Assembly (NCBI GenBank): GCA_017964005.1
Contig: JAGCSR010000038.1
Span: 1 to 64,000, forward strand
Origin: Clostridiales bacterium
Lineage (GTDB): Bacteria > Bacillota > Clostridia > Saccharofermentanales > Saccharofermentanaceae
Reading direction: 5' to 3'
DNA length: 64,000 nt
Below, in pieces: positions 1-64,000 of this stretch. Position 1 is the first letter of the stretch. The number at the start of each line of letters is the position of its first letter. The notes under the pieces are model-generated. The model saw nothing but the letters and a program-made list of their open reading frames with translations, searched no databases and was not told where the DNA came from. Made by a program: the position numbers and the translations under genes.

Positions 1-195
1 ATATTTATTTGCACATTTGTGTACAAGATTGAATTCGGCATGTCCGAAGATCTTCCGTTCAAAATCAGCGGTATTCTCCGCTTCCTCTAATATCTCTCCG
101 TTATGGACCAGAACTGCGCCAAAAGATTCATGACCTTTTTTCCCTGCGCTAATAGCCAGTTCATAACACTTTCTTATGTATTCTTCGTTGCTCAT
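1..195 (-). CDS. Nucleoside deaminase (partial, 3' end off window)
   Basis: Zinc-dependent cytidine/deoxycytidylate deaminase superfamily member, probably deaminating a free base or nucleoside in the cytosol. Only the first 65 residues are present because the gene runs off the left edge. The N-terminus has a basic amphipathic first helix, a SFGAVLV strand (residues 24-30) and the catalytic GHAE motif (residues 51-54), in which the His binds zinc and the Glu is the proton shuttle. The second zinc motif (PCxxC) lies outside the window. The start is the ATG at 195 on the minus strand. Substrate (guanine, adenosine in tRNA, cytosine) cannot be decided from this fragment. Confidence 0.8.
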   Translation of the reverse strand, partial: MSNEEYIRKCYELAISAGKKGHESFGAVLVHNGEILEEAENTADFERKIFGHAEFNLVHKCANKY

Positions 196-284
196 TCTAT
201 CCTCATATACTGCTGATTTTCCCGACTAAGGGATCACTCCTTCAAACAAGATAATTATATCGTTCGGGAAAAGAACACTATCCC

Positions 285-1139
285 TCACAACTCGAATACA
301 AATCTGTCATAGTCATTTGTGTCGCCGTTAATGTATGTCTGAAATATGCTGTCAAGATCCTCTTCGGAATGGAATCTCACATCATGGGAATCAGTGTCCT
401 TGCCTTCGAATCTTTTGTAAGCGACCTTTCCTTTTTCATCAACCTTAATGTTCTCTGCGGCAGTGCAGTAGTACATCTCCTTTGTCCTTCCGTCTATGTT
501 TTCAAAAGTCAGCTTGAAGATGATGTAAAGAGCATTGCTGTCTTCCTGGGTGATAAGGCATCTTTCGATGACCTCGGGATCCTTGTTGACACTCCAGATC
601 TCATCGGCAGAGAAGATGACAGAGCCGTTGCTGTCGTAACCTTCCTTGGTCTCTTTGATGATGTCATCGGTGATGTATTTCCAGAATTTCTTATCGTTCT
701 TGAGGTCGCTCGGAGTCAGCCTGTAGCCGGGATCCCAGACGGCTGTCTCAACTGTGTTCTGGGTCTTTCTGCTCCTGACGGTCTGCACGAACCCGAAGAG
801 CCCTGCCTGGATCACGAACCAGATGACCATGTCGAGACATACGAATATGGCTATAATAGACAGAACTTTTACCATTCTGTTGCGTCTTGCCCGAAGATCG
901 CTGTCGCGCTTTTCCTGGTTGATCTTCTCCTGGTTCTTGTAGCTGTTCTCAAGGTCCAGGATGGATTTTGCAAGTTCCAGCCTTATGTAGTCTTCGGCGT
1001 TGATTATCCTGTCGTATTCGATATCGTTTGCATCGCTCGGGATATCAAATACCGATCCGCAGGATCTGCAGACAAGCTTGTCGCCTTCCTGTCTTAAGGG
1101 AGTTGCGCAATTCTTACAATCAAGTGTTCTTAATTTCAT
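285..1139 (-). CDS. Zinc-ribbon single-pass membrane protein
   Basis: Unknown function. Residues 8-27 form a zinc ribbon (Cys8, Cys11, Cys24, Cys27, the last pair in CRSCGS), followed by a charged helical linker (about 40-88), one transmembrane segment (about 91-118) and a C-terminal domain of about 165 residues. With a cytosolic ribbon, the C-terminal domain would be extracytoplasmic. It lies 18 nt downstream of a paralogue with the same layout (1158-2015), so the two form an operon from tandem duplication. A good ribosome-binding site (AAAGGGGGT) precedes the ATG. Inference only: a membrane sensor or scaffold; no catalytic motif was seen. Confidence 0.8.
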   Translation of the reverse strand: MKLRTLDCKNCATPLRQEGDKLVCRSCGSVFDIPSDANDIEYDRIINAEDYIRLELAKSILDLENSYKNQEKINQEKRDSDLRARRNRMVKVLSIIAIFVCLDMVIWFVIQAGLFGFVQTVRSRKTQNTVETAVWDPGYRLTPSDLKNDKKFWKYITDDIIKETKEGYDSNGSVIFSADEIWSVNKDPEVIERCLITQEDSNALYIIFKLTFENIDGRTKEMYYCTAAENIKVDEKGKVAYKRFEGKDTDSHDVRFHSEEDLDSIFQTYINGDTNDYDRFVFEL

Positions 1140-1157
1140 TTGAGCTTACCCCCTTTC

Positions 1158-2015
1158 TCAGATATCGACCCGGAAGAACTTGCAGTTTTCCGGGAATGTA
1201 TTATCTTCAAAGACGCCGTCAGCGTCTTCATAACCGTTCCATTCATCGTCTTTTCCGTCTCCGGAGACCCGGTCGCAATCGTAATCTGATTTGATGTGAC
1301 CTGTCTCATCCAGACTGATGTCATCGATAACGATGCAGTCGTAGATGTCTTTTGTTATGTCATCTTCACTGTACTTATAGGTGATCTTGTATACGATGCA
1401 AAGACTGTTGCTTTTGTCGGTCTTCATGAGGCGGCAGGTAACCGGGACAGGATCGCCTTCGACATAAGTTTCGTCCCCGTCATCATCCTTGACGGGTTTA
1501 TCTCTTTTTGCGGCTTCAAGAGCAATACCGCCGGCAATGGCATTTTCGAGGAAATTCTTATCGTTCTCAATGTCAGCGGCAGAAAGCTTCTCAATGCTTT
1601 CTATCTTTGCCTGTTCTCTCTTCGCAATGTCAGCTTCGGCATTTTTCCATGCGCTGAAAAAGATAGCGGCAACTGCAATGATGCACAAAAGCGTGCTCAT
1701 GCCGCCTATGATCAAGGCATAGACCCAGGCACCCGCGAAGGTCATGCCCTGTTTTTTTACCTCCTGGACGATCTCCTTTCTTCTCTCACCGGTAATGAAT
1801 TTTTTTCGGAGTTCTTCATTCTTCTCCAGAAGGATGCGGTTGTTTTCCAGAAGAAGCCTTGTTCTTTCAGGCTCGGTTACGAGCTTTGCATACTCGACAT
1901 CAGCCTCATCGTAATCGATATTGAATGCGGAACCGCAGCTCGTGCAATAGAACCTGTCACCCTGCTGGTTGAGCTGGCCTGCACACTGCGGACAATCTAT
2001 GTTTGTAAGTCTCAT
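1158..2015 (-). CDS. Zinc-ribbon single-pass membrane protein (paralogue)
   Basis: Paralogue and upstream operon partner of the 285-1139 gene. Zinc ligands are Cys8, Cys11, Cys24 and Cys27. Residues about 45-85 are a Leu/Glu/Lys/Arg-rich probable coiled coil, then a transmembrane segment (about 93-121) and an acidic C-terminal domain. The start is supported by AGGAGGGG 6 nt before the ATG, and a TGCTATAAT extended -10 lies just upstream (2043-2048, minus strand). Function unknown; zinc ribbon plus membrane helix is also seen in other genes of this window (14608, 18309). Confidence 0.8.
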   Translation of the reverse strand: MRLTNIDCPQCAGQLNQQGDRFYCTSCGSAFNIDYDEADVEYAKLVTEPERTRLLLENNRILLEKNEELRKKFITGERRKEIVQEVKKQGMTFAGAWVYALIIGGMSTLLCIIAVAAIFFSAWKNAEADIAKREQAKIESIEKLSAADIENDKNFLENAIAGGIALEAAKRDKPVKDDDGDETYVEGDPVPVTCRLMKTDKSNSLCIVYKITYKYSEDDITKDIYDCIVIDDISLDETGHIKSDYDCDRVSGDGKDDEWNGYEDADGVFEDNTFPENCKFFRVDI

Positions 2016-2042
2016 GTATAACCCCTCCTTCTATCCCGGAAC

Positions 2043-2048
2043 ATTATA
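2043..2048 (-). promoter_or_regulatory. Extended -10 promoter of zinc-ribbon operon
   Basis: Minus-strand TATAAT preceded by TGC, giving the extended -10 form TGCTATAAT, 28 nt upstream of the 1158-2015 start codon. No convincing -35 was seen. Confidence 0.55.
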
Positions 2049-2157
2049 GCATGAAAGATTATTTTCTTCAGGAGTTTCTAAAGACAGATTTTTCTCTTCT
2101 TGAGATCCGAAAGGTCGGGCAGGTTGATAGACGAAGTTGTTTTTCACTGAGCAGGTG

Positions 2158-2186
2158 ATAAAAAAGGCTCGGATTTCTCCGAGCCC
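2158..2186 (-). terminator. Rho-independent terminator of thiamine operon
   Basis: On the minus strand, GGCTCGGA pairs with TCCGAGCC around a 4-nt loop (2166-2185) and is followed by six Ts. It lies about 20 nt after the tenA stop codon and closes the salvage operon. Confidence 0.85.
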
Positions 2187-2206
2187 AGGGTAGATCATAT
2201 TAAGGA

Positions 2207-2866
2207 TTAATGATCCAAATATAACCGATCCCACAAGGCGTTTTCAAAAAAGGCACATCTCTCAAATACACGGCACATTTCGTTTGCCGTCTCATTGTCG
2301 AGACCTGTTCCAAGTTCATCCAAAAGATCTATCCAGATCTGATTGGTATCAATATAACTCTTACAGGAATAAGCTTCGAACCAGGATCTGTATTCGGACT
2401 CCGCTATCTCCTTGGAATACTTGCTCATGCATTCCGCACTGATATACGCATACACCCAGGAACACTGAAGAAGGCTCGTAACACCTCCCAAAAGGCCGTA
2501 CTGTTCCACGCATTTACGCATGAAATCAACATATTCGGAAATAACGGTGAATTTCACGCACTTCGCGATATCCTCATCGCTTATCCCGAGTCTTCTCATA
2601 CCGGCAAGATGAACGCGTTCAGTCTCATCGACAGTCCCGTCGATGATCCTTCTCAAAAAGGCCCTCGTCTTTTCATCTTCAGCGATATCCAACATCTGTT
2701 TCAGTATCCCGATGTAATCCTGAAGATACAGATAATCCTGCAGCATATACTGCTTGAACGATCCGGTGTCCAGGTTGCCCTTTGCCATATCGATGACAAA
2801 GGGCTTGGATGCGGACTGGTCCCATAAATCTTTTGTTTTCGAGAAAAGAAGTTCTGACAGTTTCAT
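2207..2866 (-). CDS. tenA: Thiaminase II / aminopyrimidine aminohydrolase TenA
   Basis: TenA-family all-helical enzyme that hydrolyses aminomethyl- (or formylaminomethyl-) aminopyrimidine breakdown products of thiamine to hydroxymethylpyrimidine for salvage. The 219-residue length is typical. Cys135 in SLLQCSW falls at the position of the catalytic Cys of Bacillus TenA, and the C-terminal FENALWD (Glu208) matches the conserved catalytic Glu segment; YLQDYIG (48-54) is also family-like. It is the last gene of the riboswitch-controlled operon, 9 nt after the methyltransferase gene, with the terminator just downstream. ThiD in the same operon would phosphorylate its product. Confidence 0.93.
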   Translation of the reverse strand: MKLSELLFSKTKDLWDQSASKPFVIDMAKGNLDTGSFKQYMLQDYLYLQDYIGILKQMLDIAEDEKTRAFLRRIIDGTVDETERVHLAGMRRLGISDEDIAKCVKFTVISEYVDFMRKCVEQYGLLGGVTSLLQCSWVYAYISAECMSKYSKEIAESEYRSWFEAYSCKSYIDTNQIWIDLLDELGTGLDNETANEMCRVFERCAFFENALWDRLYLDH

Positions 2867-2875
2867 GGAAGATCC

Positions 2876-3580
2876 TTATTTTTCAGCGATGATGGCAACA
2901 TAACCGCCGCTCTTGTAACCTTCGATAACCTCTTCGGGTTCCTCATTAGTATAGAGCGGATTCTTAACAAGTGTCTGATAGAAATTGAACTTGCTGATCC
3001 CCAGATCCTTCAGGACGTTGATCTTCTCCTCTGTCGTGTGCCATACGCCTGAGGATGCAAGAGCCAACGGGTAAGGGAGCTGGGGCATTGCGCCTGCGAG
3101 ATACTCGTGGTCGTATGTGTTGAGGCTCTTTCCAAGCAGGTACATGAAGCCGAAAGCACTCTCCTTCGGAACATCGAGAAGAATGAGTCTTCCGCCTGCC
3201 TTCAGAGCCTTGAGGCACTTCCCGTAAACGGGAACAAGATCTTCAATGTAGCTTGAGCTGCCGTTGAAATAGATAACATCGTATTCGTTATCGGGAAGAT
3301 CAACGTCTTCGATCAGACCGAACTTGATGACATTTACTCCGCGCTTTACCGCAATGTTTCCCATATCTTCCGAGGGCTCGATGCCTTCAACGTTCGAGCA
3401 GTCGATATAACTCTCGAAAAGACCGCTTCCGCAGCCTACGGACAGGAGTTTCTTTCCTGAAATATCGCCCAGGACTTTCTGGAAAAGTCTCAACTCACTG
3501 AGGAAAAGGTTCTCGTTCTTCATGAACCATTCGTCGTATTTTGCTGCATATCCGTCAAATTTCTGTTTTACTTCGCTCAT
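2876..3580 (-). CDS. Class I SAM-dependent methyltransferase in thiamine operon
   Basis: Rossmann-fold methyltransferase: motif I LSVGCGSG (46-53), acidic end of strand beta2 in EGIEPS (65-70), and a post-motif LKAGGRLILLDVP segment. The substrate is not recognisable. It lies between thiD (30-nt gap) and tenA (9-nt gap) on the same strand and is preceded by AGGAGAAATAAT before the ATG, so it should be co-expressed under the TPP riboswitch. No methylation step is known to me in bacterial thiamine salvage, so its role is open: repair or detoxification of a thiamine or pyrimidine analogue, or an unrelated passenger. Confidence 0.85.
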   Translation of the reverse strand: MSEVKQKFDGYAAKYDEWFMKNENLFLSELRLFQKVLGDISGKKLLSVGCGSGLFESYIDCSNVEGIEPSEDMGNIAVKRGVNVIKFGLIEDVDLPDNEYDVIYFNGSSSYIEDLVPVYGKCLKALKAGGRLILLDVPKESAFGFMYLLGKSLNTYDHEYLAGAMPQLPYPLALASSGVWHTTEEKINVLKDLGISKFNFYQTLVKNPLYTNEEPEEVIEGYKSGGYVAIIAEK

Positions 3581-3610
3581 ATTATTTCTCCTGATAGTTT
3601 GTTGATTATT

Positions 3611-4393
3611 TTACAGTATTGAGTAATTGTGGCACAGAGGGCCGCTGCCGTTACCAAGATCCAGCATTGCCGCAAGAGCTCCTGAAATGTAATCCTTGGC
3701 ATTCCTGACCGCGTTATCCAGGTCCTCACCCTTGGCAAGGTTTGCGGCGATCGCACTTGAAAGCGTGCAGCCTGTTCCGTGGGTATTCGGATTATCTATC
3801 CGCTTGCCCTTGAACCAGACATGATCACCGTTACGGTAAAGCAGGTCGTTGGCATCGTTTATCTGATGACCGCCCTTGCAGAGAACGCTGCATCCGAATC
3901 TTCCGTTGATCTCCCTTGCCGCATTGACCATGTCATCCTCATTCCCGATCGTCATGCCCGAAAGCACTTCCGCCTCGGGAATGTTAGGCGTGATGACATC
4001 AGCCAGAGGAAGAAGCTCCGACTTTAACGTCTCGATCGCGTCATCACTGATAAGCTTTGCGCCGCTCGTTGCGACCATGACCGGATCGACTACGATGTTC
4101 TTTGCATTGTAGTGTCTGATCTTTTCCGCAATGACCCTGATGAGATCACTTGAAGCGACCATTCCCGTCTTTACCGCATCGGGATAGATATCCGTGAACA
4201 CCGCGTCAAGCTGAGAAGCCAGAAAATCCGGCGTGACCTCCATGATGCCTGTTACGCCGGTAGTATTTTGGGCAGTAAGAGCTGTAATGGCCGACATGGC
4301 ATAAACGCCATTCATCGTCATTGTCTTGATGTCTGCCTGTATACCGGCGCCTCCGCAGGAATCGCTTCCCGCGATCGTTAATGCTGTTTTCAT
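3611..4393 (-). CDS. thiD: Hydroxymethylpyrimidine/phosphomethylpyrimidine kinase ThiD
   Basis: Ribokinase-fold kinase that phosphorylates HMP to HMP-P and then to HMP-PP, the pyrimidine donor for ThiE. The N-terminal MKTALTIAGSDSCGGAGIQA is diagnostic; the DPVM segment and the C-terminal anion-hole motif THGTGCTLSSAIA with its catalytic Asp region are intact. The start is the ATG at 4393, 7 nt after GAAAGAAGG; a longer frame upstream has no ribosome-binding site. The 105-nt gap to the HAD gene contains a small hairpin (TTAACAG/CTGTTAA) without a U-tract, perhaps an mRNA processing or stability element. Confidence 0.95.
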   Translation of the reverse strand: MKTALTIAGSDSCGGAGIQADIKTMTMNGVYAMSAITALTAQNTTGVTGIMEVTPDFLASQLDAVFTDIYPDAVKTGMVASSDLIRVIAEKIRHYNAKNIVVDPVMVATSGAKLISDDAIETLKSELLPLADVITPNIPEAEVLSGMTIGNEDDMVNAAREINGRFGCSVLCKGGHQINDANDLLYRNGDHVWFKGKRIDNPNTHGTGCTLSSAIAANLAKGEDLDNAVRNAKDYISGALAAMLDLGNGSGPLCHNYSIL

Positions 4394-4498
4394 AACATTT
4401 ACCTTCTTTCGTAAATTTGTTTTCGCATTACTTTTATATAGCGGCATAAGGTGGTGCCCCCGATATACCGCTCTTAACAGATCTCTCTCTGTTAAAAA

Positions 4499-5155
4499 CT
4501 ATTTAATTGTTTCAAATATCGCGGGAAACTCATTAAGTTCAGTAACATAATATTTTCCCGCGTTCTTCACTCCCTCCCGGTCGCGCTCTCCTTTTGCGTC
4601 GTATACTCCTACGGTTACAAAACCGGCTTCTTCAGCTGTCTTCAACGCATATAATGAATCCTCGAAAACAAGAGTCTCGTCAGGCCTTGTTTCCATATAT
4701 GCGGCGGCCTGATCGTAGATCTCCGGAGAATGCTTGCTCGCGCCGACCTCGGAATTCGTGAATATCTTTTCGACAAACTTGAGCATCCCGTTTCTTTCGA
4801 GAGCCTTCTCGATATGAAGCCTCGGGCTTGATGTGGCGGCTGTGATCTTTATCCCATTCGCCTTAACAAACTCCAGAAGTTCCTTTGCGCCCGGTTTCGG
4901 GAGCACTTCATTGAAGTAGAAATCCTCTATCATCTGAGACAGCCCCATGTGAACCTCGGTGTCTGACTTTTGCAGGTTATAGTGCCCGTTAAGATATGAA
5001 GCGCCCTGCTCCATGCTCATAGAGAAGAGTATCCCGCTCAGACCCTCTTCAGGCTCAACGCCGATATTCATGAGATATCTCGCTCCGAGGTCATCCCAGA
5101 TCCCCAGTGAATCGAGCAGTACCCCGTCTATGTCGAAAATGACGCCTTTTATCAT
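4499..5155 (-). CDS. HAD-superfamily phosphatase in thiamine operon
   Basis: Beta-phosphoglucomutase-like HAD hydrolase (218 residues). Motif I is DIDGVLLDS (8-16, nucleophile Asp8), motif II Thr/Ser lies in AATSSP, motif III is the Lys in GASKHSPE, and motif IV is FEDSLYAL. The start overlaps the thiE stop codon (ATGA), so the two are translationally coupled. The context suggests a phosphate ester in thiamine metabolism, for example thiamine monophosphate to thiamine; plants fuse a TenA domain with a HAD-type TMP phosphatase, which supports but does not prove this. HAD substrate cannot be read from sequence alone. Confidence 0.88.
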   Translation of the reverse strand: MIKGVIFDIDGVLLDSLGIWDDLGARYLMNIGVEPEEGLSGILFSMSMEQGASYLNGHYNLQKSDTEVHMGLSQMIEDFYFNEVLPKPGAKELLEFVKANGIKITAATSSPRLHIEKALERNGMLKFVEKIFTNSEVGASKHSPEIYDQAAAYMETRPDETLVFEDSLYALKTAEEAGFVTVGVYDAKGERDREGVKNAGKYYVTELNEFPAIFETIK

Positions 5156-5796
5156 TTGGACTCTACCATCTTTACCGTAGCTGCCTTCAAGTTTTCAGCA
5201 GCTTTCTTTATGTCTTCCTGCGCATATATCGCACTGATAACGGCGATCCCGCAGATGCCGCTTCCGGAGAGCTCGGATACATTCTGCTGAGAGATCCCTC
5301 CGATAGCGATTACGGGGATCGAAACAGCTTCACAGATAGCCTTAAGAGTCTCGTGAGGAACGTCTATGGCGTCATCTTTCGAACCGGTAGGGAAGACCGC
5401 TCCCACACCGAGATAGTCAGCGCCTCTCTTTTCAGCGAGGATCGCTTCCTCAACAGTTCCTGCGGATACTCCGATGATCTTGCCGGGCCCGAGCTTTGCA
5501 CGGACATCGCCGGCCTCCATATCGCTCTGTCCCACATGAACTCCGTCGGCGTCCATTGCGGCAGCGATATCGACATTGTCATTGATGACGAAAGGCACAT
5601 TGTATTCCCGGCAGAGCTTCTGAAGTTCTTTTGCCTCCTCCAGAAAAGTCTCCTCATCGAGTGTCTTCTCACGCAACTGAACAAAGGTAACGCCGCCGTC
5701 GAGGCTCTCCTTTACCACTTCATAAAGAGTTCTCCCGTTAAGCCAGTGACGGTCGGTTACCGCATAGAGCAAAAGATCTTTCTTATTGCACTTCAT
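5152..5796 (-). CDS. thiE: Thiamine-phosphate synthase ThiE
   Basis: TIM-barrel enzyme joining HMP-PP and thiazole phosphate to thiamine monophosphate with release of pyrophosphate. Family motifs in order: YAVTDRHWL, TFVQLREK, FVINDNVDIA, DGVHVGQSDM, YLGVGAVFPTGSKD and VIAIGGI. The start is the ATG at 5796, 7 nt after GGGGG inside the end of thiM, giving a 14-nt overlap with thiM; this makes 214 residues, normal for the family. The downstream HAD gene overlaps its stop by 4 nt. Confidence 0.95.
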   Translation of the reverse strand: MKCNKKDLLLYAVTDRHWLNGRTLYEVVKESLDGGVTFVQLREKTLDEETFLEEAKELQKLCREYNVPFVINDNVDIAAAMDADGVHVGQSDMEAGDVRAKLGPGKIIGVSAGTVEEAILAEKRGADYLGVGAVFPTGSKDDAIDVPHETLKAICEAVSIPVIAIGGISQQNVSELSGSGICGIAVISAIYAQEDIKKAAENLKAATVKMVESK

Positions 5797-6604
5797 ATTT
5801 TGCCCCCTTTTCAAGAGTGTCACTGTCCATGTTGTAGATCGCATCGATTATGCGGTTGCGGTATGTTGAGTTACCGTCACCGGGCTGCATGTTTGTCCAA
5901 CCGATCTCGCCTGCAAGGCCCATTGCACAGACGGACGCTGCTGCCGCCTCCAATTCATTGCCGGGATTGGCAACAATGAATGCAGTCATCATGCCGGAAA
6001 GCTGGCAGCCTGTACCCGTGATCTTGCCCATTTCGGGACGGCCGTTTCTGATCACGTAGCATCTTTCGCTGTCACTTACAAGATCGATAGCGCCTGTGAC
6101 AGCAACGATCGAACCTGTACTCTTCGCAAAACTCTTTACAAATGACACAGCCTGATCAAGCGTATCTTCAGTGACCGCGTCTGCCACATCGGCGTCAACA
6201 CCCTTTGTGGTCCCGCTGCCGAGTGCAAGAGTCTTGATCTCTGAGATGTTACCTCTGATAACGTTAAAACGGATCTCATCCAGGAGTTTGACCGCCGTAT
6301 CCGTACGGAGTGCGGATGCTCCTGCTCCCACAGGATCGAGCAGGACCTTATGTCCCAGTTCATTTGCCTTTTTTCCTGCGAGGAACATTCCTTTGATGCT
6401 GCTCTGGTTAAGAGTACCGATATTGATATTGAGACCTCCGCAGATGGAAGTGATATCTTCAACATCAAGGGGTTCATCCGACATGATCGGACTTCCTCCG
6501 CATGCGAGCAATATGTTTGCCACATCGTTGACTGTTACATAATTGGTAATGTTATGTACCAAAGGTACTGACTTACGCACATTTTCCAAACAAGAACCTA
6601 ACAT
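5783..6604 (-). CDS. thiM: Hydroxyethylthiazole kinase ThiM
   Basis: Ribokinase-fold kinase that phosphorylates salvaged hydroxyethylthiazole for ThiE. Visible motifs: PLVHNITNYV near the N-terminus, GGSPIMSDEPLDVED, LLDPVGAGAS, and the catalytic TGTGCQLSGM. Length 273 is typical. It is the first gene of the operon: AGGAGGAAAAGAAA precedes the ATG, and a TPP riboswitch with its terminator lies immediately upstream. Co-occurrence with thiD, thiE and tenA, with no thiC, thiG or thiF in view, points to salvage rather than de novo synthesis. Confidence 0.96.
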   Translation of the reverse strand: MLGSCLENVRKSVPLVHNITNYVTVNDVANILLACGGSPIMSDEPLDVEDITSICGGLNINIGTLNQSSIKGMFLAGKKANELGHKVLLDPVGAGASALRTDTAVKLLDEIRFNVIRGNISEIKTLALGSGTTKGVDADVADAVTEDTLDQAVSFVKSFAKSTGSIVAVTGAIDLVSDSERCYVIRNGRPEMGKITGTGCQLSGMMTAFIVANPGNELEAAAASVCAMGLAGEIGWTNMQPGDGNSTYRNRIIDAIYNMDSDTLEKGAKYEVQ

Positions 6605-6630
6605 TTTCTTTTCCTCCTGAATATAAAGAT

Positions 6631-6664
6631 AAAAAAACAGATATATCTGGTTACGATATATCTG
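6631..6664 (-). terminator. Riboswitch-controlled intrinsic terminator
   Basis: On the minus strand a 10-bp perfect stem CAGATATATC/GATATATCTG with a 7-nt loop is followed by seven Ts. It lies between the TPP aptamer and the thiM ribosome-binding site, so ligand binding probably favours this terminator (transcriptional attenuation). Confidence 0.85.
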
Positions 6665-6689
6665 CTTAACTGCTGTTTTTGTTCATAGT

Positions 6690-6775
6690 ATTTCCCTCCG
6701 TTGGCATTATCCAAATCAGGTTTAAGGGTCCAGGATATGATCCTGTTCTCAGCCTGTCACACAAGCTCCCCATTG
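6690..6775 (-). promoter_or_regulatory. TPP riboswitch (THI element)
   Basis: The minus strand carries the conserved thi-box parts in order: GGGGAGC, then GGCTGAGA, then ACCC, then ACCTGATTTGGATAATGCCA and ACGGAGGGAA. These are the pyrimidine- and pyrophosphate-binding cores of the aptamer. It sits about 90 nt upstream of thiM, followed by an intrinsic terminator, and controls the six-gene salvage operon by TPP feedback. Confidence 0.96.
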
Positions 6776-6861
6776 TATCTTAAACACATGTTCCGATTAA
6801 CATGTATTTAAAGCATACACATTATAGGTCTACAACATTACAATTTCAATATGCAGATTAT

Positions 6862-6888
6862 AACAAAAGAACCGGACTGATCCGGTTC
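6862..6888 (-). terminator. Terminator after ADP-ribosylglycohydrolase gene
   Basis: GAACCGGA pairs with TCCGGTTC around a 4-nt loop (6869-6888); the minus-strand transcript continues TTTTGTTA. It lies about 70 nt after the stop codon of the 6961-7746 gene and upstream of the riboswitch transcript. Confidence 0.7.
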
Positions 6889-6960
6889 CTGGTTCTTTTT
6901 GCTGATGGTAAAACCCAATAGTCCCATAACTGCTTTAGTATGTTTTATTCCAGATTATCA

Positions 6961-7746
6961 CTACTTATTATATCTTTCCTCAAACTGATTCAGGACACGC
7001 TTTAGTCCGCTGTCGAGAATCAATTTGCCTCTGCTGACTATATGGTTTGGTATTTCTCTGTAATACGCTTCAGCAATTCCTCCGGCTATTGCCGCTATAG
7101 TATCACTGTCTCCACCTAAGGAAATTGCTCTTCTGATACATGACTCATAGTCTTCTGTCTCGAAAAAGGCTTCAATGGCAGGAGGAACTGAATAAATAGA
7201 TCTTGAATCAAACTGATATTCGTCTCTTAAATCAGCTATAGAAACAAAAGACAGATTAAACTCTTCTGCCAATCGATGTTTGATTTCAGATTTATCAATA
7301 CCCTTGCGGGCATAATACACTGCCAAAGCAACTGCTTGTGCGCATTTTACAGCCTCACGATTGTGATGGGTATAATAGCAACTCTCACTGACCTGTTTCT
7401 TTATTGTCTCAACATCATCGAATGCCCATCCAATTGCGGAAACTCTCATCGATGCACCATTTCCGTAGCTTCTTTGGACATGGAGAGAATCAGATTCCGC
7501 CCAATCAATAAACATCTGTCCAAAACCCGCATGCGGATACCGGTTGTAATAAGTCCTGATATGCTGCGCATAGCATTTTCGCGGAGAATTGTTATCCATA
7601 TTAAGAATGCTGTCAGCTATAGCAACCGTCAGAACTGAATCATCCGTAAATCTTGCTTCTCTCGGGAACAGCTCAAAATCTTCTGATTTGACATTATGCC
7701 ACTCATAGCAAGATCCTATTATGTCTCCAAATACAGCACCGTACAT
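6961..7746 (-). CDS. ADP-ribosylglycohydrolase (DraG/ARH family)
   Basis: Removes ADP-ribose from modified proteins or small molecules using a binuclear metal centre. The N-terminal GAVFGDIIGS and FTDDSVLTVAIAD segments and the C-terminal GGDSDTIAAIAGGIAEAYY carry the Asp and Thr metal ligands of the family. 261 residues is a full-length single-domain protein. The start is the ATG at 7746, with AGGGAAG just upstream; an in-frame TTG 18 nt earlier lacks a ribosome-binding site. No ADP-ribosyltransferase was seen nearby, so the target is unknown. Confidence 0.92.
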   Translation of the reverse strand: MYGAVFGDIIGSCYEWHNVKSEDFELFPREARFTDDSVLTVAIADSILNMDNNSPRKCYAQHIRTYYNRYPHAGFGQMFIDWAESDSLHVQRSYGNGASMRVSAIGWAFDDVETIKKQVSESCYYTHHNREAVKCAQAVALAVYYARKGIDKSEIKHRLAEEFNLSFVSIADLRDEYQFDSRSIYSVPPAIEAFFETEDYESCIRRAISLGGDSDTIAAIAGGIAEAYYREIPNHIVSRGKLILDSGLKRVLNQFEERYNK

Positions 7747-7777
7747 TTTTCTTCCCTTAAACAAATATACTGATAAT

Positions 7778-8227
7778 TTATACGTCTATCATTTCCATCG
7801 ACTTCTTGCCGGTAAATCTCTCTCCCAAATGGTTCGCCCACTTTTCGGTGTAAAACAAAAAGTATGACTGTTCGGGCTTTTTTACCATTCCCCATATAAC
7901 ACTTGGCAATCCTACTATCAGAAAGTAAAGCGGACCCAGTATAAGTGACTGTATAGTGTGGCCATACTCATGAATAACAAGTCTTTCACGTATCTCATCA
8001 TCGCTGAAATGATATCTATCCGCGTTATAAAACCTTGCCCGGGGCGGAATAAAAATGAACAGACCCAAAGATATTCCATACGGTCTTTTCCAAAACGTGG
8101 CTATAGAGCCTTTATAGAAAATATGCTTTTCACCATGATCGATCAGATACATGATCAGTCCGGCCAGTGTTTGAAATATCCCCCAGGTGCATTGAAAGAT
8201 AATATACGGAAAATACTTAATGATCAT
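7778..8227 (-). CDS. Small membrane protein with HExxH zincin-like motif
   Basis: 149 residues of unknown family. Hydrophobic helices at about 5-28 and 110-130 flank a central segment with HEYGHTIQS (residues about 95-103), which resembles the HExxH zinc-protease motif; a third metal ligand is not obvious, though later Glu and His residues occur. Transcribed from a TGTTATAAT promoter (8296-8301) and ends 31 nt before the ADP-ribosylglycohydrolase gene, so the two may be co-transcribed. Could be an intramembrane or membrane-attached metalloprotease; equally it could be inactive. Confidence 0.65.
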   Translation of the reverse strand: MIIKYFPYIIFQCTWGIFQTLAGLIMYLIDHGEKHIFYKGSIATFWKRPYGISLGLFIFIPPRARFYNADRYHFSDDEIRERLVIHEYGHTIQSLILGPLYFLIVGLPSVIWGMVKKPEQSYFLFYTEKWANHLGERFTGKKSMEMIDV

Positions 8228-8295
8228 TTGTTTCTTTCTGAGTTTTGTATTACTGACTGATGATTATCCTATCTAAGGGTTGCCCCTCAATATGG

Positions 8296-8301
8296 ATTAT
8301 A
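8296..8301 (-). promoter_or_regulatory. Extended -10 promoter for HExxH protein gene
   Basis: Minus-strand ATGTTATAATCC, the same extended -10 form found before many genes here, about 68 nt upstream of the 8227 start codon. Confidence 0.5.
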
Positions 8302-8515
8302 ACATGCCCAGTAAAGAAAGATTGATTTTTCTCTGTTACCCGATAATCTACTGTCCCATTAATGGACAGACATCGCAAATAGTGAAGAGACATTTATTCA
8401 AGTCGCTTCAAAATCGCTGCCGTGATGTCACGAGTTCAAGCAGACGGGCTAACCGGATCTACTTTGAAGGGGCTGACGACTTCACGGTAAATCTATTAAG
8501 AAGGAGGAAAAGGCA
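8302..8515. other. Gene-free stretch upstream of ParA
   Basis: No convincing gene. It holds an inverted repeat CTGTCC/GGACAG (8351-8356 and 8364-8369) with an AT-rich centre that could be a protein-binding site. The open frame through the rest has no family resemblance I can see. Confidence 0.4.
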
Positions 8516-9220
8516 TTGGAAGACAAATGCAAAGTGACTGCGATCGCCAACCAAAAGGGCGGCGTCGGGAAAACAACCACTGCAGTCAATCTCGGTGTCG
8601 CACTCGGCCATATGGGAAAGAAAGTCTTGCTGGTAGATGCTGATCCGCAAGGATCTCTGACGCGCTGCTGCAATATCGATAACCCTGATGTCGAGCTGGA
8701 TGTGACGCTTTCCGAGCTCATGGCTTATGAGATGACTGGAGAAGATAAGGATTATATATTAATTAATAATGCTATAGAGCATTTCGAGACAGTCGATCTT
8801 ATCCCATCCAACATCAGTCTTTCCGGTACTGAAACAGCTTTGTTCAACTGTATGAGCAGAGAATCAGTACTTAAGAGGACGCTGGCTCCGCTCAGAAGCC
8901 GTTACGACGTGATACTGATCGACTGTATGCCGTCACTCGGCATGATGACCATCAACTCCCTTGTGGCAGCTGATTCGGTCATAATACCTTGTGAACCGTC
9001 TTTTCTGTCTGTAAAGGGACTTGATCTGTTGCTTCATTCGATAGCAAAGGTCAAGAGACAGATAAACCCGGGTCTAAAGGTAGATGGCGTGCTGATGACG
9101 ATGGTTGATTCCAGGACGATCAACGCAAGGGAGATCACAGCAGCTCTTCGAGATGCAATGGGTATTATTATTAATGTGTTTAATATAGAGATATATATGA
9201 TGACTTTTTGTATAATATGA
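8516..9220 (+). CDS. ParA/Soj-family ATPase, C-terminus lost
   Basis: Deviant Walker-A ATPase of the ParA/Soj partitioning family, typical of plasmids and integrative elements. Walker A KGGVGKTTT is at 14-22, the DADPQGSLT motif at 41-49, and Walker B in VILIDCMPSLG. The start is a TTG at 8516, placed 8 nt after AGGAGG. Up to about residue 216 (INAREITAALRDAMG) it follows the family; the last 18 residues are AT-rich-coded and unlike ParA, and the usual 35-50 C-terminal residues are missing. The break at about 9163 coincides with the start of an AT-rich island, so this is probably a 3'-truncated remnant. No parB is present. Confidence 0.8.
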   Translation: MEDKCKVTAIANQKGGVGKTTTAVNLGVALGHMGKKVLLVDADPQGSLTRCCNIDNPDVELDVTLSELMAYEMTGEDKDYILINNAIEHFETVDLIPSNISLSGTETALFNCMSRESVLKRTLAPLRSRYDVILIDCMPSLGMMTINSLVAADSVIIPCEPSFLSVKGLDLLLHSIAKVKRQINPGLKVDGVLMTMVDSRTINAREITAALRDAMGIIINVFNIEIYMMTFCII

Positions 9221-9262
9221 ATATTGTTTTAAAAGTAAAACTGGATGCTATATAGGTGAATC

Positions 9263-10309
9263 ATGATTGAAACAAAAAATAGAGATAATGCTATAGACCT
9301 TATGAAAGGCATCCTTGTCGTTTTCATGACGTTATCACACTTTTTATACTTTACAAATTGGTGGGATTTTGCACCCTATCACTTAATACATGATACAGTG
9401 AATCTGGTTGCATTTCCGGGATTTATGTTTTGCTTTGGATATGTAAGTTGGGGGGCTTATATAAATAGTACTAAAAATGATGTATATTGGCGAATTATTA
9501 AGGCTTCGATAAAGGTTTTAATTGCTTACTATTTTTCTGGAATTTTGTTTCTGCTTACCAAAGACATGTTGTCAGGAATTAATATTTTTAAATTGTTGAC
9601 TTTTCAGATGAATCCTTTTCTAGTGGAGTTTTTATTAAGCTTCTTTCTGTTGGATATGATGCTTATGGTAATAAGAGTTCCATTAAAAAAAGCAAATAAT
9701 TGGTCTTTGGTAATATGTGGTTTTCTGTGCCTTTGCATGTGTTTTTTTCCGTATAAGCCTTCAAAGTTACCGATATTAGGTTGTTTGATAGGGATGGATA
9801 AAGGATTTTATGATCCTATAGTCCAATACTTTCCGCACTTTCTTTTCGGAATGGTATTGTCGAAGGAGAAGATAATGTTTAATAAAATAGTATTGTTTGT
9901 TGTTGCAGTTGCAACAATAGCGTATTATGTATTTTCGGCAATAATTGATATTCCATCTCGTTTTCCTCCTGATGTTTTGTATGTGTTAGGCTCGTCTTTA
10001 TTTGTGTACTCATTGTTTATATTTTGCAAAAAAGTAGAATTGTTGAAATTTAAAGTGAGTTGTGTCGAGTTTGTCGGAAAGAATACACTGGTATATCTTG
10101 TTACTGGGAATTTTGTTATATATACTATCCAAGCTGGAATATCACATGGTGTTGTAAAACAAGAATTTAATTCGGCTAATGACATATGGAAATTTATAAT
10201 CGTATATTTTTTCTGTATTGTAATTGCTTCTGCAATATCCCTGATTATTAAATCTATTGCTCGCAATATTGTGAAAAAAGCAACAATAAAGGAAAGACAA
10301 TATCAATAA
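9263..10309 (+). CDS. Acyltransferase family 3 integral membrane protein
   Basis: Polytopic membrane O-acyltransferase (Acyl_transf_3-like), which typically acetylates a surface glycan or lipid-linked sugar. The N-terminus AIDLMKGILVVFMTLSHF is characteristic, with the His in the first helix presumed catalytic, and about ten hydrophobic segments cover the 348 residues. Base composition is clearly AT-richer than its neighbours (many ttt/tta/aat codons), as is the DNA from about 9160 to 10320, which suggests horizontal acquisition. Its insertion seems to have removed the end of the parA gene. The ATG at 9263 follows TATAGGTGAATC, a modest ribosome-binding site. Confidence 0.85.
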   Translation: MIETKNRDNAIDLMKGILVVFMTLSHFLYFTNWWDFAPYHLIHDTVNLVAFPGFMFCFGYVSWGAYINSTKNDVYWRIIKASIKVLIAYYFSGILFLLTKDMLSGINIFKLLTFQMNPFLVEFLLSFFLLDMMLMVIRVPLKKANNWSLVICGFLCLCMCFFPYKPSKLPILGCLIGMDKGFYDPIVQYFPHFLFGMVLSKEKIMFNKIVLFVVAVATIAYYVFSAIIDIPSRFPPDVLYVLGSSLFVYSLFIFCKKVELLKFKVSCVEFVGKNTLVYLVTGNFVIYTIQAGISHGVVKQEFNSANDIWKFIIVYFFCIVIASAISLIIKSIARNIVKKATIKERQYQ

Positions 10310-10319
10310 TCAAATGAAT

Positions 10320-10403
10320 GGTCACCGGAGGATAGTGTGCCGTAGCACAGGGGATCGCAGATTATTATCTGCAGGCCGCCTATCGGATAAGGTGTCGGGT
10401 GAG
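10320..10403 (+). ncRNA. Candidate structured leader RNA
   Basis: A three-way-junction fold can be drawn by eye: P1 GATAG (10331-10335) with CTATC (10380-10384), P2 TGTGC-CGTA-GCACA (10336-10349), P3 GCAGAT-TATT-ATCTGC (10357-10372), with purine-rich single strands GGGGATC and AGGCCGC between them. It is followed directly by an intrinsic terminator (10404-10435) and then a GNAT gene. The shape resembles a riboswitch with attenuator, but I do not recognise a known class. Could also be the end structure of the preceding transcript. Confidence 0.35.
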
Positions 10404-10435
10404 CCCGGAAAGATGTTTTACATCGCCGGGTTTTT
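10404..10435 (+). terminator. Intrinsic terminator
   Basis: CCCGG pairs with CCGGG and, inside, GATG with CATC around TTTTA, followed by TTTTT. It could end the acyltransferase transcript or act as an attenuator upstream of the GNAT pseudogene. Confidence 0.75.
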
Positions 10436-10463
10436 GTGTTTCCGGCGAAGATAGGAGAATAAA

Positions 10464-10984
10464 ATGAACAAGTCGAGAGTAGAATTGGTCCCTTTATATG
10501 CAGAAGACCGTGAGCAATTCATCAAAGATAATCAGTGGGCCTTTAAGTATGGCTCAATGGAGGAATTCGGATTGCGTAATGATCAGATGGAAGAAGATGG
10601 TGAGATCATCTCGCGCAAGACAATCGAAGACAGTATTGATCAGGGTGAAGCATATAGGATCATATGTGACGGCAAAGTCTCAGGTGGTGTTGTAATCCAT
10701 ATTGAAAAAGACAGAGGCTTTCTCGATCTCCTGTTTACTTTGCCGGATGACCATAGCAAAGGGATCGGATATGGTGCATGGTGTGAAATTGAGAAACTAC
10801 ACCCGGAAGTGCGCGTGTGGGAAACATTCACTTCTATGTAAATAAATGCGGATTTCATATAGTTGAGTTTTATAACCCTTTCCATAAAGGTCCTGATGAG
10901 CATATGGATCCTGGTGAAGAGGATTGTGGTGGCACCGGAATGGATTTTTGCTTCGAAAAGGTGGTAAGAAAACAGCATTCTTGA
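10464..10984 (+). pseudogene. GNAT N-acetyltransferase broken by internal deletion
   Basis: The first frame (10464-10841) encodes a GNAT N-terminus through FTLPDDHSKGIGYGAWCEIEKL, which includes the acetyl-CoA loop region, and then VWET followed by an early stop. The family C-terminus continues in another frame from about 10829 (HFYVNKCGFHIVEF, ending FCFEKVV) to a stop at 10982-10984. Both parts belong to one gene; about ten codons plus a frame shift are missing between them, so the gene is inactive. A normal ribosome-binding site (ATAGGAGAATAAA) remains. The stop overlaps the first operator palindrome of the next gene. Confidence 0.75.
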
Positions 10985-11026
10985 CATATGTCAAATAAGA
11001 GAATAGTATAAAACTGACATATGTCA
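10982..11026 (+). promoter_or_regulatory. Twin palindromic operators and promoter of DUF134 gene
   Basis: Two identical perfect 12-bp palindromes, TGACATATGTCA, at 10982-10993 and 11015-11026, centre-to-centre 33 bp (about three helical turns). A TTGACA -35 overlaps the first copy (10981-10986) and a TAGTAT/TATAAA -10 lies between them. The second copy would sit near the transcription start. This is the expected layout for repression, probably by the HTH domain encoded just downstream. Confidence 0.75.
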
Positions 11027-11042
11027 GAAAAGAGGTGTTGCT

Positions 11043-11771
11043 ATGACACGTAGACCAAGATGCCGTTGCATTAGTCAGTATCCGGATCACTGGTCGTTTT
11101 CTCCTGATGAAGTTTCTTCTGACGAGACTGTCGTGATGAGTCTTGATGAGTTCGAGACTATAAGGCTGATCGATAAAGAAGGCATGACACAGGAAGAATG
11201 CTCCAACCGAATGGGTGTAGCAAGGACGACCGTAACTTCTATTTACGATTCGGCAAGAAAGAAGATCGCTGATGCTTTGATAGATGGTAAAAGGCTTCAG
11301 ATAAGTGGCGGAGCATACCAATTGAAAGAAATGTTCAATATCGGAGCTATTAAGAAAGGAACGAATATTATGAGAATTGCAGTAACATATGAGAACGGAA
11401 ATGTTTTTCAACACTTTGGACACACAGAACAGTTTAAGCTCTATGATGTCGAGAACGGACAGATCGTATGTAGCCAGATCGTTGATACGAACGGAAGCGG
11501 ACACGGTGCTCTTGCCGGATTCCTTAAGGCAGCAGAAGTCGATGCTCTTATCTGTGGTGGAATAGGAATGGGAGCACAGATGGCACTAGCCGAAGCCGGG
11601 ATCAAACTTTACGGCGGAGTTCAGGGATCTGCAGATGAGGCTGCGGAAGCTCTTGCTGAAGAGAATCTCAACTATGATCCTGAGGCCAGATGTGATCACC
11701 ATGATCATGAAGAAGGCCATGAATGCGGTCACGGAAATCACGGATGTGGTCACGGCGGCTGTCATAACTGA
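11043..11771 (+). CDS. DUF134 HTH regulator fused to NifX-type cofactor-binding domain
   Basis: Two-domain protein. Residues 1-95 are a DUF134/UPF0251 DNA-binding domain: CRCISQYP, then an RLIDKEGMTQEECSNRMGV helix-turn-helix. Residues 110-205 (MRIAVTYENGNVFQHFGHTE) are a dinitrogenase iron-molybdenum cofactor (NifX/NafY-like) domain, which binds metal clusters in its relatives. The last 25 residues are rich in His and Cys (CGHGNHGCGHGGC) and probably bind metal. The plausible role is a metal- or cluster-responsive regulator that controls itself through the twin palindromes upstream. No nitrogenase genes are present, and such fusions are common in Clostridia without nitrogen fixation. Confidence 0.9.
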   Translation: MTRRPRCRCISQYPDHWSFSPDEVSSDETVVMSLDEFETIRLIDKEGMTQEECSNRMGVARTTVTSIYDSARKKIADALIDGKRLQISGGAYQLKEMFNIGAIKKGTNIMRIAVTYENGNVFQHFGHTEQFKLYDVENGQIVCSQIVDTNGSGHGALAGFLKAAEVDALICGGIGMGAQMALAEAGIKLYGGVQGSADEAAEALAEENLNYDPEARCDHHDHEEGHECGHGNHGCGHGGCHN

Positions 11772-13137
<1,366 letters not shown>

Positions 13138-13170
13138 GTCTCTGCTTAACCAGATAATTAGGTAAATATA

Positions 13171-13198
13171 AACCCTTGATTCTGCCGGATCAAGGGTT
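13171..13198. terminator. Hairpin terminator after esterase gene
   Basis: AACCCTTGAT pairs perfectly with ATCAAGGGTT around an 8-nt loop, 33 nt after the esterase stop; the plus-strand continuation TATATTTT is a weak U-tract. Confidence 0.7.
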
Positions 13199-13316
13199 TA
13201 TATTTTCGATTTTGAATCCTAAACGGAGACTTTAATGAGTCTATTGAAAAATATAGGATAATCAGATAGAATACAAATAAGGAATTGCACTCCCTATTTG
13301 TATAAGAGGTGATCAG

Positions 13317-14531
13317 ATGTATATTAAAAGAAGTCTTGAGGCAAAAGTCAAAGATATGGCTGAACACTTTCCTGTTGTTTTGGTATGTGGAGCAAGGCAA
13401 GTCGGAAAGACCACACTTTTGAAAAAGATCGCTGAGGATAAGAATGATATTCAATATGTAACTCTTGACCACCCGAGAATCAGGGAGCTTGCAAAAACGG
13501 ATCCGGAGTTGTTTCTGCAACAATACTCTGCACCTGTTATCATTGATGAGATTCAGTATGCCCCGGAGTTGCTGCCGTTTATCAAGATAAGGGTTGATGA
13601 ACTGAAGTTAAACGGACAGTACTATCTGACGGGCTCTCAGATGTTTAACATGATGAGCAACGTCAGTGAGTCTTTGGCAGGCGGAGTCGGCGTATTATCT
13701 ATGTATTCCATGTCGCGATCTGAGATAGAAGGAAGAGACAGTATTCCTTTTAATCCTTCCACCATTAAGGGTTTCACATCTGATGATACTATCTCTGATG
13801 TTTTCGATAAGATATTGCGAGGCGGAATGCCACAGATCATAAGTGATCCCGGATTATCTTACGAGGATTACTACGGTTCATACTTGCAGACATATATTGA
13901 GCGAGATATACGTGATTTTATCAATGTGAAAAATGAAGGTAAGTTTATCAAGTTTATTTCTTGTGTCGCAGCAAGAACAAGTCAGGAAGTAAATCTTGCT
14001 GATCTTGCCAAGGATGTTGATGTTGATCGGAAAACTGCTGACAGTTGGCTTTCGATTCTTGTTACATCAGGTATAGTTGTGCTTTTATATCCGTATTCCG
14101 GCAATACCATAAAACGAATCGTTAAAAGACCCAAAATGTATTTTATGGATACCGGTCTCGCATGCTATTTAAGCATGTGGAACAATGCAAGAGCATTGGA
14201 ATTATCAGCGATGGCCGGAGCGATGTTTGAAAACTATGTTATTTCCGAAATATACAAGAGTTATGCCAATAACGGCATTGAAACCAGAAGCAGATTTACT
14301 TATTACAGAGACAATAATGGAAAAGAGATTGATCTGATGATAATAGAGAACGGAATGTTATACCCCGTAGAGATCAAAATGAATGCTGATCCCGGGAAGA
14401 CTGCTCTTAAGAACTTCTCGGTATTGGATTCTCTCCGGGAAGAAATTGCTGAGGGTGTCGTTCTATGTATGTCATCATCGGTAATCCCTTTGGATGCCCA
14501 TAACAAATTGGTTCCGATTAAAGCTGTCTGA
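13317..14531 (+). CDS. AAA ATPase with DUF4143 C-terminal domain
   Basis: Member of the large AAA_14/DUF4143 family, abundant in Clostridia and Bacteroidetes and of unknown function. Walker A GARQVGKTTLL is at 25-35, Walker B APVIIDEIQYAPE at about 70-82, and a sensor YLTGSQ follows. The C-terminal DUF4143 domain has a winged-helix-like region and a nuclease-like EIDLMI...YPVEIKM motif. 404 residues is full length. AAGAGGTGATC precedes the ATG. A degraded fragment of the same family lies at 23630-23920. Confidence 0.92.
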   Translation: MYIKRSLEAKVKDMAEHFPVVLVCGARQVGKTTLLKKIAEDKNDIQYVTLDHPRIRELAKTDPELFLQQYSAPVIIDEIQYAPELLPFIKIRVDELKLNGQYYLTGSQMFNMMSNVSESLAGGVGVLSMYSMSRSEIEGRDSIPFNPSTIKGFTSDDTISDVFDKILRGGMPQIISDPGLSYEDYYGSYLQTYIERDIRDFINVKNEGKFIKFISCVAARTSQEVNLADLAKDVDVDRKTADSWLSILVTSGIVVLLYPYSGNTIKRIVKRPKMYFMDTGLACYLSMWNNARALELSAMAGAMFENYVISEIYKSYANNGIETRSRFTYYRDNNGKEIDLMIIENGMLYPVEIKMNADPGKTALKNFSVLDSLREEIAEGVVLCMSSSVIPLDAHNKLVPIKAV

Positions 14532-14607
14532 TGCTTTATATGTTGACGTAATTTTCGAAAATCTATAGAATCAAGACATGCACAGTGATGATATGGGGGG
14601 ATAGGAC

Positions 14608-15822
14608 GTGGCAACGTTATGTAAGAATTGCAGCCATGCGCTGGTATTTAATCCGAGATCGCAGATGCTCGAATGTTCTTACTGCGGGAGTTCTTTTGCG
14701 CCCGAAGAGATCCAATCTGAAGCCAAAGAATTCAGGGAAGACCTGAAGGCGGAAAATGCGGCCGAGATCTATAACTCCCAAGATGAGAAACTCATGGATT
14801 GCTACATTTATTCGTGCAGTGAGTGTGGCGGCGAGATCATTGTAAACGGCACTGAGGCGTCGACGACATGTATTTACTGCGGCAACCCGAATGTCGTTTT
14901 CAGCAGGATAGCAAAGCAGAAGCAGCCGGAGTTCATAATGCCTTTCAGGATTACGAAGGAGGATGCCGTAAAGAGGGCCAGAGATACTATAAGGAAGGGT
15001 GCTTTTGTGCCCCGGGCTATCAAGAAATTCCCGGTCGATTGCTGCAGGGGAATATATCTGCCTTACTGGATCGTCAATGGCACCTATTACGATACGGTGA
15101 TCGTCGAAGGGTCTGTAACGGAAGACAAGAAAACCGTTAAGAGGTATTTCGGACGCACGGGACATTTAAAGTTCAAGGATCTTCCTATCGATGCATCCAA
15201 GGCTCTCTCGGATGACAGCAGTTCAAAGCTGGAGCCTTTCGATCTTACGCATTTGAAGCCATTTGACGAGGATTATCTTGCCGGCTTCTATTCAAATGTA
15301 TCGGACGTTACATACAGTGATGTAAGGATGGCAGCACAGAAGAGGGGACAGGAGTTCTTTGCCGAAGCGGCGATCAAAGACGTTGATGCATTTGACAAGA
15401 AGGTCGTAGATTCCTATCCGTCAATACAAGTCGATACCGATGTGAAATATGCAATGCTCCCTGCGTGGTTCATTACTTTCGATTACAAAGATAAGCACCA
15501 CACCATTCTTGTTAACGGCGACACCGGCAAAGTCGTTTGCGCTCTGCCGTGGAAGAAGGCGCTGTTCAATACCCTCCTCCTTACTATAGCTGTTATAGCA
15601 ACGGTACTGTCGTGTGTTGTGTGTTGGGGGATGCTGACGTCGATGTTTAAGGGTCCTGATGTGGACATCGACAAAACCGATATAAGGATATTGTTGTTCA
15701 TCGTTGTCGGTATCATCACGCTCTTCTCGACAGGAGTCCATAAGGTTAAGAGAGTTGTTGAAAACATCCGTCTTACGCAGGACAAGGCGATGTTCAACTT
15801 TATGAAGAAAAGGCAGGGGTGA
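14608..15822 (+). CDS. Double zinc-ribbon membrane protein
   Basis: Unknown function. Two zinc ribbons are visible: Cys5/Cys8 with Cys22/Cys25 (CSYCGS), and a second with CSECGG and CIYCGN at about 70-90. A long soluble region follows (about 100-300), including CCRGIYLPYW, then two C-terminal membrane helices (about 309-338 and 347-367). Homologous architecture is known as a TFIIB-type zinc-ribbon protein of unknown role in Gram-positives. The start is a GTG at 14608 with GGGGGGATAGGA upstream. The next gene starts 4 nt after its stop, so they form an operon. Confidence 0.82.
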   Translation: MATLCKNCSHALVFNPRSQMLECSYCGSSFAPEEIQSEAKEFREDLKAENAAEIYNSQDEKLMDCYIYSCSECGGEIIVNGTEASTTCIYCGNPNVVFSRIAKQKQPEFIMPFRITKEDAVKRARDTIRKGAFVPRAIKKFPVDCCRGIYLPYWIVNGTYYDTVIVEGSVTEDKKTVKRYFGRTGHLKFKDLPIDASKALSDDSSSKLEPFDLTHLKPFDEDYLAGFYSNVSDVTYSDVRMAAQKRGQEFFAEAAIKDVDAFDKKVVDSYPSIQVDTDVKYAMLPAWFITFDYKDKHHTILVNGDTGKVVCALPWKKALFNTLLLTIAVIATVLSCVVCWGMLTSMFKGPDVDIDKTDIRILLFIVVGIITLFSTGVHKVKRVVENIRLTQDKAMFNFMKKRQG

Positions 15823-15826
15823 TATT

Positions 15827-16237
15827 ATGGTTATAATCTTTTTCTCTTGTCTTTTAGCATTAGGATTCGGATTCGGACTTGCATTCTGGATCTGCGGATC
15901 TATGCTCGATAAATCCAATAATATCGGCGACAGCCGTGGAGACGGCGCGACATACAATGCCGAGACAACATTTACTTCAAGAAACAACAGGATGGACAGA
16001 TCTGCGAGCAAGGAATATTTCAAGCAGAGTGCAGTCTGGAAGGGAGACACCAAAGGCCCTGCAGGTTACGAGCAGGTCAGAAGGCTGACCGAGGAAGAGC
16101 GCCAAAAGAAGGCAGCAGAAGAGAAGAAGGCCAATGTTCCCAAGGGTGCTTTTGTCTCCCAAAATACAAGCGCCTCACCTTCTTCCGATAAATACGATAA
16201 ACCGGATTGGGAGAAACGCGCCGAACACTACTATTAA
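15827..16237 (+). CDS. Small membrane-anchored protein
   Basis: 136 residues with one N-terminal membrane helix (2-25, Phe/Gly-rich) and a hydrophilic, Lys/Glu- and Ser-rich tail likely to be disordered or coiled (LTEEERQKKAAEEKK). No family recognised. It is coupled to the double zinc-ribbon gene 4 nt upstream, with AGGGGTGAT as ribosome-binding site, which suggests a partner or anchor role. Confidence 0.65.
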   Translation: MVIIFFSCLLALGFGFGLAFWICGSMLDKSNNIGDSRGDGATYNAETTFTSRNNRMDRSASKEYFKQSAVWKGDTKGPAGYEQVRRLTEEERQKKAAEEKKANVPKGAFVSQNTSASPSSDKYDKPDWEKRAEHYY

Positions 16238-16255
16238 GGCGGCCTGAAAAAGGGA

Positions 16256-16777
16256 TTATATAAGTTTCTTTCCTCTTACCGTAGCCTTATCGTTGATCAC
16301 GAGGAACCTGTCGCCTGTAAGGACCTCATCAAAATCATCCGGATCTGCATGAACGACACAGAGAGTATTATCCATTCCGTCAACCGTAATAACGATCCAG
16401 CGGTAGGTGCGTCTGCTCCGGTTGTTGATGGAACCCGCGCTTTTACTTTCCTTCTTTACCACGATTCCCGTAGCAACAAGATTGCTTGCTTTGCCCTGTT
16501 TCATTTTAACGATTCCGATTATTAGAGGCGCAAGTCCCATTAAAGCCAGCATGATGCCGCCAAACTGCATATTGACCACTGCCAGCACTCCCAGAGCAAT
16601 AAGGACCGCTCCGACAACCAAAAGGATTATCGACTCTTTGCCCGTGGTCTTTCTAAGAGAAGCTGCCGTTTGGCGTTCGGCATCATTAGAAGCCGGTCTG
16701 AAGTTAAGCTGATCGGACTGAATTAATCTGTACTCTTTGTATTCGTCGCCTAATTCCGAATATACGTCAAAAACCAT
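16256..16777 (-). CDS. Two-helix membrane protein with C-terminal soluble domain
   Basis: 173 residues, function unknown. Two membrane helices at about 49-68 and 73-91, followed by a beta-rich domain of about 75 residues (YRWIVITVDG, CVVHADPDDFDEVLTGDRFLVI), which resembles small OB/SH3-like membrane-protein tails. Strong site AAAGGAGGATC before the ATG. Convergent with the 15827 gene, divergent from the 16904 gene. Confidence 0.68.
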   Translation of the reverse strand: MVFDVYSELGDEYKEYRLIQSDQLNFRPASNDAERQTAASLRKTTGKESIILLVVGAVLIALGVLAVVNMQFGGIMLALMGLAPLIIGIVKMKQGKASNLVATGIVVKKESKSAGSINNRSRRTYRWIVITVDGMDNTLCVVHADPDDFDEVLTGDRFLVINDKATVRGKKLI

Positions 16778-16861
16778 ATGAGATCCTCCTTTGGTCTATC
16801 CTTGATCCGATACTATTATACAGATTTTTGTTTGACAGATAGTACTTTTGAACTCTAGTGA

Positions 16862-16867
16862 TATAAT
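16862..16867 (+). promoter_or_regulatory. Extended -10 promoter for 16904 gene
   Basis: GTGATATAATC, an extended -10 of the form TGnTATAAT, about 37 nt before the chosen start codon; a TTTGACAG segment about 18 nt upstream of it is a reasonable -35. Confidence 0.55.
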
Positions 16868-16903
16868 CTTCCCCGGGTGTTAATTCCCGGAACGGATGAT
16901 GAG

Positions 16904-17722
16904 ATGGCGAGAAAGAATCATAACTGTAAGCAGAAGGTAGTAAAGAAAGCAGAAAAGAAAGCTTCAGCTCCGAAGAAAGATCGAAGGAAATTTCTAAAGA
17001 TCGAATCGAAGCTTTTCGCGACAAAATACACTAACGAGCGCATACGCAGACAGATAGATAACGACAGTATTCTGTTTTTCGTGATCCTGGGCATGTTTAT
17101 ATTTGCTATTGTCATCATTACCATGAGCTTTGTTAGGGCGTATATGGATGTGAGCGCAGATTGGTCTTTCGCACACTGGCTGGGTTCGGTGCGCAGCGAT
17201 CACCCGTTGGGGCTGGTATTCGGCATTACCACCATCATTGTTGCGTATATAGGGGCCGATGAACTTGGGACTTTAAACATGGCCAAGCACATCTTTCCTG
17301 CTACGAGCGGAAGGCGTTACAGTGCAGCCGAGATCGATGAACTTGCAAACGATCCTGATACGGTCTGGATAGATGATGCGCGGGTTTACGCGACCCCCAA
17401 AGCCCTGATCGGTTTTACGAGGGGTCTTGCTGTAGCCGAGTACGGCGATATCGCCGAAGTCATCGTAAGATCAAAACACCACAGCAAAAACACGAGCTAC
17501 ACCGCCGGACGCCGCGCAATAACGGGCCCCACAATGGCTGCCTACTATGCCCTGACCGACCACTATCATGAGTGGGACACATATTACATTATTATCAAGA
17601 CCAAAGATCGCAGACGCTTTGTCCTGACCGAGACAGGTTATAAAGAGGGTTACAAGTCGCTGATCCCGATCCTTGACGAGAAATGCGGGAAGGTCGAATA
17701 CAAGATCAAGGGGCAGTGTTGA
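16904..17722 (+). CDS. Two-helix membrane protein of unknown function
   Basis: 272 residues from the ATG at 16904 (weak GGAACGGATGATG upstream; an in-frame earlier start lacks support). A basic N-terminus rich in Lys (1-35), membrane helices at about 56-77 and 101-118, then a C-terminal domain of about 150 residues with pattern VYATPKALIGFTRGLAVAEYGDI and a YYIIIKTKDRRRFVL strand pair, recalling PH-like membrane-associated domains. No confident family. Convergent with the next gene, their ends overlapping by 17 nt. Confidence 0.68.
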   Translation: MARKNHNCKQKVVKKAEKKASAPKKDRRKFLKIESKLFATKYTNERIRRQIDNDSILFFVILGMFIFAIVIITMSFVRAYMDVSADWSFAHWLGSVRSDHPLGLVFGITTIIVAYIGADELGTLNMAKHIFPATSGRRYSAAEIDELANDPDTVWIDDARVYATPKALIGFTRGLAVAEYGDIAEVIVRSKHHSKNTSYTAGRRAITGPTMAAYYALTDHYHEWDTYYIIIKTKDRRRFVLTETGYKEGYKSLIPILDEKCGKVEYKIKGQC

Positions 17723-18155
17723 CCTGCTCAGGGTGTTTTGATTTGCTCTTACTCATAGTAATAAATGAGACAACAAAATGGATGATCGCCAATACAAAAG
17801 CAGGAATAGAGATGAAGAACCAGATAAGCTCAGCATCCAATCCTCTCAATACAAAGCTGTGATCATTCACATAGGATATCCCGCCGATGACAGCTGATAT
17901 TATCGCTGTTACCAGACAAACTAACGGTAAGACTATAGTTTGAGCATTTCCTTTGATCTTCGAAATCAGATAATATACAAGGTATGCAATCCCGTTTATC
18001 ACGAGCGGAACAGTTATAAATTCCAAAAGAAAACATGCCCCCGGTAATATATCAAACACAAAGACCATATAGGCTATCAAAACAGACAGCACCGCCATAA
18101 CTAATCCCAAAATCATAAATGATTTTGCGTGTGAATTTCGTTTTTCTTTTTCCAT
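17706..18155 (-). CDS. Four-helix integral membrane protein
   Basis: 149 residues with four predicted membrane helices and short charged ends (MEKEKRNSHAK at the N-terminus). No family recognised. The start is the ATG at 18155 after TAGGGAGTAGAGAA; a 58-residue upstream extension of the frame would run through the divergent promoter region and is rejected. Confidence 0.68.
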   Translation of the reverse strand: MEKEKRNSHAKSFMILGLVMAVLSVLIAYMVFVFDILPGACFLLEFITVPLVINGIAYLVYYLISKIKGNAQTIVLPLVCLVTAIISAVIGGISYVNDHSFVLRGLDAELIWFFISIPAFVLAIIHFVVSFITMSKSKSKHPEQVNTAP

Positions 18156-18242
18156 TTCTCTACTCCCTATATTCCACAATAGATTCCCTATTGTCCCCCA
18201 TGAACGATTGTTTATTTTATCGAAAAGCTGTCCCTCGAAAGG

Positions 18243-18281
18243 ATTATAACATATCGGGTGTTCTGCCGGGTGTGATATAAT
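18243..18281. promoter_or_regulatory. Divergent extended -10 promoters
   Basis: Minus strand TGTTATAATCC (TATAAT at 18243-18248) serves the 17706-18155 gene; plus strand TGTGATATAATC (TATAAT at 18276-18281) serves the 18309 gene. The two -10 boxes are only 27 bp apart, so the upstream promoter parts overlap and the genes may exclude or co-regulate each other. Confidence 0.6.
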
Positions 18282-18308
18282 CAAATGGTTGAAGAGGGGA
18301 ATCAGGAT

Positions 18309-19226
18309 ATGAGCAAGATCAAGAAACATCAGTGTCCTTCATGCGGCAGCCATCTTACCGTCAATAACGACAAGCAGATCTATTACTGCACATTCTGCGG
18401 GTCAACTTTCGATTACGAATATTTCAGAGAAGAACAGATGCATGAGTTGGGTGAGACATGTCTTTCCAGGGGAGAGTTTATGTCTGCGGTCGATGCGTTT
18501 AAGTTCATATTGAACAAGGACCCTCACGATTTCTTTGCTCTCAGGGGATTAATGCTTGCAGCTGCCAACTTAAAAAACATTGATGAACTTGACAGGATAA
18601 ATCAGACTAAATCTTTCTCTTACGATTCCGACATGGTCAAGGAAGCAGTTGAGGCTGCATCGGAAGAAGACAAGGAATACTTTAAGGAGTTTGCCAGGGT
18701 ATATTCCGAGAAAACTATACTGGCTGATGATATGAGGGAGATCAAATCTCTTGAGAAGGAGAAGAGTAAGATCATTACCGAAGCCAAGGCCACCAACTTA
18801 GACAGCGGAGACTTCTATTACTATTCCAAGTATGGCACGAAGCAATCTCCCCTCTTCATTTTTGTATTGTTCTGGGTGTTGACCTCTATGTGGCTCTATT
18901 TTGCGATTATGTGCATTGTTGGACTTTGTGATTCGATCGCTTCAGGTGACGATAATCAAGGACTATTCATCGGATTTGCGATCTTCTTCGGCATATTTGC
19001 TGTCGGATCTGCCGCGTATAACATGTTCGGTGTCTTCCCAAGGCTTAGGAAGCTGAACCTTTATAACGCATATAACAAAAGCCTCTATGCAGAAACAAAT
19101 ATGCTGGATGAGAGGATAAAATACCTTGAAGGGGAAGCAGAGAAGACCTCGGACGATATCAAGAGGTCCATCCATGAGTTTGTAAGAAAAGATAAGCAGA
19201 TAGTCAGAGATAAGAGATCGTCATGA
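18309..19226 (+). CDS. Zinc-ribbon, two-helix membrane protein
   Basis: 305 residues, function unknown. N-terminal zinc ribbon (Cys9, Cys12, Cys27, Cys30 in CPSCGS and CTFCGS), then an alpha-helical TPR-like stretch (ELGETCLSRGEFMSAVDAF and on), two membrane helices (about 178-205 and 218-240) and a C-terminal coiled coil. The start at 18309 follows GAGGGGAATCAGG. The next gene overlaps its stop by 4 nt (ATGA). Same general build as the 285, 1158 and 14608 products. Confidence 0.78.
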   Translation: MSKIKKHQCPSCGSHLTVNNDKQIYYCTFCGSTFDYEYFREEQMHELGETCLSRGEFMSAVDAFKFILNKDPHDFFALRGLMLAAANLKNIDELDRINQTKSFSYDSDMVKEAVEAASEEDKEYFKEFARVYSEKTILADDMREIKSLEKEKSKIITEAKATNLDSGDFYYYSKYGTKQSPLFIFVLFWVLTSMWLYFAIMCIVGLCDSIASGDDNQGLFIGFAIFFGIFAVGSAAYNMFGVFPRLRKLNLYNAYNKSLYAETNMLDERIKYLEGEAEKTSDDIKRSIHEFVRKDKQIVRDKRSS

Positions 19227-19795
19227 ATCCCGCATTAGAAAAAATGTATCTGTACCATTATTTTGATAAAAGATCCGGACCTTTCCTAAGCGTTACCGCG
19301 GTCCCTAAGGAAGAGGGGAACACCATCCTGGATCAGATGAAGCGCGAACGACCGGGTTCAATGTGCGCAAGAAGGGATGCGGACTATATCGCCAAGCGCC
19401 GGGCAACTGAAGCGATCCTTCGACAAGAGTTTACGGCAAAGGGCGGGATAGTCGAACTGGAATCGCCCTATTATATGGTCGTGGAACACAGCCCATGGCT
19501 CAGCACCTGGTATGAGCAGGGCGATTATATAAAGATACCGATCGAAGAATTCGATGTTCGCAAGATCTCGTTCACATACGGCGATTCGATGCCGACATTC
19601 AGCCCTAAAGTGAACGACGGCAAAGAATACCGCAAGCACGTATATACCTACGAAGAGATACTGAAGATAATCGACAAGTACGGCCTTCCGCAAGAGTGGA
19701 ATGACGACGGGAAACATGGCCCCGAAAGATATATAGAGGCACACGTTTGGTCAAAAGAGCCGATAGCATGTATAATTGGCAGAAGTAAGGATTAA
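19223..19795 (+). CDS. Conserved hypothetical protein
   Basis: 190 residues, soluble, no signal or membrane segment. No family recognised. Contains many aromatic residues (YYMVVEHSPWLSTWY, KHVYTYEEILKIIDKYGLP) and appears complete. Translationally coupled to the zinc-ribbon membrane gene by an ATGA overlap, so the products may work together. Confidence 0.6.
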   Translation: MNPALEKMYLYHYFDKRSGPFLSVTAVPKEEGNTILDQMKRERPGSMCARRDADYIAKRRATEAILRQEFTAKGGIVELESPYYMVVEHSPWLSTWYEQGDYIKIPIEEFDVRKISFTYGDSMPTFSPKVNDGKEYRKHVYTYEEILKIIDKYGLPQEWNDDGKHGPERYIEAHVWSKEPIACIIGRSKD

Positions 19796-19812
19796 CGTAT
19801 TGGGAGGACAAG

Positions 19813-20481
19813 ATGACTGAACAAATGGAACAGGCAATGTATGCCAGACACACCGTCAGAAAGTTCGAAGAAAAACCTTTATCTGAATCTGATAAAAGCA
19901 TCTTAAGTTCAAGAGTTGATGAACTGAACAAACAATTTGATCTGTCGATCGCATTGATCGAGAGTGAGAAGACACCAGTTAATTTCATGGGCAAAACTGT
20001 TTTGGGCGGAAAGGGTGTGTATTCATATTTTGTTCTGGCAGGCAACGACCGTGAAGGCATAGATGAACAACTGGGATATGCAGGTTCCGATCTCTGTCTT
20101 TGTGCTCAGATGAATGGTCTCAACACCTGGTGGATGGCAGGAACGTTTAACAGGAAATATGTCGAAGGTCTGGTCCCCGGCAAAAAGATCGTAAGCATTA
20201 TCGCTGTCGGCCACGGCAAGACACAGGGAGTCCCGCATAAGAGCAAGTCGGCAGATCAGGTCAGCAGTTACAAGGGCGAAGCTCCGGATTGGTTTGAGAA
20301 TGGTGTAAAGGCAGCTCTTCTGGCGCCGACCGCGCTTAACAAACAGTCTTTTACTATTGAAGGTAATGGTAATAAAGTAAGTCTGACGTATAAGAGCGGA
20401 CCTATGTCCGGGATAGACAAAGGGATCGTTAAGCACCATTTCGAACTTGGTGCAGGCAAAGAGAACTTTGAGTGGAGTTAA
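19813..20481 (+). CDS. Nitroreductase-family protein
   Basis: FMN-dependent nitroreductase fold of the putative TM1586-like subgroup: N-terminal MYARHTVRKFEEKPL (Arg contacts FMN phosphate), central GYAGSDLCLCAQMNGLNTWW, and C-terminal PTALNKQSFTIEG. 222 residues is full length. It likely reduces a quinone or nitro compound with NAD(P)H, substrate unknown. Strong site GGGAGGACAAG before the ATG; 16 nt before the FkbM methyltransferase gene, probably one transcript. Confidence 0.87.
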   Translation: MTEQMEQAMYARHTVRKFEEKPLSESDKSILSSRVDELNKQFDLSIALIESEKTPVNFMGKTVLGGKGVYSYFVLAGNDREGIDEQLGYAGSDLCLCAQMNGLNTWWMAGTFNRKYVEGLVPGKKIVSIIAVGHGKTQGVPHKSKSADQVSSYKGEAPDWFENGVKAALLAPTALNKQSFTIEGNGNKVSLTYKSGPMSGIDKGIVKHHFELGAGKENFEWS

Positions 20482-20497
20482 CGAGAGAGGGGAAGAA

Positions 20498-21673
20498 ATG
20501 AGTACATCTGAGAAAGAAAAGCGCGTTGAATACGGTTCTGACAGGACCGCTGATAAGCAAAAAGCTCTTAGAGAATCCGGTAATCTGAATGCCGGCTTTT
20601 TGGAGATTGCAAGAAACGTATATGCGCATCTTAACGATGAGATATCAAAGAAGATCTTCGAAGCTAAGATCCTGTATGCCGCCACCGGAGATGTAGGATA
20701 TATTACAGGGCTTGAGTCTAAGTACAGAACTCTGAACAGCGACATGCAGGTGTATGTTGAGAAGATTCAGAAAGGCTCGCACTGCCTGATATACGGAACA
20801 GGCAGGGGAGGACATTATCTTGCCGGAAGATTTAAGAGGTTCGGTGTGAAGGTTGATGCGTTCATTGACCCGGATGAGAGCAATGGCCCTGTTGATAGTG
20901 CGACCGGGATCAAGGTGATCTGCGAGAAAGAACTCCAAGAGAATAAAGCTCTTTATGGCGATAAGACTTTTGTTATTTCTTATTCGTCGAAGACTTTAGC
21001 CTATGAGGTCAGGAACCGTCTTGCCGAAGATATCGGAATAGATGAGAAGAATATCTGCATGGGAATCTATGACTGGCGCAATAACCAGAGCCAGTACTTC
21101 GATTTTTTCGAGGCGAAAGACAATGAAGTCTTTGTGGACTGCGGATGTTTTGACGGAGCTACCTGCTACAATTTCGCAGCCTGGTGCGGCGGAAAGGGTT
21201 TTGACCATATTTATTCTTTCGAAGCAGATCCTAAGAATTACGAGAAAAGCAAGGAGATCCTTGCGCCGCTCGGAAAATGCGATCTTTATCCTTATGGCAC
21301 AGCAGATACTAATAAGAAGGTATATTTTGCAGCAGATGCTTTTGAGACTTCCTGTATGATCAGCAAAGAAGAGGCGGAGAAGAGGAACTTCGAAGGTGTT
21401 GAGGAGATCGAGACGATAGCTCTTGATGATGTGCTTGAGGGCAAGAGGATCACATTCATAAAAATGGATATTGAAGGCGCGGAGTACGAAGCGTTGCTCG
21501 GTGCCCGAAAACTTATTATGGAGAACCGTCCGAGGATGGCAATTTCCGTCTACCACAAGTTTGAAGACTTTGTTACGTTAGCGGACCTCGTTCTTAAGAT
21601 GCATCCTGACTACCGGATCACATTCAGACACTATGGATTTGATGAGCTGGAAACGATCATGTATGTGGAATAA
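20498..21673 (+). CDS. FkbM-family methyltransferase
   Basis: 391 residues from the ATG at 20498 (GAGAGGGGAAGAA upstream). The middle has a nucleotide-binding-like GTGRGGHYLAGRF segment followed by the C-terminal FkbM (Methyltransf_21) domain: motif I FVDCGCFDGATCYNF, acidic SFEADPKNYEKS, and FIKMDIEGAEYEALLGA. FkbM enzymes usually O-methylate sugars or natural products. The extra N-terminal region resembles that of sugar-related FkbM proteins in Clostridia. Substrate unknown. Confidence 0.88.
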   Translation: MSTSEKEKRVEYGSDRTADKQKALRESGNLNAGFLEIARNVYAHLNDEISKKIFEAKILYAATGDVGYITGLESKYRTLNSDMQVYVEKIQKGSHCLIYGTGRGGHYLAGRFKRFGVKVDAFIDPDESNGPVDSATGIKVICEKELQENKALYGDKTFVISYSSKTLAYEVRNRLAEDIGIDEKNICMGIYDWRNNQSQYFDFFEAKDNEVFVDCGCFDGATCYNFAAWCGGKGFDHIYSFEADPKNYEKSKEILAPLGKCDLYPYGTADTNKKVYFAADAFETSCMISKEEAEKRNFEGVEEIETIALDDVLEGKRITFIKMDIEGAEYEALLGARKLIMENRPRMAISVYHKFEDFVTLADLVLKMHPDYRITFRHYGFDELETIMYVE

Positions 21674-21731
21674 ATGAAGAGCAATCGATTACTGCAAGCA
21701 CCCGGTTGATGTCAGGAAAGTATATGAGCAA

Positions 21732-22502
21732 ATGGAAGAACAGATAATAGCGAAGAATAAACAATACTGGGATGATCACGCTGATCTCTGGTTCGGGACG
21801 ACCGCTTTGCCTCAGTATGGAGTCAGATTTGTAACCGAAGATGATCTTCATTTCTTTGATGATGTTGAAGGGAAGAAGGTCCTGGAATTATGCTGCGGCA
21901 GCGGACATTCCCTGAGATATCTTGCACAAAGAGGTGCCGGTGAGCTCTGGGGCTTGGATCTGTCTCGAAAACAGTTGGACAATGCCGAGAACCTCCTGGC
22001 CGAAAGCGGCTGCAATTCCAGGCTCATCTGCGCGCCTATGGAAGCGGAGAGTGATATTCCCAAAGAATATTTTGACTATGTTTTCTCGATATACGGTATA
22101 GGCTGGACTACGGATCTTGAAGGTACATTAAAAAGGATCGCATCGTACCTCAAAAAAGACGGTATCTTCATATTCAGCTGGGGTCATCCTCTTCATTACT
22201 GTGTCGGTAAATCGTATGAGACCGGAGAAGATGTCGTCGATAACGGGGCATTGGTCTTCTCGCGCAGCTACTTCGATGAGTCTTATCTTAAGATGCCGGT
22301 TCACGACACGACGGTGACCTTCGCGAACAGGAAGATCTCAACGTATGTTAATGCACTGTATGAAGCCGGATTTATTATCGAGAAAATGGTAGAGCAAACC
22401 GATGATCAGTCTTTATCAGATACTGAAGATAACAGCGCCAAGGCGCAAAAAGCGAGAATGGTACCGCTTTCAATGTGTTTTAAGTGCAGAAAGCTATGGT
22501 GA
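21732..22502 (+). CDS. Class I SAM-dependent methyltransferase
   Basis: 256 residues, Methyltransf_11/25-like: motif I VLELCCGSGHSLRYLA (49-64), motif II-like ELWGLDLSRKQL, and motif post-I YVFSIYGIGWTTDLEGTL. Typical of small-molecule methyltransferases in Firmicutes. Target not recognisable. Weak ribosome-binding site AGGAAAG at 12 nt. An AraC/GyrI regulator starts 81 nt downstream on the same strand. Confidence 0.86.
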   Translation: MEEQIIAKNKQYWDDHADLWFGTTALPQYGVRFVTEDDLHFFDDVEGKKVLELCCGSGHSLRYLAQRGAGELWGLDLSRKQLDNAENLLAESGCNSRLICAPMEAESDIPKEYFDYVFSIYGIGWTTDLEGTLKRIASYLKKDGIFIFSWGHPLHYCVGKSYETGEDVVDNGALVFSRSYFDESYLKMPVHDTTVTFANRKISTYVNALYEAGFIIEKMVEQTDDQSLSDTEDNSAKAQKARMVPLSMCFKCRKLW

Positions 22503-22583
22503 CCTGACAAAACTCCGCAAACGCGGAAATGTACCTTTTACCGTTCTTGTCCATAATGAACGTGTAAGAAGGAGGACAAAAGC

Positions 22584-23474
22584 ATGGAATGGATCGAAGC
22601 ATTACAAAAAGCCATCACATACATGGAAGATCATCTTCTCGAGGAGATCAACTATGAAGACGTAGCAAAACAGGTGCACACGTCGAGCTACGAATTTCAC
22701 AGGGCTTTCAGTTTTGTGACCGGCTTAACGGCCAATGCGTATATCCGGAACCGCCGCTTATCTCTGGCGGGAAGAGAGCTCGTTGAGACCGATGCGAAGA
22801 TCACGGATCTGGCATTGAAATACGGCTACGAGACACCGGAAAGCTTTACCAAAGCCTTCACAAGATTTCATGGTGTCGCACCGAAGACGGCCAGAGAAGA
22901 AGCCGGCAAACTTGTGCTTTTCAATCCGATTACGATTACATTATCTGTGAAAGGTGGTAAGAGTATGGATTACCGTATAGTTCAAACAAAAGAAAAGAAG
23001 TTTCTCGCACTGGAAAGAGAGTTCAGCAACGCGATCATTAACGATGAAGCCAACCACGATGTTGCTGACTTTTGGGGCGAGGTCAACAGCAATGAGATGC
23101 TGTCTCCCATCTGGATGCTGAGGGAGGATGGAAAGCGCGACCTCTATGGTCTTTGCAGTCCTACAAAAGAAGGACAGGACACCTTCGAGTACGGCATCGG
23201 CATCATCATCGACGAGGACACCAAGGAGTTCGATCAGGCAGATCTCGAACAGAAAGGCTTCCGCATCTGGGACGTTAATCCCGGTACCTATGTTGTCTTT
23301 GATTGTGTAGGAGAAGACGGTGACTGCATCGCGAAGACCTGGGTAAAGTTCTATAAGGAGTTCCTGCCTCAGATGGGTTATGAGGCATCCGAAGAGACGG
23401 ACTATGAACTTTACTTCGATGGCACAAGACCGGATATATTCTGTGAATTGTGGATTCCGATCAGGAAGAAATAA
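22584..23474 (+). CDS. AraC-family regulator with GyrI-like effector domain
   Basis: 296 residues. Residues 1-110 hold two AraC helix-turn-helix motifs (YEDVAKQVHTSSYEFHRAFS and ITDLALKYGYETPESFTKAF). Residues about 130-296 are a GyrI/BmrR-like effector domain that binds hydrophobic small molecules (YVVFDCVGEDGDC, ELWIPIRKK at the end). Such regulators respond to drugs or metabolites. AGAAGGAGGACAAAAGC gives a strong start. A paralogue with the same layout is at 43592-44476. The target is unclear; the upstream methyltransferase is a candidate. Confidence 0.9.
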   Translation: MEWIEALQKAITYMEDHLLEEINYEDVAKQVHTSSYEFHRAFSFVTGLTANAYIRNRRLSLAGRELVETDAKITDLALKYGYETPESFTKAFTRFHGVAPKTAREEAGKLVLFNPITITLSVKGGKSMDYRIVQTKEKKFLALEREFSNAIINDEANHDVADFWGEVNSNEMLSPIWMLREDGKRDLYGLCSPTKEGQDTFEYGIGIIIDEDTKEFDQADLEQKGFRIWDVNPGTYVVFDCVGEDGDCIAKTWVKFYKEFLPQMGYEASEETDYELYFDGTRPDIFCELWIPIRKK

Positions 23475-23503
23475 GCTGATCTTAACTTCAGACAAAACAT
23501 CAG

Positions 23504-23541
23504 ATACCGCTCGACCTGTCAAGGCCGGGCGGTATTTCCTT
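23504..23541 (+). terminator. Intrinsic terminator after AraC/GyrI gene
   Basis: ATACCGC, CG and CCT pair with AGG, CG and GCGGTAT around GTCA, followed by TTCCTTT. It begins 29 nt after the regulator's stop codon. Confidence 0.8.
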
Positions 23542-23629
23542 TATGGTATGATTCGGGTGATAACAGGAAGGGGCGCAATTGTGAAAAATCGATTGACAAA
23601 AGCTGGCGCAAATGTGAAAATCATCACAA

Positions 23630-23920
23630 AGAATAGTTGCTCAATGTCTCAGAGCAAACGGAAACAAGGCGTTTTTCTATAAATCAGTCAGTAAAGAAAC
23701 AAAAAAGACTGAGATGGAAATTGATTTTCTCATCCGCAAAGGCGGCAAGATCACTCCCGTTGAGGTTAAATCCGGTGATCATAAGAGCATTAAGTCTATT
23801 ACCAAATTTATGGATTCGTTTGGAAACCGCATCGGAAAGGGTATAATCTTACACCATGGTGAGATAAAGAAGGAAGACAATATGCTATGGCTTCCATATT
23901 ACACGGCTTCAGTAATATAG
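23630..23920 (+). pseudogene. 5'-truncated DUF4143 ATPase remnant
   Basis: The frame from about 23633 reads IVAQCLRANGNKAFFYKS, then EMEIDFLIRKGGKITPVEVKS and ends LPYYTASVI. This is the C-terminal nuclease-like part of the DUF4143 ATPase family (EIDF...PVEVKS motif). The ATPase core and winged-helix region are missing; upstream sequence contains no matching part. It is a remnant, not the missing piece of the intact 13317-14531 gene. Any short ATG-initiated product from here would lack a function I can predict. Confidence 0.7.
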
Positions 23921-23942
23921 AGTTAGAAAAACGGAGAATAAT

Positions 23943-24620
23943 ATGGAACTTAAGAAACTGTCTGATCACATATGGTATATGCCTTTCGAGGAAGAGAGGG
24001 ACCGCCCGAACCTCGGGTATGTCAAGGGCGATAAAATGAGCCTTGCGATCGATGCGGGCCACTCGGAGGCGCACATCAGGGAGTTTTACGATCTTCTCCA
24101 AAAGGAAGGGCTGCCGCTTCCTTCGCTTACGGTCATTACCCATTGGCACTGGGATCATACTTTCGCGATGCACGCCGTAACAGGACTTACAATGGCAAAC
24201 AAAAAAACGAACGGGCATCTTCTGGAATGCATGAAGAAGATAGAGGAGAATGGGCCGGATGCGTTCCTGAATATTCACGACAGTATCCGGATCGAATATG
24301 CAGGCGGCCAAGAAATGATAGTTGTTCCTGCTGATATTGTTGTCGAGGGAGACATATCGATCGATCTTGGCGGTTGCACGGTCAAGCTTATTCAGACGCA
24401 GGCGCCTCACACTGACGATTCAACACTTGTTTATGTGTGCGAAGACAAGACTCTCTTCATCGGAGATGCCGCCTGCTCGGATTTCCAAAACGGGATCAAA
24501 GATATGAATCTGGCCGAAGCCCTTGCCGACAAGATCCGTTCGATAGACCCAGTCACTTGTGTTGAGGGCCACTGGCAGCCTGAAGCGACAGAAAACACGC
24601 TGGCGGATCTTATGATCTGA
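23943..24620 (+). CDS. Metallo-beta-lactamase-fold hydrolase
   Basis: 225 residues with the THWHWDH (about 61-67) zinc motif, further metal-ligand segments around APHTDDS and FIGDAACSD, and a final GHWQ His. This fits the hydrolase branch of the MBL superfamily (glyoxalase II-like, lactonases and others). Substrate not inferable. ACGGAGAATAAT precedes the ATG. Confidence 0.88.
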   Translation: MELKKLSDHIWYMPFEEERDRPNLGYVKGDKMSLAIDAGHSEAHIREFYDLLQKEGLPLPSLTVITHWHWDHTFAMHAVTGLTMANKKTNGHLLECMKKIEENGPDAFLNIHDSIRIEYAGGQEMIVVPADIVVEGDISIDLGGCTVKLIQTQAPHTDDSTLVYVCEDKTLFIGDAACSDFQNGIKDMNLAEALADKIRSIDPVTCVEGHWQPEATENTLADLMI

Positions 24621-24702
24621 GACTATAGAGCAGAAGATCATCAGGCAAACTGACTATGAGTGTTTTCGATGACGTTAATAAATGGGAGAAAGAGGCAGGC
24701 GT

Positions 24703-25410
24703 ATGATGAAGTTGGAAGATCTTTTTTTGTTTGTACCGAGTAATGCGGTTTGTCGTAAGATAATTATTCAGAAATATCCATCAGGTGTTGAGAGCCGATG
24801 GGACATTTTTTACGACGAACATAATAATGAGGTTTGTAATTTCTGCACTTCAGATATATTAGAAGATGAAAGGATCAATACGTCCACGTTAAGAAGCTCT
24901 CCGGACTTTGTTGAAACGTCATATATTTATAATGCCGATGGAACGATCGCATCCAGAACAGTCCGTTCCTGGGATACTGTCATGACATATCGATTCGAAT
25001 ACGAGGATAAGAAGGTTATTCGTGAGAGTCTTGATGAGACTACTGTCATCGTTTACGAGAATGATGATCATGGAAACCCGGTAAAAGAACATCATTATGT
25101 TGACGGAACGTTTCTCCATACAGATGATAACGAATATACATATGACGATAAAGGTCGGATCACCCATAAGATCAACAAGAACAGGATGTGGACAGAGCAC
25201 GTTACCCAAACCTGGTACGAATATGATGAGCGGGGTAACGTTACAGGCATCAGAAAATTGATTGGAGAAGCGACCTCGCCGTCTTATCAGAAATTCTTCT
25301 ATGATGAAGATGATCGTATGGTTAAAGAGGAATACTACCTGGGTAATGGCAAGCTTTTAAGTGATACGTTTTATGAGTATGAGACAGTGGACATGACATT
25401 AGCCGAATAA
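24703..25410 (+). CDS. YD-repeat-like hypothetical protein
   Basis: 235 residues from the ATG at 24703 (AGAGGCAGGCGT upstream). It contains several loose repeats of the YD/RHS kind: TSYIYNADGTIASRTVRS, NEYTYDDKGRITHK, TWYEYDERGNVTGIRK, KFFYDEDDRMVKEEYY. No signal peptide, so it is probably cytosolic, unlike most RHS toxins. Function unknown; it could be a solitary RHS-like remnant or an orphan immunity-type protein. Confidence 0.65.
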   Translation: MMKLEDLFLFVPSNAVCRKIIIQKYPSGVESRWDIFYDEHNNEVCNFCTSDILEDERINTSTLRSSPDFVETSYIYNADGTIASRTVRSWDTVMTYRFEYEDKKVIRESLDETTVIVYENDDHGNPVKEHHYVDGTFLHTDDNEYTYDDKGRITHKINKNRMWTEHVTQTWYEYDERGNVTGIRKLIGEATSPSYQKFFYDEDDRMVKEEYYLGNGKLLSDTFYEYETVDMTLAE

Positions 25411-25423
25411 GTTGCCGTTGTAA

Positions 25424-25452
25424 AGGAAATCCCGCCTGTCAATCCTGCGGGA
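25424..25452 (-). terminator. Terminator overlapping lipoprotein stop
   Basis: On the minus strand TCCCGC pairs with GCGGGA (25430-25435 with 25447-25452) and continues TTTCC. The stem includes the last codons of the 25439-26575 gene. Confidence 0.55.
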
Positions 25453-26575
25453 GCAGGTCGTTGAATTCACACCTTATGAACAGGGCAACATACTGATATC
25501 TCGGATTGGGGATCTTATCGTATTCGTACCAGTCGTAGGGCTGTATCTTAAGGTCTTTATCGTATTTCATGTCAACGTTAGCGCCGAAGTCGCCGCCGAA
25601 GAGAAGTACATCGCATTTCTTTGCAGGTTCGGTGTGGTAGTCCTGATATGTGAACTTCCCGTCGAGCATATCTTTCCAGCCGGAATACAGCTGATCGTAA
25701 ACGGCCTGATCGAGCCCCAATTCATCAGCCGTCTTCTCCGTCATGTCCTCGTAGGTTATAAGCCTTCTTGTCTCTTCTGCTGCGGGCTTATCCGACTCGA
25801 TGCACATGAGGTTGTACCAGTAAAGAGAACCGACGGAAGCTTTCTTTATCGAATCGTAATCTGTATCTTTCGTCACATCGCCGGGATGGTCGGCGTCGAA
25901 AAACACAAACCCTTCATCCGCCTTCCTGTTCAGGATGCAGCCGGTGATATATTCGTCGGTCAGGTCTTTATTGCAAAAAACATTGAACTCCATCTCGACC
26001 GTATCGGCATCTTCAAATTCCAATGGGAACTTTATCTCCCGCATCTCATCGTAATGTCGCTTGCCTTTGGATTCGCTGTAAAGATCGTACCCGCCATCCT
26101 CATTCTCGAAAGCGATGAAATCGTTGCCGTCGATTCTGGACCCAAGCGGAAAATTCTTCGACCACCCGCCAACGGGCTTAAGGTATCCGTTCTCGAACAG
26201 CTTATCCGGATCCGCTTCTTTGAAGTCGTATACCGCAAGAAAATAGGCTTGCAATTTTCCTGCAATACCGCCGGAAACATGCTGCGCGTCGTATCTTATC
26301 TTATAGATCCCGCCGGGCTTAACATCACAAAGTCCGTCAGGGTCGTATGACAAAGGTTTCTCGGCATTAAGGGGATAGAGATACAGCTTGCCGTCGCGGG
26401 CCTTATATGCGATGAAATTATCGGTCTGGCCTTCCTCGGTCCAATAATTGAAGCCGTCCGCGAAGTCATCGGATTTGTTGATGTAGGGTTTGCCACTCTT
26501 AATCCCTTTGCTGCACGAACACATGGACAGAACGATTGTTACTGTCAATACAATAACTATGACTTTTCGTATCAT
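25439..26575 (-). CDS. Secreted lipoprotein of unknown function
   Basis: 378 residues with a signal peptide and lipobox LSMCSC, so probably membrane-anchored outside the cell. The mature part is acidic and aromatic, with repeated short strand-like blocks such as NFIAYKARDGKLYLYPLNAEKP and DFIAFENEDGGYDLYSES, which suggest two similar sub-domains. No enzyme motif or family recognised. GGGGGAATAAGAGATA precedes the ATG. Confidence 0.7.
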   Translation of the reverse strand: MIRKVIVIVLTVTIVLSMCSCSKGIKSGKPYINKSDDFADGFNYWTEEGQTDNFIAYKARDGKLYLYPLNAEKPLSYDPDGLCDVKPGGIYKIRYDAQHVSGGIAGKLQAYFLAVYDFKEADPDKLFENGYLKPVGGWSKNFPLGSRIDGNDFIAFENEDGGYDLYSESKGKRHYDEMREIKFPLEFEDADTVEMEFNVFCNKDLTDEYITGCILNRKADEGFVFFDADHPGDVTKDTDYDSIKKASVGSLYWYNLMCIESDKPAAEETRRLITYEDMTEKTADELGLDQAVYDQLYSGWKDMLDGKFTYQDYHTEPAKKCDVLLFGGDFGANVDMKYDKDLKIQPYDWYEYDKIPNPRYQYVALFIRCEFNDLLPQD

Positions 26576-26721
26576 TATCTCTTATTCCCCCGCCCCGAAA
26601 ACAAATTGTTTTTTGTTTCCACTTAAAGGTTAACACTTCCATTCCGTATTCAACAGGGGACAAACTCTGACAGAATTACAGTCAAAGTATGGATTTTTGA
26701 GGACAGCTTTTGCGGCTGTGC

Positions 26722-26727
26722 TATAAT
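26722..26727 (+). promoter_or_regulatory. Extended -10 promoter for 26770 lipoprotein
   Basis: GCTGTGCTATAATCGAACTG: a TGnTATAAT extended -10 followed by the same CGAACTG block as the 35795 promoter. It lies 43 nt before the start codon. Confidence 0.6.
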
Positions 26728-26769
26728 CGAACTGTTTGATTCGAACTTCATAGGGGGATCGATAAGCCA

Positions 26770-27354
26770 ATGGGAAAAATGTTTTATGACATCCGTCAAA
26801 GATCAGTGGCAGCAGTATTATGTATTGCAATGGTAATGGGGTTTGCGGGCTGTGATATGTTTGGAGTCCGAAAGCAGATGGGAGTAATGTATGGCAGGCT
26901 CACTAACTTCAACAAGGCCATGAATGAATTGGATATTGAAGCTGCAAGAGAAAATACGGATTGGACTGAAGAAGATGATGACTATAAGGCAGTCAAGGAT
27001 CTTTTCGATATAACTTACAACGGTGATGCTGTTGACGAAGGATTTGTTTCCTGCACGGAATATATTGCTTCCACGATCAACATCAAATTCGATATCACCT
27101 CAGCGAAGATCGATGATGATCCGGTAACTCTGAATATGAAATATGAGACAGTCGATTGGCAGTCGGTCTACGGGAAATCGCATAACAGTTACGATGAAGT
27201 CTTAGAAGATCTTAAGAACTGTCAGGACAAGATCACAGTCGATGGTGTTGTCACTTTCGTGAACGCAGATGAGGAAGGAGACTGGAAGATCTCAGAGATC
27301 ACTGAGTTGAGCGAAGTAATGAACTTTGTTCATACCCTTCCTGACATCTCATAA
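26770..27354 (+). CDS. Small secreted lipoprotein
   Basis: 194 residues. Signal peptide ending in lipobox GFAGC (Cys28), then an acidic helical/strand domain with no family match. The pattern (GRLTNFNKAMNELDIEAARENTDWTEEDDDY...) resembles DUF-type NTF2-like lipoproteins of Clostridia. AGGGGGATCGATAAGCC precedes the ATG. Function unknown. Confidence 0.68.
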   Translation: MGKMFYDIRQRSVAAVLCIAMVMGFAGCDMFGVRKQMGVMYGRLTNFNKAMNELDIEAARENTDWTEEDDDYKAVKDLFDITYNGDAVDEGFVSCTEYIASTINIKFDITSAKIDDDPVTLNMKYETVDWQSVYGKSHNSYDEVLEDLKNCQDKITVDGVVTFVNADEEGDWKISEITELSEVMNFVHTLPDIS

Positions 27355-27377
27355 CAGACCTGGTATCCTTTAGCTGA

Positions 27378-28292
27378 TCATTTTTTTCTCCAGATCATAA
27401 AGTGGAATCCTTTGCCGTATCCGATCTTCTCATAGAAAGGATCTCCGCCTCCGGTCATATGCGTTGCCCCGAGAGACTTCATTCTGCGGTAATGCTTTGT
27501 AAGAGCTGCGGCAGCAAGTCCTTTCCTGCGGTGCTCCGGAGAAGTGCAAAGAGGTTCCATGTAAGCCAGCTTATTTTGCGGGACCCACCACATTCCGGCA
27601 AAACACGCATAGTCACCTTTGTCATCCGCAATGACAACATCGAATTCATGTGTGGAATGAGGCGACGGCGACGTCCATTCCGCTACGCAGTCTTTATGAG
27701 ATTTTGCTGGTGTCCAGTCATTGCTGTCATCATACTTATCCCAGTCGGAGAATTCCTGTTTATCACCATGGTCGAATCCGTACCAGCATAGCCTGGACAG
27801 TTTGAGAACATCAATATCCGAAGGTTCGACAAAATGATATCCTTCCGGCAGTTCGTAATTCAATTCGTTCTCAAAATCAAAGATGCGGCTCTCGTATTCA
27901 TATACCATCTCAAAGCCCCGCTTCTTTGCGGATTCGATCAGGGCTTCCTGTCCGTTGAAGAGCACGAATTGCTGATTGCCGTCAAAATTCGGCATAGTCG
28001 TGACCGCATATTCTGTCAGTTCGTCGGCAAGATATTCGTAACCCCTGCGAAGAGCAAAATATATATCAGTTAACGGTGCCTCATAATAAACGAAAGCGAC
28101 CACCTTATCACCGTCAAACCAAAATCTGTCCAGATGCGAATAAGACGCATCCATCCACGATGCCCGGATCGCATGTTCGAAAAACGGAGCCGGCATGCCG
28201 CTGCCGTTCTCCCGGTCATAGATATCCGTCAGGAAATCCCATACAAGGTTTATATCCGTCAATAATTGAAATTGTCTTGTAGTTACAGCCAT
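27378..28292 (-). CDS. GNAT-family N-acetyltransferase
   Basis: 304 residues. The C-terminal GNAT core has the acetyl-CoA loop in CTSPEHRRKGLAAAALTKHYRRM and a final YEKIGYGKGFHFMIW strand; the N-terminal half is a related but degenerate GNAT-like domain. It acetylates an unknown amine. GGGGAATGTAAGAGAT precedes the ATG. Divergent from the secreted lyase gene. Confidence 0.85.
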   Translation of the reverse strand: MAVTTRQFQLLTDINLVWDFLTDIYDRENGSGMPAPFFEHAIRASWMDASYSHLDRFWFDGDKVVAFVYYEAPLTDIYFALRRGYEYLADELTEYAVTTMPNFDGNQQFVLFNGQEALIESAKKRGFEMVYEYESRIFDFENELNYELPEGYHFVEPSDIDVLKLSRLCWYGFDHGDKQEFSDWDKYDDSNDWTPAKSHKDCVAEWTSPSPHSTHEFDVVIADDKGDYACFAGMWWVPQNKLAYMEPLCTSPEHRRKGLAAAALTKHYRRMKSLGATHMTGGGDPFYEKIGYGKGFHFMIWRKK

Positions 28293-28350
28293 ATCTCTTA
28301 CATTCCCCTCATTGATCTGCTGTGTGTATTATATCATACAAGGGCTGTGT

Positions 28351-28356
28351 TATAAT
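28351..28356 (+). promoter_or_regulatory. Extended -10 promoter for SLH lyase gene
   Basis: GGCTGTGTTATAATCGTACTG, an extended -10 promoter very like those at 26722 and 35795, 40 nt before the 28396 start. Confidence 0.6.
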
Positions 28357-28395
28357 CGTACTGTACAAGTAGGGTATATTAAGGAAAGAAGTGTT

Positions 28396-31173
28396 ATGAG
28401 AAAAAGACTGTTATGTATTCTGATCATCTTTGTCATAATGATCGGTATGGTTCCGGGTTCGGTTTTTGCATTATCTGCGATCCCGGTTGATTCACAAACA
28501 AACTACGGAAGTTTCGTAAGCGGCGCTGAAGTCATCAGTGACATGATCGCTAAGCACGGGGAACAAGCTCATCCCAGGATCATCATGACGGATGATAAGT
28601 TTGCAAGACTTAAGAAGCATATAGGAGACGGTTCGACTACGGCAGTCCTTCTTGAGAAACTTAAGCGGGAAGCCGACAGCAAGATCGGAGCAGAAGAACT
28701 TAAATACGAGATCCCCGACGGCATAAGGCTCCTTGAGACTTCGAAGAGAGTCCAGCGCCGCGTTGCCGACCTTGCTTTGGCATATAATATTTTCGGTGAT
28801 GATAAATATGCTCTTCAGGCGTATAAGGAACTTAAGAATGCTGCTAATTTCCCGGATTGGAATCCCAGTCATTTCCTTGATACCGCCGAGATGTGCACGG
28901 CTTTCGCGATAGGTTACGACTGGCTCTACGATTGGCTGAATCAGGAACAGAGGGACTTCTTAAGGAAGGCTCTTATCGAGAAGGGCTTAGAGCAGGTCAT
29001 GGAGGACTATAAAGACATAGAAGGGCGCGAGCGCACCTATAAGTGGTATCAGGATCCCAAAGGAGACAACTGGAAGCTCGTATGTACCGGAAGTACGAAC
29101 ATGGCAGCCCTTGCGATAGGAGATGAGGCTAATGCCAAAGATATCGCAGCCCAGGTCCTCGACTACGGCTATAAGGAAGCTTATTCTTTCGTCCGCCGTG
29201 CATACAGCACCAAAGACGGAACATACACCGAAGGATTAGGTTATTGGGATTACGCCACATACTACTTAGGTCTTAATTCATCAGCATTGAAGAGTGCCAC
29301 GGGAACAGACTATGGTCTCGCTGATCACGAAGGTTTGCGTAAATCTGTTGACTTCGTCCGATACATGAGTTCCAACACTCCCAAATCTTTCAGCTTCGGC
29401 GATGACCGCGACAGCCGCGACACAGGCTGGGCAGTTTTCCTCTGGCTTGGTGAGTACTATAAGTCTTACGATATTGCTTCGGTCCGTCTCAAGAAGATAG
29501 CAACTGACAGTTTCAACTATCTTGATGTCCTGTGGATCGATGAAGACAACATAACCGGCACGCAAACCGCAAGTCCCACTGACTGGGGATCCGTTGGAGC
29601 ATCCAACGCAAGCTTCAGAGACACCTGGGATGAGACAGGGCTCGTTGCGGCTCTTCACACAGGTCTTAACAATTATCTCTACCACGGCCACTACGATCTT
29701 GGCACATTCTACCTCGAGTCGAACGGATCCAGATTCTTCACCGACCTCGGCAATGAGGACTACGAACTTGATAACCGTGTCTATTCCTACCGCATCAGAG
29801 CTGAAGGCCACAACACACTGGTGATAAACCCGTCGCAGGATCTTGATCAGGCAGAAGGTGTGGAATGTTACATAACCAAATACAAGTCAGGCAACGAAGC
29901 CTGTGCCGCAACCGACCTGACAGATGCATACAAAGACAGCGGCGCGAAAAGTGTCGTCCGCACACTCAGCATGCTCAAGGATAAGAAGTGTGTGATCATC
30001 CAAGACGATATCTCTCTTAACGATCCGAGTGAGATATACTGGTTTGCGCATACCACAGGTAAGATCGATGTCGCATCTGACGGAAGAAGCGCCATCGTAA
30101 CCGTCGGCGATGACAGGTTATGGGTAGGACTCGTAAGCGAAGGCGGCAAGTTTACCGTAATGAAGGCTGAACTTCTTCCCACATCCCGTGCCGTACCGGG
30201 TCAGACCGACAGCAGTGAATACAGGAAACTTGCGATCCATCTGACAAATACCAAAGATACGACTATCAAGGTAGCTTGCATTCCTCTGAAGAACGGTGAG
30301 ACTGTCCCCTCATGGACCCCGATGCCTACTGTCACACCGACAGCAAACGCAACAGTCAAACCGACTGCCGGTCCGTCAGCAGATCCTACAATTGCATCTA
30401 ATATATCTATTATGCTCAACAAGACAAGTGATACTATCGTCTGCGGTAAGACCGATACGTTGAAGGCAACTGTTAAGGGCACATCTTCTGCGGTATCCTG
30501 GAAATCTTCAGACACAAAGATCGCAACTGTTGATTCCTATGGAAAGGTTACTGCAAAGATGGCAGGCACCGCACAGATTACGGCGACCGCGGCAGGGAAG
30601 AGCGTGAAGTGTAACGTTACGGTCCTCTATAAGGATGTAACTAAGACGAAGGATTTCTGGTTTGCTCCGACGAACTATCTTACTGCCAAGGGCGTTGTTA
30701 AGGGTTACGACAAACAGACCATGTTCAAACCTGCAAATAAGTGTACGCGTGCTCAGATGGTAACATTTATCTGGAGACTTATGGGAGAGCCTGCACCGAA
30801 GGCGAAGACCTGTAAGTTCAAGGATGTAAAGAAAACAGACTACTTCTACAAAGCCTGTATCTGGGGCAACGAGAACCACATAGTAGAAGGCTACAAGGAC
30901 GGCACTTTCGGACCTCAGATCGTCTGCGCCAGAAAGCATGCAGTAACGTTCCTGTGGAGGCTTGCAGGTAAGCCGAAGCCTTCTTCAACAAAGAATAAGT
31001 TCTCCGACGTAAAGAAGAGTGACTATTTCTATAGGGCTACTCTTTGGGCTGCTGAGAAGGGTATCCTCGCAGGCTATTCTGACGGAACCTTCAAACCTGA
31101 CGGCGACTGCCTGAGAAGACAAATGGTAACGTTTCTTTATAAGTATGATAAGTATGTGAACGGGAAAGGGTAA
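28396..31173 (+). CDS. Secreted heparinase II/III-like lyase with Ig and SLH domains
   Basis: 925 residues. Signal peptide (1-27), then an alpha/alpha-toroid heparinase/alginate-lyase-like domain (about 45-330; HPRIIMTDDKFARLKKHI, AIGYDWLYDWLNQEQRDFL), a heparinase II/III-like beta-sandwich (about 370-620; YLYHGHYDLGTFYLESNGSRF), a Pro/Thr linker, a bacterial Ig-like Big_2 domain (about 670-750) and three SLH repeats (about 755-925). It would cleave an acidic polysaccharide by beta-elimination while bound to the cell wall; the glycan is unknown. The start at 28396 follows AAGGAAAGAAG. The C-terminal module is shared with the 55501 protein. A GNAT gene starts 5 nt after its stop. Confidence 0.88.
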   Translation: MRKRLLCILIIFVIMIGMVPGSVFALSAIPVDSQTNYGSFVSGAEVISDMIAKHGEQAHPRIIMTDDKFARLKKHIGDGSTTAVLLEKLKREADSKIGAEELKYEIPDGIRLLETSKRVQRRVADLALAYNIFGDDKYALQAYKELKNAANFPDWNPSHFLDTAEMCTAFAIGYDWLYDWLNQEQRDFLRKALIEKGLEQVMEDYKDIEGRERTYKWYQDPKGDNWKLVCTGSTNMAALAIGDEANAKDIAAQVLDYGYKEAYSFVRRAYSTKDGTYTEGLGYWDYATYYLGLNSSALKSATGTDYGLADHEGLRKSVDFVRYMSSNTPKSFSFGDDRDSRDTGWAVFLWLGEYYKSYDIASVRLKKIATDSFNYLDVLWIDEDNITGTQTASPTDWGSVGASNASFRDTWDETGLVAALHTGLNNYLYHGHYDLGTFYLESNGSRFFTDLGNEDYELDNRVYSYRIRAEGHNTLVINPSQDLDQAEGVECYITKYKSGNEACAATDLTDAYKDSGAKSVVRTLSMLKDKKCVIIQDDISLNDPSEIYWFAHTTGKIDVASDGRSAIVTVGDDRLWVGLVSEGGKFTVMKAELLPTSRAVPGQTDSSEYRKLAIHLTNTKDTTIKVACIPLKNGETVPSWTPMPTVTPTANATVKPTAGPSADPTIASNISIMLNKTSDTIVCGKTDTLKATVKGTSSAVSWKSSDTKIATVDSYGKVTAKMAGTAQITATAAGKSVKCNVTVLYKDVTKTKDFWFAPTNYLTAKGVVKGYDKQTMFKPANKCTRAQMVTFIWRLMGEPAPKAKTCKFKDVKKTDYFYKACIWGNENHIVEGYKDGTFGPQIVCARKHAVTFLWRLAGKPKPSSTKNKFSDVKKSDYFYRATLWAAEKGILAGYSDGTFKPDGDCLRRQMVTFLYKYDKYVNGKG

Positions 31174-31178
31174 AGCAC

Positions 31179-31940
31179 ATGATCTGTGAATTGGAAGACA
31201 CATCTAAAGTTGAGGCATTGTTCGAAGGCTGGGAAGAAACATTGATATATTCCTGCCTTCAGAAAGTTATGGGCAAGGTATTTGTAACTGATCCTGTCAG
31301 TCCCGTATCTGCTATGGCTTTTGTCGGATGTTTTGCATTCTATGCCGGAGAGCCTGACAGGGAACTTGTAACAGAGAAGCCCGACGGTTTTGTGATCATG
31401 GTCCCGCAGGATGACAGATGGTCTGAGGTTATTGAGGATTGTTTCCCCGATGCCCGGCAAGTTACCCGTTACGCTATCAGGAAAGATACGGTTTTCGATA
31501 AGGAGAAACTGTCTTCGACGGTTGCAGGTTTGCCCGAAGGATATGAACTCAAAAAGATAGATTCAGATATCTACGATCTGTGCCTGGAAGATCCCGTAAC
31601 CGCTGATTTTGTGTCAGCGTTCGGGAGCAAGGACAAGTATCTTGAACTGGGACGCGGCATGGTTATCTTAAAAGACGGGAAGTTCGTGTCCGGAGCATCT
31701 TCTTATACCAGATACAAAGAAGGGATCGAGATCGAAGTCGATACTGTCCCTTTTGAACGCCGAAAGGGCCTTGCGGGTATCGTATGTTCTGCATTGATCC
31801 TAGCCTGCCTTGAAGAAGGGCTATATCCGAGCTGGGATGCCCACGATATGAATTCGGTTCAGCTGGCCCGGAAGTTCGGTTATGAATTCGACCATGAGTA
31901 TACTGCTTATGAGGTAGCTTCGGACAGAAGAACTCATTAG
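31179..31940 (+). CDS. GNAT acetyltransferase (GNAT_acetyltran type)
   Basis: 253 residues, resembling the PF12746-type GNAT group: an N-terminal cap (GCFAFYAGEPDRELV) followed by a GNAT core with VDTVPFERRKGLAGIVCSALILACLEEGLYPSWDAHDMNSVQLARKFGY-like acetyl-CoA loop, of which ERRKGLAG is the loop. It starts 5 nt after the SLH lyase stop, using AAAGGG inside that gene's last codons, so the two are co-transcribed. Substrate unknown. Confidence 0.85.
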   Translation: MICELEDTSKVEALFEGWEETLIYSCLQKVMGKVFVTDPVSPVSAMAFVGCFAFYAGEPDRELVTEKPDGFVIMVPQDDRWSEVIEDCFPDARQVTRYAIRKDTVFDKEKLSSTVAGLPEGYELKKIDSDIYDLCLEDPVTADFVSAFGSKDKYLELGRGMVILKDGKFVSGASSYTRYKEGIEIEVDTVPFERRKGLAGIVCSALILACLEEGLYPSWDAHDMNSVQLARKFGYEFDHEYTAYEVASDRRTH

Positions 31941-32061
31941 TTTGCGGATCTTGCCGTGAGCACACCATAAATACACTATAATTCTTTCAAATTGTTTAGT
32001 TGTGGTATAGTAATATTTATTATCGGATAGAATATTAGATTTGATACGGAGGATCTATCAG

Positions 32062-34428
32062 ATGAAGATAATAAGGAAGATCGGGACTGCCCTGTTGGCG
32101 GCGTCTGTTTTGTTGTCTGTTGCCGCAGGCGGATGCGCGAAGAAAGACAACAATGCACTCCTGGATGAATCGGGACTTGTCTTAAGCGGCAAGATGCCGG
32201 ATAAGCTCCCTGAAGGACTTTCATGGTATGACTTCTCGGAAGATACGGCGATCTATGATTATCTGGATGAAACGGTCGGGGAATATTTCCTGTCAGATAT
32301 TTCCTGGTTTAATGACCATACATGGGTCTTCTACACGGAGAAGGAATCCAGGATACCCGTTAATCACGTAACATCGTTTGATAAAGATAATAAGATGGTC
32401 ACGGATTTTGTCGTCAAAGATGAATTCGGCGATAACATAAGCATTGACCGTATGGTCTTAGGCGACCGTCTCTATATGGAAGCTTTCGATTTTGCTACAC
32501 TTAAGCAATACCTTTACCCGATAGATGAGAACACGGGAACTTATTCTCCTGATAACAAGATCGAGCTGCCCCAGGGTGCACCGGGCAATTATTCAGGCGA
32601 CAGATTCGCATTTGTCGGGCAGGATGTTGCTCTCCTCAGGGTGAACGATACTACAAGTATCGATCTTGCTGACCTTGCCACAGGTACTGTAAAGAAGAAT
32701 ATTCCCCTGGGGGATCTCACGGTTGATTTCTCTATCAGATATCCCGAGGGGATCCTCAGCGCCGGCGAGAATAAAGTCGTCGTCTGGGGCAACATATCCA
32801 CTAACTATAATTTCGGTGAGATAAGGTATTTGTTGGTCGATCTTGAATCAGGGAAGGTATCAGCTCTCGATGAGATGGAATATATCAATATCCCGCTTAG
32901 GAATCTTGCTTACTGCAACGGCCGTCTTGTAACCGTAACAGACGGCGGCGTTTACGACATTGATGTGAATGCCGGTACATGCAAGATGACATTGTCGTTC
33001 AACTGTTCTGTCTGCAACAGATACATTGCCAGCAATGCGGAATTAAAGTATGCGGATGACGACAGGCTTCTGTTCAGCTACAGCTCAAGATATGTTGGCG
33101 CCAACCAGATCCCTTTTGTTCTGTGTACATTTACCAAGTCCGCAGAATACCCTGCAGCAGGCAGGAACATCATTACCGTAGCTTCAACCGAGGATCTTGA
33201 TTTCAGTGTTTCCGAAGCCATAATGCGCTTTAACAAGGAAAGCGACACATCTTTTATACTCTTCGATAACCGCTATAAAGCGAACACCACTATCGACTAT
33301 AAGAATACAGACAACACAGACCGCAAAGAGCAAAGCACCCTCAATTCCTATGCTCAGATCTCAGACCGTCTGTCAATGAATATCATGTCAGGTGAAGGTC
33401 CTGATATCCTGATAACGAACGGCGCGAATGAGCGTCTCTCCAATAAATCTCTCTTCATGGATCTTAACGACTATCTTACGAACGAGAGTGGCATAAACGA
33501 GTCCGATTACTTCATGAATGCCATTGAAGCTTCGAAGTTTAACGGCGCCCTTTATCAGTTCCCCATAGGATTTTATGTTGATGGTATCCTGGCTCCCAAA
33601 GATGCTGTCGGAGGTAAGAACGGATTGACTTTTGATGAGTACAGATCAATGGTTGATAAGGAATGCAGCGGACTGGATCCCTTGTACGATCACCAGCTGT
33701 ATTTCTCGAGAGCGCAGGTTGCGACAAAGCTGTTCGCGAATACGAGCGAGAAGTTTATCAAGGACGGCAAGATCGATGTGAACAACAGTGATTTCGAAGC
33801 GATCTTAGACTACTGTAAGGAGCTTCCTGCCGAAGGATATTTCGAAGGCAAGGATGTCGACTCCGAATGGGAAGACCTGATGTACGCCCAGGAGCATATG
33901 AAGGTTCAGCCTTCGCAGGTCTTCGGCTTCTATGAGTACGAACAATTTGCCACCAAATTTGAGAATGCCATGATCGTAGGTTATCCCTCCGTTGACGGAA
34001 GACCTGCAACAGTCGGTTCCAATATGGCTGTCTCGATCCTTTCCGCCACCAAAGATCCGGACGCATGTAAGCGGTTCCTCAGCATCCTCCTGTCGGAAGA
34101 TGTCCAGATGTCGCTATACATGAATATCCCGATCAACAAGAAGTGTGCCAGAGATATTGCTCTTATGGAGATCGAAGAGACCAACAAGAATGTTGCCTCG
34201 AGTGAAGGCAATAAGTACGCGAAAACAGGCGATTCTCTCGACCCCGCGCTCGCCGACAGATATATTGAACAGCTCTCTTCGGCATCAACATCGAGCTTTG
34301 TTTACCACAGCATCTCGATCATAATCTATGAAGAGATCCCTGCGTACTTTGAAGGACAGAAGTCATTTGAGGATGTTGCAAAGATCATAAACGACAGGGC
34401 GCAGAAAGTACTTGATGAGCAGAAATGA
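32062..34428 (+). CDS. Large solute-binding-type lipoprotein
   Basis: 788 residues. Signal peptide with lipobox AAGGC (Cys25), an N-terminal beta-rich domain of about 330 residues that looks like a repeat beta-propeller, then a C-terminal domain like family 1 extracellular solute-binding proteins (about 380-788: IMSGEGPDILITNGANERLSNKSLFMDLNDYL, FKFPIGFYVDG-type mouth, AYFEGQKSFEDVAKIINDRAQKVL end). No ABC permease or ATPase is adjacent, so it may be a receptor or scaffold and not a transporter subunit. The start at 32062 has GGAGG 9 nt upstream. Paralogue at 36749-38998. Confidence 0.82.
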   Translation: MKIIRKIGTALLAASVLLSVAAGGCAKKDNNALLDESGLVLSGKMPDKLPEGLSWYDFSEDTAIYDYLDETVGEYFLSDISWFNDHTWVFYTEKESRIPVNHVTSFDKDNKMVTDFVVKDEFGDNISIDRMVLGDRLYMEAFDFATLKQYLYPIDENTGTYSPDNKIELPQGAPGNYSGDRFAFVGQDVALLRVNDTTSIDLADLATGTVKKNIPLGDLTVDFSIRYPEGILSAGENKVVVWGNISTNYNFGEIRYLLVDLESGKVSALDEMEYINIPLRNLAYCNGRLVTVTDGGVYDIDVNAGTCKMTLSFNCSVCNRYIASNAELKYADDDRLLFSYSSRYVGANQIPFVLCTFTKSAEYPAAGRNIITVASTEDLDFSVSEAIMRFNKESDTSFILFDNRYKANTTIDYKNTDNTDRKEQSTLNSYAQISDRLSMNIMSGEGPDILITNGANERLSNKSLFMDLNDYLTNESGINESDYFMNAIEASKFNGALYQFPIGFYVDGILAPKDAVGGKNGLTFDEYRSMVDKECSGLDPLYDHQLYFSRAQVATKLFANTSEKFIKDGKIDVNNSDFEAILDYCKELPAEGYFEGKDVDSEWEDLMYAQEHMKVQPSQVFGFYEYEQFATKFENAMIVGYPSVDGRPATVGSNMAVSILSATKDPDACKRFLSILLSEDVQMSLYMNIPINKKCARDIALMEIEETNKNVASSEGNKYAKTGDSLDPALADRYIEQLSSASTSSFVYHSISIIIYEEIPAYFEGQKSFEDVAKIINDRAQKVLDEQK

Positions 34429-34470
34429 TTTTCCCCGATAATCGTTTCTGATCCCGAAAAGTTTTTCCAG

Positions 34471-34503
34471 GATCCCAAGGAAACATTTCCTTGGGATCTT
34501 GTC
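34471..34503 (+). terminator. Intrinsic terminator
   Basis: Thirteen bases GATCCCAAGGAAA form a perfect inverted repeat with TTTCCTTGGGATC (34486-34498), followed by TTGTC. It ends the transcript of the large lipoprotein gene. Confidence 0.75.
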
Positions 34504-34551
34504 ATATTTGTTGTTCTAAGTTGTCTATACAGGTAAAGGGGGTAACCGGAT

Positions 34552-35757
34552 ATGAATAACAGATCTTACGTAATGATGCGTTTTCTTGTGATAACAGTAG
34601 CTGTATCTCTTTTTGCATCGGCTGCCTGTGCATGCAATAAAGTAAATGACAAAGACACCATGCTGATCTACTTCGGTAAGGATTATATATATGACGAAGA
34701 TACGGAGACATCAACGGAATATCCGGTCTTCGAATATCTCTATCCGAGCAAGGAATTCGACAATACGGACTTTGCCCGTCTGGCCGTGGTCTATAAGGGT
34801 GAATACAAGGATAACTTCAAGTACGGAGACATCGTGACCCCAAGTATTCAGATAGATATAAGTTCTTACGATCTTACCTTCCGTCAGGACGGAGAAGCTA
34901 TGTGTAATCCTTATGCCGATTATCATGAACTCGATCCTGCAACGGAGTTTACTTATAAGGGAAACGTTTACGATGACATGGAGAAAAAGACCCTGACCGT
35001 GACAAACGAAAGATACTGGACGGATTACGAAGGGAGTTTCACGACACTTACATTGAAGGATAAGGAGAATCGGATCTATTCCTTTTCCTATATGTGGAGG
35101 AATCCGGAAGAAGGGAGACCGGATATCTTAAACAACGGGATCGGGTGTACTGTTGATTTTGCCGTCTATAAAAACAATGCGATCTGGAAAATATCTGATA
35201 CAGAAGGACCGGAAGAAGGGGAACTGATAGTTCCTGACGATAAAGGATCTTTCGATGAAGAAGCGTTCTTTATCTTCATCGGCAGGGAAGGGGGAGACCC
35301 TGTTTTTGACTACTGCACATCTGACAGCAGCGGAACTGACGGGAACCTTGATTGTCAGCAGGTCTTCTATCAGGGAAGCCTGCCGGAAGATCTTAAGTAC
35401 GGTGATGTCTTTGTCGTCAGGGATGGCGCGGTCAATATCTCAAGGACCCGCAATATCGACGATAACAGTCACGAGAGGGAATACCGCATATCGTATGAAT
35501 TGGACAGAACCACCGGCCTCGAATATATAGGCAACGGGTTTGAGATAATGCCGAAGAAAAAACTTGTCTTGGGAAGCGTTGATTATGTCGGATTTTATCT
35601 CTTCAGTTGTAATCTGGTAGAGCCGGACTACAGCGCCAAATATACTTACGACTATTACCCGACAGTTAACGAGGTTGGTCTTGATAACTTTGATCAGGGT
35701 AATCAGGTTGAATTTATATGCTATAAGAATACACTGATCCTTCCTGCCCGCCCGTGA
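34552..35757 (+). CDS. Secreted lipoprotein with internal repeat
   Basis: 401 residues. Signal peptide and lipobox AACAC, so probably membrane-anchored outside. The mature part contains two similar halves: a first with FKYGDIVTPSIQIDISSYDL and a second with LKYGDVFVVRDGAVNIS, each preceded by a YxGxxxEDLKYGD-like segment. No family recognised. AAAGGGGGTAACCGG precedes the ATG. It lies between two solute-binding-type lipoproteins. Confidence 0.7.
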   Translation: MNNRSYVMMRFLVITVAVSLFASAACACNKVNDKDTMLIYFGKDYIYDEDTETSTEYPVFEYLYPSKEFDNTDFARLAVVYKGEYKDNFKYGDIVTPSIQIDISSYDLTFRQDGEAMCNPYADYHELDPATEFTYKGNVYDDMEKKTLTVTNERYWTDYEGSFTTLTLKDKENRIYSFSYMWRNPEEGRPDILNNGIGCTVDFAVYKNNAIWKISDTEGPEEGELIVPDDKGSFDEEAFFIFIGREGGDPVFDYCTSDSSGTDGNLDCQQVFYQGSLPEDLKYGDVFVVRDGAVNISRTRNIDDNSHEREYRISYELDRTTGLEYIGNGFEIMPKKKLVLGSVDYVGFYLFSCNLVEPDYSAKYTYDYYPTVNEVGLDNFDQGNQVEFICYKNTLILPARP

Positions 35758-35794
35758 ATACCATGCATTTATATGAGTAATATCCCCGCTGTGT

Positions 35795-35800
35795 TATAAT
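35795..35800 (+). promoter_or_regulatory. Extended -10 promoter for HSL esterase gene
   Basis: GCTGTGTTATAATCGAACTGTTTGA, nearly identical over 24 nt to the promoter at 26722; 30 nt before the chosen start. Confidence 0.6.
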
Positions 35801-35829
35801 CGAACTGTTTGAGAGGGGAGTATAAATGC

Positions 35830-36744
35830 ATGCGTTATCCGATAGATAAAGAACTTAAGAGTCTGTCAATATTCAGTGGTTCGATGGTGGGTCGTCTGTA
35901 TCCTGTGATCAATATCGGATACAGGCTGAAAAAATGCAGGTCAGATAAAAATGTATCCGTGAGGAAATACTCCACCCCGGGATATAACGGAGCGGAGATC
36001 TCCACGTTGATCATTGAACCAAAACAAAGCATCGGTGATCTTCCGTGCATCGTCTTCTTCCATGGCGGAGGATTTCTGATGAGCGCATCCGGATCGCATT
36101 ATCAGTTGGCAAAACATTATGTGCAGAAAGCAAACTGCAAAGTGATCATGCCGGATTACAGATTATTGCCCAAGCACCGTTATCCTGTAGCTGTAGAGGA
36201 TTGTTATAACACATATCTTTGGCTTCTTGAAAATGCTTCCGGGTTGGGCATCGACAAAGATCGTATCATAGTGACCGGCGACAGTGCCGGAGGAAATATC
36301 GCAAGTGCGGTGACCGTGATGCTGAAGGACCGCGGCCAGAACCTTCCCCGAGGCGCAATGCTGATCTATCCTGTTCTGGATAAAAGGATGATCACCGATT
36401 CCATGAAAAAGTATTCGGATACTCCTATCTGGGACTCAAAGTGCAACAGGATGTTTTGGGATATGTACCTTAAGGATCAGGATGCAAGTGGGGCAAAGTA
36501 TGCATCTATATCAGAGATCGATCATTTGGATTTCTTTCCGGATACATATGTTGAGACAGCGGAATTTGACTGCCTTTGTGATGAAGGGATCGAGTTTACC
36601 CGCAAACTTACAGAAGTAGGTGTCCCATCAGAGTATCATCTCGTGAAGGGGACTTGTCACGGCTTTGAGGCGGCAACGCGAAGCCATATACTTGAAGAGT
36701 GTATAATAAGACGCATAGAGTGGATCAGGAAAGTGTGGGGATAG
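35830..36744 (+). CDS. Alpha/beta hydrolase, HSL-type esterase
   Basis: 304 residues of the hormone-sensitive-lipase esterase family. The oxyanion motif HGGGF (about 76-80), nucleophile elbow GDSAGG (about 152-157), and C-terminal HGFEA carrying the catalytic His are all present. It hydrolyses short-chain esters, substrate unknown; no signal peptide. The start at 35830 is chosen because the spacing from GGGGAG is suitable; an overlapping ATG at 35826 is out of frame. The next gene starts 4 nt after its stop. Confidence 0.87.
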   Translation: MRYPIDKELKSLSIFSGSMVGRLYPVINIGYRLKKCRSDKNVSVRKYSTPGYNGAEISTLIIEPKQSIGDLPCIVFFHGGGFLMSASGSHYQLAKHYVQKANCKVIMPDYRLLPKHRYPVAVEDCYNTYLWLLENASGLGIDKDRIIVTGDSAGGNIASAVTVMLKDRGQNLPRGAMLIYPVLDKRMITDSMKKYSDTPIWDSKCNRMFWDMYLKDQDASGAKYASISEIDHLDFFPDTYVETAEFDCLCDEGIEFTRKLTEVGVPSEYHLVKGTCHGFEAATRSHILEECIIRRIEWIRKVWG

Positions 36745-36748
36745 GACA

Positions 36749-38998
36749 ATGCATAAAAAATTAAACAAAGGAAGATTGCTCAAGACATTTTCTTCATTGA
36801 TGGTGCTTATTGTTTGTGCCGGTTCGATCTCTTCCTGCGTGAAGAAGGATGGATTCGATTACGGTGCAGTCAGGCACAACATGAATAAACCGAAGCATAT
36901 CGCTGCCGAGGATGAATGGTGGGACAGCACGGAGTTTTCCGTTATAGCGGATGGAGCATCTTTCGATATCAATTCCCCTGATGTGGTGGTCAACTGCAAT
37001 ATTAAGGCCGTAACAGAGAACAATGTATATATGTATTACGGAGGGTTCGAATACGCGGCCGATTCTGACAGGAGCATCAATGAGATAGCATGTTTCAGTA
37101 TCGCTCCGGGAAGTGAAGGGAAAACGGTCGGGCTGATCGACATCAGGTCTATTGTTCCTTCAGAAGAAGGCTTTGTTAATGATGTAGGCGGAGTCTATGA
37201 GGAGAACGGGAAGACAAAGATGATCGTCCAGATCCAGTATCTTGATACACGGGGGCTTCAAACATGCGTGTGTGATGTTGATATGTCCAAAGGTACTGTC
37301 GGGGCGTTGACCGAGATCGACTTTGATCCCGGTTCCGACGTTGAAAACGTAACAGTAAATGATGTTGTCTTTATTAACGGAACAGCTTTCATGAAGTGCT
37401 ATGCCGGCGGCTCGGGGGAAGAAGGCGGGTATTGTGTTTATGCATTGGAGGGTGATGACTGTTACAAGGTTCGGACGGACAATATCGACAATATTGATGT
37501 TTTCGAGCGATATGATGACAAGAACATAATAATGTCCGTTACTGTTTACGACAAGCAGGCGTACAAGCTCCTTAACACTGAAACTCTTTCCATAAGTGAG
37601 GTGCCTGATTACCGGGGAGAGATCAAAGCAGAAGGACACTGTCTGATCGCAAAGGGTGCATCGGATTCAGACCGGAAAGTCCTTTTGGATTTCAATAATA
37701 CGTTATTGTCGTACAATCTCTATTACTCCTGTCTTCCCATTGCGGTAAGTGATGACCGGATAATCATCAAAGGGAACGGTTCCGGTACGGAAAACACGAT
37801 GGCAGTTCTTCATAAGGCAGATACTAATCCCAATGCGGGCAAACAGATCATAAAAGCGGCTCATCTTGAACCTGTAACGGAACTGGAAGCTGAGGGAATA
37901 TGCGCTTTCAATAAGACGAACGAGAACTATTTTGTTATAAACGATGAGGAGTACAACTACTGGAATATTTTCGATTGGGATGCTGCTGAAGTTAATTACA
38001 ATGCAGAGAGGATCAGGGCAAGAAGTGAGAAAGTCAATAAACTGATGACGGATATTGCGTCCGCAGAAGGTCCTGATGTGATACTGGGAGCATCTGAATT
38101 CAGGGATATCCAAAATGATAAGTATCTGGCAAATATAGCTTCTAAGATATCTGATCTTAACCTGAGTCCCGAAGATTATTTTACGGGTCTTATTGATGCT
38201 GCTGAAAGAAACGGAAGGAAATATGTGCTTCCTTATGATGTGTCAGTGAACGGGATCATCCTCAACAGCAGTGATGCATCGGGATTGGGTGACGGGATCA
38301 AGATACAGGATTACGGTGCTTTCGTTGCCAATGTGTGCAACGGCAAAGACCCTATGCTTTGTTATTCCGACAGACTCGACTACTTTAATCACCTGATGGG
38401 GTTAACGTTTGAATCTTATGAGAATGATGACGGGACGATGGATTTTGATGTCTACGATTTCCGTTCTATAGCGCAATATGTATATGATAATGTTCCCGGG
38501 CAGATCTCTTTCAAAGAGGGTAAGACGAGAGTTGTAAGTCTCGGGAATATCTCTTTTGACTTTGGCCAATACGGGCAGTCGTTCGGGGACAAGAAGCTGA
38601 TAGGATTACCGTCTCCTGACGGGCGGGGACCGTACTGTACCTGTAATTCCTCAGCATCCATCACGGTGTGTTCATCCTGCGAGGGCGGATGCTGGGAATT
38701 CATCTCTTCCATGATCAATGATGAAGTGCTTAGCCATGCGGCGGGAATACCGATCAGCAGGAAGGCACTGACTTCTTCAGCTGTCAACATGACTGACGGT
38801 ACGCCAATCGAACAGAATGTTATAGATGATTACGTTGCGCTGATCGATAAAGCATCCTTCTATTACTCGACGGACTACACGATAACAAAGATCATCTCAG
38901 AGGAGATGCCTGCATATTTTGACGGGCAGAAGAGCCTGGATGCGGTGATAAAGATAATCAATGAGAGGGTAGGGATCCTGGTTAAGGAGAGAGGATGA
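36749..38998 (+). CDS. Large solute-binding-type lipoprotein (paralogue)
   Basis: 749 residues, related to the 32062 protein in both N- and C-terminal regions; the end (AYFDGQKSLDAVIKIINERV) matches that paralogue closely. Lipobox SISSC (Cys30). The solute-binding part includes IASAEGPDVILGASEFRDIQ and an extended closing segment with a Cys-rich stretch (CTCNSS, CSSCEGGC). No transporter partner nearby. It is coupled to the HSL esterase, 4 nt apart. Ends 17 nt inside the convergent Dus gene. Confidence 0.82.
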   Translation: MHKKLNKGRLLKTFSSLMVLIVCAGSISSCVKKDGFDYGAVRHNMNKPKHIAAEDEWWDSTEFSVIADGASFDINSPDVVVNCNIKAVTENNVYMYYGGFEYAADSDRSINEIACFSIAPGSEGKTVGLIDIRSIVPSEEGFVNDVGGVYEENGKTKMIVQIQYLDTRGLQTCVCDVDMSKGTVGALTEIDFDPGSDVENVTVNDVVFINGTAFMKCYAGGSGEEGGYCVYALEGDDCYKVRTDNIDNIDVFERYDDKNIIMSVTVYDKQAYKLLNTETLSISEVPDYRGEIKAEGHCLIAKGASDSDRKVLLDFNNTLLSYNLYYSCLPIAVSDDRIIIKGNGSGTENTMAVLHKADTNPNAGKQIIKAAHLEPVTELEAEGICAFNKTNENYFVINDEEYNYWNIFDWDAAEVNYNAERIRARSEKVNKLMTDIASAEGPDVILGASEFRDIQNDKYLANIASKISDLNLSPEDYFTGLIDAAERNGRKYVLPYDVSVNGIILNSSDASGLGDGIKIQDYGAFVANVCNGKDPMLCYSDRLDYFNHLMGLTFESYENDDGTMDFDVYDFRSIAQYVYDNVPGQISFKEGKTRVVSLGNISFDFGQYGQSFGDKKLIGLPSPDGRGPYCTCNSSASITVCSSCEGGCWEFISSMINDEVLSHAAGIPISRKALTSSAVNMTDGTPIEQNVIDDYVALIDKASFYYSTDYTITKIISEEMPAYFDGQKSLDAVIKIINERVGILVKERG

Positions 38999-39923
38999 TC
39001 TGATAAACGATCTCTTCGTACTCCGCGTATCTCTTTGCTTTCAGCAGGCGTTTGATATCGCGTTCCTTTCCGTCGAACAGGACCTGCCAGTAAGACCACA
39101 GCTCTCTCATCTTGAACAGGACATTGATATCAGGTGACATGACCTTCTGATATTCGTGATAGAGAGTATCGTGTAATCTCCTGAACTTCTCGAAGTCCGT
39201 TTCCGATGCTATCCCCTTAAGTTTGTCGGCAAGAGAAGGATCGGATATCAGACCTCTTCCGGTCATTACCGGATCAAGGCTGATGTTGAACTGCTTTGTC
39301 AGATCATCGTAGTCCTTTACCGCAAAGATATTTCCATTGTACACGAGAGGGTTCTTTGAATGCTCCAAAGCATATGCGAAGTGTGCTTTTCGGGGATCCC
39401 CCTTATAGAAGTCTGATCTTATCCTGGGATGAATGATCAGTTCGCTCACAGGATAATCATTGAAGATATCCATAAGATCATAGAACTCATCCGGGTTATA
39501 ATAGCCGAGCCTTGTCTTGATCGATATCTTCATATCTTCGGTTGCGGCATAAGAGTAGATGTCATCTAAGAAACTTTGAAGTTCCGGTGTGTCCGTAAGG
39601 AATGCTGCGCCTTTGCCTTTGGCGCAGACGGTTCCGGAAGGGCATCCGAGATTCAGGTTTACTTCCCCGTATCCCATTGTATGAAGTTCTCTTGCCGCTT
39701 CGATAAAGTATTCTGACTTGCGGGTAAGTATCTGGGGGACCAGGTTTATCCCGGAGTTGTTTTCGGGGATAAGATCTTTTCTCTCGCGGGGTGTCAGGGG
39801 ACACTTCTCGGAGGGAGATATAAACGGCGCGAAGAACTTATCTGCGCTGCCGTAGATCCCGTTATAAGCATTGCGGAATATGTAACCTGTAATCCCTTCC
39901 AGCGGGGCAAGATATATCTTCAT
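38982..39923 (-). CDS. tRNA-dihydrouridine synthase family protein
   Basis: FMN-dependent Dus-fold reductase: N-terminal MKIYLAPLEGITGYIFRNA (substrate/FMN region), the conserved NLGCPSG with catalytic Cys, and VMTGRGLISDPSL near the end. It reduces uridine in tRNA to dihydrouridine. The chosen start at 39923 has AAGG 6 nt upstream and begins directly with the family N-terminus; an in-frame ATG 21 nt earlier is possible. It is shorter at the C-terminus (about 313 residues) than DusB. Convergent overlap of 17 nt with the lipoprotein gene. Confidence 0.87.
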   Translation of the reverse strand: MKIYLAPLEGITGYIFRNAYNGIYGSADKFFAPFISPSEKCPLTPRERKDLIPENNSGINLVPQILTRKSEYFIEAARELHTMGYGEVNLNLGCPSGTVCAKGKGAAFLTDTPELQSFLDDIYSYAATEDMKISIKTRLGYYNPDEFYDLMDIFNDYPVSELIIHPRIRSDFYKGDPRKAHFAYALEHSKNPLVYNGNIFAVKDYDDLTKQFNISLDPVMTGRGLISDPSLADKLKGIASETDFEKFRRLHDTLYHEYQKVMSPDINVLFKMRELWSYWQVLFDGKERDIKRLLKAKRYAEYEEIVYQIILSP

Positions 39924-40031
39924 CTGAAGCCTTATGTCCTCCATGATCGACCATTCATTCTCTCGAAAACATATTTTACCCCAATATCAGATCTGTTGGG
40001 AAATAGAACTTATGCCGATACTTGTTCATGC

Positions 40032-40037
40032 TATAAT
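40032..40037 (+). promoter_or_regulatory. Extended -10 promoter for SPFH gene
   Basis: ATGCTATAATGG, the TGnTATAAT form, 31 nt before the 40068 start codon. Confidence 0.55.
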
Positions 40038-40067
40038 GGATAAGAATAAAAATCGGGGAAGACAAAT

Positions 40068-41168
40068 ATGGGATTTATAAGCAATATTGCCGGCACCTTG
40101 TCGGATTCAATAGAATCAGAACTTAAAGACCAGTATATCGAGACGTTCAGAACAGATTCCTTAGGTCAGGAAATACTCGTTAAACGCGCACAGCGCATGA
40201 ATGCCAAAGGCTTCAATCAGGGCAATAACGAGATAATCTCTGCAGGATCCAAGGTGATCGTTCCGGAAGGGACTTACGCTCTCATGATCGACAACGGCCA
40301 GATCGTCGATACCGTCATGGAGGCGGGTACTTATACTTGGGAGAATTCATCGTCTGCCTCTCTTCTGTCCGGAAACGTCAAAGGTGTAATGGGAGATGTT
40401 TTCGACAGGTTCAGATTCGCGGGCGAGATCCCGAAGATGCAGAGGATCTACTATGTCAACGGCCTCGAGATAATGAACCAGACCTCGAATCAATATCTTA
40501 AAGCTCCTTACCCCGATCCGGTCTACGGGAATCTGTACTTCAAGTTCAGGATAACGTTCTCGTTCAGGATCGTAGACCCGGCCAAGTTCTATAAGCGCTC
40601 TGCCAAGGACACTACCGTGTACGATTATATGGGATCTCCTGCCTGTCCCAAGATGCCTTTCCTGGAAGTCAGAGATCACATGGAAGAAGCCCTCAACCTC
40701 TGTGCTTCCCGTGATAAAATTCCTTTCCCCCAGCTCCTCTCCAACAAGAGCAAGCTGAGGGATGCCGTTAACGAAGCGGTATCGAAGGTGTGGCTCGAGC
40801 AGCGCGGAATGGTCGTTGCGTCCATCGCGCTGACCGATCTGACTCTTGACGAGGCTTCAAGAAGCCGTGTCGAACAGTTTGATTCGGCGAAGATCTTTGC
40901 TGACGATCCGGATGCGCTTCAGGCACTGGCAAAATTAGGATTCATCGAAGCCATGAACACCGCGGCCGCAAATCCGGCGGGTGCCATGACAGGTTTTGCG
41001 GGAATGGGGATGGCCGGCGCCTTCTCAGGCAGCACACAAGAGCCCGCTTCGGGCATTGACGGACAGACCGCCACGGTCCCTGCAACTTGTCCGTTCTGCG
41101 GGATACAGCTTCCTTCTCAGGGAGGGCTGGCAAACTGCCCGGCATGTAATGCGGATATCAAACAATAA
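40068..41168 (+). CDS. SPFH-domain protein with C-terminal zinc ribbon
   Basis: 366 residues of the YdjI-like SPFH_2 family (called virion core protein in some databases, though bacterial members are not viral). The SPFH/band-7 part spans about 20-290; an Ala/Gly-rich linker and a short zinc ribbon CPFCGIQLP...CPAC end the protein. SPFH proteins oligomerise on membranes and organise microdomains; Bacillus YdjI works with the PspA-like YdjF/LiaH. AATCGGGGAAGACAAAT precedes the ATG. The next gene encodes a small membrane protein 13 nt downstream, a possible partner. Confidence 0.85.
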   Translation: MGFISNIAGTLSDSIESELKDQYIETFRTDSLGQEILVKRAQRMNAKGFNQGNNEIISAGSKVIVPEGTYALMIDNGQIVDTVMEAGTYTWENSSSASLLSGNVKGVMGDVFDRFRFAGEIPKMQRIYYVNGLEIMNQTSNQYLKAPYPDPVYGNLYFKFRITFSFRIVDPAKFYKRSAKDTTVYDYMGSPACPKMPFLEVRDHMEEALNLCASRDKIPFPQLLSNKSKLRDAVNEAVSKVWLEQRGMVVASIALTDLTLDEASRSRVEQFDSAKIFADDPDALQALAKLGFIEAMNTAAANPAGAMTGFAGMGMAGAFSGSTQEPASGIDGQTATVPATCPFCGIQLPSQGGLANCPACNADIKQ

Positions 41169-41181
41169 GGAGATAAGAGGA

Positions 41182-41559
41182 ATGGCTGAAGTTAACAATA
41201 TGCAGAATGATTTTTATACATTGCCTCCCAAGCCTGCAGCCCCAAATCTTCGTGGCGGCAAGCTGTCTTTGGCGGCCATGATCATGGGTATCGTAAGCTA
41301 TCCCTTATCACTCGTCTCGTTATGGGCCGTATTCTGGCTCGCATATGGACGCGAGAATATGCTTGTGATCCGGATTGCATCTTTTTCCATACTGTTTGCG
41401 GTTATGGCAGTCCTTGCGATCATCCTGGGTATCATAGCCAAGAAGTTAGGTTCCAGAACAAGCATGCTTATCGTGACACTTGTAACCTCGGTCCTGACGA
41501 TCCCTGTTATCGCGCTCAACGTGTATATCCTGATCTACTACATCGGCATGACTTACTGA
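41182..41559 (+). CDS. Small multi-helix membrane protein
   Basis: 125 residues from the ATG at 41182 (AGGAGATAAGAGGA upstream); the frame upstream of this start is the shadow of the SPFH gene. A Pro-rich N-terminus is followed by three hydrophobic helices (about 30-50, 65-88, 95-118). No family recognised. Close downstream of the SPFH gene, perhaps its membrane anchor. Confidence 0.65.
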   Translation: MAEVNNMQNDFYTLPPKPAAPNLRGGKLSLAAMIMGIVSYPLSLVSLWAVFWLAYGRENMLVIRIASFSILFAVMAVLAIILGIIAKKLGSRTSMLIVTLVTSVLTIPVIALNVYILIYYIGMTY

Positions 41560-41619
41560 TGCCGGCTATGGTGTATAATAGGGGACGGAAGTTTATTTTC
41601 CGCGGTGGAGGATTTGAGA

Positions 41620-43542
41620 ATGAACAATCGGATAGCTATATTTGCCAATGGATTCAGCAATGAATTTGTTGAACATATAGTTACGGGTTTATGGAAGAAG
41701 GCAAAAGAAGACTGCGTGGATCTTTTTGCTTTCGTCACTTATTGCAGTCCGGGAGATCACGAACTTCAGAATAAGTGCCAGCTCAATATCTTCCATCTTC
41801 CTGATCCCAAAGAATTCGACGGAGCGATCATGCTCACCAATACATATAATTTCCCGGATGAGCAGGAACGTGTATGCGCGCGCTTCCAAAGGGCGGGAGT
41901 ACCCATGCTTTCGTTGGAAGTTGATGTTCCCAATATGTCCTGTATCAAATCCGAGAACTATAAGGGTGTCAGAGATCTTGCCAACCACCTGATCGAACAT
42001 CACAACGTTAAGAAGATCCTCTTTGTAAACGGCGTAAAGGAGAATGTGGAGAATGCCACAAGACGACAGGCGCTCATTGATGCTCTTGAAGAACACGGCC
42101 TTAAGCTGTTTGATGAATTCTACTGTGACTTCGGATTCTATACTGCGTACAGGGCGATGAAAAAGTATGCGGATGAAGGTAAAGAAATTCCCGATGCCAT
42201 CGTATGTGCCAATGACCATATGGCCCTCGGCATTAATTCCGCACTGACAGAACTTGGCTACAGTGTTCCGGAAGATGTGCTTCTTACGGGCTTTGACATG
42301 ACCAAGGACGGTCAGCATACATTCCCTATCTTATCAACGGTTTCCAGGGATTGGGATAAGTTCGGCGAGCGGGCCTACGATAAACTCAAATATCAGATCT
42401 CCCATCCTGATGAACGTTTCACAGAAGAGTACAGTTCTGTTTTTATTCCGTCGGAAAGCTGCGGGTGTCCTGCTACCAAAGAAGCGATAAAGAACCGTTA
42501 TAATGCGATCAGGAATGTTTATTTCGATAATCTTCAGAAGGAGATAATGGATGTCTTTTTTATGGGTCTGCAGGTCCCTCTGTCCTTTGCCGTAAAGAAA
42601 GAGGATTTCTATGAGAAGGGAATGATGAGTACCTACGATGTTCCTTTGCTGGGTCCCGACTATTGCCTTTGTACCGAGCCTGCATTCTTTGAACTGGATG
42701 ATGATCAGTATCCTGACAGGATCCGCGGTTACAGTTCGCACATGGATATACTGTTTGAACTCCGCGACAGGAAGAGAATGCCCTTAAGGCACTTTGATTC
42801 CAAACAGCTTTACCCCGATTATGCTCATGTTGACGGTCAGTCCGATCTTTATATCTTTGCACCGCTTAACTATCTCGGATTCATCATCGGTTATATTGCT
42901 ATTAAGAACTCGCCAGCACTGCTCTATAATCTCAGTCTCAGCGGGTTCATCAAGAACATGAATGCCCAACTGTTCAGCATGCGCCGCCATATCTTCTCTG
43001 ACCGTACGAACAAGGAACTCAAGAAGATCTACATGACGGATGGACTTACGGGACTGTATAACCGAATGGGTTGCGAGAAAGTCTTATATGATTTCATTTC
43101 TTCGCGAAAAGAACACGATCAGAAGTCGATCCTGGTTTTCGCAGATATCGACAGGATGAAGACCATCAACGATCTGTACGGACACCTTAACGGCGACCTT
43201 GCCATTAAGGCAACGGCTGAAGCATTCAGAAAGTATTCGCCCGAAGACTGGCTGTTCGGAAGATATGGCGGAGATGAGTTTATCGCAGTGGGCCCATGCC
43301 CGGATGAAGATACCATCGAGCAGCTTATAAGGCAGATATCACAATCCATGAGCAGCGAATTCGCAACTCTTAATCTGTCTTTTATCCTTCATGCGAGTAT
43401 CGGTTATACCATAATCGAGCCCGGCGATGATGCATCTATCGAAGATTATATAGACCGTGCTGATAAGTACATGTATTCAGAGAAAGAAAAATATCACGAG
43501 TTTATCGATTCGATAAGCGGACAAAAAGGCAGTGATAATTAA
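41620..43542 (+). CDS. LacI-type sugar-binding domain fused to diguanylate cyclase
   Basis: 640 residues. Residues 1-280 are a periplasmic-binding-protein type 1 fold like LacI/GalR effector domains (IAIFANGFSNEFVEHIVTGL, DAIVCANDHMALGINSALTELGYSVPEDVLLTGFDM), but there is no signal peptide and no HTH. A middle region with an SSCGCP-like turn links to a C-terminal GGDEF domain (about 475-635): TDGLTGLYNR, ADIDRMKTINDLYGHLNGD, and an intact RYGGDEF active site. It should make c-di-GMP in the cytosol in response to a sugar or similar ligand. GTGGAGGATTTGAGA gives the start at 41620. Confidence 0.88.
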   Translation: MNNRIAIFANGFSNEFVEHIVTGLWKKAKEDCVDLFAFVTYCSPGDHELQNKCQLNIFHLPDPKEFDGAIMLTNTYNFPDEQERVCARFQRAGVPMLSLEVDVPNMSCIKSENYKGVRDLANHLIEHHNVKKILFVNGVKENVENATRRQALIDALEEHGLKLFDEFYCDFGFYTAYRAMKKYADEGKEIPDAIVCANDHMALGINSALTELGYSVPEDVLLTGFDMTKDGQHTFPILSTVSRDWDKFGERAYDKLKYQISHPDERFTEEYSSVFIPSESCGCPATKEAIKNRYNAIRNVYFDNLQKEIMDVFFMGLQVPLSFAVKKEDFYEKGMMSTYDVPLLGPDYCLCTEPAFFELDDDQYPDRIRGYSSHMDILFELRDRKRMPLRHFDSKQLYPDYAHVDGQSDLYIFAPLNYLGFIIGYIAIKNSPALLYNLSLSGFIKNMNAQLFSMRRHIFSDRTNKELKKIYMTDGLTGLYNRMGCEKVLYDFISSRKEHDQKSILVFADIDRMKTINDLYGHLNGDLAIKATAEAFRKYSPEDWLFGRYGGDEFIAVGPCPDEDTIEQLIRQISQSMSSEFATLNLSFILHASIGYTIIEPGDDASIEDYIDRADKYMYSEKEKYHEFIDSISGQKGSDN

Positions 43543-43548
43543 ACATAA

Positions 43549-43578
43549 AAGCCCCGTTACCCAAAAGGAACGGGGCTT
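43549..43578. terminator. Bidirectional terminator
   Basis: AAGCCCCGTT pairs with AACGGGGCTT around a 10-nt loop. The minus strand continues TTTTATGTTT and the plus strand GATCTTTT, so it ends both the GGDEF gene and the convergent AraC/GyrI gene. Confidence 0.85.
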
Positions 43579-43591
43579 GATCTTTTGAGGT

Positions 43592-44476
43592 TTATCTCTT
43601 TTTGACCGGGATCCAGATGGCGCTCTTGTAGTCTGCTGCTGCAGGATCACCGTCAGCGTACCACTCGACATTTGCATTGCCGGAGAGTTCGTAGTCGGGA
43701 TTGCCGGGAAGCCATTCGGTGAAGATCTTCGTGTTGACCGACTGCAATGCTCCGGGGCAGGGACCTTCAATGTCAAATACAGCCCAGTCGCAGTCGGGGA
43801 ACTCATAAAGTTCCATACCTTCGGGAACCTCGCCTCCCATATACTTTCCTGCGATCAGATATCTGAAGCTTGTACCTCCGATGTCATCTATGCAGATTCC
43901 GAACTCGCCGATAGAGTTATCGCGTACAGCCTTCTCAAATTCATTTGCAGGTTCTTTTCCTGCGAAGATGTTTGACATGTACTTATCCATAATCTCAGTC
44001 CAGAACTTGGGGATCTCGGTATAAGAGGTCTCGCTGTCAAAGATCTTCTGGAATCCTATGACCTTAAAGTTAACCATTGGTGTGATCTTGTAATCCATGT
44101 TGTCTCCTCCTTGAACGGTTATATTGATCTTTACGGGAAGGAATGTCTTGAACGGTGCACCTGTGCGAACCTGCGAAGGTGTTGCTCCGTGGAAACGCGA
44201 GAATGCCTTGGTAAAGCTCTCAGGTGTCTCATAACAGTAGCGGTAAGCGATATCGATAACCGGATCTTCCGTGCTCCTCAGCTCGATCGCTGCCTGATAG
44301 AGCCTGCGGTTCCTCATGTACTCGCCGATGTTATAACCGGTCAGTATCGAGAACCCCCGCTGAAGAAAGATGGGTGAGATAAATACCTTGTTTGCGACAT
44401 CCTGTACACTGATGTCTTCCTCAAGGTTATTCTCGATAAAGTCTATCGCGGTTCGGATACCTGTAAGCCATTCCAT
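43592..44476 (-). CDS. AraC-family regulator with GyrI-like effector domain (paralogue)
   Basis: 294 residues, paralogue of the 22584 gene. AraC HTH motifs in VQDVANKVFISPIFLQRGFS and IDIAYRYCYETPESFTKAF; the effector domain (about 125-294) ends IWIPVKKR. AAGGAGGAACGCATCA precedes the ATG. Divergent from a GNAT gene (44654), which is a plausible target. Confidence 0.9.
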   Translation of the reverse strand: MEWLTGIRTAIDFIENNLEEDISVQDVANKVFISPIFLQRGFSILTGYNIGEYMRNRRLYQAAIELRSTEDPVIDIAYRYCYETPESFTKAFSRFHGATPSQVRTGAPFKTFLPVKINITVQGGDNMDYKITPMVNFKVIGFQKIFDSETSYTEIPKFWTEIMDKYMSNIFAGKEPANEFEKAVRDNSIGEFGICIDDIGGTSFRYLIAGKYMGGEVPEGMELYEFPDCDWAVFDIEGPCPGALQSVNTKIFTEWLPGNPDYELSGNANVEWYADGDPAAADYKSAIWIPVKKR

Positions 44477-44653
44477 TGATGCGTTCCTCCTTCCTTGATG
44501 ATGTCAGTATAACTTCAGGGAGCAAAGACTGCCTGTCATTTACGATCCGTTTTTGTCCGGTCTCTGCAAACCTGTCTTCATTATATTGCATAACAGTTAT
44601 AATGACATAGATGTATAATCAGTAGATGATATAACAAATAAGGGAGACTTGGG

Positions 44654-45148
44654 ATGAACAGCAAGATCCTGGTTCGCAAAGCAGAACAACAAGATGTCAG
44701 ACAGATAGCCGAGATCTGTGTTGAAGACTGGCAAAGAGCATACCGCGGGATAATCGACAGCGACTACCTGGATTCTTTGAATGTGGATGACCGGTACGAT
44801 ATCGAGATGAGAAGATATCAGGAACTTACCGTTGCAGCAGATGAGGATAAGGTCTTGGGATACGCCTGGCTTGCAGAAACAGAAGAAGAACCTGCGGACT
44901 GCGAAGTCATCGCTTTGTATGTCAGATACGAATACCGCAATAAGGGGATCGGCAAACTTCTGATGCAGTATGCCTTCGATCATTTCAAGAAGAAGGGAAA
45001 GAAGAAAATGGTCATCTGGTGTCTTGAAGAAAACCACGAATCAAGAAAGTTCTACGAGGCTTTGGGCGGCATAGAATCTGAGACCGGCTCTCATAACTGG
45101 GGCGGCAGGGATTACGATATGATCTCTTATCTTTATGATCTGGAGTAG
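44654..45148 (+). CDS. GNAT-family N-acetyltransferase
   Basis: 164 residues, single GNAT domain: LVRKAEQQDVRQIAEICVEDWQRAYRGI at the N-terminus (typical of the RimI-like/YitI group), acetyl-CoA loop YEYRNKGIGKLLMQYA, and ENHESRKFYEALGG. Substrate unknown. AAATAAGGGAGACTTGGG precedes the ATG. Lies divergently next to an AraC/GyrI regulator. Confidence 0.9.
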   Translation: MNSKILVRKAEQQDVRQIAEICVEDWQRAYRGIIDSDYLDSLNVDDRYDIEMRRYQELTVAADEDKVLGYAWLAETEEEPADCEVIALYVRYEYRNKGIGKLLMQYAFDHFKKKGKKKMVIWCLEENHESRKFYEALGGIESETGSHNWGGRDYDMISYLYDLE

Positions 45149-45289
45149 GCATGCACAATAATATATTCCTTACATCATTGTAGCTATTTGACGGTACAAA
45201 CTTAAGAATTTGTCCTCTATAGATTTATCTTTCCACATGTTAATCTTTAGACAGAAGCAGGTTTCTTTTCGAACGGGGGAGGAAAGAAT

Positions 45290-46249
45290 ATGTGTGCTAA
45301 GAAGAGCAAGATCCTGTTTACGATCGCGGCTGCGGTTATTGCGGCCGTGGTTATGTTTTCGTCAGGGTTGCTCATATACAGATATGTTTATCTTCAGAAG
45401 ATCCCGGAACTTGCTCTTGTGGAAGATCTGACGGAAGAAGGATTCTCCTTATATGCCTACAAGGGTGAAGCTGATAAGGGGATCACAAGTCATGCGCAGA
45501 TCAAGAATAAAGATGATTTCCGTAAGATGCAGGATAATGTGCGCAAACTCGTTTCTGCAAGAGGCAGGAAGGTAACAGGGGATATAGAAAATAAACTTGT
45601 TTATCCCGCTTATGCAATGACCATACAGTCGGTCACAATGGGAGAAGAACGAAAGCCCGGACAGACGATCGTCTATTGCAACGGGAACCTGTATACGGAA
45701 TCAGGGAATGTATATAAGTGTGATATGGATATGGAACAGTTTTTCGACAGTGATAATGACATGTACAGCATGAGGGTCTATGAATGGAAAGGCATAACGG
45801 GTTCGGAAGTATTCAGACCCATGTGCTATTCCAATGGTAAGTGGGATAAGGATCTTCTTAAGCCTGCAAGAGATGAGATCATGGAGCAGGGACGTGATAT
45901 TACAGGGGAGATAGTTAAGCTTACCGAAGGCGACAGATGTGATGTATTGGATATAAAACTTAAGAATAATACCGATAAAGACTGGTGCTATGAAGATTGT
46001 TTCCAATATATCGCAGTTGGTGTGGAGATAGACGGCAAGCTCTATACCATTCCCGGCAATCCCAGTGAAGACACTTATGTAGGAGTTATGCCGATGTACA
46101 GCAGTGAGCTTAAGGCCGGTGAAGAGATCGTCAATTCTTTCAATCTCGGAATGTTCGGCAAGCTCCCTCCGGGTGACTACAAGATCGTGATCTTCGGTTT
46201 CTTCGGTGATGACAGCTATTGCGCGCTTGTGCCGTATCAGGCCAGGTGA
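45290..46249 (+). CDS. Membrane-anchored protein with Big_14-like C-terminus
   Basis: 319 residues. One N-terminal membrane helix (about 9-31) then an extracytoplasmic region. The C-terminal part (about 215-315; LKNNTDKDWCYEDCFQYIAVGVEIDGKLYTIP) resembles the bacterial Ig-like Big_14 domain, often found in Lachnospiraceae surface proteins. Function unknown. GGGGGAGGAAAGAAT gives a strong start. Confidence 0.72.
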   Translation: MCAKKSKILFTIAAAVIAAVVMFSSGLLIYRYVYLQKIPELALVEDLTEEGFSLYAYKGEADKGITSHAQIKNKDDFRKMQDNVRKLVSARGRKVTGDIENKLVYPAYAMTIQSVTMGEERKPGQTIVYCNGNLYTESGNVYKCDMDMEQFFDSDNDMYSMRVYEWKGITGSEVFRPMCYSNGKWDKDLLKPARDEIMEQGRDITGEIVKLTEGDRCDVLDIKLKNNTDKDWCYEDCFQYIAVGVEIDGKLYTIPGNPSEDTYVGVMPMYSSELKAGEEIVNSFNLGMFGKLPPGDYKIVIFGFFGDDSYCALVPYQAR

Positions 46250-46253
46250 GTGT

Positions 46254-46400
46254 TTATCCGTATCTCTCAAACCGGCACTGCTCAACGACTTTATCGCCCA
46301 GAAGTGTTATGGCTTTCTTGGGGCATTGACTTATGCAGCGATAGCACATGGCGCACCTGTCAGATGAGATCGCTTTGCCGTTCGTGATCTTAAGGTTACA
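46254..46400 (-). pseudogene. Remnant of EFR1-type ferredoxin C-terminus
   Basis: A short minus-strand frame reads CNLKITNGKAISSDRCAMCY, then RCISQCPKKAITLLGDK and a short tail to a stop. The C-x2-C-x2-C-x3-CP signature is a 4Fe-4S cluster site, and the surrounding sequence matches the end of flavodoxin-ferredoxin (EFR1) proteins. A stop codon lies directly before the fragment and the flavodoxin part is gone, so this is an eroded 3' end. Confidence 0.6.
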
Positions 46401-46476
46401 TTAAGGTAAACCGTGTTCTTCCTTAAGGTTTAACAGATATCTTATTATCATGACGAACCGGAAAGGGGAAATAGAG

Positions 46477-46665
46477 ATGAGATTTTTAAGCAATGGAACA
46501 AAGGTTGGATTGATGATCATGTTGGCCGCCGGTATCGCCATGGCACTGATCGTTCTGGTAAGCAAGCCTATTCCTGATCCGGTTGCATTGGTATTTTTTG
46601 CAGGGGTGGTAATATCGATCGTGTCCGCTTTTGCCGGCAAGGGCAGAAGACCGATCCTTGCTTGA
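46477..46665 (+). CDS. Small two-helix membrane protein
   Basis: 62 residues from the ATG at 46477 (AAAGGGGAAATAGAG upstream). Two hydrophobic helices (about 10-30 and 36-52) separated by KPIPDP, and a basic C-terminus. No family recognised. Confidence 0.55.
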   Translation: MRFLSNGTKVGLMIMLAAGIAMALIVLVSKPIPDPVALVFFAGVVISIVSAFAGKGRRPILA

Positions 46666-46725
46666 CGGTGGCAGGTTATGTGCGTCTCGCTTGTCTTGGA
46701 CATAATTCGTTATCTTTGGATTTGG

Positions 46726-46778
46726 TATAATTCAAGACGAAGTGCGACCAAAACGACATTCGATTGCTGTTTTGGTCG
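46726..46778 (+). promoter_or_regulatory. Promoter and leader inverted repeat for 46806 gene
   Basis: An extended -10 TTGGTATAATTC (TATAAT at 46726-46731) is followed by a 10-bp perfect inverted repeat, CGACCAAAAC (46745-46754) and GTTTTGGTCG (46769-46778), with a 14-nt loop, in the leader of the next gene. No U-tract follows, so it is more likely an operator or mRNA hairpin than a terminator. Confidence 0.5.
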
Positions 46779-46805
46779 AAAAGCGGATATGCGGGAGGTG
46801 ACAAC

Positions 46806-47444
46806 ATGTTAAAGAAACCCATGATCTTTGCTTACGGTATCAAGCTGATCGCAATGTGGATGCTTATTCCGTTTATAGTTATGTTCATCCCGATGCTTGC
46901 CGAAGAGTTTAGTGTGAAGGTAACCACGCAGCAAGTCGTTCTGGGGGAGCAGACACACAGTCCCTACTCCGATGAGATATTGTTCTTTAAGGCTGATGTC
47001 AACGGCAAGGAGAGGGATGTAGGTGCACCCGTTACCTGCAAGACGGGAGATACTGTCACGATCGTCTTAAGAGACGGCAGTTACTATATTACCCCGGATG
47101 ATGCTCAGGAACTTGCTGACTGTACGACGTTTGGAGGACGCTTCCTTAAGATCTGCAACAATAACTTCGGATACCATACGGTCGTCATAGCCGCAGTTCT
47201 CCTGATAACCTTTCTTGTCACTTTCAGGAAGAGGAAAGATCTTCGAGCTGAACTTCCTACTCTGTCCAAAGTAACAGATATAACAGGCTTGTCATGTTCT
47301 GTCATTATGTCGGCTGCAGTGTTGTATGCCTTGGCAGATAACGGACTGGGTGCAATAGGTATTGCCTACTTAGGTCTGTTACTGGGAATAGCGTACACGG
47401 TGATCTTCATAATATCCTGGATAATCGGAAGCGCCCTTGAATGA
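46806..47444 (+). CDS. Multi-helix membrane protein
   Basis: 212 residues from the ATG at 46806 (GCGGGAGGTGACAAC upstream). A first helix (about 8-30), an extracytoplasmic segment of about 85 residues with beta-like blocks (VTCKTGDTVTIVLRDGSYYITPDD), then three helices in the C-terminal half. This resembles DUF3592-type small membrane proteins. Function unknown. Confidence 0.65.
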   Translation: MLKKPMIFAYGIKLIAMWMLIPFIVMFIPMLAEEFSVKVTTQQVVLGEQTHSPYSDEILFFKADVNGKERDVGAPVTCKTGDTVTIVLRDGSYYITPDDAQELADCTTFGGRFLKICNNNFGYHTVVIAAVLLITFLVTFRKRKDLRAELPTLSKVTDITGLSCSVIMSAAVLYALADNGLGAIGIAYLGLLLGIAYTVIFIISWIIGSALE

Positions 47445-47529
47445 TCCGGATCTTTCGGTATGATAAAATAATCGGGACAGGTGATGAGTTCAGAGGGGAC
47501 CGGGACCGGTATCGGGTCCTGTAAGGTAT

Positions 47530-48096
47530 ATGGGGAAAAAGAGGAACAAAAAAGCGATCATCATAACGGCAATGATAATGCTGGTTGGCATTCTGCTTGT
47601 GCTGACGGGTCTTTTCGGAGGCTGGTTTACAGGGCTATTCTATAAGGATTTCGATTTCAAAAACATCAAGTCCGAGGACTTAGGCAAAGAGATAAAGACT
47701 GACATAAAAGTCTACTACGAGCCTATGGAGATACCGGGCAGGGCGCTGCAGATGTTCGGAGACTTTGACGGCGATTCGGCGTTTATCCTGCTGGATTTCG
47801 CCGGCGTGGGCGAGAAAGGCGAACGCCTGTATTTCTCGAAATACTATCAGCATATCACGATCCAAGGGAAGCTCAGGGCCTTGGATGACGCCGAATACAA
47901 AGACCTCTGCGACAGGCTCTATGAAGCCTACGACCCTTATTACTACAAGAACATCGAAAGCGGAAAATGGAAAGATGTCACGCTGGAAGAATTTCACAAG
48001 ACGCTGATAGAAGATAGGATCGGTGTTCTTCCTTACTGCATGGAAGTCAGTTCGATCGGCGCAATTAACTGGCTGCCTTTTATCCCCGCGGGATAG
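47530..48096 (+). CDS. Membrane domain of frameshifted Ntn hydrolase (5' part)
   Basis: 188 residues: one N-terminal membrane helix (8-30), a domain of about 140 residues outside the membrane, and the beginning of a second helix (INWLPFIPAG) cut by a TAG. The next frame continues that helix in reading -1 (IVIFVLSLVVEICLVF). The full-length paralogue at 59072-60694 encodes both parts in one protein, so this and 48114-49163 are two pieces of one gene separated by a one-base change in the GGG run at about 48090. It can also be read as a small membrane protein by itself. Ribosome-binding site TAAGG. Confidence 0.7.
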   Translation: MGKKRNKKAIIITAMIMLVGILLVLTGLFGGWFTGLFYKDFDFKNIKSEDLGKEIKTDIKVYYEPMEIPGRALQMFGDFDGDSAFILLDFAGVGEKGERLYFSKYYQHITIQGKLRALDDAEYKDLCDRLYEAYDPYYYKNIESGKWKDVTLEEFHKTLIEDRIGVLPYCMEVSSIGAINWLPFIPAG

Positions 48097-48113
48097 TCAT
48101 CTTCGTACTGTCT

Positions 48114-49163
48114 TTGGTTGTTGAGATATGCCTCGTTTTCAAGCTCAAAAAGCGGATCGTGCTGCCAATCGTTTACGGGCTTCTGATAGTTGTTCCCGCG
48201 GTCATGTTCTTCACTCAGATCAGGACCATGCTGACGATAAAGAAGGCGGGTGACGGATTATATACGATGAGAAACATCGAGTGCACCGATACGCAGGGCA
48301 TGCTTGATTCGGGCGCGGCTAGCGTCAACGATCTATTGAACTGGATCTTTAACAGGCATCTGTACGGCATCAGGCCCCAGATCGAGGTTGAAAAGTACGG
48401 TTGTGCGGCTTTCTCGGCAGTCACGCCTGACGGGGACCATCTTTTCGGGCGCAACTTCGATTACCCTGAGACAGATACCGTGCTGTTATATTCGCATCCC
48501 GAGGACTGCTATGAATCGATCGGTGTCGCCGACCTTGGCATCTTCGGTGTAGGACAAAATTACCCGGTAAGTCCGGATTCTCCTATCGGCAAACTCCTAA
48601 TGACCGTCACTCCTTATGCGATCGTGGACGGCATGAACGAGAAGGGCGTCGGCGCCGGGATCCTTGAACTCGCTACCGAGGAAATCCATCAGGATAACGG
48701 CAAGCCGGATCTTTTGATCTTCTGCGCGGTCAGGGCGGTCCTTGATAAATGCGCCTCGGTCGATGAGGCACTCAAGCTGCTTTCTTCCTACGATATGCAT
48801 TCAGACCTCGGAGTAACATATCACCTGTTCATAACGGACAAGACCGGCAGATATGTTGTCGTCGAGTGGCTCGACGGGGAGATGGTAACCGTGGAGCATC
48901 CGTGCTGTACCAACAGCGTTATCGCGCCCGGAAAGCATTACGGTGAAGGCGCTCCTGATGAGAGACTCCAGACGATTGAACAAAGCTTAGACAAAGGCAA
49001 CGTAACTGAAAAGGATGCGATGACGATCCTCGGGAAAGTCAGAAACGATACAATGACCGAATGGTCCTGCGTTTATAATCTTGACGACTTCACCGTTGAT
49101 ATATGTCTTGACGGTGATTACAGTAAGGTCTATACCTTCAGCGCGGATGATCTGCGAAAATAA
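48114..49163 (+). CDS. Linear amide C-N hydrolase (choloylglycine hydrolase-like), frameshifted 3' part
   Basis: Ntn-hydrolase of the conjugated-bile-acid-hydrolase/penicillin-acylase group. After a membrane helix (about 15-33), the presumed nucleophile is Cys97 in YGCAAFSA, followed by the family motif HLFGRNFDYPETD and YAIVDGMNEKGVGAG; VVVEWLDG and TNSVIAPG also fit. It would cleave a linear amide outside the cell; substrate unknown. The frame opens at TTG 48114 without a clear ribosome-binding site, which is expected if it is really the continuation of 47530-48096. Compare the intact paralogue at 59072-60694. Confidence 0.82.
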   Translation: MVVEICLVFKLKKRIVLPIVYGLLIVVPAVMFFTQIRTMLTIKKAGDGLYTMRNIECTDTQGMLDSGAASVNDLLNWIFNRHLYGIRPQIEVEKYGCAAFSAVTPDGDHLFGRNFDYPETDTVLLYSHPEDCYESIGVADLGIFGVGQNYPVSPDSPIGKLLMTVTPYAIVDGMNEKGVGAGILELATEEIHQDNGKPDLLIFCAVRAVLDKCASVDEALKLLSSYDMHSDLGVTYHLFITDKTGRYVVVEWLDGEMVTVEHPCCTNSVIAPGKHYGEGAPDERLQTIEQSLDKGNVTEKDAMTILGKVRNDTMTEWSCVYNLDDFTVDICLDGDYSKVYTFSADDLRK

Positions 49164-49183
49164 GTAAAGGAAGGGTTGCTTCT

Positions 49184-49660
49184 ATGTTCAGAGGAATGAG
49201 ACGGTTTAAGCAGCAGATAAGCGATGAGGAATGTATCCGCATCTTGGAAGAACAGCCCAGGGGAGTCCTGTCCCTGATCGGAGATGACGGATACCCTTAC
49301 GGAATCCCGCTCGATCATTGGTACTGCGAGGAAGACGGAAAGATCTATTTCCACGGTGCCCGTGAAGGCCATAAGATCGATGCGATAAAAGCCTGTGACA
49401 AAGTAAGTTATTGTGTCATGGATGAAGGTTTTCGCAAAGAAGGGGAATGGGCGCTCAATATAAATTCGGTTATTGTTTTCGGAAGGATAAGTCTCGTGAC
49501 GGATACCGACAAGGCTAAGATGATCTGCACGAACCTTTGCCGTAAGTTTACGGATGATGAAGAGTACCTTCAGCATGAACTGACTCATGCTTTCCCGAGG
49601 GTGCAGTGCCTTGAGCTTACCCCCGAGCATATGACCGGGAAACTGGTAAATGAATCGTAG
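49184..49660 (+). CDS. Pyridoxamine 5'-phosphate oxidase-family flavin protein
   Basis: 158 residues of the split-barrel FMN-binding fold, close to the NimA/PNPOx-like group: GVLSLIGDDGYPYGIPLDHWY (flavin-binding strand pair), IYFHGAREGHKIDAI, and SVIVFGRISLV. Members bind FMN or F420 and reduce nitro compounds or heme-like molecules. Substrate unknown. GGAAGGGTTGCTTCT precedes the ATG. Confidence 0.88.
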   Translation: MFRGMRRFKQQISDEECIRILEEQPRGVLSLIGDDGYPYGIPLDHWYCEEDGKIYFHGAREGHKIDAIKACDKVSYCVMDEGFRKEGEWALNINSVIVFGRISLVTDTDKAKMICTNLCRKFTDDEEYLQHELTHAFPRVQCLELTPEHMTGKLVNES

Positions 49661-49669
49661 GTGCAAAGT

Positions 49670-50212
49670 ATGGAACTTTTGACAGGGCGCCCTGAAGATC
49701 TGAGCGGAAGACTTGAGCGGGAGATCAGGACATACGATCTTCTCGACAGTCTCGGCATCACATATCAGCGGACGGACCACGAAGCGACCGATACGATGGC
49801 AGAGTGCAACGAGATCGATGCGATCCTCGGTGTGGTAATCTGCAAGAACCTCTTTCTTTGCAATAAGCAGGAGACGAAGTTCTATCTCCTCATGATGCCC
49901 GGAGACAAACCCTTCAAGACGAAAGAAGTATCACATCAGATCGGATCGACCAGACTGTCGTTCGCATCCCCCGACAATATGCTCCGTTATCTGGGATTGG
50001 AACCTGGGTCCGTCAGCATCATGGGGCTCATGAACGACACGGCAGGTCAGGTGGGGCTCTTGATAGACGAAGACGTCCTTAAGGACGAATACCTTGGCTG
50101 CCATCCGTGCGTCAATACGTCAAGCCTTAAGATCAGGACATCGGACATAATCGATAAGTTCCTTCCGGCAATTAAGCATGAGTACCGGACGGTCCATCTG
50201 ACAAGCGAATGA
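49670..50212 (+). CDS. ProX/YbaK-type aminoacyl-tRNA deacylase
   Basis: 180 residues of the YbaK/prolyl-tRNA synthetase-associated editing domain: YDLLDSLGITYQRTDHEA at the N-terminus, CKNLFLCNKQETKFYLLMM, and SIMGLMNDTAGQVGLLIDEDVL near the end. Free-standing members hydrolyse mischarged Ala- or Cys-tRNA(Pro) in the cytosol. The ATG at 49670 is preferred (AGGTG upstream) over a GTG 9 nt earlier. Runs close behind the PNPOx-like gene. Confidence 0.88.
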   Translation: MELLTGRPEDLSGRLEREIRTYDLLDSLGITYQRTDHEATDTMAECNEIDAILGVVICKNLFLCNKQETKFYLLMMPGDKPFKTKEVSHQIGSTRLSFASPDNMLRYLGLEPGSVSIMGLMNDTAGQVGLLIDEDVLKDEYLGCHPCVNTSSLKIRTSDIIDKFLPAIKHEYRTVHLTSE

Positions 50213-50266
50213 CGGATATATCAGATATAATGTGACTAAGTATCAATAACAAAAGGGGATCTCAAC

Positions 50267-50680
50267 ATGGCAAGTGTATTCAAAGTATTCGGACTGGAAG
50301 GCGACGCCAAAGAATGGTTCGCAAAGCAATATCCTGGTGAAGTAAACTGGGAATATGATGAGACTTTATCGTGTTACCGCACCGGGAACATCTATCTGAC
50401 AACAAAGGCCGGCAGCGCGTCTTTCGATGATCTTGACGAGACGGTGTTTTTTGACTGTGGCACGGATTTTTGGATCAAGCTTGCCGGAGACAAGGAATTG
50501 ATCTACGGATACTTCAGTGAAGATACGGGTTCTGCGGAATTCATCCATATAAAGGATGGTGCCTGCATCAGAGAATATATGGAATGTGATTTTGGCGAGG
50601 TCATTACGGACGAAGGCGAAGACCCTGTCTTCGGCAGTTGGGTCGACGTGGCAACTTATGTTGACAGTAAACTGTTCTGA
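50267..50680 (+). CDS. Conserved hypothetical protein
   Basis: 137 residues, soluble and acidic, no signal peptide. No family recognised. Aromatic-rich strands (KVFGLEGDAKEWFAKQYPGEVNWEYDE; FWIKLAGDKELIYGYF) suggest a compact beta-rich domain. AAAAGGGGATCTCAAC precedes the ATG, and an AGATATAAT box lies about 40 nt upstream. Confidence 0.55.
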   Translation: MASVFKVFGLEGDAKEWFAKQYPGEVNWEYDETLSCYRTGNIYLTTKAGSASFDDLDETVFFDCGTDFWIKLAGDKELIYGYFSEDTGSAEFIHIKDGACIREYMECDFGEVITDEGEDPVFGSWVDVATYVDSKLF

Positions 50681-50714
50681 GCATGACAGATACCTTCGGG
50701 TAAACAGGAGAGAT

Positions 50715-50948
50715 ATGGATACTGATTCGATTAAAGAACTTAAGGGCGCTAATATGGACATAGATCTGGTCAGTAAGAATGTTGACTGGGATCAAAGCAG
50801 TTGTCCGTGGAATGAAGCCGAGAACACCAATGAGCACAGATGCGCGGTGAAAGATACTTCAATATGCAAATACTTCTGCGGGATCAAATATCTGGACAGT
50901 GTGCTCTGCAGCTATCCTCTCGAAAACAAAGATGTTCAGGGTCAATAG
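50715..50948 (+). CDS. Small Cys-rich protein
   Basis: 77 residues with a Cys pattern C-x11-C... (SSCPWNEAE, HRCAVKDTSICKYFCGIKY, VLCSYP), spaced like a metal- or cluster-binding or disulfide-rich small domain. It is short but has a good ribosome-binding site (AGGAGAGAT) and codon use like neighbours; similar small proteins occur in other Clostridia from memory. Function unknown. Confidence 0.6.
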   Translation: MDTDSIKELKGANMDIDLVSKNVDWDQSSCPWNEAENTNEHRCAVKDTSICKYFCGIKYLDSVLCSYPLENKDVQGQ

Positions 50949-50978
50949 AATAAACCGGCAGAATTGGAGAAAAAAAGA

Positions 50979-51743
50979 TTGAGTCACTTTAGTTACTGCA
51001 ATAAGCAAGTTTATTACGAGGAGACGGGTGAAGGAACACCGCTTTTCCTGTTGCATGGGAATACTTCATGTGGAAGGATGTTCGAACAGATAGTCCCTAA
51101 GTTTGCTGAAAGATACAAGGTTTTTGTACCTGACTTTCTCGGTAACGGCCGTTCTGACCGTTTGGAGAAATGGCCTTCGGATCTTTGGTTTGAATGGGCA
51201 AAACAAGTTAAAGCCCTTTGTGAACATTTGGGCCTTGAAAAGGTTGATCTGATAGGCAGCAGCGGAGGCGCATTGGCAGCAATTAATGTGGCACTTGAAT
51301 ATCCGAAGATCGTTAATGCCGTAATTGCTGACAGCTTTGAAGGTCTGGAAGCTGATCCCGGTATTACGGATATTATCCGGACCGGCCGTGCTCAGGCAAA
51401 ACAATTTGAAGGGTTCGTTAACTATCTGAGATCAATTCACGGAGATGACTGGGAAGAAGTTTTCGATGCCGATACCGATGCTGTTTTGAGGCATGCAGAA
51501 GAAGTCGGTTCTTTTTTCCATAAACCTATAGAAGAGTTGTCTGTCAGAATGCTCCTGACGGGAAGCATTGAGGATGAGATGTTTCCGAAGGGACATTGCA
51601 AGGTGCTGTTTGATGATATATGTTCGAAGACCTGTATGGCGGAAGTGCATGTTTTCGAGCATGGCGGGCATCCTGCCATGATGAGCAACATGGATGAGTT
51701 TGTTGAATTGTGCGATGTGTTTTTGTCAGGAGGTAAAGAATGA
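50979..51743 (+). CDS. Alpha/beta hydrolase
   Basis: 254 residues of the alpha/beta-hydrolase 1 fold: oxyanion/HG motif LFLLHGNTSCGRMF, nucleophile elbow GSSGG, Asp in the C-terminal half and FEHGGHPAMM with the catalytic His. Substrate unknown. Start taken as TTG at 50979 because GGAGA lies 9 nt before it; an in-frame TTG at 50964 is also possible. The next gene overlaps its stop by 4 nt. Confidence 0.86.
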   Translation: MSHFSYCNKQVYYEETGEGTPLFLLHGNTSCGRMFEQIVPKFAERYKVFVPDFLGNGRSDRLEKWPSDLWFEWAKQVKALCEHLGLEKVDLIGSSGGALAAINVALEYPKIVNAVIADSFEGLEADPGITDIIRTGRAQAKQFEGFVNYLRSIHGDDWEEVFDADTDAVLRHAEEVGSFFHKPIEELSVRMLLTGSIEDEMFPKGHCKVLFDDICSKTCMAEVHVFEHGGHPAMMSNMDEFVELCDVFLSGGKE

Positions 51744-52285
51744 TACTGTTGGTCGTAGATACACAAAAGGGATGTTTTAGTGAGAAATTGTATATGTTTG
51801 AAACGGTAAAGGAAAACATTAAACAGTTGATTACTGTTGCAAGAGAGAATAACGTTGAGGTCGTATATGTCCAGCATGATGACGGCCCGGGTACTGATCT
51901 TGACAGATCTGCGGATAATTATGAGATATACGAAGAATTCGCGCCGGTAGAAGGGGAAAAGCGTTTTGAAAAGAATGTAAACAGTGCTTTCCATCCCATG
52001 ACGGGATTAACGGAATACCTTAGGTCCAAGGGTGAGAAAGATATCATAACGATCGGTGTAACAACAGACTATTGTATGGATGCAACGATCAAGAGCGGAT
52101 TCGAAAACGGGTTCAATATATTAGTTCCTTCATACACAAATTCAACCTATGATAATCCATACTTTGACAGGGAGACAGCTTACAAGTACTACAATGAATA
52201 TATGTGGGGAACGCGTTACGCAAAGATCATTACCGTTGAACAGGCGCTCAGACTCCTGCGGGAGAAGTGCTGGAGAAAAATGTAG
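51740..52285 (+). CDS. Isochorismatase-family cysteine hydrolase
   Basis: 181 residues. Catalytic triad candidates are Asp7 (LLVVDTQ), Lys in KRFEKNVNSAF, and Cys in GVTTDYCMDATI. The cis-peptide TT-D element is typical of the family (nicotinamidase, ureidoacrylate amidohydrolase and others). Substrate not known. Start overlaps the alpha/beta-hydrolase stop (ATGA), so the two are coupled. Confidence 0.88.
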   Translation: MILLVVDTQKGCFSEKLYMFETVKENIKQLITVARENNVEVVYVQHDDGPGTDLDRSADNYEIYEEFAPVEGEKRFEKNVNSAFHPMTGLTEYLRSKGEKDIITIGVTTDYCMDATIKSGFENGFNILVPSYTNSTYDNPYFDRETAYKYYNEYMWGTRYAKIITVEQALRLLREKCWRKM

Positions 52286-52333
52286 GAAACCTTACCGTTG
52301 CGGATGTTTATTCGATCTTGGAGGGATAAAGCT

Positions 52334-52783
52334 TTGGTCTATAAGAATGCAGACATAAGTGATGCAAAGATACTGACAGAGATATATAACTCTGCTTTTT
52401 ATGACGACTTCATTCGTTATGGTCAATGCCAGGCGTACGGCCGTTCCGTCGAGGATATGGAACAGTCGGTGAGAGATTATCCGAAGATCATAGCTTACGA
52501 TCAGGATAAGCCCGTCGGGGTCATCTCCTACAAAACAGAAGAGCCGGGGAAGTATTACATCGGATGTCTTGCAGTAATAAAAGAAGAACAAGGACGTGGA
52601 ATAGGAACAGCATTGATGAACCATTTTATGAGTGAATATCCGGATTGGAATGAACTCACGCTGGTAACACCCAAAGATAACGAACGCAATATCAGGTTTT
52701 ATACCAGGCGCTTCGGGTTTGATATAGTCGGGCAAGAGGTTGACGGGGCAGTAACGGTCCTTTGGTTCAAACTCACAAGGTGA
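52334..52783 (+). CDS. GNAT-family N-acetyltransferase
   Basis: 149 residues from a TTG at 52334, chosen because GGAGGG lies 8 nt upstream and the family N-terminus starts there; an in-frame ATG at 52298 has no site. GNAT core: IYNSAFYDDFI, GCLAVIKEEQGRGIGTALMNHF (acetyl-CoA loop QGRGIG), and DNERNIRFYTRRFGFDIVG. Substrate unknown. Confidence 0.84.
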   Translation: MVYKNADISDAKILTEIYNSAFYDDFIRYGQCQAYGRSVEDMEQSVRDYPKIIAYDQDKPVGVISYKTEEPGKYYIGCLAVIKEEQGRGIGTALMNHFMSEYPDWNELTLVTPKDNERNIRFYTRRFGFDIVGQEVDGAVTVLWFKLTR

Positions 52784-52841
52784 ATACCTTGTATGTTAAA
52801 ATATCCAATACAGACAAACTGATAAGACAGGGGGGAAAACA

Positions 52842-53594
52842 ATGGACAGTTTAACTTTTATGAAGGAAGCATTCGAGGCTTTGGTTACGAGGGGAGTTAT
52901 CGACGGGTCGGCGCTGACTGAGGTGAATATCCCGGATGAGGAGTTTGAAGTTTTCGAGAAGGAATTTGGTGTGTGCGTGCCGGAGGAAGTCCGTTCGTAT
53001 CTTAGGGCTTACGGGCGTTCGTTCCGTATGCTGGCAGCGCCGGTTCCGGATGATCTTTATTGCGCAAGTCCCTATAATGCCGATGTTATGAAGCAGATCT
53101 GCGAGATGACGCCCGATGAGATCGCCGGGATCGATGAAGACGACAGGTTTGACCTTACAGTTACATGGAGCGATATCCTCAATGTCGATAAAGAAGATCC
53201 TCTGAAGGACCTTCGCGAGGCAACAGAAGGCCTTAGGTTCTTTGCGTCTCAGGTAAAGAATCCGGATATCGATGAAGAGAAGATGAAGAGATTCCTTCCG
53301 GTGGGCTCCTGGATGAGTGCCGGAGCTTTGTGCATAGATACGTCCAAGAAGAAAGAGGATGTTGATCTTGACGATCTTTCGACCTGGCAGATCAGATGGT
53401 TCGACCATGAGGAGTTTGACTGGGAAGAAGCAGGATACATCGGGGAAGACGGCGAAGTTACAGGCGGGATCATGTTCCCGGATCTGGAGGCGTTCATAAA
53501 GCTGTATCTTTACGGCGCTTACGATGAGGCATATCTCGTTCAGTGTGAGGATTGGGAAGAAGACCCGGAAGATAAGAGTGATTGGGTTCAGTAA
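52842..53594 (+). CDS. SUKH (SMI1/KNR4)-like protein
   Basis: 250 residues, acidic and soluble. The N-terminal part (IPDEEFEVFEKEFGVCVPEEVRSYLRAYG) follows the SMI1/KNR4 SUKH pattern, whose bacterial members are often immunity proteins of polymorphic toxin systems. The rest is repetitive acidic/aromatic (FDHEEFDWEEAGYIGEDGE). No toxin gene is adjacent. AGGGGGGAAAACA precedes the ATG. The next gene starts 12 nt downstream. Confidence 0.6.
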   Translation: MDSLTFMKEAFEALVTRGVIDGSALTEVNIPDEEFEVFEKEFGVCVPEEVRSYLRAYGRSFRMLAAPVPDDLYCASPYNADVMKQICEMTPDEIAGIDEDDRFDLTVTWSDILNVDKEDPLKDLREATEGLRFFASQVKNPDIDEEKMKRFLPVGSWMSAGALCIDTSKKKEDVDLDDLSTWQIRWFDHEEFDWEEAGYIGEDGEVTGGIMFPDLEAFIKLYLYGAYDEAYLVQCEDWEEDPEDKSDWVQ

Positions 53595-53606
53595 AGGAAG
53601 CCGGTA

Positions 53607-54272
53607 ATGGGAATCGACAAAAAGGATCTTAAGAATGTCTATTTTGTAATAGGAACTTCCTATGCGGGTAAGTCCACGATAGTGAAGAATCTCGCCCGCA
53701 AACATAACGGTATTGCTCTGGAAGAGAACTACCACGATGTTAAGCTCCCGGAACTGGACAGTTCCGAGTTCCCAAATCTCACCTATCCCCGGGACCTTCA
53801 GGACTGGCACGAGTTCATAAGAAGGACGCCGGATGAGTATTACACGTGGCTTCTCAACGCCAAGAAGGAATGCGAGATCGTCGAACTTCAGATACTGGAA
53901 GAGTTGCTGCAAAAGCCTGAGACAAAAGACAAGAAGATCTTTGTCGACACCAATATCTGTATCGATACGCTCCATAAGATCTCGGACACTGATCACGTTC
54001 TGGTGATGCTGGCAGATCCTTCGATCGGGGTCAACAGGTTCTTCGACAGGCCCGATTCCGAGAAACAGTTTCTGTATCAGCTCATGCTGGAAGAACCGGA
54101 TCCGCAGGCATCTCTTGATAATTACCGCAAGATGCTGGAAATGATCAATTCTCAGGAGAGTTACGACGAGCTTGAGAATTCAGGATTCAAGGTTATCTAC
54201 AGGGACGAGGACAGAAGTCAGGAAGACACTGTCCTTTTGGCAGAGAAACTCCTGAATATCGGGGAATGTTAA
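53607..54272 (+). CDS. P-loop NTPase
   Basis: 221 residues with a Walker A GTSYAGKSTIV (about 16-26), a possible Walker B KKIFVDTNICID, and otherwise soluble sequence; it recalls small-molecule kinases or AAA_18/AAA_33-like proteins. It follows the SUKH-like gene after 12 nt and probably shares its transcript. Function unknown. Confidence 0.75.
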   Translation: MGIDKKDLKNVYFVIGTSYAGKSTIVKNLARKHNGIALEENYHDVKLPELDSSEFPNLTYPRDLQDWHEFIRRTPDEYYTWLLNAKKECEIVELQILEELLQKPETKDKKIFVDTNICIDTLHKISDTDHVLVMLADPSIGVNRFFDRPDSEKQFLYQLMLEEPDPQASLDNYRKMLEMINSQESYDELENSGFKVIYRDEDRSQEDTVLLAEKLLNIGEC

Positions 54273-54336
54273 CATCCGTTGCTTGCCGCAACGGCCTGAA
54301 CCGGGGTATCTTGACTGCGAAAGGAGGTTGTCACGT

Positions 54337-54846
54337 ATGCTGAACGAAAACATCAAAGCCGTAAGACAATCCAAAGGACTTTCGCAGGAGGAACTCGCAG
54401 TAAAGCTTAACGTGGTCCGCCAGACCGTATCCAAATGGGAGCGCGGACTGTCCGTTCCGGATTCCGAGATGCTGATCTCAATATCGGAGGTGTTGGAGAC
54501 ACCGGTAAGTGTCCTGCTGGGAGAGACGGTTGAGGATAAAACCCCCGATGATCTTAAGGTGATATCGGAAAAACTCGAGGTCATCAATCTTCAACTGGTG
54601 CAGCAGAAGGCCGCCAAAAGGAAAGCTTTGTTCTGGTTCTTTGTCATCCTGGCGGCACTTATGGCACTGATATTTATCGTCATCCTTGCGGCAGGGAGTC
54701 CTTACTCTGATTGGAATTACAATGATCCGGAGACGGCGGTGTTCGGCGCGGCATACCATGTGTTTGAATGGATCTTCGTAAGGATCGCGCCCTTTGTATT
54801 TGCCGGCGCTGTGGCAGGCGCTATCTTGACACGCAAGAGATCCTGA
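54337..54846 (+). CDS. XRE-family regulator with membrane helices
   Basis: 169 residues from the ATG at 54337 (AAAGGAGGTTGTCACG upstream). An N-terminal HTH_3 domain (NENIKAVRQSKGLSQEELAVKLNVVRQTVSKWERG) is followed by a coiled segment and two C-terminal membrane helices (about 90-112 and 135-158). HTH plus membrane anchors are common in Firmicutes. Targets unknown. Confidence 0.87.
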   Translation: MLNENIKAVRQSKGLSQEELAVKLNVVRQTVSKWERGLSVPDSEMLISISEVLETPVSVLLGETVEDKTPDDLKVISEKLEVINLQLVQQKAAKRKALFWFFVILAALMALIFIVILAAGSPYSDWNYNDPETAVFGAAYHVFEWIFVRIAPFVFAGAVAGAILTRKRS

Positions 54847-54922
54847 TCAATCAGATTTTCGAAAAGAAAGTTGATCGAGGCAGCACGCATAATGTGTGCT
54901 GTCATATTTTGGAGGAATAATC

Positions 54923-55423
54923 ATGAAGAAAAAGATTATCATAATTGTTTGTTCAATAGTATTTGTACTGCTTGCGGCGGTATCGGGATGGATCTTGTAT
55001 AACCGGTTTTTCCCTGAAGAATATAAAGTGGGAGAAGATGAGATCGCCCTTAGGATCCAGATGGATACCAAAGAAGATATAGGACTTCTGGTATACGATT
55101 ACAACATCGCCGGGCACGACTGCGGCGGCGGCATATCCAATCCGGACAGGTCGATGATCAAGCATGACGAAGAGCTGATCGCTACGTGGGATAAGGAACA
55201 GCTTAAACTGGCAACAGGATGCGAGGACTTTGAGGATGAACTTCCGATCAATATGAGGTTTCGGATCATAACCGAATACCAAGATCCGAACTTCGATAAT
55301 GTATATCCGGAGAGTATAACCTCTTATCTTGAACCGATCGAGTGGACAGCCCATATAGGACAGGAATATAAAGTCCGGATCACGGGTGATAAGGCCAAAG
55401 GATATGTCGTTTCCCCGGCTTGA
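54923..55423 (+). CDS. Membrane-anchored extracytoplasmic protein
   Basis: 166 residues from the ATG at 54923 (TTGGAGGAATAATC upstream). N-terminal membrane helix (4-26), then an acidic beta-rich domain (EYKVGEDEIALRIQMDTKEDIGLLVYDYNI). No family recognised. A CAGCAC/GTGCTG hairpin lies in its leader (near 54879-54900). Confidence 0.62.
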   Translation: MKKKIIIIVCSIVFVLLAAVSGWILYNRFFPEEYKVGEDEIALRIQMDTKEDIGLLVYDYNIAGHDCGGGISNPDRSMIKHDEELIATWDKEQLKLATGCEDFEDELPINMRFRIITEYQDPNFDNVYPESITSYLEPIEWTAHIGQEYKVRITGDKAKGYVVSPA

Positions 55424-55500
55424 AAATCTCCTGATTACTGCACTATGCAAGGGCGCCCGCCTAATATATAATTAGGATATTCTATTCGGGGGTTTCTACT

Positions 55501-57699
55501 ATGTTCAAAAAAACTTTATCAGCAATGTGTGCAGCGGCAATGGTCGTATCGATGTTCGGAGTTTGCTCCACTGTTTTGGCAGACGATGATAATAACTACT
55601 CCATAACTTTTGATCCGAACGGCGGATCGGGTACTATGGATGCGCAGACGATGCCCGTGGGAGTGAAGACACCGCTTAACGCCAACAAGTTCGAATACAA
55701 GGTAAACGTGACATACGACACGGCCGGCGGAACTCCCATTAATACAGATGTACTTGAATATCCGTTCCAGGGGTGGACTTCAATGTCACAGGTAACCGAG
55801 ACGGCTACAAATATGGGCTTCTGGTCTATCAGGTTCCCTAACAATGTCCAGGTCTCACATAATGATGAGACGGGTGTAGATACAGTTACTGTTGAGGCAC
55901 AGAGTTATACTTGGGAGAAGGCAAACTCCGAAGCTATATATCTTGAACCGCAGGCCGATTACAAGCTCTCGATCAAATACCGTATGGACGAAGATCTTAA
56001 GCATCTGTCAGCCGGGAATCCGGATGAGAATATGAGATTTACGGTTATGTCGGATGTCAGCAACGGAAATAACGATCCTTCACAGTACACTCTCGGGAAA
56101 TTCATATATGAGACTGAGGCTACGGATGCCGATGTTTGGCACGAAGGAGTCTTGACGTTTAAAACTCCCGAGTCGGGCGTCGTATATCTGTCCACCAATT
56201 ACGGCAATCTGTCGGACGGACGCACATACAAGATAATGTATAAAGATATGGAGATCATAAAGGTCAATATCAAGGATGATGAGATCACTCCTGTTCCCGA
56301 GGCACTGTTCTATACTGACGGAGCGGAAGTTGCCAATATCGGCGAGAGCAAGGACGGAATATTCGAATTCAAGGCAACCTGGGATATGGATAAGTCGGTT
56401 GCTTTGCCGAAGCCTGTAAAGTCCTGTTCCGTTTTTGCCGGATGGACTGATGGTAACAAGACTTATGCTGCAGGCGATAAGATCTCCCCGACAGAAGATA
56501 TCAAGCTTACGGCACTTTGGGAGTCGGAACTCATTCACGATTGGGGCGATGCGGAATATAAGTGGTCAGACGACAACTCGACCTGTACGGCACAGAGGGT
56601 TTGCAATAACGATCCTGCGCATGTTGAGACTGAGACTGTTGATTCCGTAAAGAGCGCTGTCAAGTGCACATGTACGGAAGACGGATTATTCATATTCACT
56701 GCCAAGTTTACCAACCCTTCATTCACAGAGCAGGAGACAGAGAGCCTGGACGAACCTGCAACAGGACATGACTGGGGCGAGTGGAAAGATACAAAGGCAG
56801 CAACAACACAGGCGGAAGGTGAGCAGACACGCACATGTTCCGCATGCGGTATAACCGAAACCAGATCAGTCCCGAAGCTTATACCTGCTCCCACTGCAAA
56901 GCCCACTGAGCCTGCTAAGGAAGATGATGTAACCCTGACCCTCGATAAGACTAAGGTCAACATCATATGCGGTAAGAATGATACCCTCAAGGCAACACTC
57001 AAGGGTGCTGAAGGGAATATCACCTGGAAGACTTCCGACAAGAAGATCGCAACGGTAGACGCCAACGGTAAGGTGACAGCTAAGATGGCAGGAACCGTAA
57101 CTGTCACTGCAAGCGCTGCAGGAAAGACAGCTGAGTGTGAAGTAACGGTCCTCTATAAGGATGTAACCAACATCAAGGATTTCTGGTATGCTCCTACCAA
57201 CTATCTGACAGCTGCAGGAGTCGTAAAGGGTTACGATAAGCAGACGAACTTCAAGCCTGCGAATATGTGCACCAGAGCGCAGATGGTAACGTTCATCTGG
57301 AGACTAATGGGAGAACCTGCACCTAAGACTAAGACATGCAAGTTCAAGGACGTCAAGGAGAAGGATTACTTCTACAAGGCTTGTATTTGGGGCAACGAGA
57401 ACCACATTGTCGAAGGATATAAAGACGGCACATTCGGTCCTCAGATCGTATGCGCAAGAAAGCATGCCGTAACATTCCTTTGGAGACTGGCAGGACAGCC
57501 CAAGCCTGCATCTACAAAGAATAAGTTCAAGGACGTTAAGGAGAAGGATTACTTCTACAAGGCAACCCTGTGGGCATCCGAGAAGGGTATCCTGGCAGGC
57601 TATTCCGACGGAACATTCAAGCCGGACGGCGACTGCCTGAGACGTCAGATGGTAACCTTCCTCTATAAGTACGACAAGTTCGTAAATGGTAAAGGGTAA
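55501..57699 (+). CDS. Cell-surface protein with InlB-type repeats, Ig and SLH domains
   Basis: 732 residues. Signal peptide (1-28), Listeria-Bacteroides (InlB B-type) repeats near 33-75 and about 285-345 (ITFDPNGGSGTMDAQTMP; FAGWTDGNKTYAAGD), a CBM-like beta region between them, a CSACGITETRSVP segment typical of clostridial surface proteins, a Big_2 Ig-like domain (about 475-550) and three SLH repeats (555-732). Attaches to the cell wall, probably for adhesion or substrate binding; no catalytic domain. The C-terminal 260 residues are nearly the same as in the 28396 lyase. A GNAT gene starts 11 nt after its stop. Confidence 0.85.
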   Translation: MFKKTLSAMCAAAMVVSMFGVCSTVLADDDNNYSITFDPNGGSGTMDAQTMPVGVKTPLNANKFEYKVNVTYDTAGGTPINTDVLEYPFQGWTSMSQVTETATNMGFWSIRFPNNVQVSHNDETGVDTVTVEAQSYTWEKANSEAIYLEPQADYKLSIKYRMDEDLKHLSAGNPDENMRFTVMSDVSNGNNDPSQYTLGKFIYETEATDADVWHEGVLTFKTPESGVVYLSTNYGNLSDGRTYKIMYKDMEIIKVNIKDDEITPVPEALFYTDGAEVANIGESKDGIFEFKATWDMDKSVALPKPVKSCSVFAGWTDGNKTYAAGDKISPTEDIKLTALWESELIHDWGDAEYKWSDDNSTCTAQRVCNNDPAHVETETVDSVKSAVKCTCTEDGLFIFTAKFTNPSFTEQETESLDEPATGHDWGEWKDTKAATTQAEGEQTRTCSACGITETRSVPKLIPAPTAKPTEPAKEDDVTLTLDKTKVNIICGKNDTLKATLKGAEGNITWKTSDKKIATVDANGKVTAKMAGTVTVTASAAGKTAECEVTVLYKDVTNIKDFWYAPTNYLTAAGVVKGYDKQTNFKPANMCTRAQMVTFIWRLMGEPAPKTKTCKFKDVKEKDYFYKACIWGNENHIVEGYKDGTFGPQIVCARKHAVTFLWRLAGQPKPASTKNKFKDVKEKDYFYKATLWASEKGILAGYSDGTFKPDGDCLRRQMVTFLYKYDKFVNGKG

Positions 57700-57710
57700 A
57701 GAAGACCGTT

Positions 57711-58520
57711 TTGGATAATTACGTTGACGAAAGAGACTATAAGCTTCTTGAGAATGACAGGTATACATTCTCTGTTTTGGCGAGGATAATTCGAGGGGAG
57801 AATTCTCTTCTCCTGTCTGACCATGAGAGGATAATAATCTGCTTTACAGGGCAACCGTATCCTGTCTGGATATGGACGCCGGATGACGCCTCGGAAGATG
57901 AGATGGAGCGTGCCTACAGATTGGCAGGAGAGAATGGTCTTTTGGACGGCGAACATCACTTCAACATGAAGTATGAGCTTGCGGAGTTCTTCATTAGCAG
58001 GGCTAAGTCGGAAGGGATCGTTTTCGATATCACGATGAATATGTATGCATACGATTGTCCGGAACCGATCGCACCCCGAGATCCTGCGGAAGGTGAGATG
58101 CATAAGTGCACCGGAGAAGATCTTGATGCGGCTGTGGATTTCTTCGAGGACTTCTTCAATGCCGTGGGTATAGATAAGCAGAGCCGGGAAGAATACCGGA
58201 CCATGGCAGAAGAAAATATTGCGGACGGTTATCTGTATCTTTGGAAGGATCCTTCGGGAAGATTCGTGTCCAGCTGCAACTGGCATCCCGCCAACGACCT
58301 GGCATCCATCGGGCTGGTGTATACGCGCAACGAGGAACGCAGAAAGCATTACGCCGAACATCTTGTCTATCAGGTCACCATGATCGCAAAGGATGCAGGC
58401 TACACTCCCATGCTCTATACGGACGCGGACTATACGGCTTCCAACGCATGTTACGAGAAGATCGGGTATGTCCTGAGGGGGAAGCTCTGTACTGTTGGTA
58501 TCAGTCACAGTGATGACTGA
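57711..58520 (+). CDS. GNAT-family N-acetyltransferase (FR47-like)
   Basis: 269 residues. N-terminal cap, then a GNAT core with SCNWHPANDLASIGLVYTRNEERRKHYAEHLVYQVT and YTASNACYEKIGYVLRGKL. Substrate unknown. Start is a TTG (57711) 11 nt after the SLH protein's stop; AAAGGG is distant and no ATG fits, so the exact start is uncertain. Followed 12 nt later by another GNAT gene. Confidence 0.82.
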   Translation: MDNYVDERDYKLLENDRYTFSVLARIIRGENSLLLSDHERIIICFTGQPYPVWIWTPDDASEDEMERAYRLAGENGLLDGEHHFNMKYELAEFFISRAKSEGIVFDITMNMYAYDCPEPIAPRDPAEGEMHKCTGEDLDAAVDFFEDFFNAVGIDKQSREEYRTMAEENIADGYLYLWKDPSGRFVSSCNWHPANDLASIGLVYTRNEERRKHYAEHLVYQVTMIAKDAGYTPMLYTDADYTASNACYEKIGYVLRGKLCTVGISHSDD

Positions 58521-58532
58521 GGGAGGTTTGAC

Positions 58533-59066
58533 ATGAAGCTGGTATTCCCTGATATAACTTACAAAGACAAAGCGATTGACTACATAGACGAGTTCTATGA
58601 ATACGGATCTGAGATCAACGGGAGCGGAGGGCTGGACCGGTATCTCAGGGAATGGAATTCCACTTACGAAGAGTGGCTCAAGAAGGTCCTTAAAGATATG
58701 GATATAGCCAATATAGAAGAATCGAGGGTTCCGGCTCTTACGTATTTTTATGTGCGCGAAGAAGATGACAGGATCGTCGGCATGGTCAATATCCGTCTGG
58801 CATTAAACGACTTCCTTCGTTCGGAGGGCGGGCATATCGGGTATTCGGTAAGACCCACCGAGAGGCGTCGACATTATGCTACGGAGATGCTCAAGGCCGC
58901 ATTGAAGGTCACTGATACCATCGGGATAAAAGACGTCCTGGTCTCGTGCGACAAGGACAACGCCGCGTCGGCCGGAGTTATCAAGAACTGCGGCGGAGTC
59001 TTCAGGAACGAAGTCTATTGCGAGAGTTTCCAAGAGACGCTGCATATGTATGTGATCAGAAGATAA
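58533..59066 (+). CDS. GNAT-family N-acetyltransferase
   Basis: 177 residues of a common Firmicutes GNAT type: LKLVFPDITYKDKAIDYIDEF, GHIGYSVRPTERRRHYATEMLKAAL (loop RRRHYA), and VSCDKDNAASAGVIKNCGGVF. Substrate unknown. TGAGGGAGGTTTGAC precedes the ATG. Convergent with the Ntn-hydrolase gene (5-nt gap). Confidence 0.86.
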   Translation: MKLVFPDITYKDKAIDYIDEFYEYGSEINGSGGLDRYLREWNSTYEEWLKKVLKDMDIANIEESRVPALTYFYVREEDDRIVGMVNIRLALNDFLRSEGGHIGYSVRPTERRRHYATEMLKAALKVTDTIGIKDVLVSCDKDNAASAGVIKNCGGVFRNEVYCESFQETLHMYVIRR

Positions 59067-59071
59067 TTTCT

Positions 59072-60694
59072 TTATTTACCGTAGTGATATGCCTTGCTGT
59101 AGTTCTCGTCCATATAGACATCAGCGGAAAACTTACTGAGGTTATATACGGATGACCACTGTGTAAAGTTGGCCTGGCTTACATCATCCAGCAGATCTCT
59201 TGCCTGTTCGGCAGTTAAAGTATTGTTTGCCAAAGCCAGCTTTTTTTGCAGGACCGGAAGTCTCCAATCGGCTTCTTCGTCGAAGCGGTCGCCGGGGGTT
59301 ACGACAGAGTTTGTTACGGCATTCAGTTCGTTGACATACATCTCGTCATCCATCCATTCGACTACCACTGAGCGCCCCGATTTGTCCGCGATGAACAGGT
59401 GCTGGGAGACATTGTTGTGGGTGTGGATGTCGTAGTTCCCCAGGAGAGCTACGGCATCGTCAACAGTGGCGCAGCGGTCGAGCAGGACGCGGATGGCAGT
59501 ATAGATGAACAGGTCGTCTTTATATCCATTCTGATGAAGTTCGCCGATGGCCAGTTCGAGTGTGCTTACGCCCAGACCTTTCTCGTTGACTCCGTCCAAT
59601 ACAACATAAGGGGTTGCGGCCATCATGAACCTGCCGAGAGGTGAATCCGGGTCGATCTCGTCAGTGCCTCTTCCGATCCCGAGTACGGCAAGATCTGCCA
59701 TGGCATACGATGCGTAACCGTCGGGAGGATCCATATATATCATGACCGCATCGGTCTCGGGATATTCGAAGTTGCGCCCGAAGAGGACGTCTCCTTCGGG
59801 AGTCTTTGCCGAGAAAGACGAGCACGCGTACCTGCCCGAATCGAGAGTGATGGGACACAAGCCGTGATACTCGGCTCTGCTGATCCAGTCAAGTAATTCC
59901 GGGTCAGAGGTGATGTTTGCCGCAAGCATATCGTCAAGTTTTAACTGTCCCTTGTACTCCATGTAGTAGACGCCGACATCGTCTTTCCTGATGTTGCACA
60001 TGGCTCCGAATTGTCTGTTGAACAGGATGGCGAAGATAATGAACGCCGTGACCGGCACGATCACTACAATGATCAATGCGATCTTCAGAACTGACTGTCT
60101 TGATATTATCGAGATCCATAAGATCAAGGCAGCGATAAGGAGCACAGTTCCCAAGATTAAGGCAACGGTCCTTACGATCTTTATCGTCTCGGCATCAGTC
60201 GAAGTCACCTCGACAAAATAAACGGATATGGAGCTTCGGATCAGGTCTTTCTCTTCTTCGGTAACTTCATAACCGTCCATTGTCTTTGCCAGTGACTCCA
60301 TATAGGAGATCATGAAAGATTCTGTCTCTTCCTTCATCCAATCCGGAGTTTTTCCGACTGTGCCTGTCAGTGTAACAGTAAAATTTCCCAGGGTATTAGA
60401 GTCGAACTTCTTACTGATATTGTATGGCATGATGATTCGCATGTAAGTATCATCATCGCAGCTAAAGACCCATTTGTTATAGTCGTAAGAGAATTTTCCA
60501 GTATCTTCGGAATAAACAACAAAGGGTGACAGATTATCTTCGTTCGCCCGGATATGAACGGTCTTGCCGACGGTCTCATCCGTAAAGGTACTAACGTCGT
60601 CTGACGGAGTAAGTGACCTTACGAACAGTCCCGCAAGGATTGCGCATATGCCAAGGACTGTAATGATTGATGCGGTTATTATCTTCTTCTTCAT
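59072..60694 (-). CDS. Membrane-tethered linear amide C-N hydrolase
   Basis: 540 residues. Helix 1 (about 5-26), a domain of about 145 residues, helices 2 and 3 (about 173-196 and 202-225), then a propeptide-like stretch and an Ntn-hydrolase domain (about 290-540) with presumed nucleophile Cys291 (YACSSFSA), VLFGRNFEYPETD, and VVVEWMDDEM. If the N-terminus is inside, the topology puts both soluble domains outside the cell. The internal Cys suggests autoproteolysis that frees the catalytic chain. Its substrate could be a bile-acid, acyl-amide or lactone-type molecule. The broken paralogue is at 47530-49163. GAGGGGAATCTGTTC precedes the ATG. Confidence 0.86.
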   Translation of the reverse strand: MKKKIITASIITVLGICAILAGLFVRSLTPSDDVSTFTDETVGKTVHIRANEDNLSPFVVYSEDTGKFSYDYNKWVFSCDDDTYMRIIMPYNISKKFDSNTLGNFTVTLTGTVGKTPDWMKEETESFMISYMESLAKTMDGYEVTEEEKDLIRSSISVYFVEVTSTDAETIKIVRTVALILGTVLLIAALILWISIISRQSVLKIALIIVVIVPVTAFIIFAILFNRQFGAMCNIRKDDVGVYYMEYKGQLKLDDMLAANITSDPELLDWISRAEYHGLCPITLDSGRYACSSFSAKTPEGDVLFGRNFEYPETDAVMIYMDPPDGYASYAMADLAVLGIGRGTDEIDPDSPLGRFMMAATPYVVLDGVNEKGLGVSTLELAIGELHQNGYKDDLFIYTAIRVLLDRCATVDDAVALLGNYDIHTHNNVSQHLFIADKSGRSVVVEWMDDEMYVNELNAVTNSVVTPGDRFDEEADWRLPVLQKKLALANNTLTAEQARDLLDDVSQANFTQWSSVYNLSKFSADVYMDENYSKAYHYGK

Positions 60695-60728
60695 GAACAG
60701 ATTCCCCTCAAGTGTTATCCCCGACAGG

Positions 60729-60734
60729 ATTATA
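60729..60734 (-). promoter_or_regulatory. Extended -10 promoter for Ntn-hydrolase gene
   Basis: Minus-strand CATGTTATAATCCTGTCGGGG, the same TGnTATAATC form seen before several genes, 34 nt upstream of the start codon. Confidence 0.6.
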
Positions 60735-60837
60735 ACATGACTCCCCTTCGAAAAATAAATTTTTCGAACAGAACGGTCTTTTGCATATGATAAAATATCT
60801 TTATCAAAGATATAAATGACATCAACGGGGGAAAACG

Positions 60838-61980
60838 ATGAGCAGTAAGCCGAAGCCTACGGGAAGATATCCGGTCGGAACAAGGACATTCACTGTATAT
60901 AACACGCGCAAAGAGGAACTGGATCTGAAGGGCGATTCTATGCGCCATATTCCTGCAAGGATCTATTACCCTGCGCCGGTCGATCTGGACACCGGTTATG
61001 TCAAAGCGGAAAGCCTGTCGAGAAGTGAGGCGCAGGGGATCCGGAAAGTGTTCATGATCCCCGTAAACTACGATAAGATCAGTTCCGACGGAAGCAACGA
61101 GGCCGAATGTTATATCGATCCGCCTTTCGCGGAAGGGGAGAAGTTTCCGCTGATCGTTTTCAACCACGGATACTTCAGTTATATCGAAGGCAATTCCTAT
61201 CTTCTAATCGAACTTGCATCCCACGGCTATATCGTGCTGTCCGTCGGGCACCCTTATGAAGCGGTAAGCACGGACTTTGACGACGGCACGTATATCCTTG
61301 CGGATAAGTCCCTGTCGAGGAAGATGTATCATCCGTTCTTAGGCGGACTTCTTGCCGCTTCGAAACTCGTGAAGATGAAGGGCACTCTCGAAGAACAGGC
61401 GGCGGCTTTCGATGTGTTCCAGAATAAGTACTGCACATTCATTAAGCACCGTGTAGACGAGTGGATCAAGGATACCGCTTTTGCTGTAGATCATGTAAGG
61501 AAGACCATGGCGGATAAGATCGACTTTACGAACGGCATAGGGTGTGCGGGGCACTCGAACGGAGGTGCGGTAGCGTATTCCCTGTGCCTTAATGACGACG
61601 ACTACACCTGCGGGATCAATATAGACGGAGGACTTTTCGGCGACTATAAGGACAAGACGATGCATAAGCCATTTATGCAGCTGTCCTGTAAGGATAACGA
61701 GAATGTCGTAACAAGAGGTTACCTGCGTCACACGGCCCCCGCATATAAGGTCCTTGTGAGAGACATGAAGCATATGGGTTTTGCGGATATTAAGTATGCA
61801 ATGAAGCCCGGTGCAACGGTGGGAAAACTGGATCCGGATCTGGCTCACAGGTATACCTGCAAAAGCTATCTGGAATTCTTCGATTGTTATCTCAAGAAAG
61901 CGAAGGATAAACCTGATCTTGCAAGTGATGATGTGATAACAGTTACGGAATTTGCACCTGATACAGAAATGAAGGGATAG
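60838..61980 (+). CDS. Alpha/beta hydrolase (PAF-acetylhydrolase-like)
   Basis: 380 residues. Central features: LIVFNHGYFSYIEGNSYLLIELASHGYIVLSVGHPYE, nucleophile elbow AGHSNGG, and a later Asp/His region (INIDGG, MKHMGFADI). It fits the PAF acetylhydrolase/isoform II-like esterase group. No signal peptide. Substrate unknown. ACGGGGGAAAACG precedes the ATG, and TATGATAAAAT lies upstream as promoter. Confidence 0.84.
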   Translation: MSSKPKPTGRYPVGTRTFTVYNTRKEELDLKGDSMRHIPARIYYPAPVDLDTGYVKAESLSRSEAQGIRKVFMIPVNYDKISSDGSNEAECYIDPPFAEGEKFPLIVFNHGYFSYIEGNSYLLIELASHGYIVLSVGHPYEAVSTDFDDGTYILADKSLSRKMYHPFLGGLLAASKLVKMKGTLEEQAAAFDVFQNKYCTFIKHRVDEWIKDTAFAVDHVRKTMADKIDFTNGIGCAGHSNGGAVAYSLCLNDDDYTCGINIDGGLFGDYKDKTMHKPFMQLSCKDNENVVTRGYLRHTAPAYKVLVRDMKHMGFADIKYAMKPGATVGKLDPDLAHRYTCKSYLEFFDCYLKKAKDKPDLASDDVITVTEFAPDTEMKG

Positions 61981-61984
61981 AGAA

Positions 61985-62134
61985 ATGAGTACAGTTATGG
62001 ATTATGCAAAGATGGCAGCGGAGACCGTGTTAATCCTCGCTGCGATCATAGCCTATGCGATGAGCTTACTCCCTTATATACACCGGCATCTCAAGATACT
62101 CGCGCTTCTCGGAGAAGAACGTGCCCTGTGTTAA
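61985..62134 (+). CDS. Possible small membrane ORF
   Basis: 49 residues, one hydrophobic helix (AETVLILAAIIAYAMS). It starts 4 nt after the hydrolase stop with AGGGATAGAGAA as a possible ribosome-binding site, but its last 69 nt are antisense to the end of the GH31 gene. Weakly supported; could be a chance frame. Confidence 0.25.
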   Translation: MSTVMDYAKMAAETVLILAAIIAYAMSLLPYIHRHLKILALLGEERALC

Positions 62135-64000
62135 GACCCGCCGGTCCTTCCCGTCAACTGATACCCAGGTTCCCTCAGGAAGATAGAATTCCACCGTGCC
62201 GTCTTCTTCGAATACAGGTGCTGCTAAGATCTTATCTCCCAGCATATATTGTCTGTCCAGGAATGCGCAGACCGGGTCGTCCTGATACTCCAGGACCATT
62301 GGGCGCATTACCGGGAGTCCGTACTGCGAGGCTTCATCCCGGGCCTTGTCTATATACGGCATCAGGGACTTCTTGAGATCTGTATAATGCTTTACCACTT
62401 CCACCGATTCTTCATCATAGTTCCACGGCACCCTGTAAGAAGAACTTCCGTGAAGACGGCTGTGTGAACTCAATAGTCCGAAAGCAGCCCAGCGCTTGTA
62501 AACATCAGGTGTTGATGTATCTTCGAATCCTCCGATATCGTGGCTCCAGTAAGCAAATCCCGAGAGCATGAGGGACAGTCCGCCTCTTATAGTCTGTTCC
62601 ATTGACTGGTAGTCGGAGTGGCAGTCGCCGCCCCAGTGGACCGGGAACTTCTGGCATCCCGCGGTGGCGCTCCTTGCGAACACTATCGCTTCTTCTTCGC
62701 CCTTTGTATCTTTGAGCAGATCGAAAACCGTCTTGTTGTAAAGATACGTGTAGTAGTTTCTCATCCGCTTCGGGTCCTGTCCACCCGCGTACATAACATC
62801 TTCTGTCGGTATCCTCTCGCCGAAGTCAGTCTTAAAGCAATCGACCCCCATATCAAGGAGAGCCTTGAGCTTGTCCTGATACCAATGTGCCGCGTCTGAG
62901 TTGGTGAAGTCCACTATCCCCATTCCTGCCTGCCAAAGATCGTTCTGCCAAACGCTGCCGTCCCGCTTCCTGATGAGATAACCGTTCTTTGCCGCCTCGT
63001 CGAAAAGCTCCGATTGCTGGGCGATATAAGGGTTGATCCAGACACATACATGAAGGCCTCTGTCGTGGAGTTTTGCGATGAGTCCTTCAGGGTCCGGGAA
63101 CATGTCCTTATCCCAGCAGAAGTTGCACCAGTGGCTGTCTTTCATCCAGAAGCAGTCGAAGTGAAATACGGACAGGTAGATCCCGCGGTCGCGCATCCCG
63201 TCGACGAAAGACAGCACGGTCTCCTCATCGTAGTCTGTCGTAAAGGAAGTTGACAGCCACAGCCCGAAGGACCAGTCAGGGATCTTCGGAGGTCTGCCGG
63301 TAAGACCTGTATAGAGAGTAATTACATCCTTCATGGAATCTCCTGCGAAAAGGAAATAATCAAGGCACTCGCCGGCAACGGAGAATTGGACTTTTGATAC
63401 GTTCTCGGATGCGGCTTCGAAGCTGATCTCCTCGGTGTGGTTTACGAACACGCCCAGGTTGTTGTCCGTAATATAGAAGGGGATATTCTTGTATGCCTGT
63501 TCGGAGAATGTTCCTCCGTCTTTGTTGATGATATCGATGCTCTGCCCGTTCCTGATGAAGCTGCCGAAGCGTTCGCCGAGCCCGTATACGTGTTCTCCCA
63601 CACGAAGGTCCAGTTGTTCTCTCATGAAGGAACCATTGCTGCCGTCGATATAGGCAAGGGCGCCCTCACGTGAGGACGTTATCCTGCGTCCCGAACGTTT
63701 GAGCACATAGCCGTAATTGTCTTTATCTATCGTAAGAGTAGAATCGCCGCTTGCAACGGTAATGGTATTCTCATCTTCCTCGACCTTGAGCGCGGCACTT
63801 CCTTCGGTGAGATCAAAATAAGAAGGCTCAAGAGAGTTGTCGCCCTTGAAGTGGTATGTCCTTATATGGAAAACATTCTCATAAGGAGATGAGATCTCCA
63901 TCGTTATATAGGGACCGCTTAAGGTCATGCCCTTGCCGGTGATATAGAATGTCGGCATCGTAAGCGTTATCCTGTCAGGGTCTGTCTTAACGAACCTTAC
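62066..64000 (-). CDS. Alpha-xylosidase, GH31 family (partial, N-terminus off window)
   Basis: GH31 glycosidase of the YicI/XylS alpha-xylosidase type. The frame is open to the right edge, so the first part of the protein is missing; 644 residues are visible. The nucleophile region is VDCFKTDFGERIPTED and the acid/base region FARSATAGCQKFPVHWGGDC, both as in YicI, which prefers alpha-xylosyl residues (isoprimeverose, xyloglucan oligosaccharides). LSGFAYWSHDIGGFE is also conserved. No signal peptide can be judged. Fits a plant-polysaccharide-using gut bacterium. Confidence 0.92.
   Translation of the reverse strand, partial: VRFVKTDPDRITLTMPTFYITGKGMTLSGPYITMEISSPYENVFHIRTYHFKGDNSLEPSYFDLTEGSAALKVEEDENTITVASGDSTLTIDKDNYGYVLKRSGRRITSSREGALAYIDGSNGSFMREQLDLRVGEHVYGLGERFGSFIRNGQSIDIINKDGGTFSEQAYKNIPFYITDNNLGVFVNHTEEISFEAASENVSKVQFSVAGECLDYFLFAGDSMKDVITLYTGLTGRPPKIPDWSFGLWLSTSFTTDYDEETVLSFVDGMRDRGIYLSVFHFDCFWMKDSHWCNFCWDKDMFPDPEGLIAKLHDRGLHVCVWINPYIAQQSELFDEAAKNGYLIRKRDGSVWQNDLWQAGMGIVDFTNSDAAHWYQDKLKALLDMGVDCFKTDFGERIPTEDVMYAGGQDPKRMRNYYTYLYNKTVFDLLKDTKGEEEAIVFARSATAGCQKFPVHWGGDCHSDYQSMEQTIRGGLSLMLSGFAYWSHDIGGFEDTSTPDVYKRWAAFGLLSSHSRLHGSSSYRVPWNYDEESVEVVKHYTDLKKSLMPYIDKARDEASQYGLPVMRPMVLEYQDDPVCAFLDRQYMLGDKILAAPVFEEDGTVEFYLPEGTWVSVDGKDRRVLTQGTFFSEKREYLEMPVYIRE

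Follow-up and report, generated by a model that had tools for sequence, protein, structure and literature searches.

A predicted membrane-anchored Cys-Ntn hydrolase proenzyme with a lineage-restricted OB-fold module in Clostridia

Described Cys-Ntn hydrolases and the clostridial protein

The precursors of isopenicillin N acyltransferase, acid ceramidase and NAAA are textbook Ntn proenzymes with an internal Cys. Acid ceramidase self-cleaves before Cys143 and NAAA at Cys126, and in both enzymes the two halves remain attached after cleavage (PMC5915598; PMC9140057). A gene encoding a protein with the same type of fold was analysed in a 64,000 nt stretch of clostridial DNA (the window: positions 1 to 64,000 of contig JAGCSR010000038.1, GenBank assembly GCA_017964005.1), and its product, the window protein, was compared with the described systems.

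Acid ceramidase and NAAA (MEROPS C89) share with the window protein the fold, including the segment that precedes the nucleophile, the internal Cys and the Arg/Asp catalytic pattern (PMC5915598), but they are soluble lysosomal animal enzymes with a larger helical alpha-subunit and with neither an OB fold nor membrane helices. Isopenicillin N acyltransferase (MEROPS C45), whose precursor and mature folds both align with residues 242-540 of the window protein, is a soluble fungal enzyme of 14% identity that transfers acyl groups to 6-APA. Bile salt hydrolase and penicillin V acylase (MEROPS C59) have the same catalytic fold (17-26% identity), whereas their Cys is exposed by removal of Met or of a short leader, the enzymes are cytosolic or secreted, the OB module is absent and their pocket Asn is not kept in the window protein. 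The single-helix and lipoprotein Cys-Ntn hydrolases of Clostridia and others (NF040521, PF02275, PF03417) have in common with it the catalytic domain, an alpha-like segment, the internal Cys and extracytoplasmic anchoring; in contrast, they carry one helix or a lipobox without an OB-fold domain, and their Cys is found at residue ~89-126, versus ~280-311 in the forms fused to the OB-fold module. Weak likeness to DUF6709 (PF20456) was detected in 5/22 N-terminal regions (best E 2.6e-4), but profile searches gave no match in the window protein or in its own genome, and no paper on DUF6709 was found in a literature search.

Architecture and catalytic domain

The gene is a real open reading frame (Table 1), and its 540 residues are arranged in the order helix, OB-fold domain, two helices, Ntn hydrolase. 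The AlphaFold2 model (alignment of 61 sequences, mean pLDDT 91.4) predicted helices at residues 2-23, 168-198 and 202-224; a beta domain separates helix 1 from helix 2, and the Ntn fold follows helix 3. The original prediction of three helices and a domain of ~145 residues was thus matched by three helices and a domain of ~140 residues. The N terminus is basic, as is the short loop that joins helix 2 to helix 3, which by the positive-inside rule would place both the OB domain and the enzyme outside the membrane. Lipobox-bearing relatives are independent support for an extracytoplasmic enzyme; together with the single-helix relatives, they agree with the membrane anchoring and external catalysis that had been proposed, the topology being a prediction.

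Table 1. Coordinates of the features in the window (residue numbers refer to the 540-aa protein unless stated otherwise)
Feature	Position	Strand	Basis
Whole gene, 540 aa	59072..60694	-	Open reading frame and model
First membrane helix (predicted), residues 2-24	60623..60691	-	Model and hydropathy of relatives; preceded by basic residues (inside)
OB-fold domain (predicted outside membrane), residues 28-168	60191..60613	-	Separate model, pLDDT 89; OB-fold matches
Second membrane helix (predicted), residues 168-198	60101..60193	-	Model
Third membrane helix (predicted), residues 202-224	60023..60091	-	Model
Segment from membrane to nucleophile, residues 235-290, alpha-subunit counterpart	59825..59992	-	Alignment to precursor structures (2x1c, 5u81, 6dxw) starting at residue 238-242
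Cys291, predicted nucleophile; predicted autocleavage site Ala290-Cys291	59822..59824	-	Invariant in 61 sequences
Catalytic domain, residues 291-540, Ntn fold	59075..59824	-	Pfam CBAH and AAT; Z ~23 to bile salt hydrolase and penicillin V acylase
N-terminal part of second copy, 188 aa (first helix, OB-fold domain)	47530..48096	+	N-domain profile, E 4.2e-55
C-terminal part of second copy (remainder of helix 2, then helix 3 and the hydrolase); Cys at frame residue 97	48114..49163	+	43% identity; Pfam CBAH from residue 97
One-base frameshift site splitting the second copy	48086..48100	+	Reading frames; relatives in frame

Two Pfam families were matched above their cut-offs: CBAH (PF02275, linear amide C-N hydrolases) over residues 291-496 (55.5 bits, cut-off 20.4) and AAT (PF03417, isopenicillin N acyltransferase type; 41.9 bits, cut-off 23.2). 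Both matched all 61 aligned sequences. The NCBIfam model NF040521 (C45 autoproteolytic acyltransferase/hydrolase, C45_proenzyme; cut-off 85) scored the window protein at 69.9 bits and a second copy in the window at 82.5 bits, both below the cut-off, and several short relatives above it (85.4-97.3). The window protein has Cys residues at positions 17, 79, 233, 280, 291 and 408, and the CBAH match begins exactly at position 291, the Cys that had been picked out as the nucleophile. Its context is SGRYA-C291-SSF; the residue before it is Ala290, and among the fused sequences this position is Gly in 23/25 and Ala in 2/25.

In the alignment of the window protein with 60 relatives, C291, R307, N308, N462 and R478 were kept in 61/61 sequences. 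Position 310 is Asp in all but one of the 61, the exception being the window protein, which has Glu; Asp was counted in 24/25 fused sequences. A catalytic set of C291, R307, E/D310, N462 and R478 is supported by this pattern. From residue 290 onwards the model could be aligned with both bile salt hydrolases and penicillin V acylases (Z ~23); it also aligned with the isopenicillin N acyltransferase precursor 2x1c over residues 242-540 (Z 22.4), and with the precursors of acid ceramidase (5u81) and NAAA (6dxw) over residues 239-533 and 238-531, respectively (Z 20.1 each). The residues before the nucleophile also aligned with mature isopenicillin N acyltransferase (2x1d). At the level of sequence, profile matches to NAAA (E 0.043) and acid ceramidase (E 0.91) were not significant. 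The modelled protein has the alpha-beta-beta-alpha fold of the Cys-Ntn superfamily (Z 20-23) with a Cys nucleophile and an invariant Arg/Asn/Arg set, and with Glu at position 310; the Pfam matches, invariant residues and fold matches bear out its earlier assignment as an Ntn hydrolase with a Cys nucleophile.

A scan of the sequence collection gave 80 loci with relatives. The Cys is internal in nearly all of them: in most short forms it lies in the residue range given above, and the typical short relative has a single N-terminal helix or lipobox followed by the Cys ~60 residues on. A few Prevotella and truncated relatives show no helix, which depends on the start codon chosen in the analysis. 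The internal position of the nucleophile had been regarded as out of the ordinary. Because the same Cys is internal in the 60 aligned relatives, and in the precursors of acid ceramidase, NAAA and isopenicillin N acyltransferase, it is ordinary for the superfamily. The enzyme belongs to a known superfamily as one of its ordinary members, and an internal nucleophile is expected there.

Two GNAT acetyltransferase genes (Pfam; 57711-58520(+) and 58533-59066(+)) adjoin the hydrolase gene and are directed towards it, and 55501-57699(+) encodes a 732-aa secreted protein whose C-terminal stretches look repeat-like and S-layer-homology-like by eye. No recurrent neighbour gene was found across 27 loci beyond closely related strains.

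The N-terminal module: fold, distribution and second copy

When the N-terminal module was modelled alone (pLDDT 89), its domain best matched the OB folds of unrelated proteins (AspRS, MCM, SSB, YgiW), none of them specific. The best Foldseek E-value was 1.6e-3 and the OB-fold rows had Z ~7; three Tetrahymena chains with Z ~8 were set aside as relatives of the OB domain (rmsd near 15). Since only general OB-fold matches were obtained, no ligand can be named for this domain. No named family matched the fused N-terminal architecture above a curated cut-off, which fits the earlier remark that the architecture was not recognised from described families, and no paper describing the order helix, OB fold, two helices, hydrolase was found in the open literature.

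A profile of the module gave 73 matches in 42/188 genomes of the order, all within one of 30 genera. Sixty-six of these were in intact fused frames of related genomes (rows with an open frame >520 aa), and the remainder were frameshifted or at contig ends. No stand-alone module was found in the 188 genomes, three apparent cases being located at contig ends. In a class-wide sample, the module was present in the same genus alone (1/222). About a third of the bacterial family to which the window belongs carries the module. Fused proteins turned up in other records of the collection scan too. For one of these, L088, a 100-genome sample of its own family gave L088 itself only; a second family appears to have the module at least sporadically. 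The kind of organism is indicated by record names such as Saccharofermentans sp. and Ruminococcaceae and Oscillospiraceae bacteria of rumen and gut. Short relatives were also seen in rumen Prevotella (L128, L136, L145, L148, L153, L156, L158), in a family that is mostly clostridial, possibly by transfer between phyla.

In the tree of the hydrolase domain, all the fused proteins fell in one starred clade of 41 (support 100/100). Four short forms (L072, L074, L075 and L118) are nested in it, with a lipobox visible in three, suggesting loss of the module with a change of anchor type; the tree requires two architecture changes. These four and L036 (6202-7233), which is outside the tree, are short lipoprotein-type hydrolases. 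Ka/Ks ranged from 0.04 to 0.17 in four close pairs; the N-terminal domain had values of 0.10-0.15 and the catalytic part 0.05-0.09. The 66 intact frames and Ka/Ks values well below 1 in every part put the architecture far beyond chance. With one supported clade and low Ka/Ks, these sequences indicate that the module is under purifying selection, old, kept and selected, and not required by the enzyme family at large. The fused OB-fold/three-helix module is the unusual part of the protein: a real variant, restricted to a lineage, for which the libraries searched hold no name. In our reading, an extracytoplasmic N-acyl-amide hydrolase carries it as a lineage-specific module for anchoring or docking.

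The architecture had been reported to occur twice in the window. A second homologue is indeed present (hydrolase parts 43% identical), but it is divided into two frames by a -1 frameshift at ~48090, inside or at the start of helix 2, where its close relatives have an uninterrupted frame. In genome G054 (G054:C51), another -1 split was found close to this position, where helix 2 starts; in the two fused copies, from different genomes, the -1 shift is at 48086-48100 in the window and at ~3072-3199 in L081. A programmed frameshift was rejected for the second copy, and the two frameshifted copies, out of ~68 from draft genomes, are probably pseudogenes or assembly errors, because no convincing slippery heptamer was visible by eye and the close relatives are in frame. 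A natural two-gene split form was likewise rejected, since the N-terminal module never stands alone.

Predicted fate of the proenzyme and its probable substrate

With a probability of about 0.72, the window protein is an extracytoplasmic, membrane-anchored Cys-Ntn amide hydrolase proenzyme that cleaves itself, stays on the membrane and acts on N-acyl amides. We infer autocleavage, retention, the substrate class and the role of the OB domain as follows. The chain would be anchored by its three helices, with the OB-fold domain outside, between helices 1 and 2; helix 3 would be followed by an alpha-like segment of ~55 residues and then by the catalytic domain. Cys291 would cleave the Ala290-Cys291 bond in cis and become the new N terminus, and the freed Cys291 would be the nucleophile, acting with Arg307, Glu/Asp310, Asn462 and Arg478. 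The alpha-like segment would remain bound to the catalytic domain, holding the enzyme on the membrane. Its substrate, most likely a linear N-acyl amide, would be taken up by the active site at the membrane or close to it. The most likely role of the OB-fold module is in positioning the enzyme or in binding of a ligand or partner.

Autoproteolysis had been expected to release the enzyme from its anchor, which could then serve as a timer or as a site for shedding an extracellular enzyme. The cleavage site is C-terminal to all the helices, and the architecture would permit release, but the two parts of acid ceramidase and of NAAA remain joined (PMC9140057; PMC5915598). Because of this, and because residues 235-290 are the counterpart of the alpha part (in the fold, residues 238-290 align with this part both in such precursors and in mature isopenicillin N acyltransferase), release is not expected from this analogy and we consider it unlikely: by the same analogy, the catalytic part would stay membrane-held after cleavage at 290/291. 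Many relatives are lipoproteins, which also suggests that retention on the membrane matters. A regulated anchor is very unlikely: here the OB-fold/three-helix module would sense or bind an outside factor and would control whether a surface N-acyl-amide hydrolase is autocleaved or released. If true, bacteria would have a new type of controlled shedding or activation. It is also very unlikely that the hydrolase part no longer turns over substrate and now serves a membrane module as its sensor or as a structural element: Glu replaces Asp at position 310 of the window protein and the neighbour genes indicate no pathway, but the remaining catalytic residues are invariant, Asp310 is the rule among the fused sequences, and the catalytic part is under strong purifying selection.

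A linear N-acyl amide, in which an amine or amino acid bears a fatty acyl or a different acyl group, is the most likely substrate, on the basis of fold and family. The Pfam CBAH match, the structural similarity to bile salt hydrolases (Z ~23) and the gut and rumen hosts of the records with relatives would fit a membrane-bound bile salt hydrolase or penicillin V acylase, with the reaction of the named family moved to the surface in gut bacteria. However, the scores were far under those of the specific models: 38.3 bits for the bile salt hydrolase model NF038245 (equivalog cut-off 350) and 15.4 bits for the penicillin V amidase model (cut-off 600). Many members are from the rumen, where bile is scarce. 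The Asn that lines the pocket for bile salts (Asn79 as numbered in PMC8228234) corresponds to Glu380 of the window protein in the alignment; this position is E, Q or S in the fused relatives, and E, Q, S, M, A and others across the family. A bile salt is an unlikely substrate, and the bile salt hydrolase or penicillin V acylase reaction at the surface is improbable.

Proteins matching the Pfam choloylglycine hydrolase family here should not be counted as bile salt hydrolases. Acid ceramidase and NAAA may have a membrane-bound counterpart among bacteria of rumen and gut in the window protein and its fused relatives, which have kept an OB-fold module.
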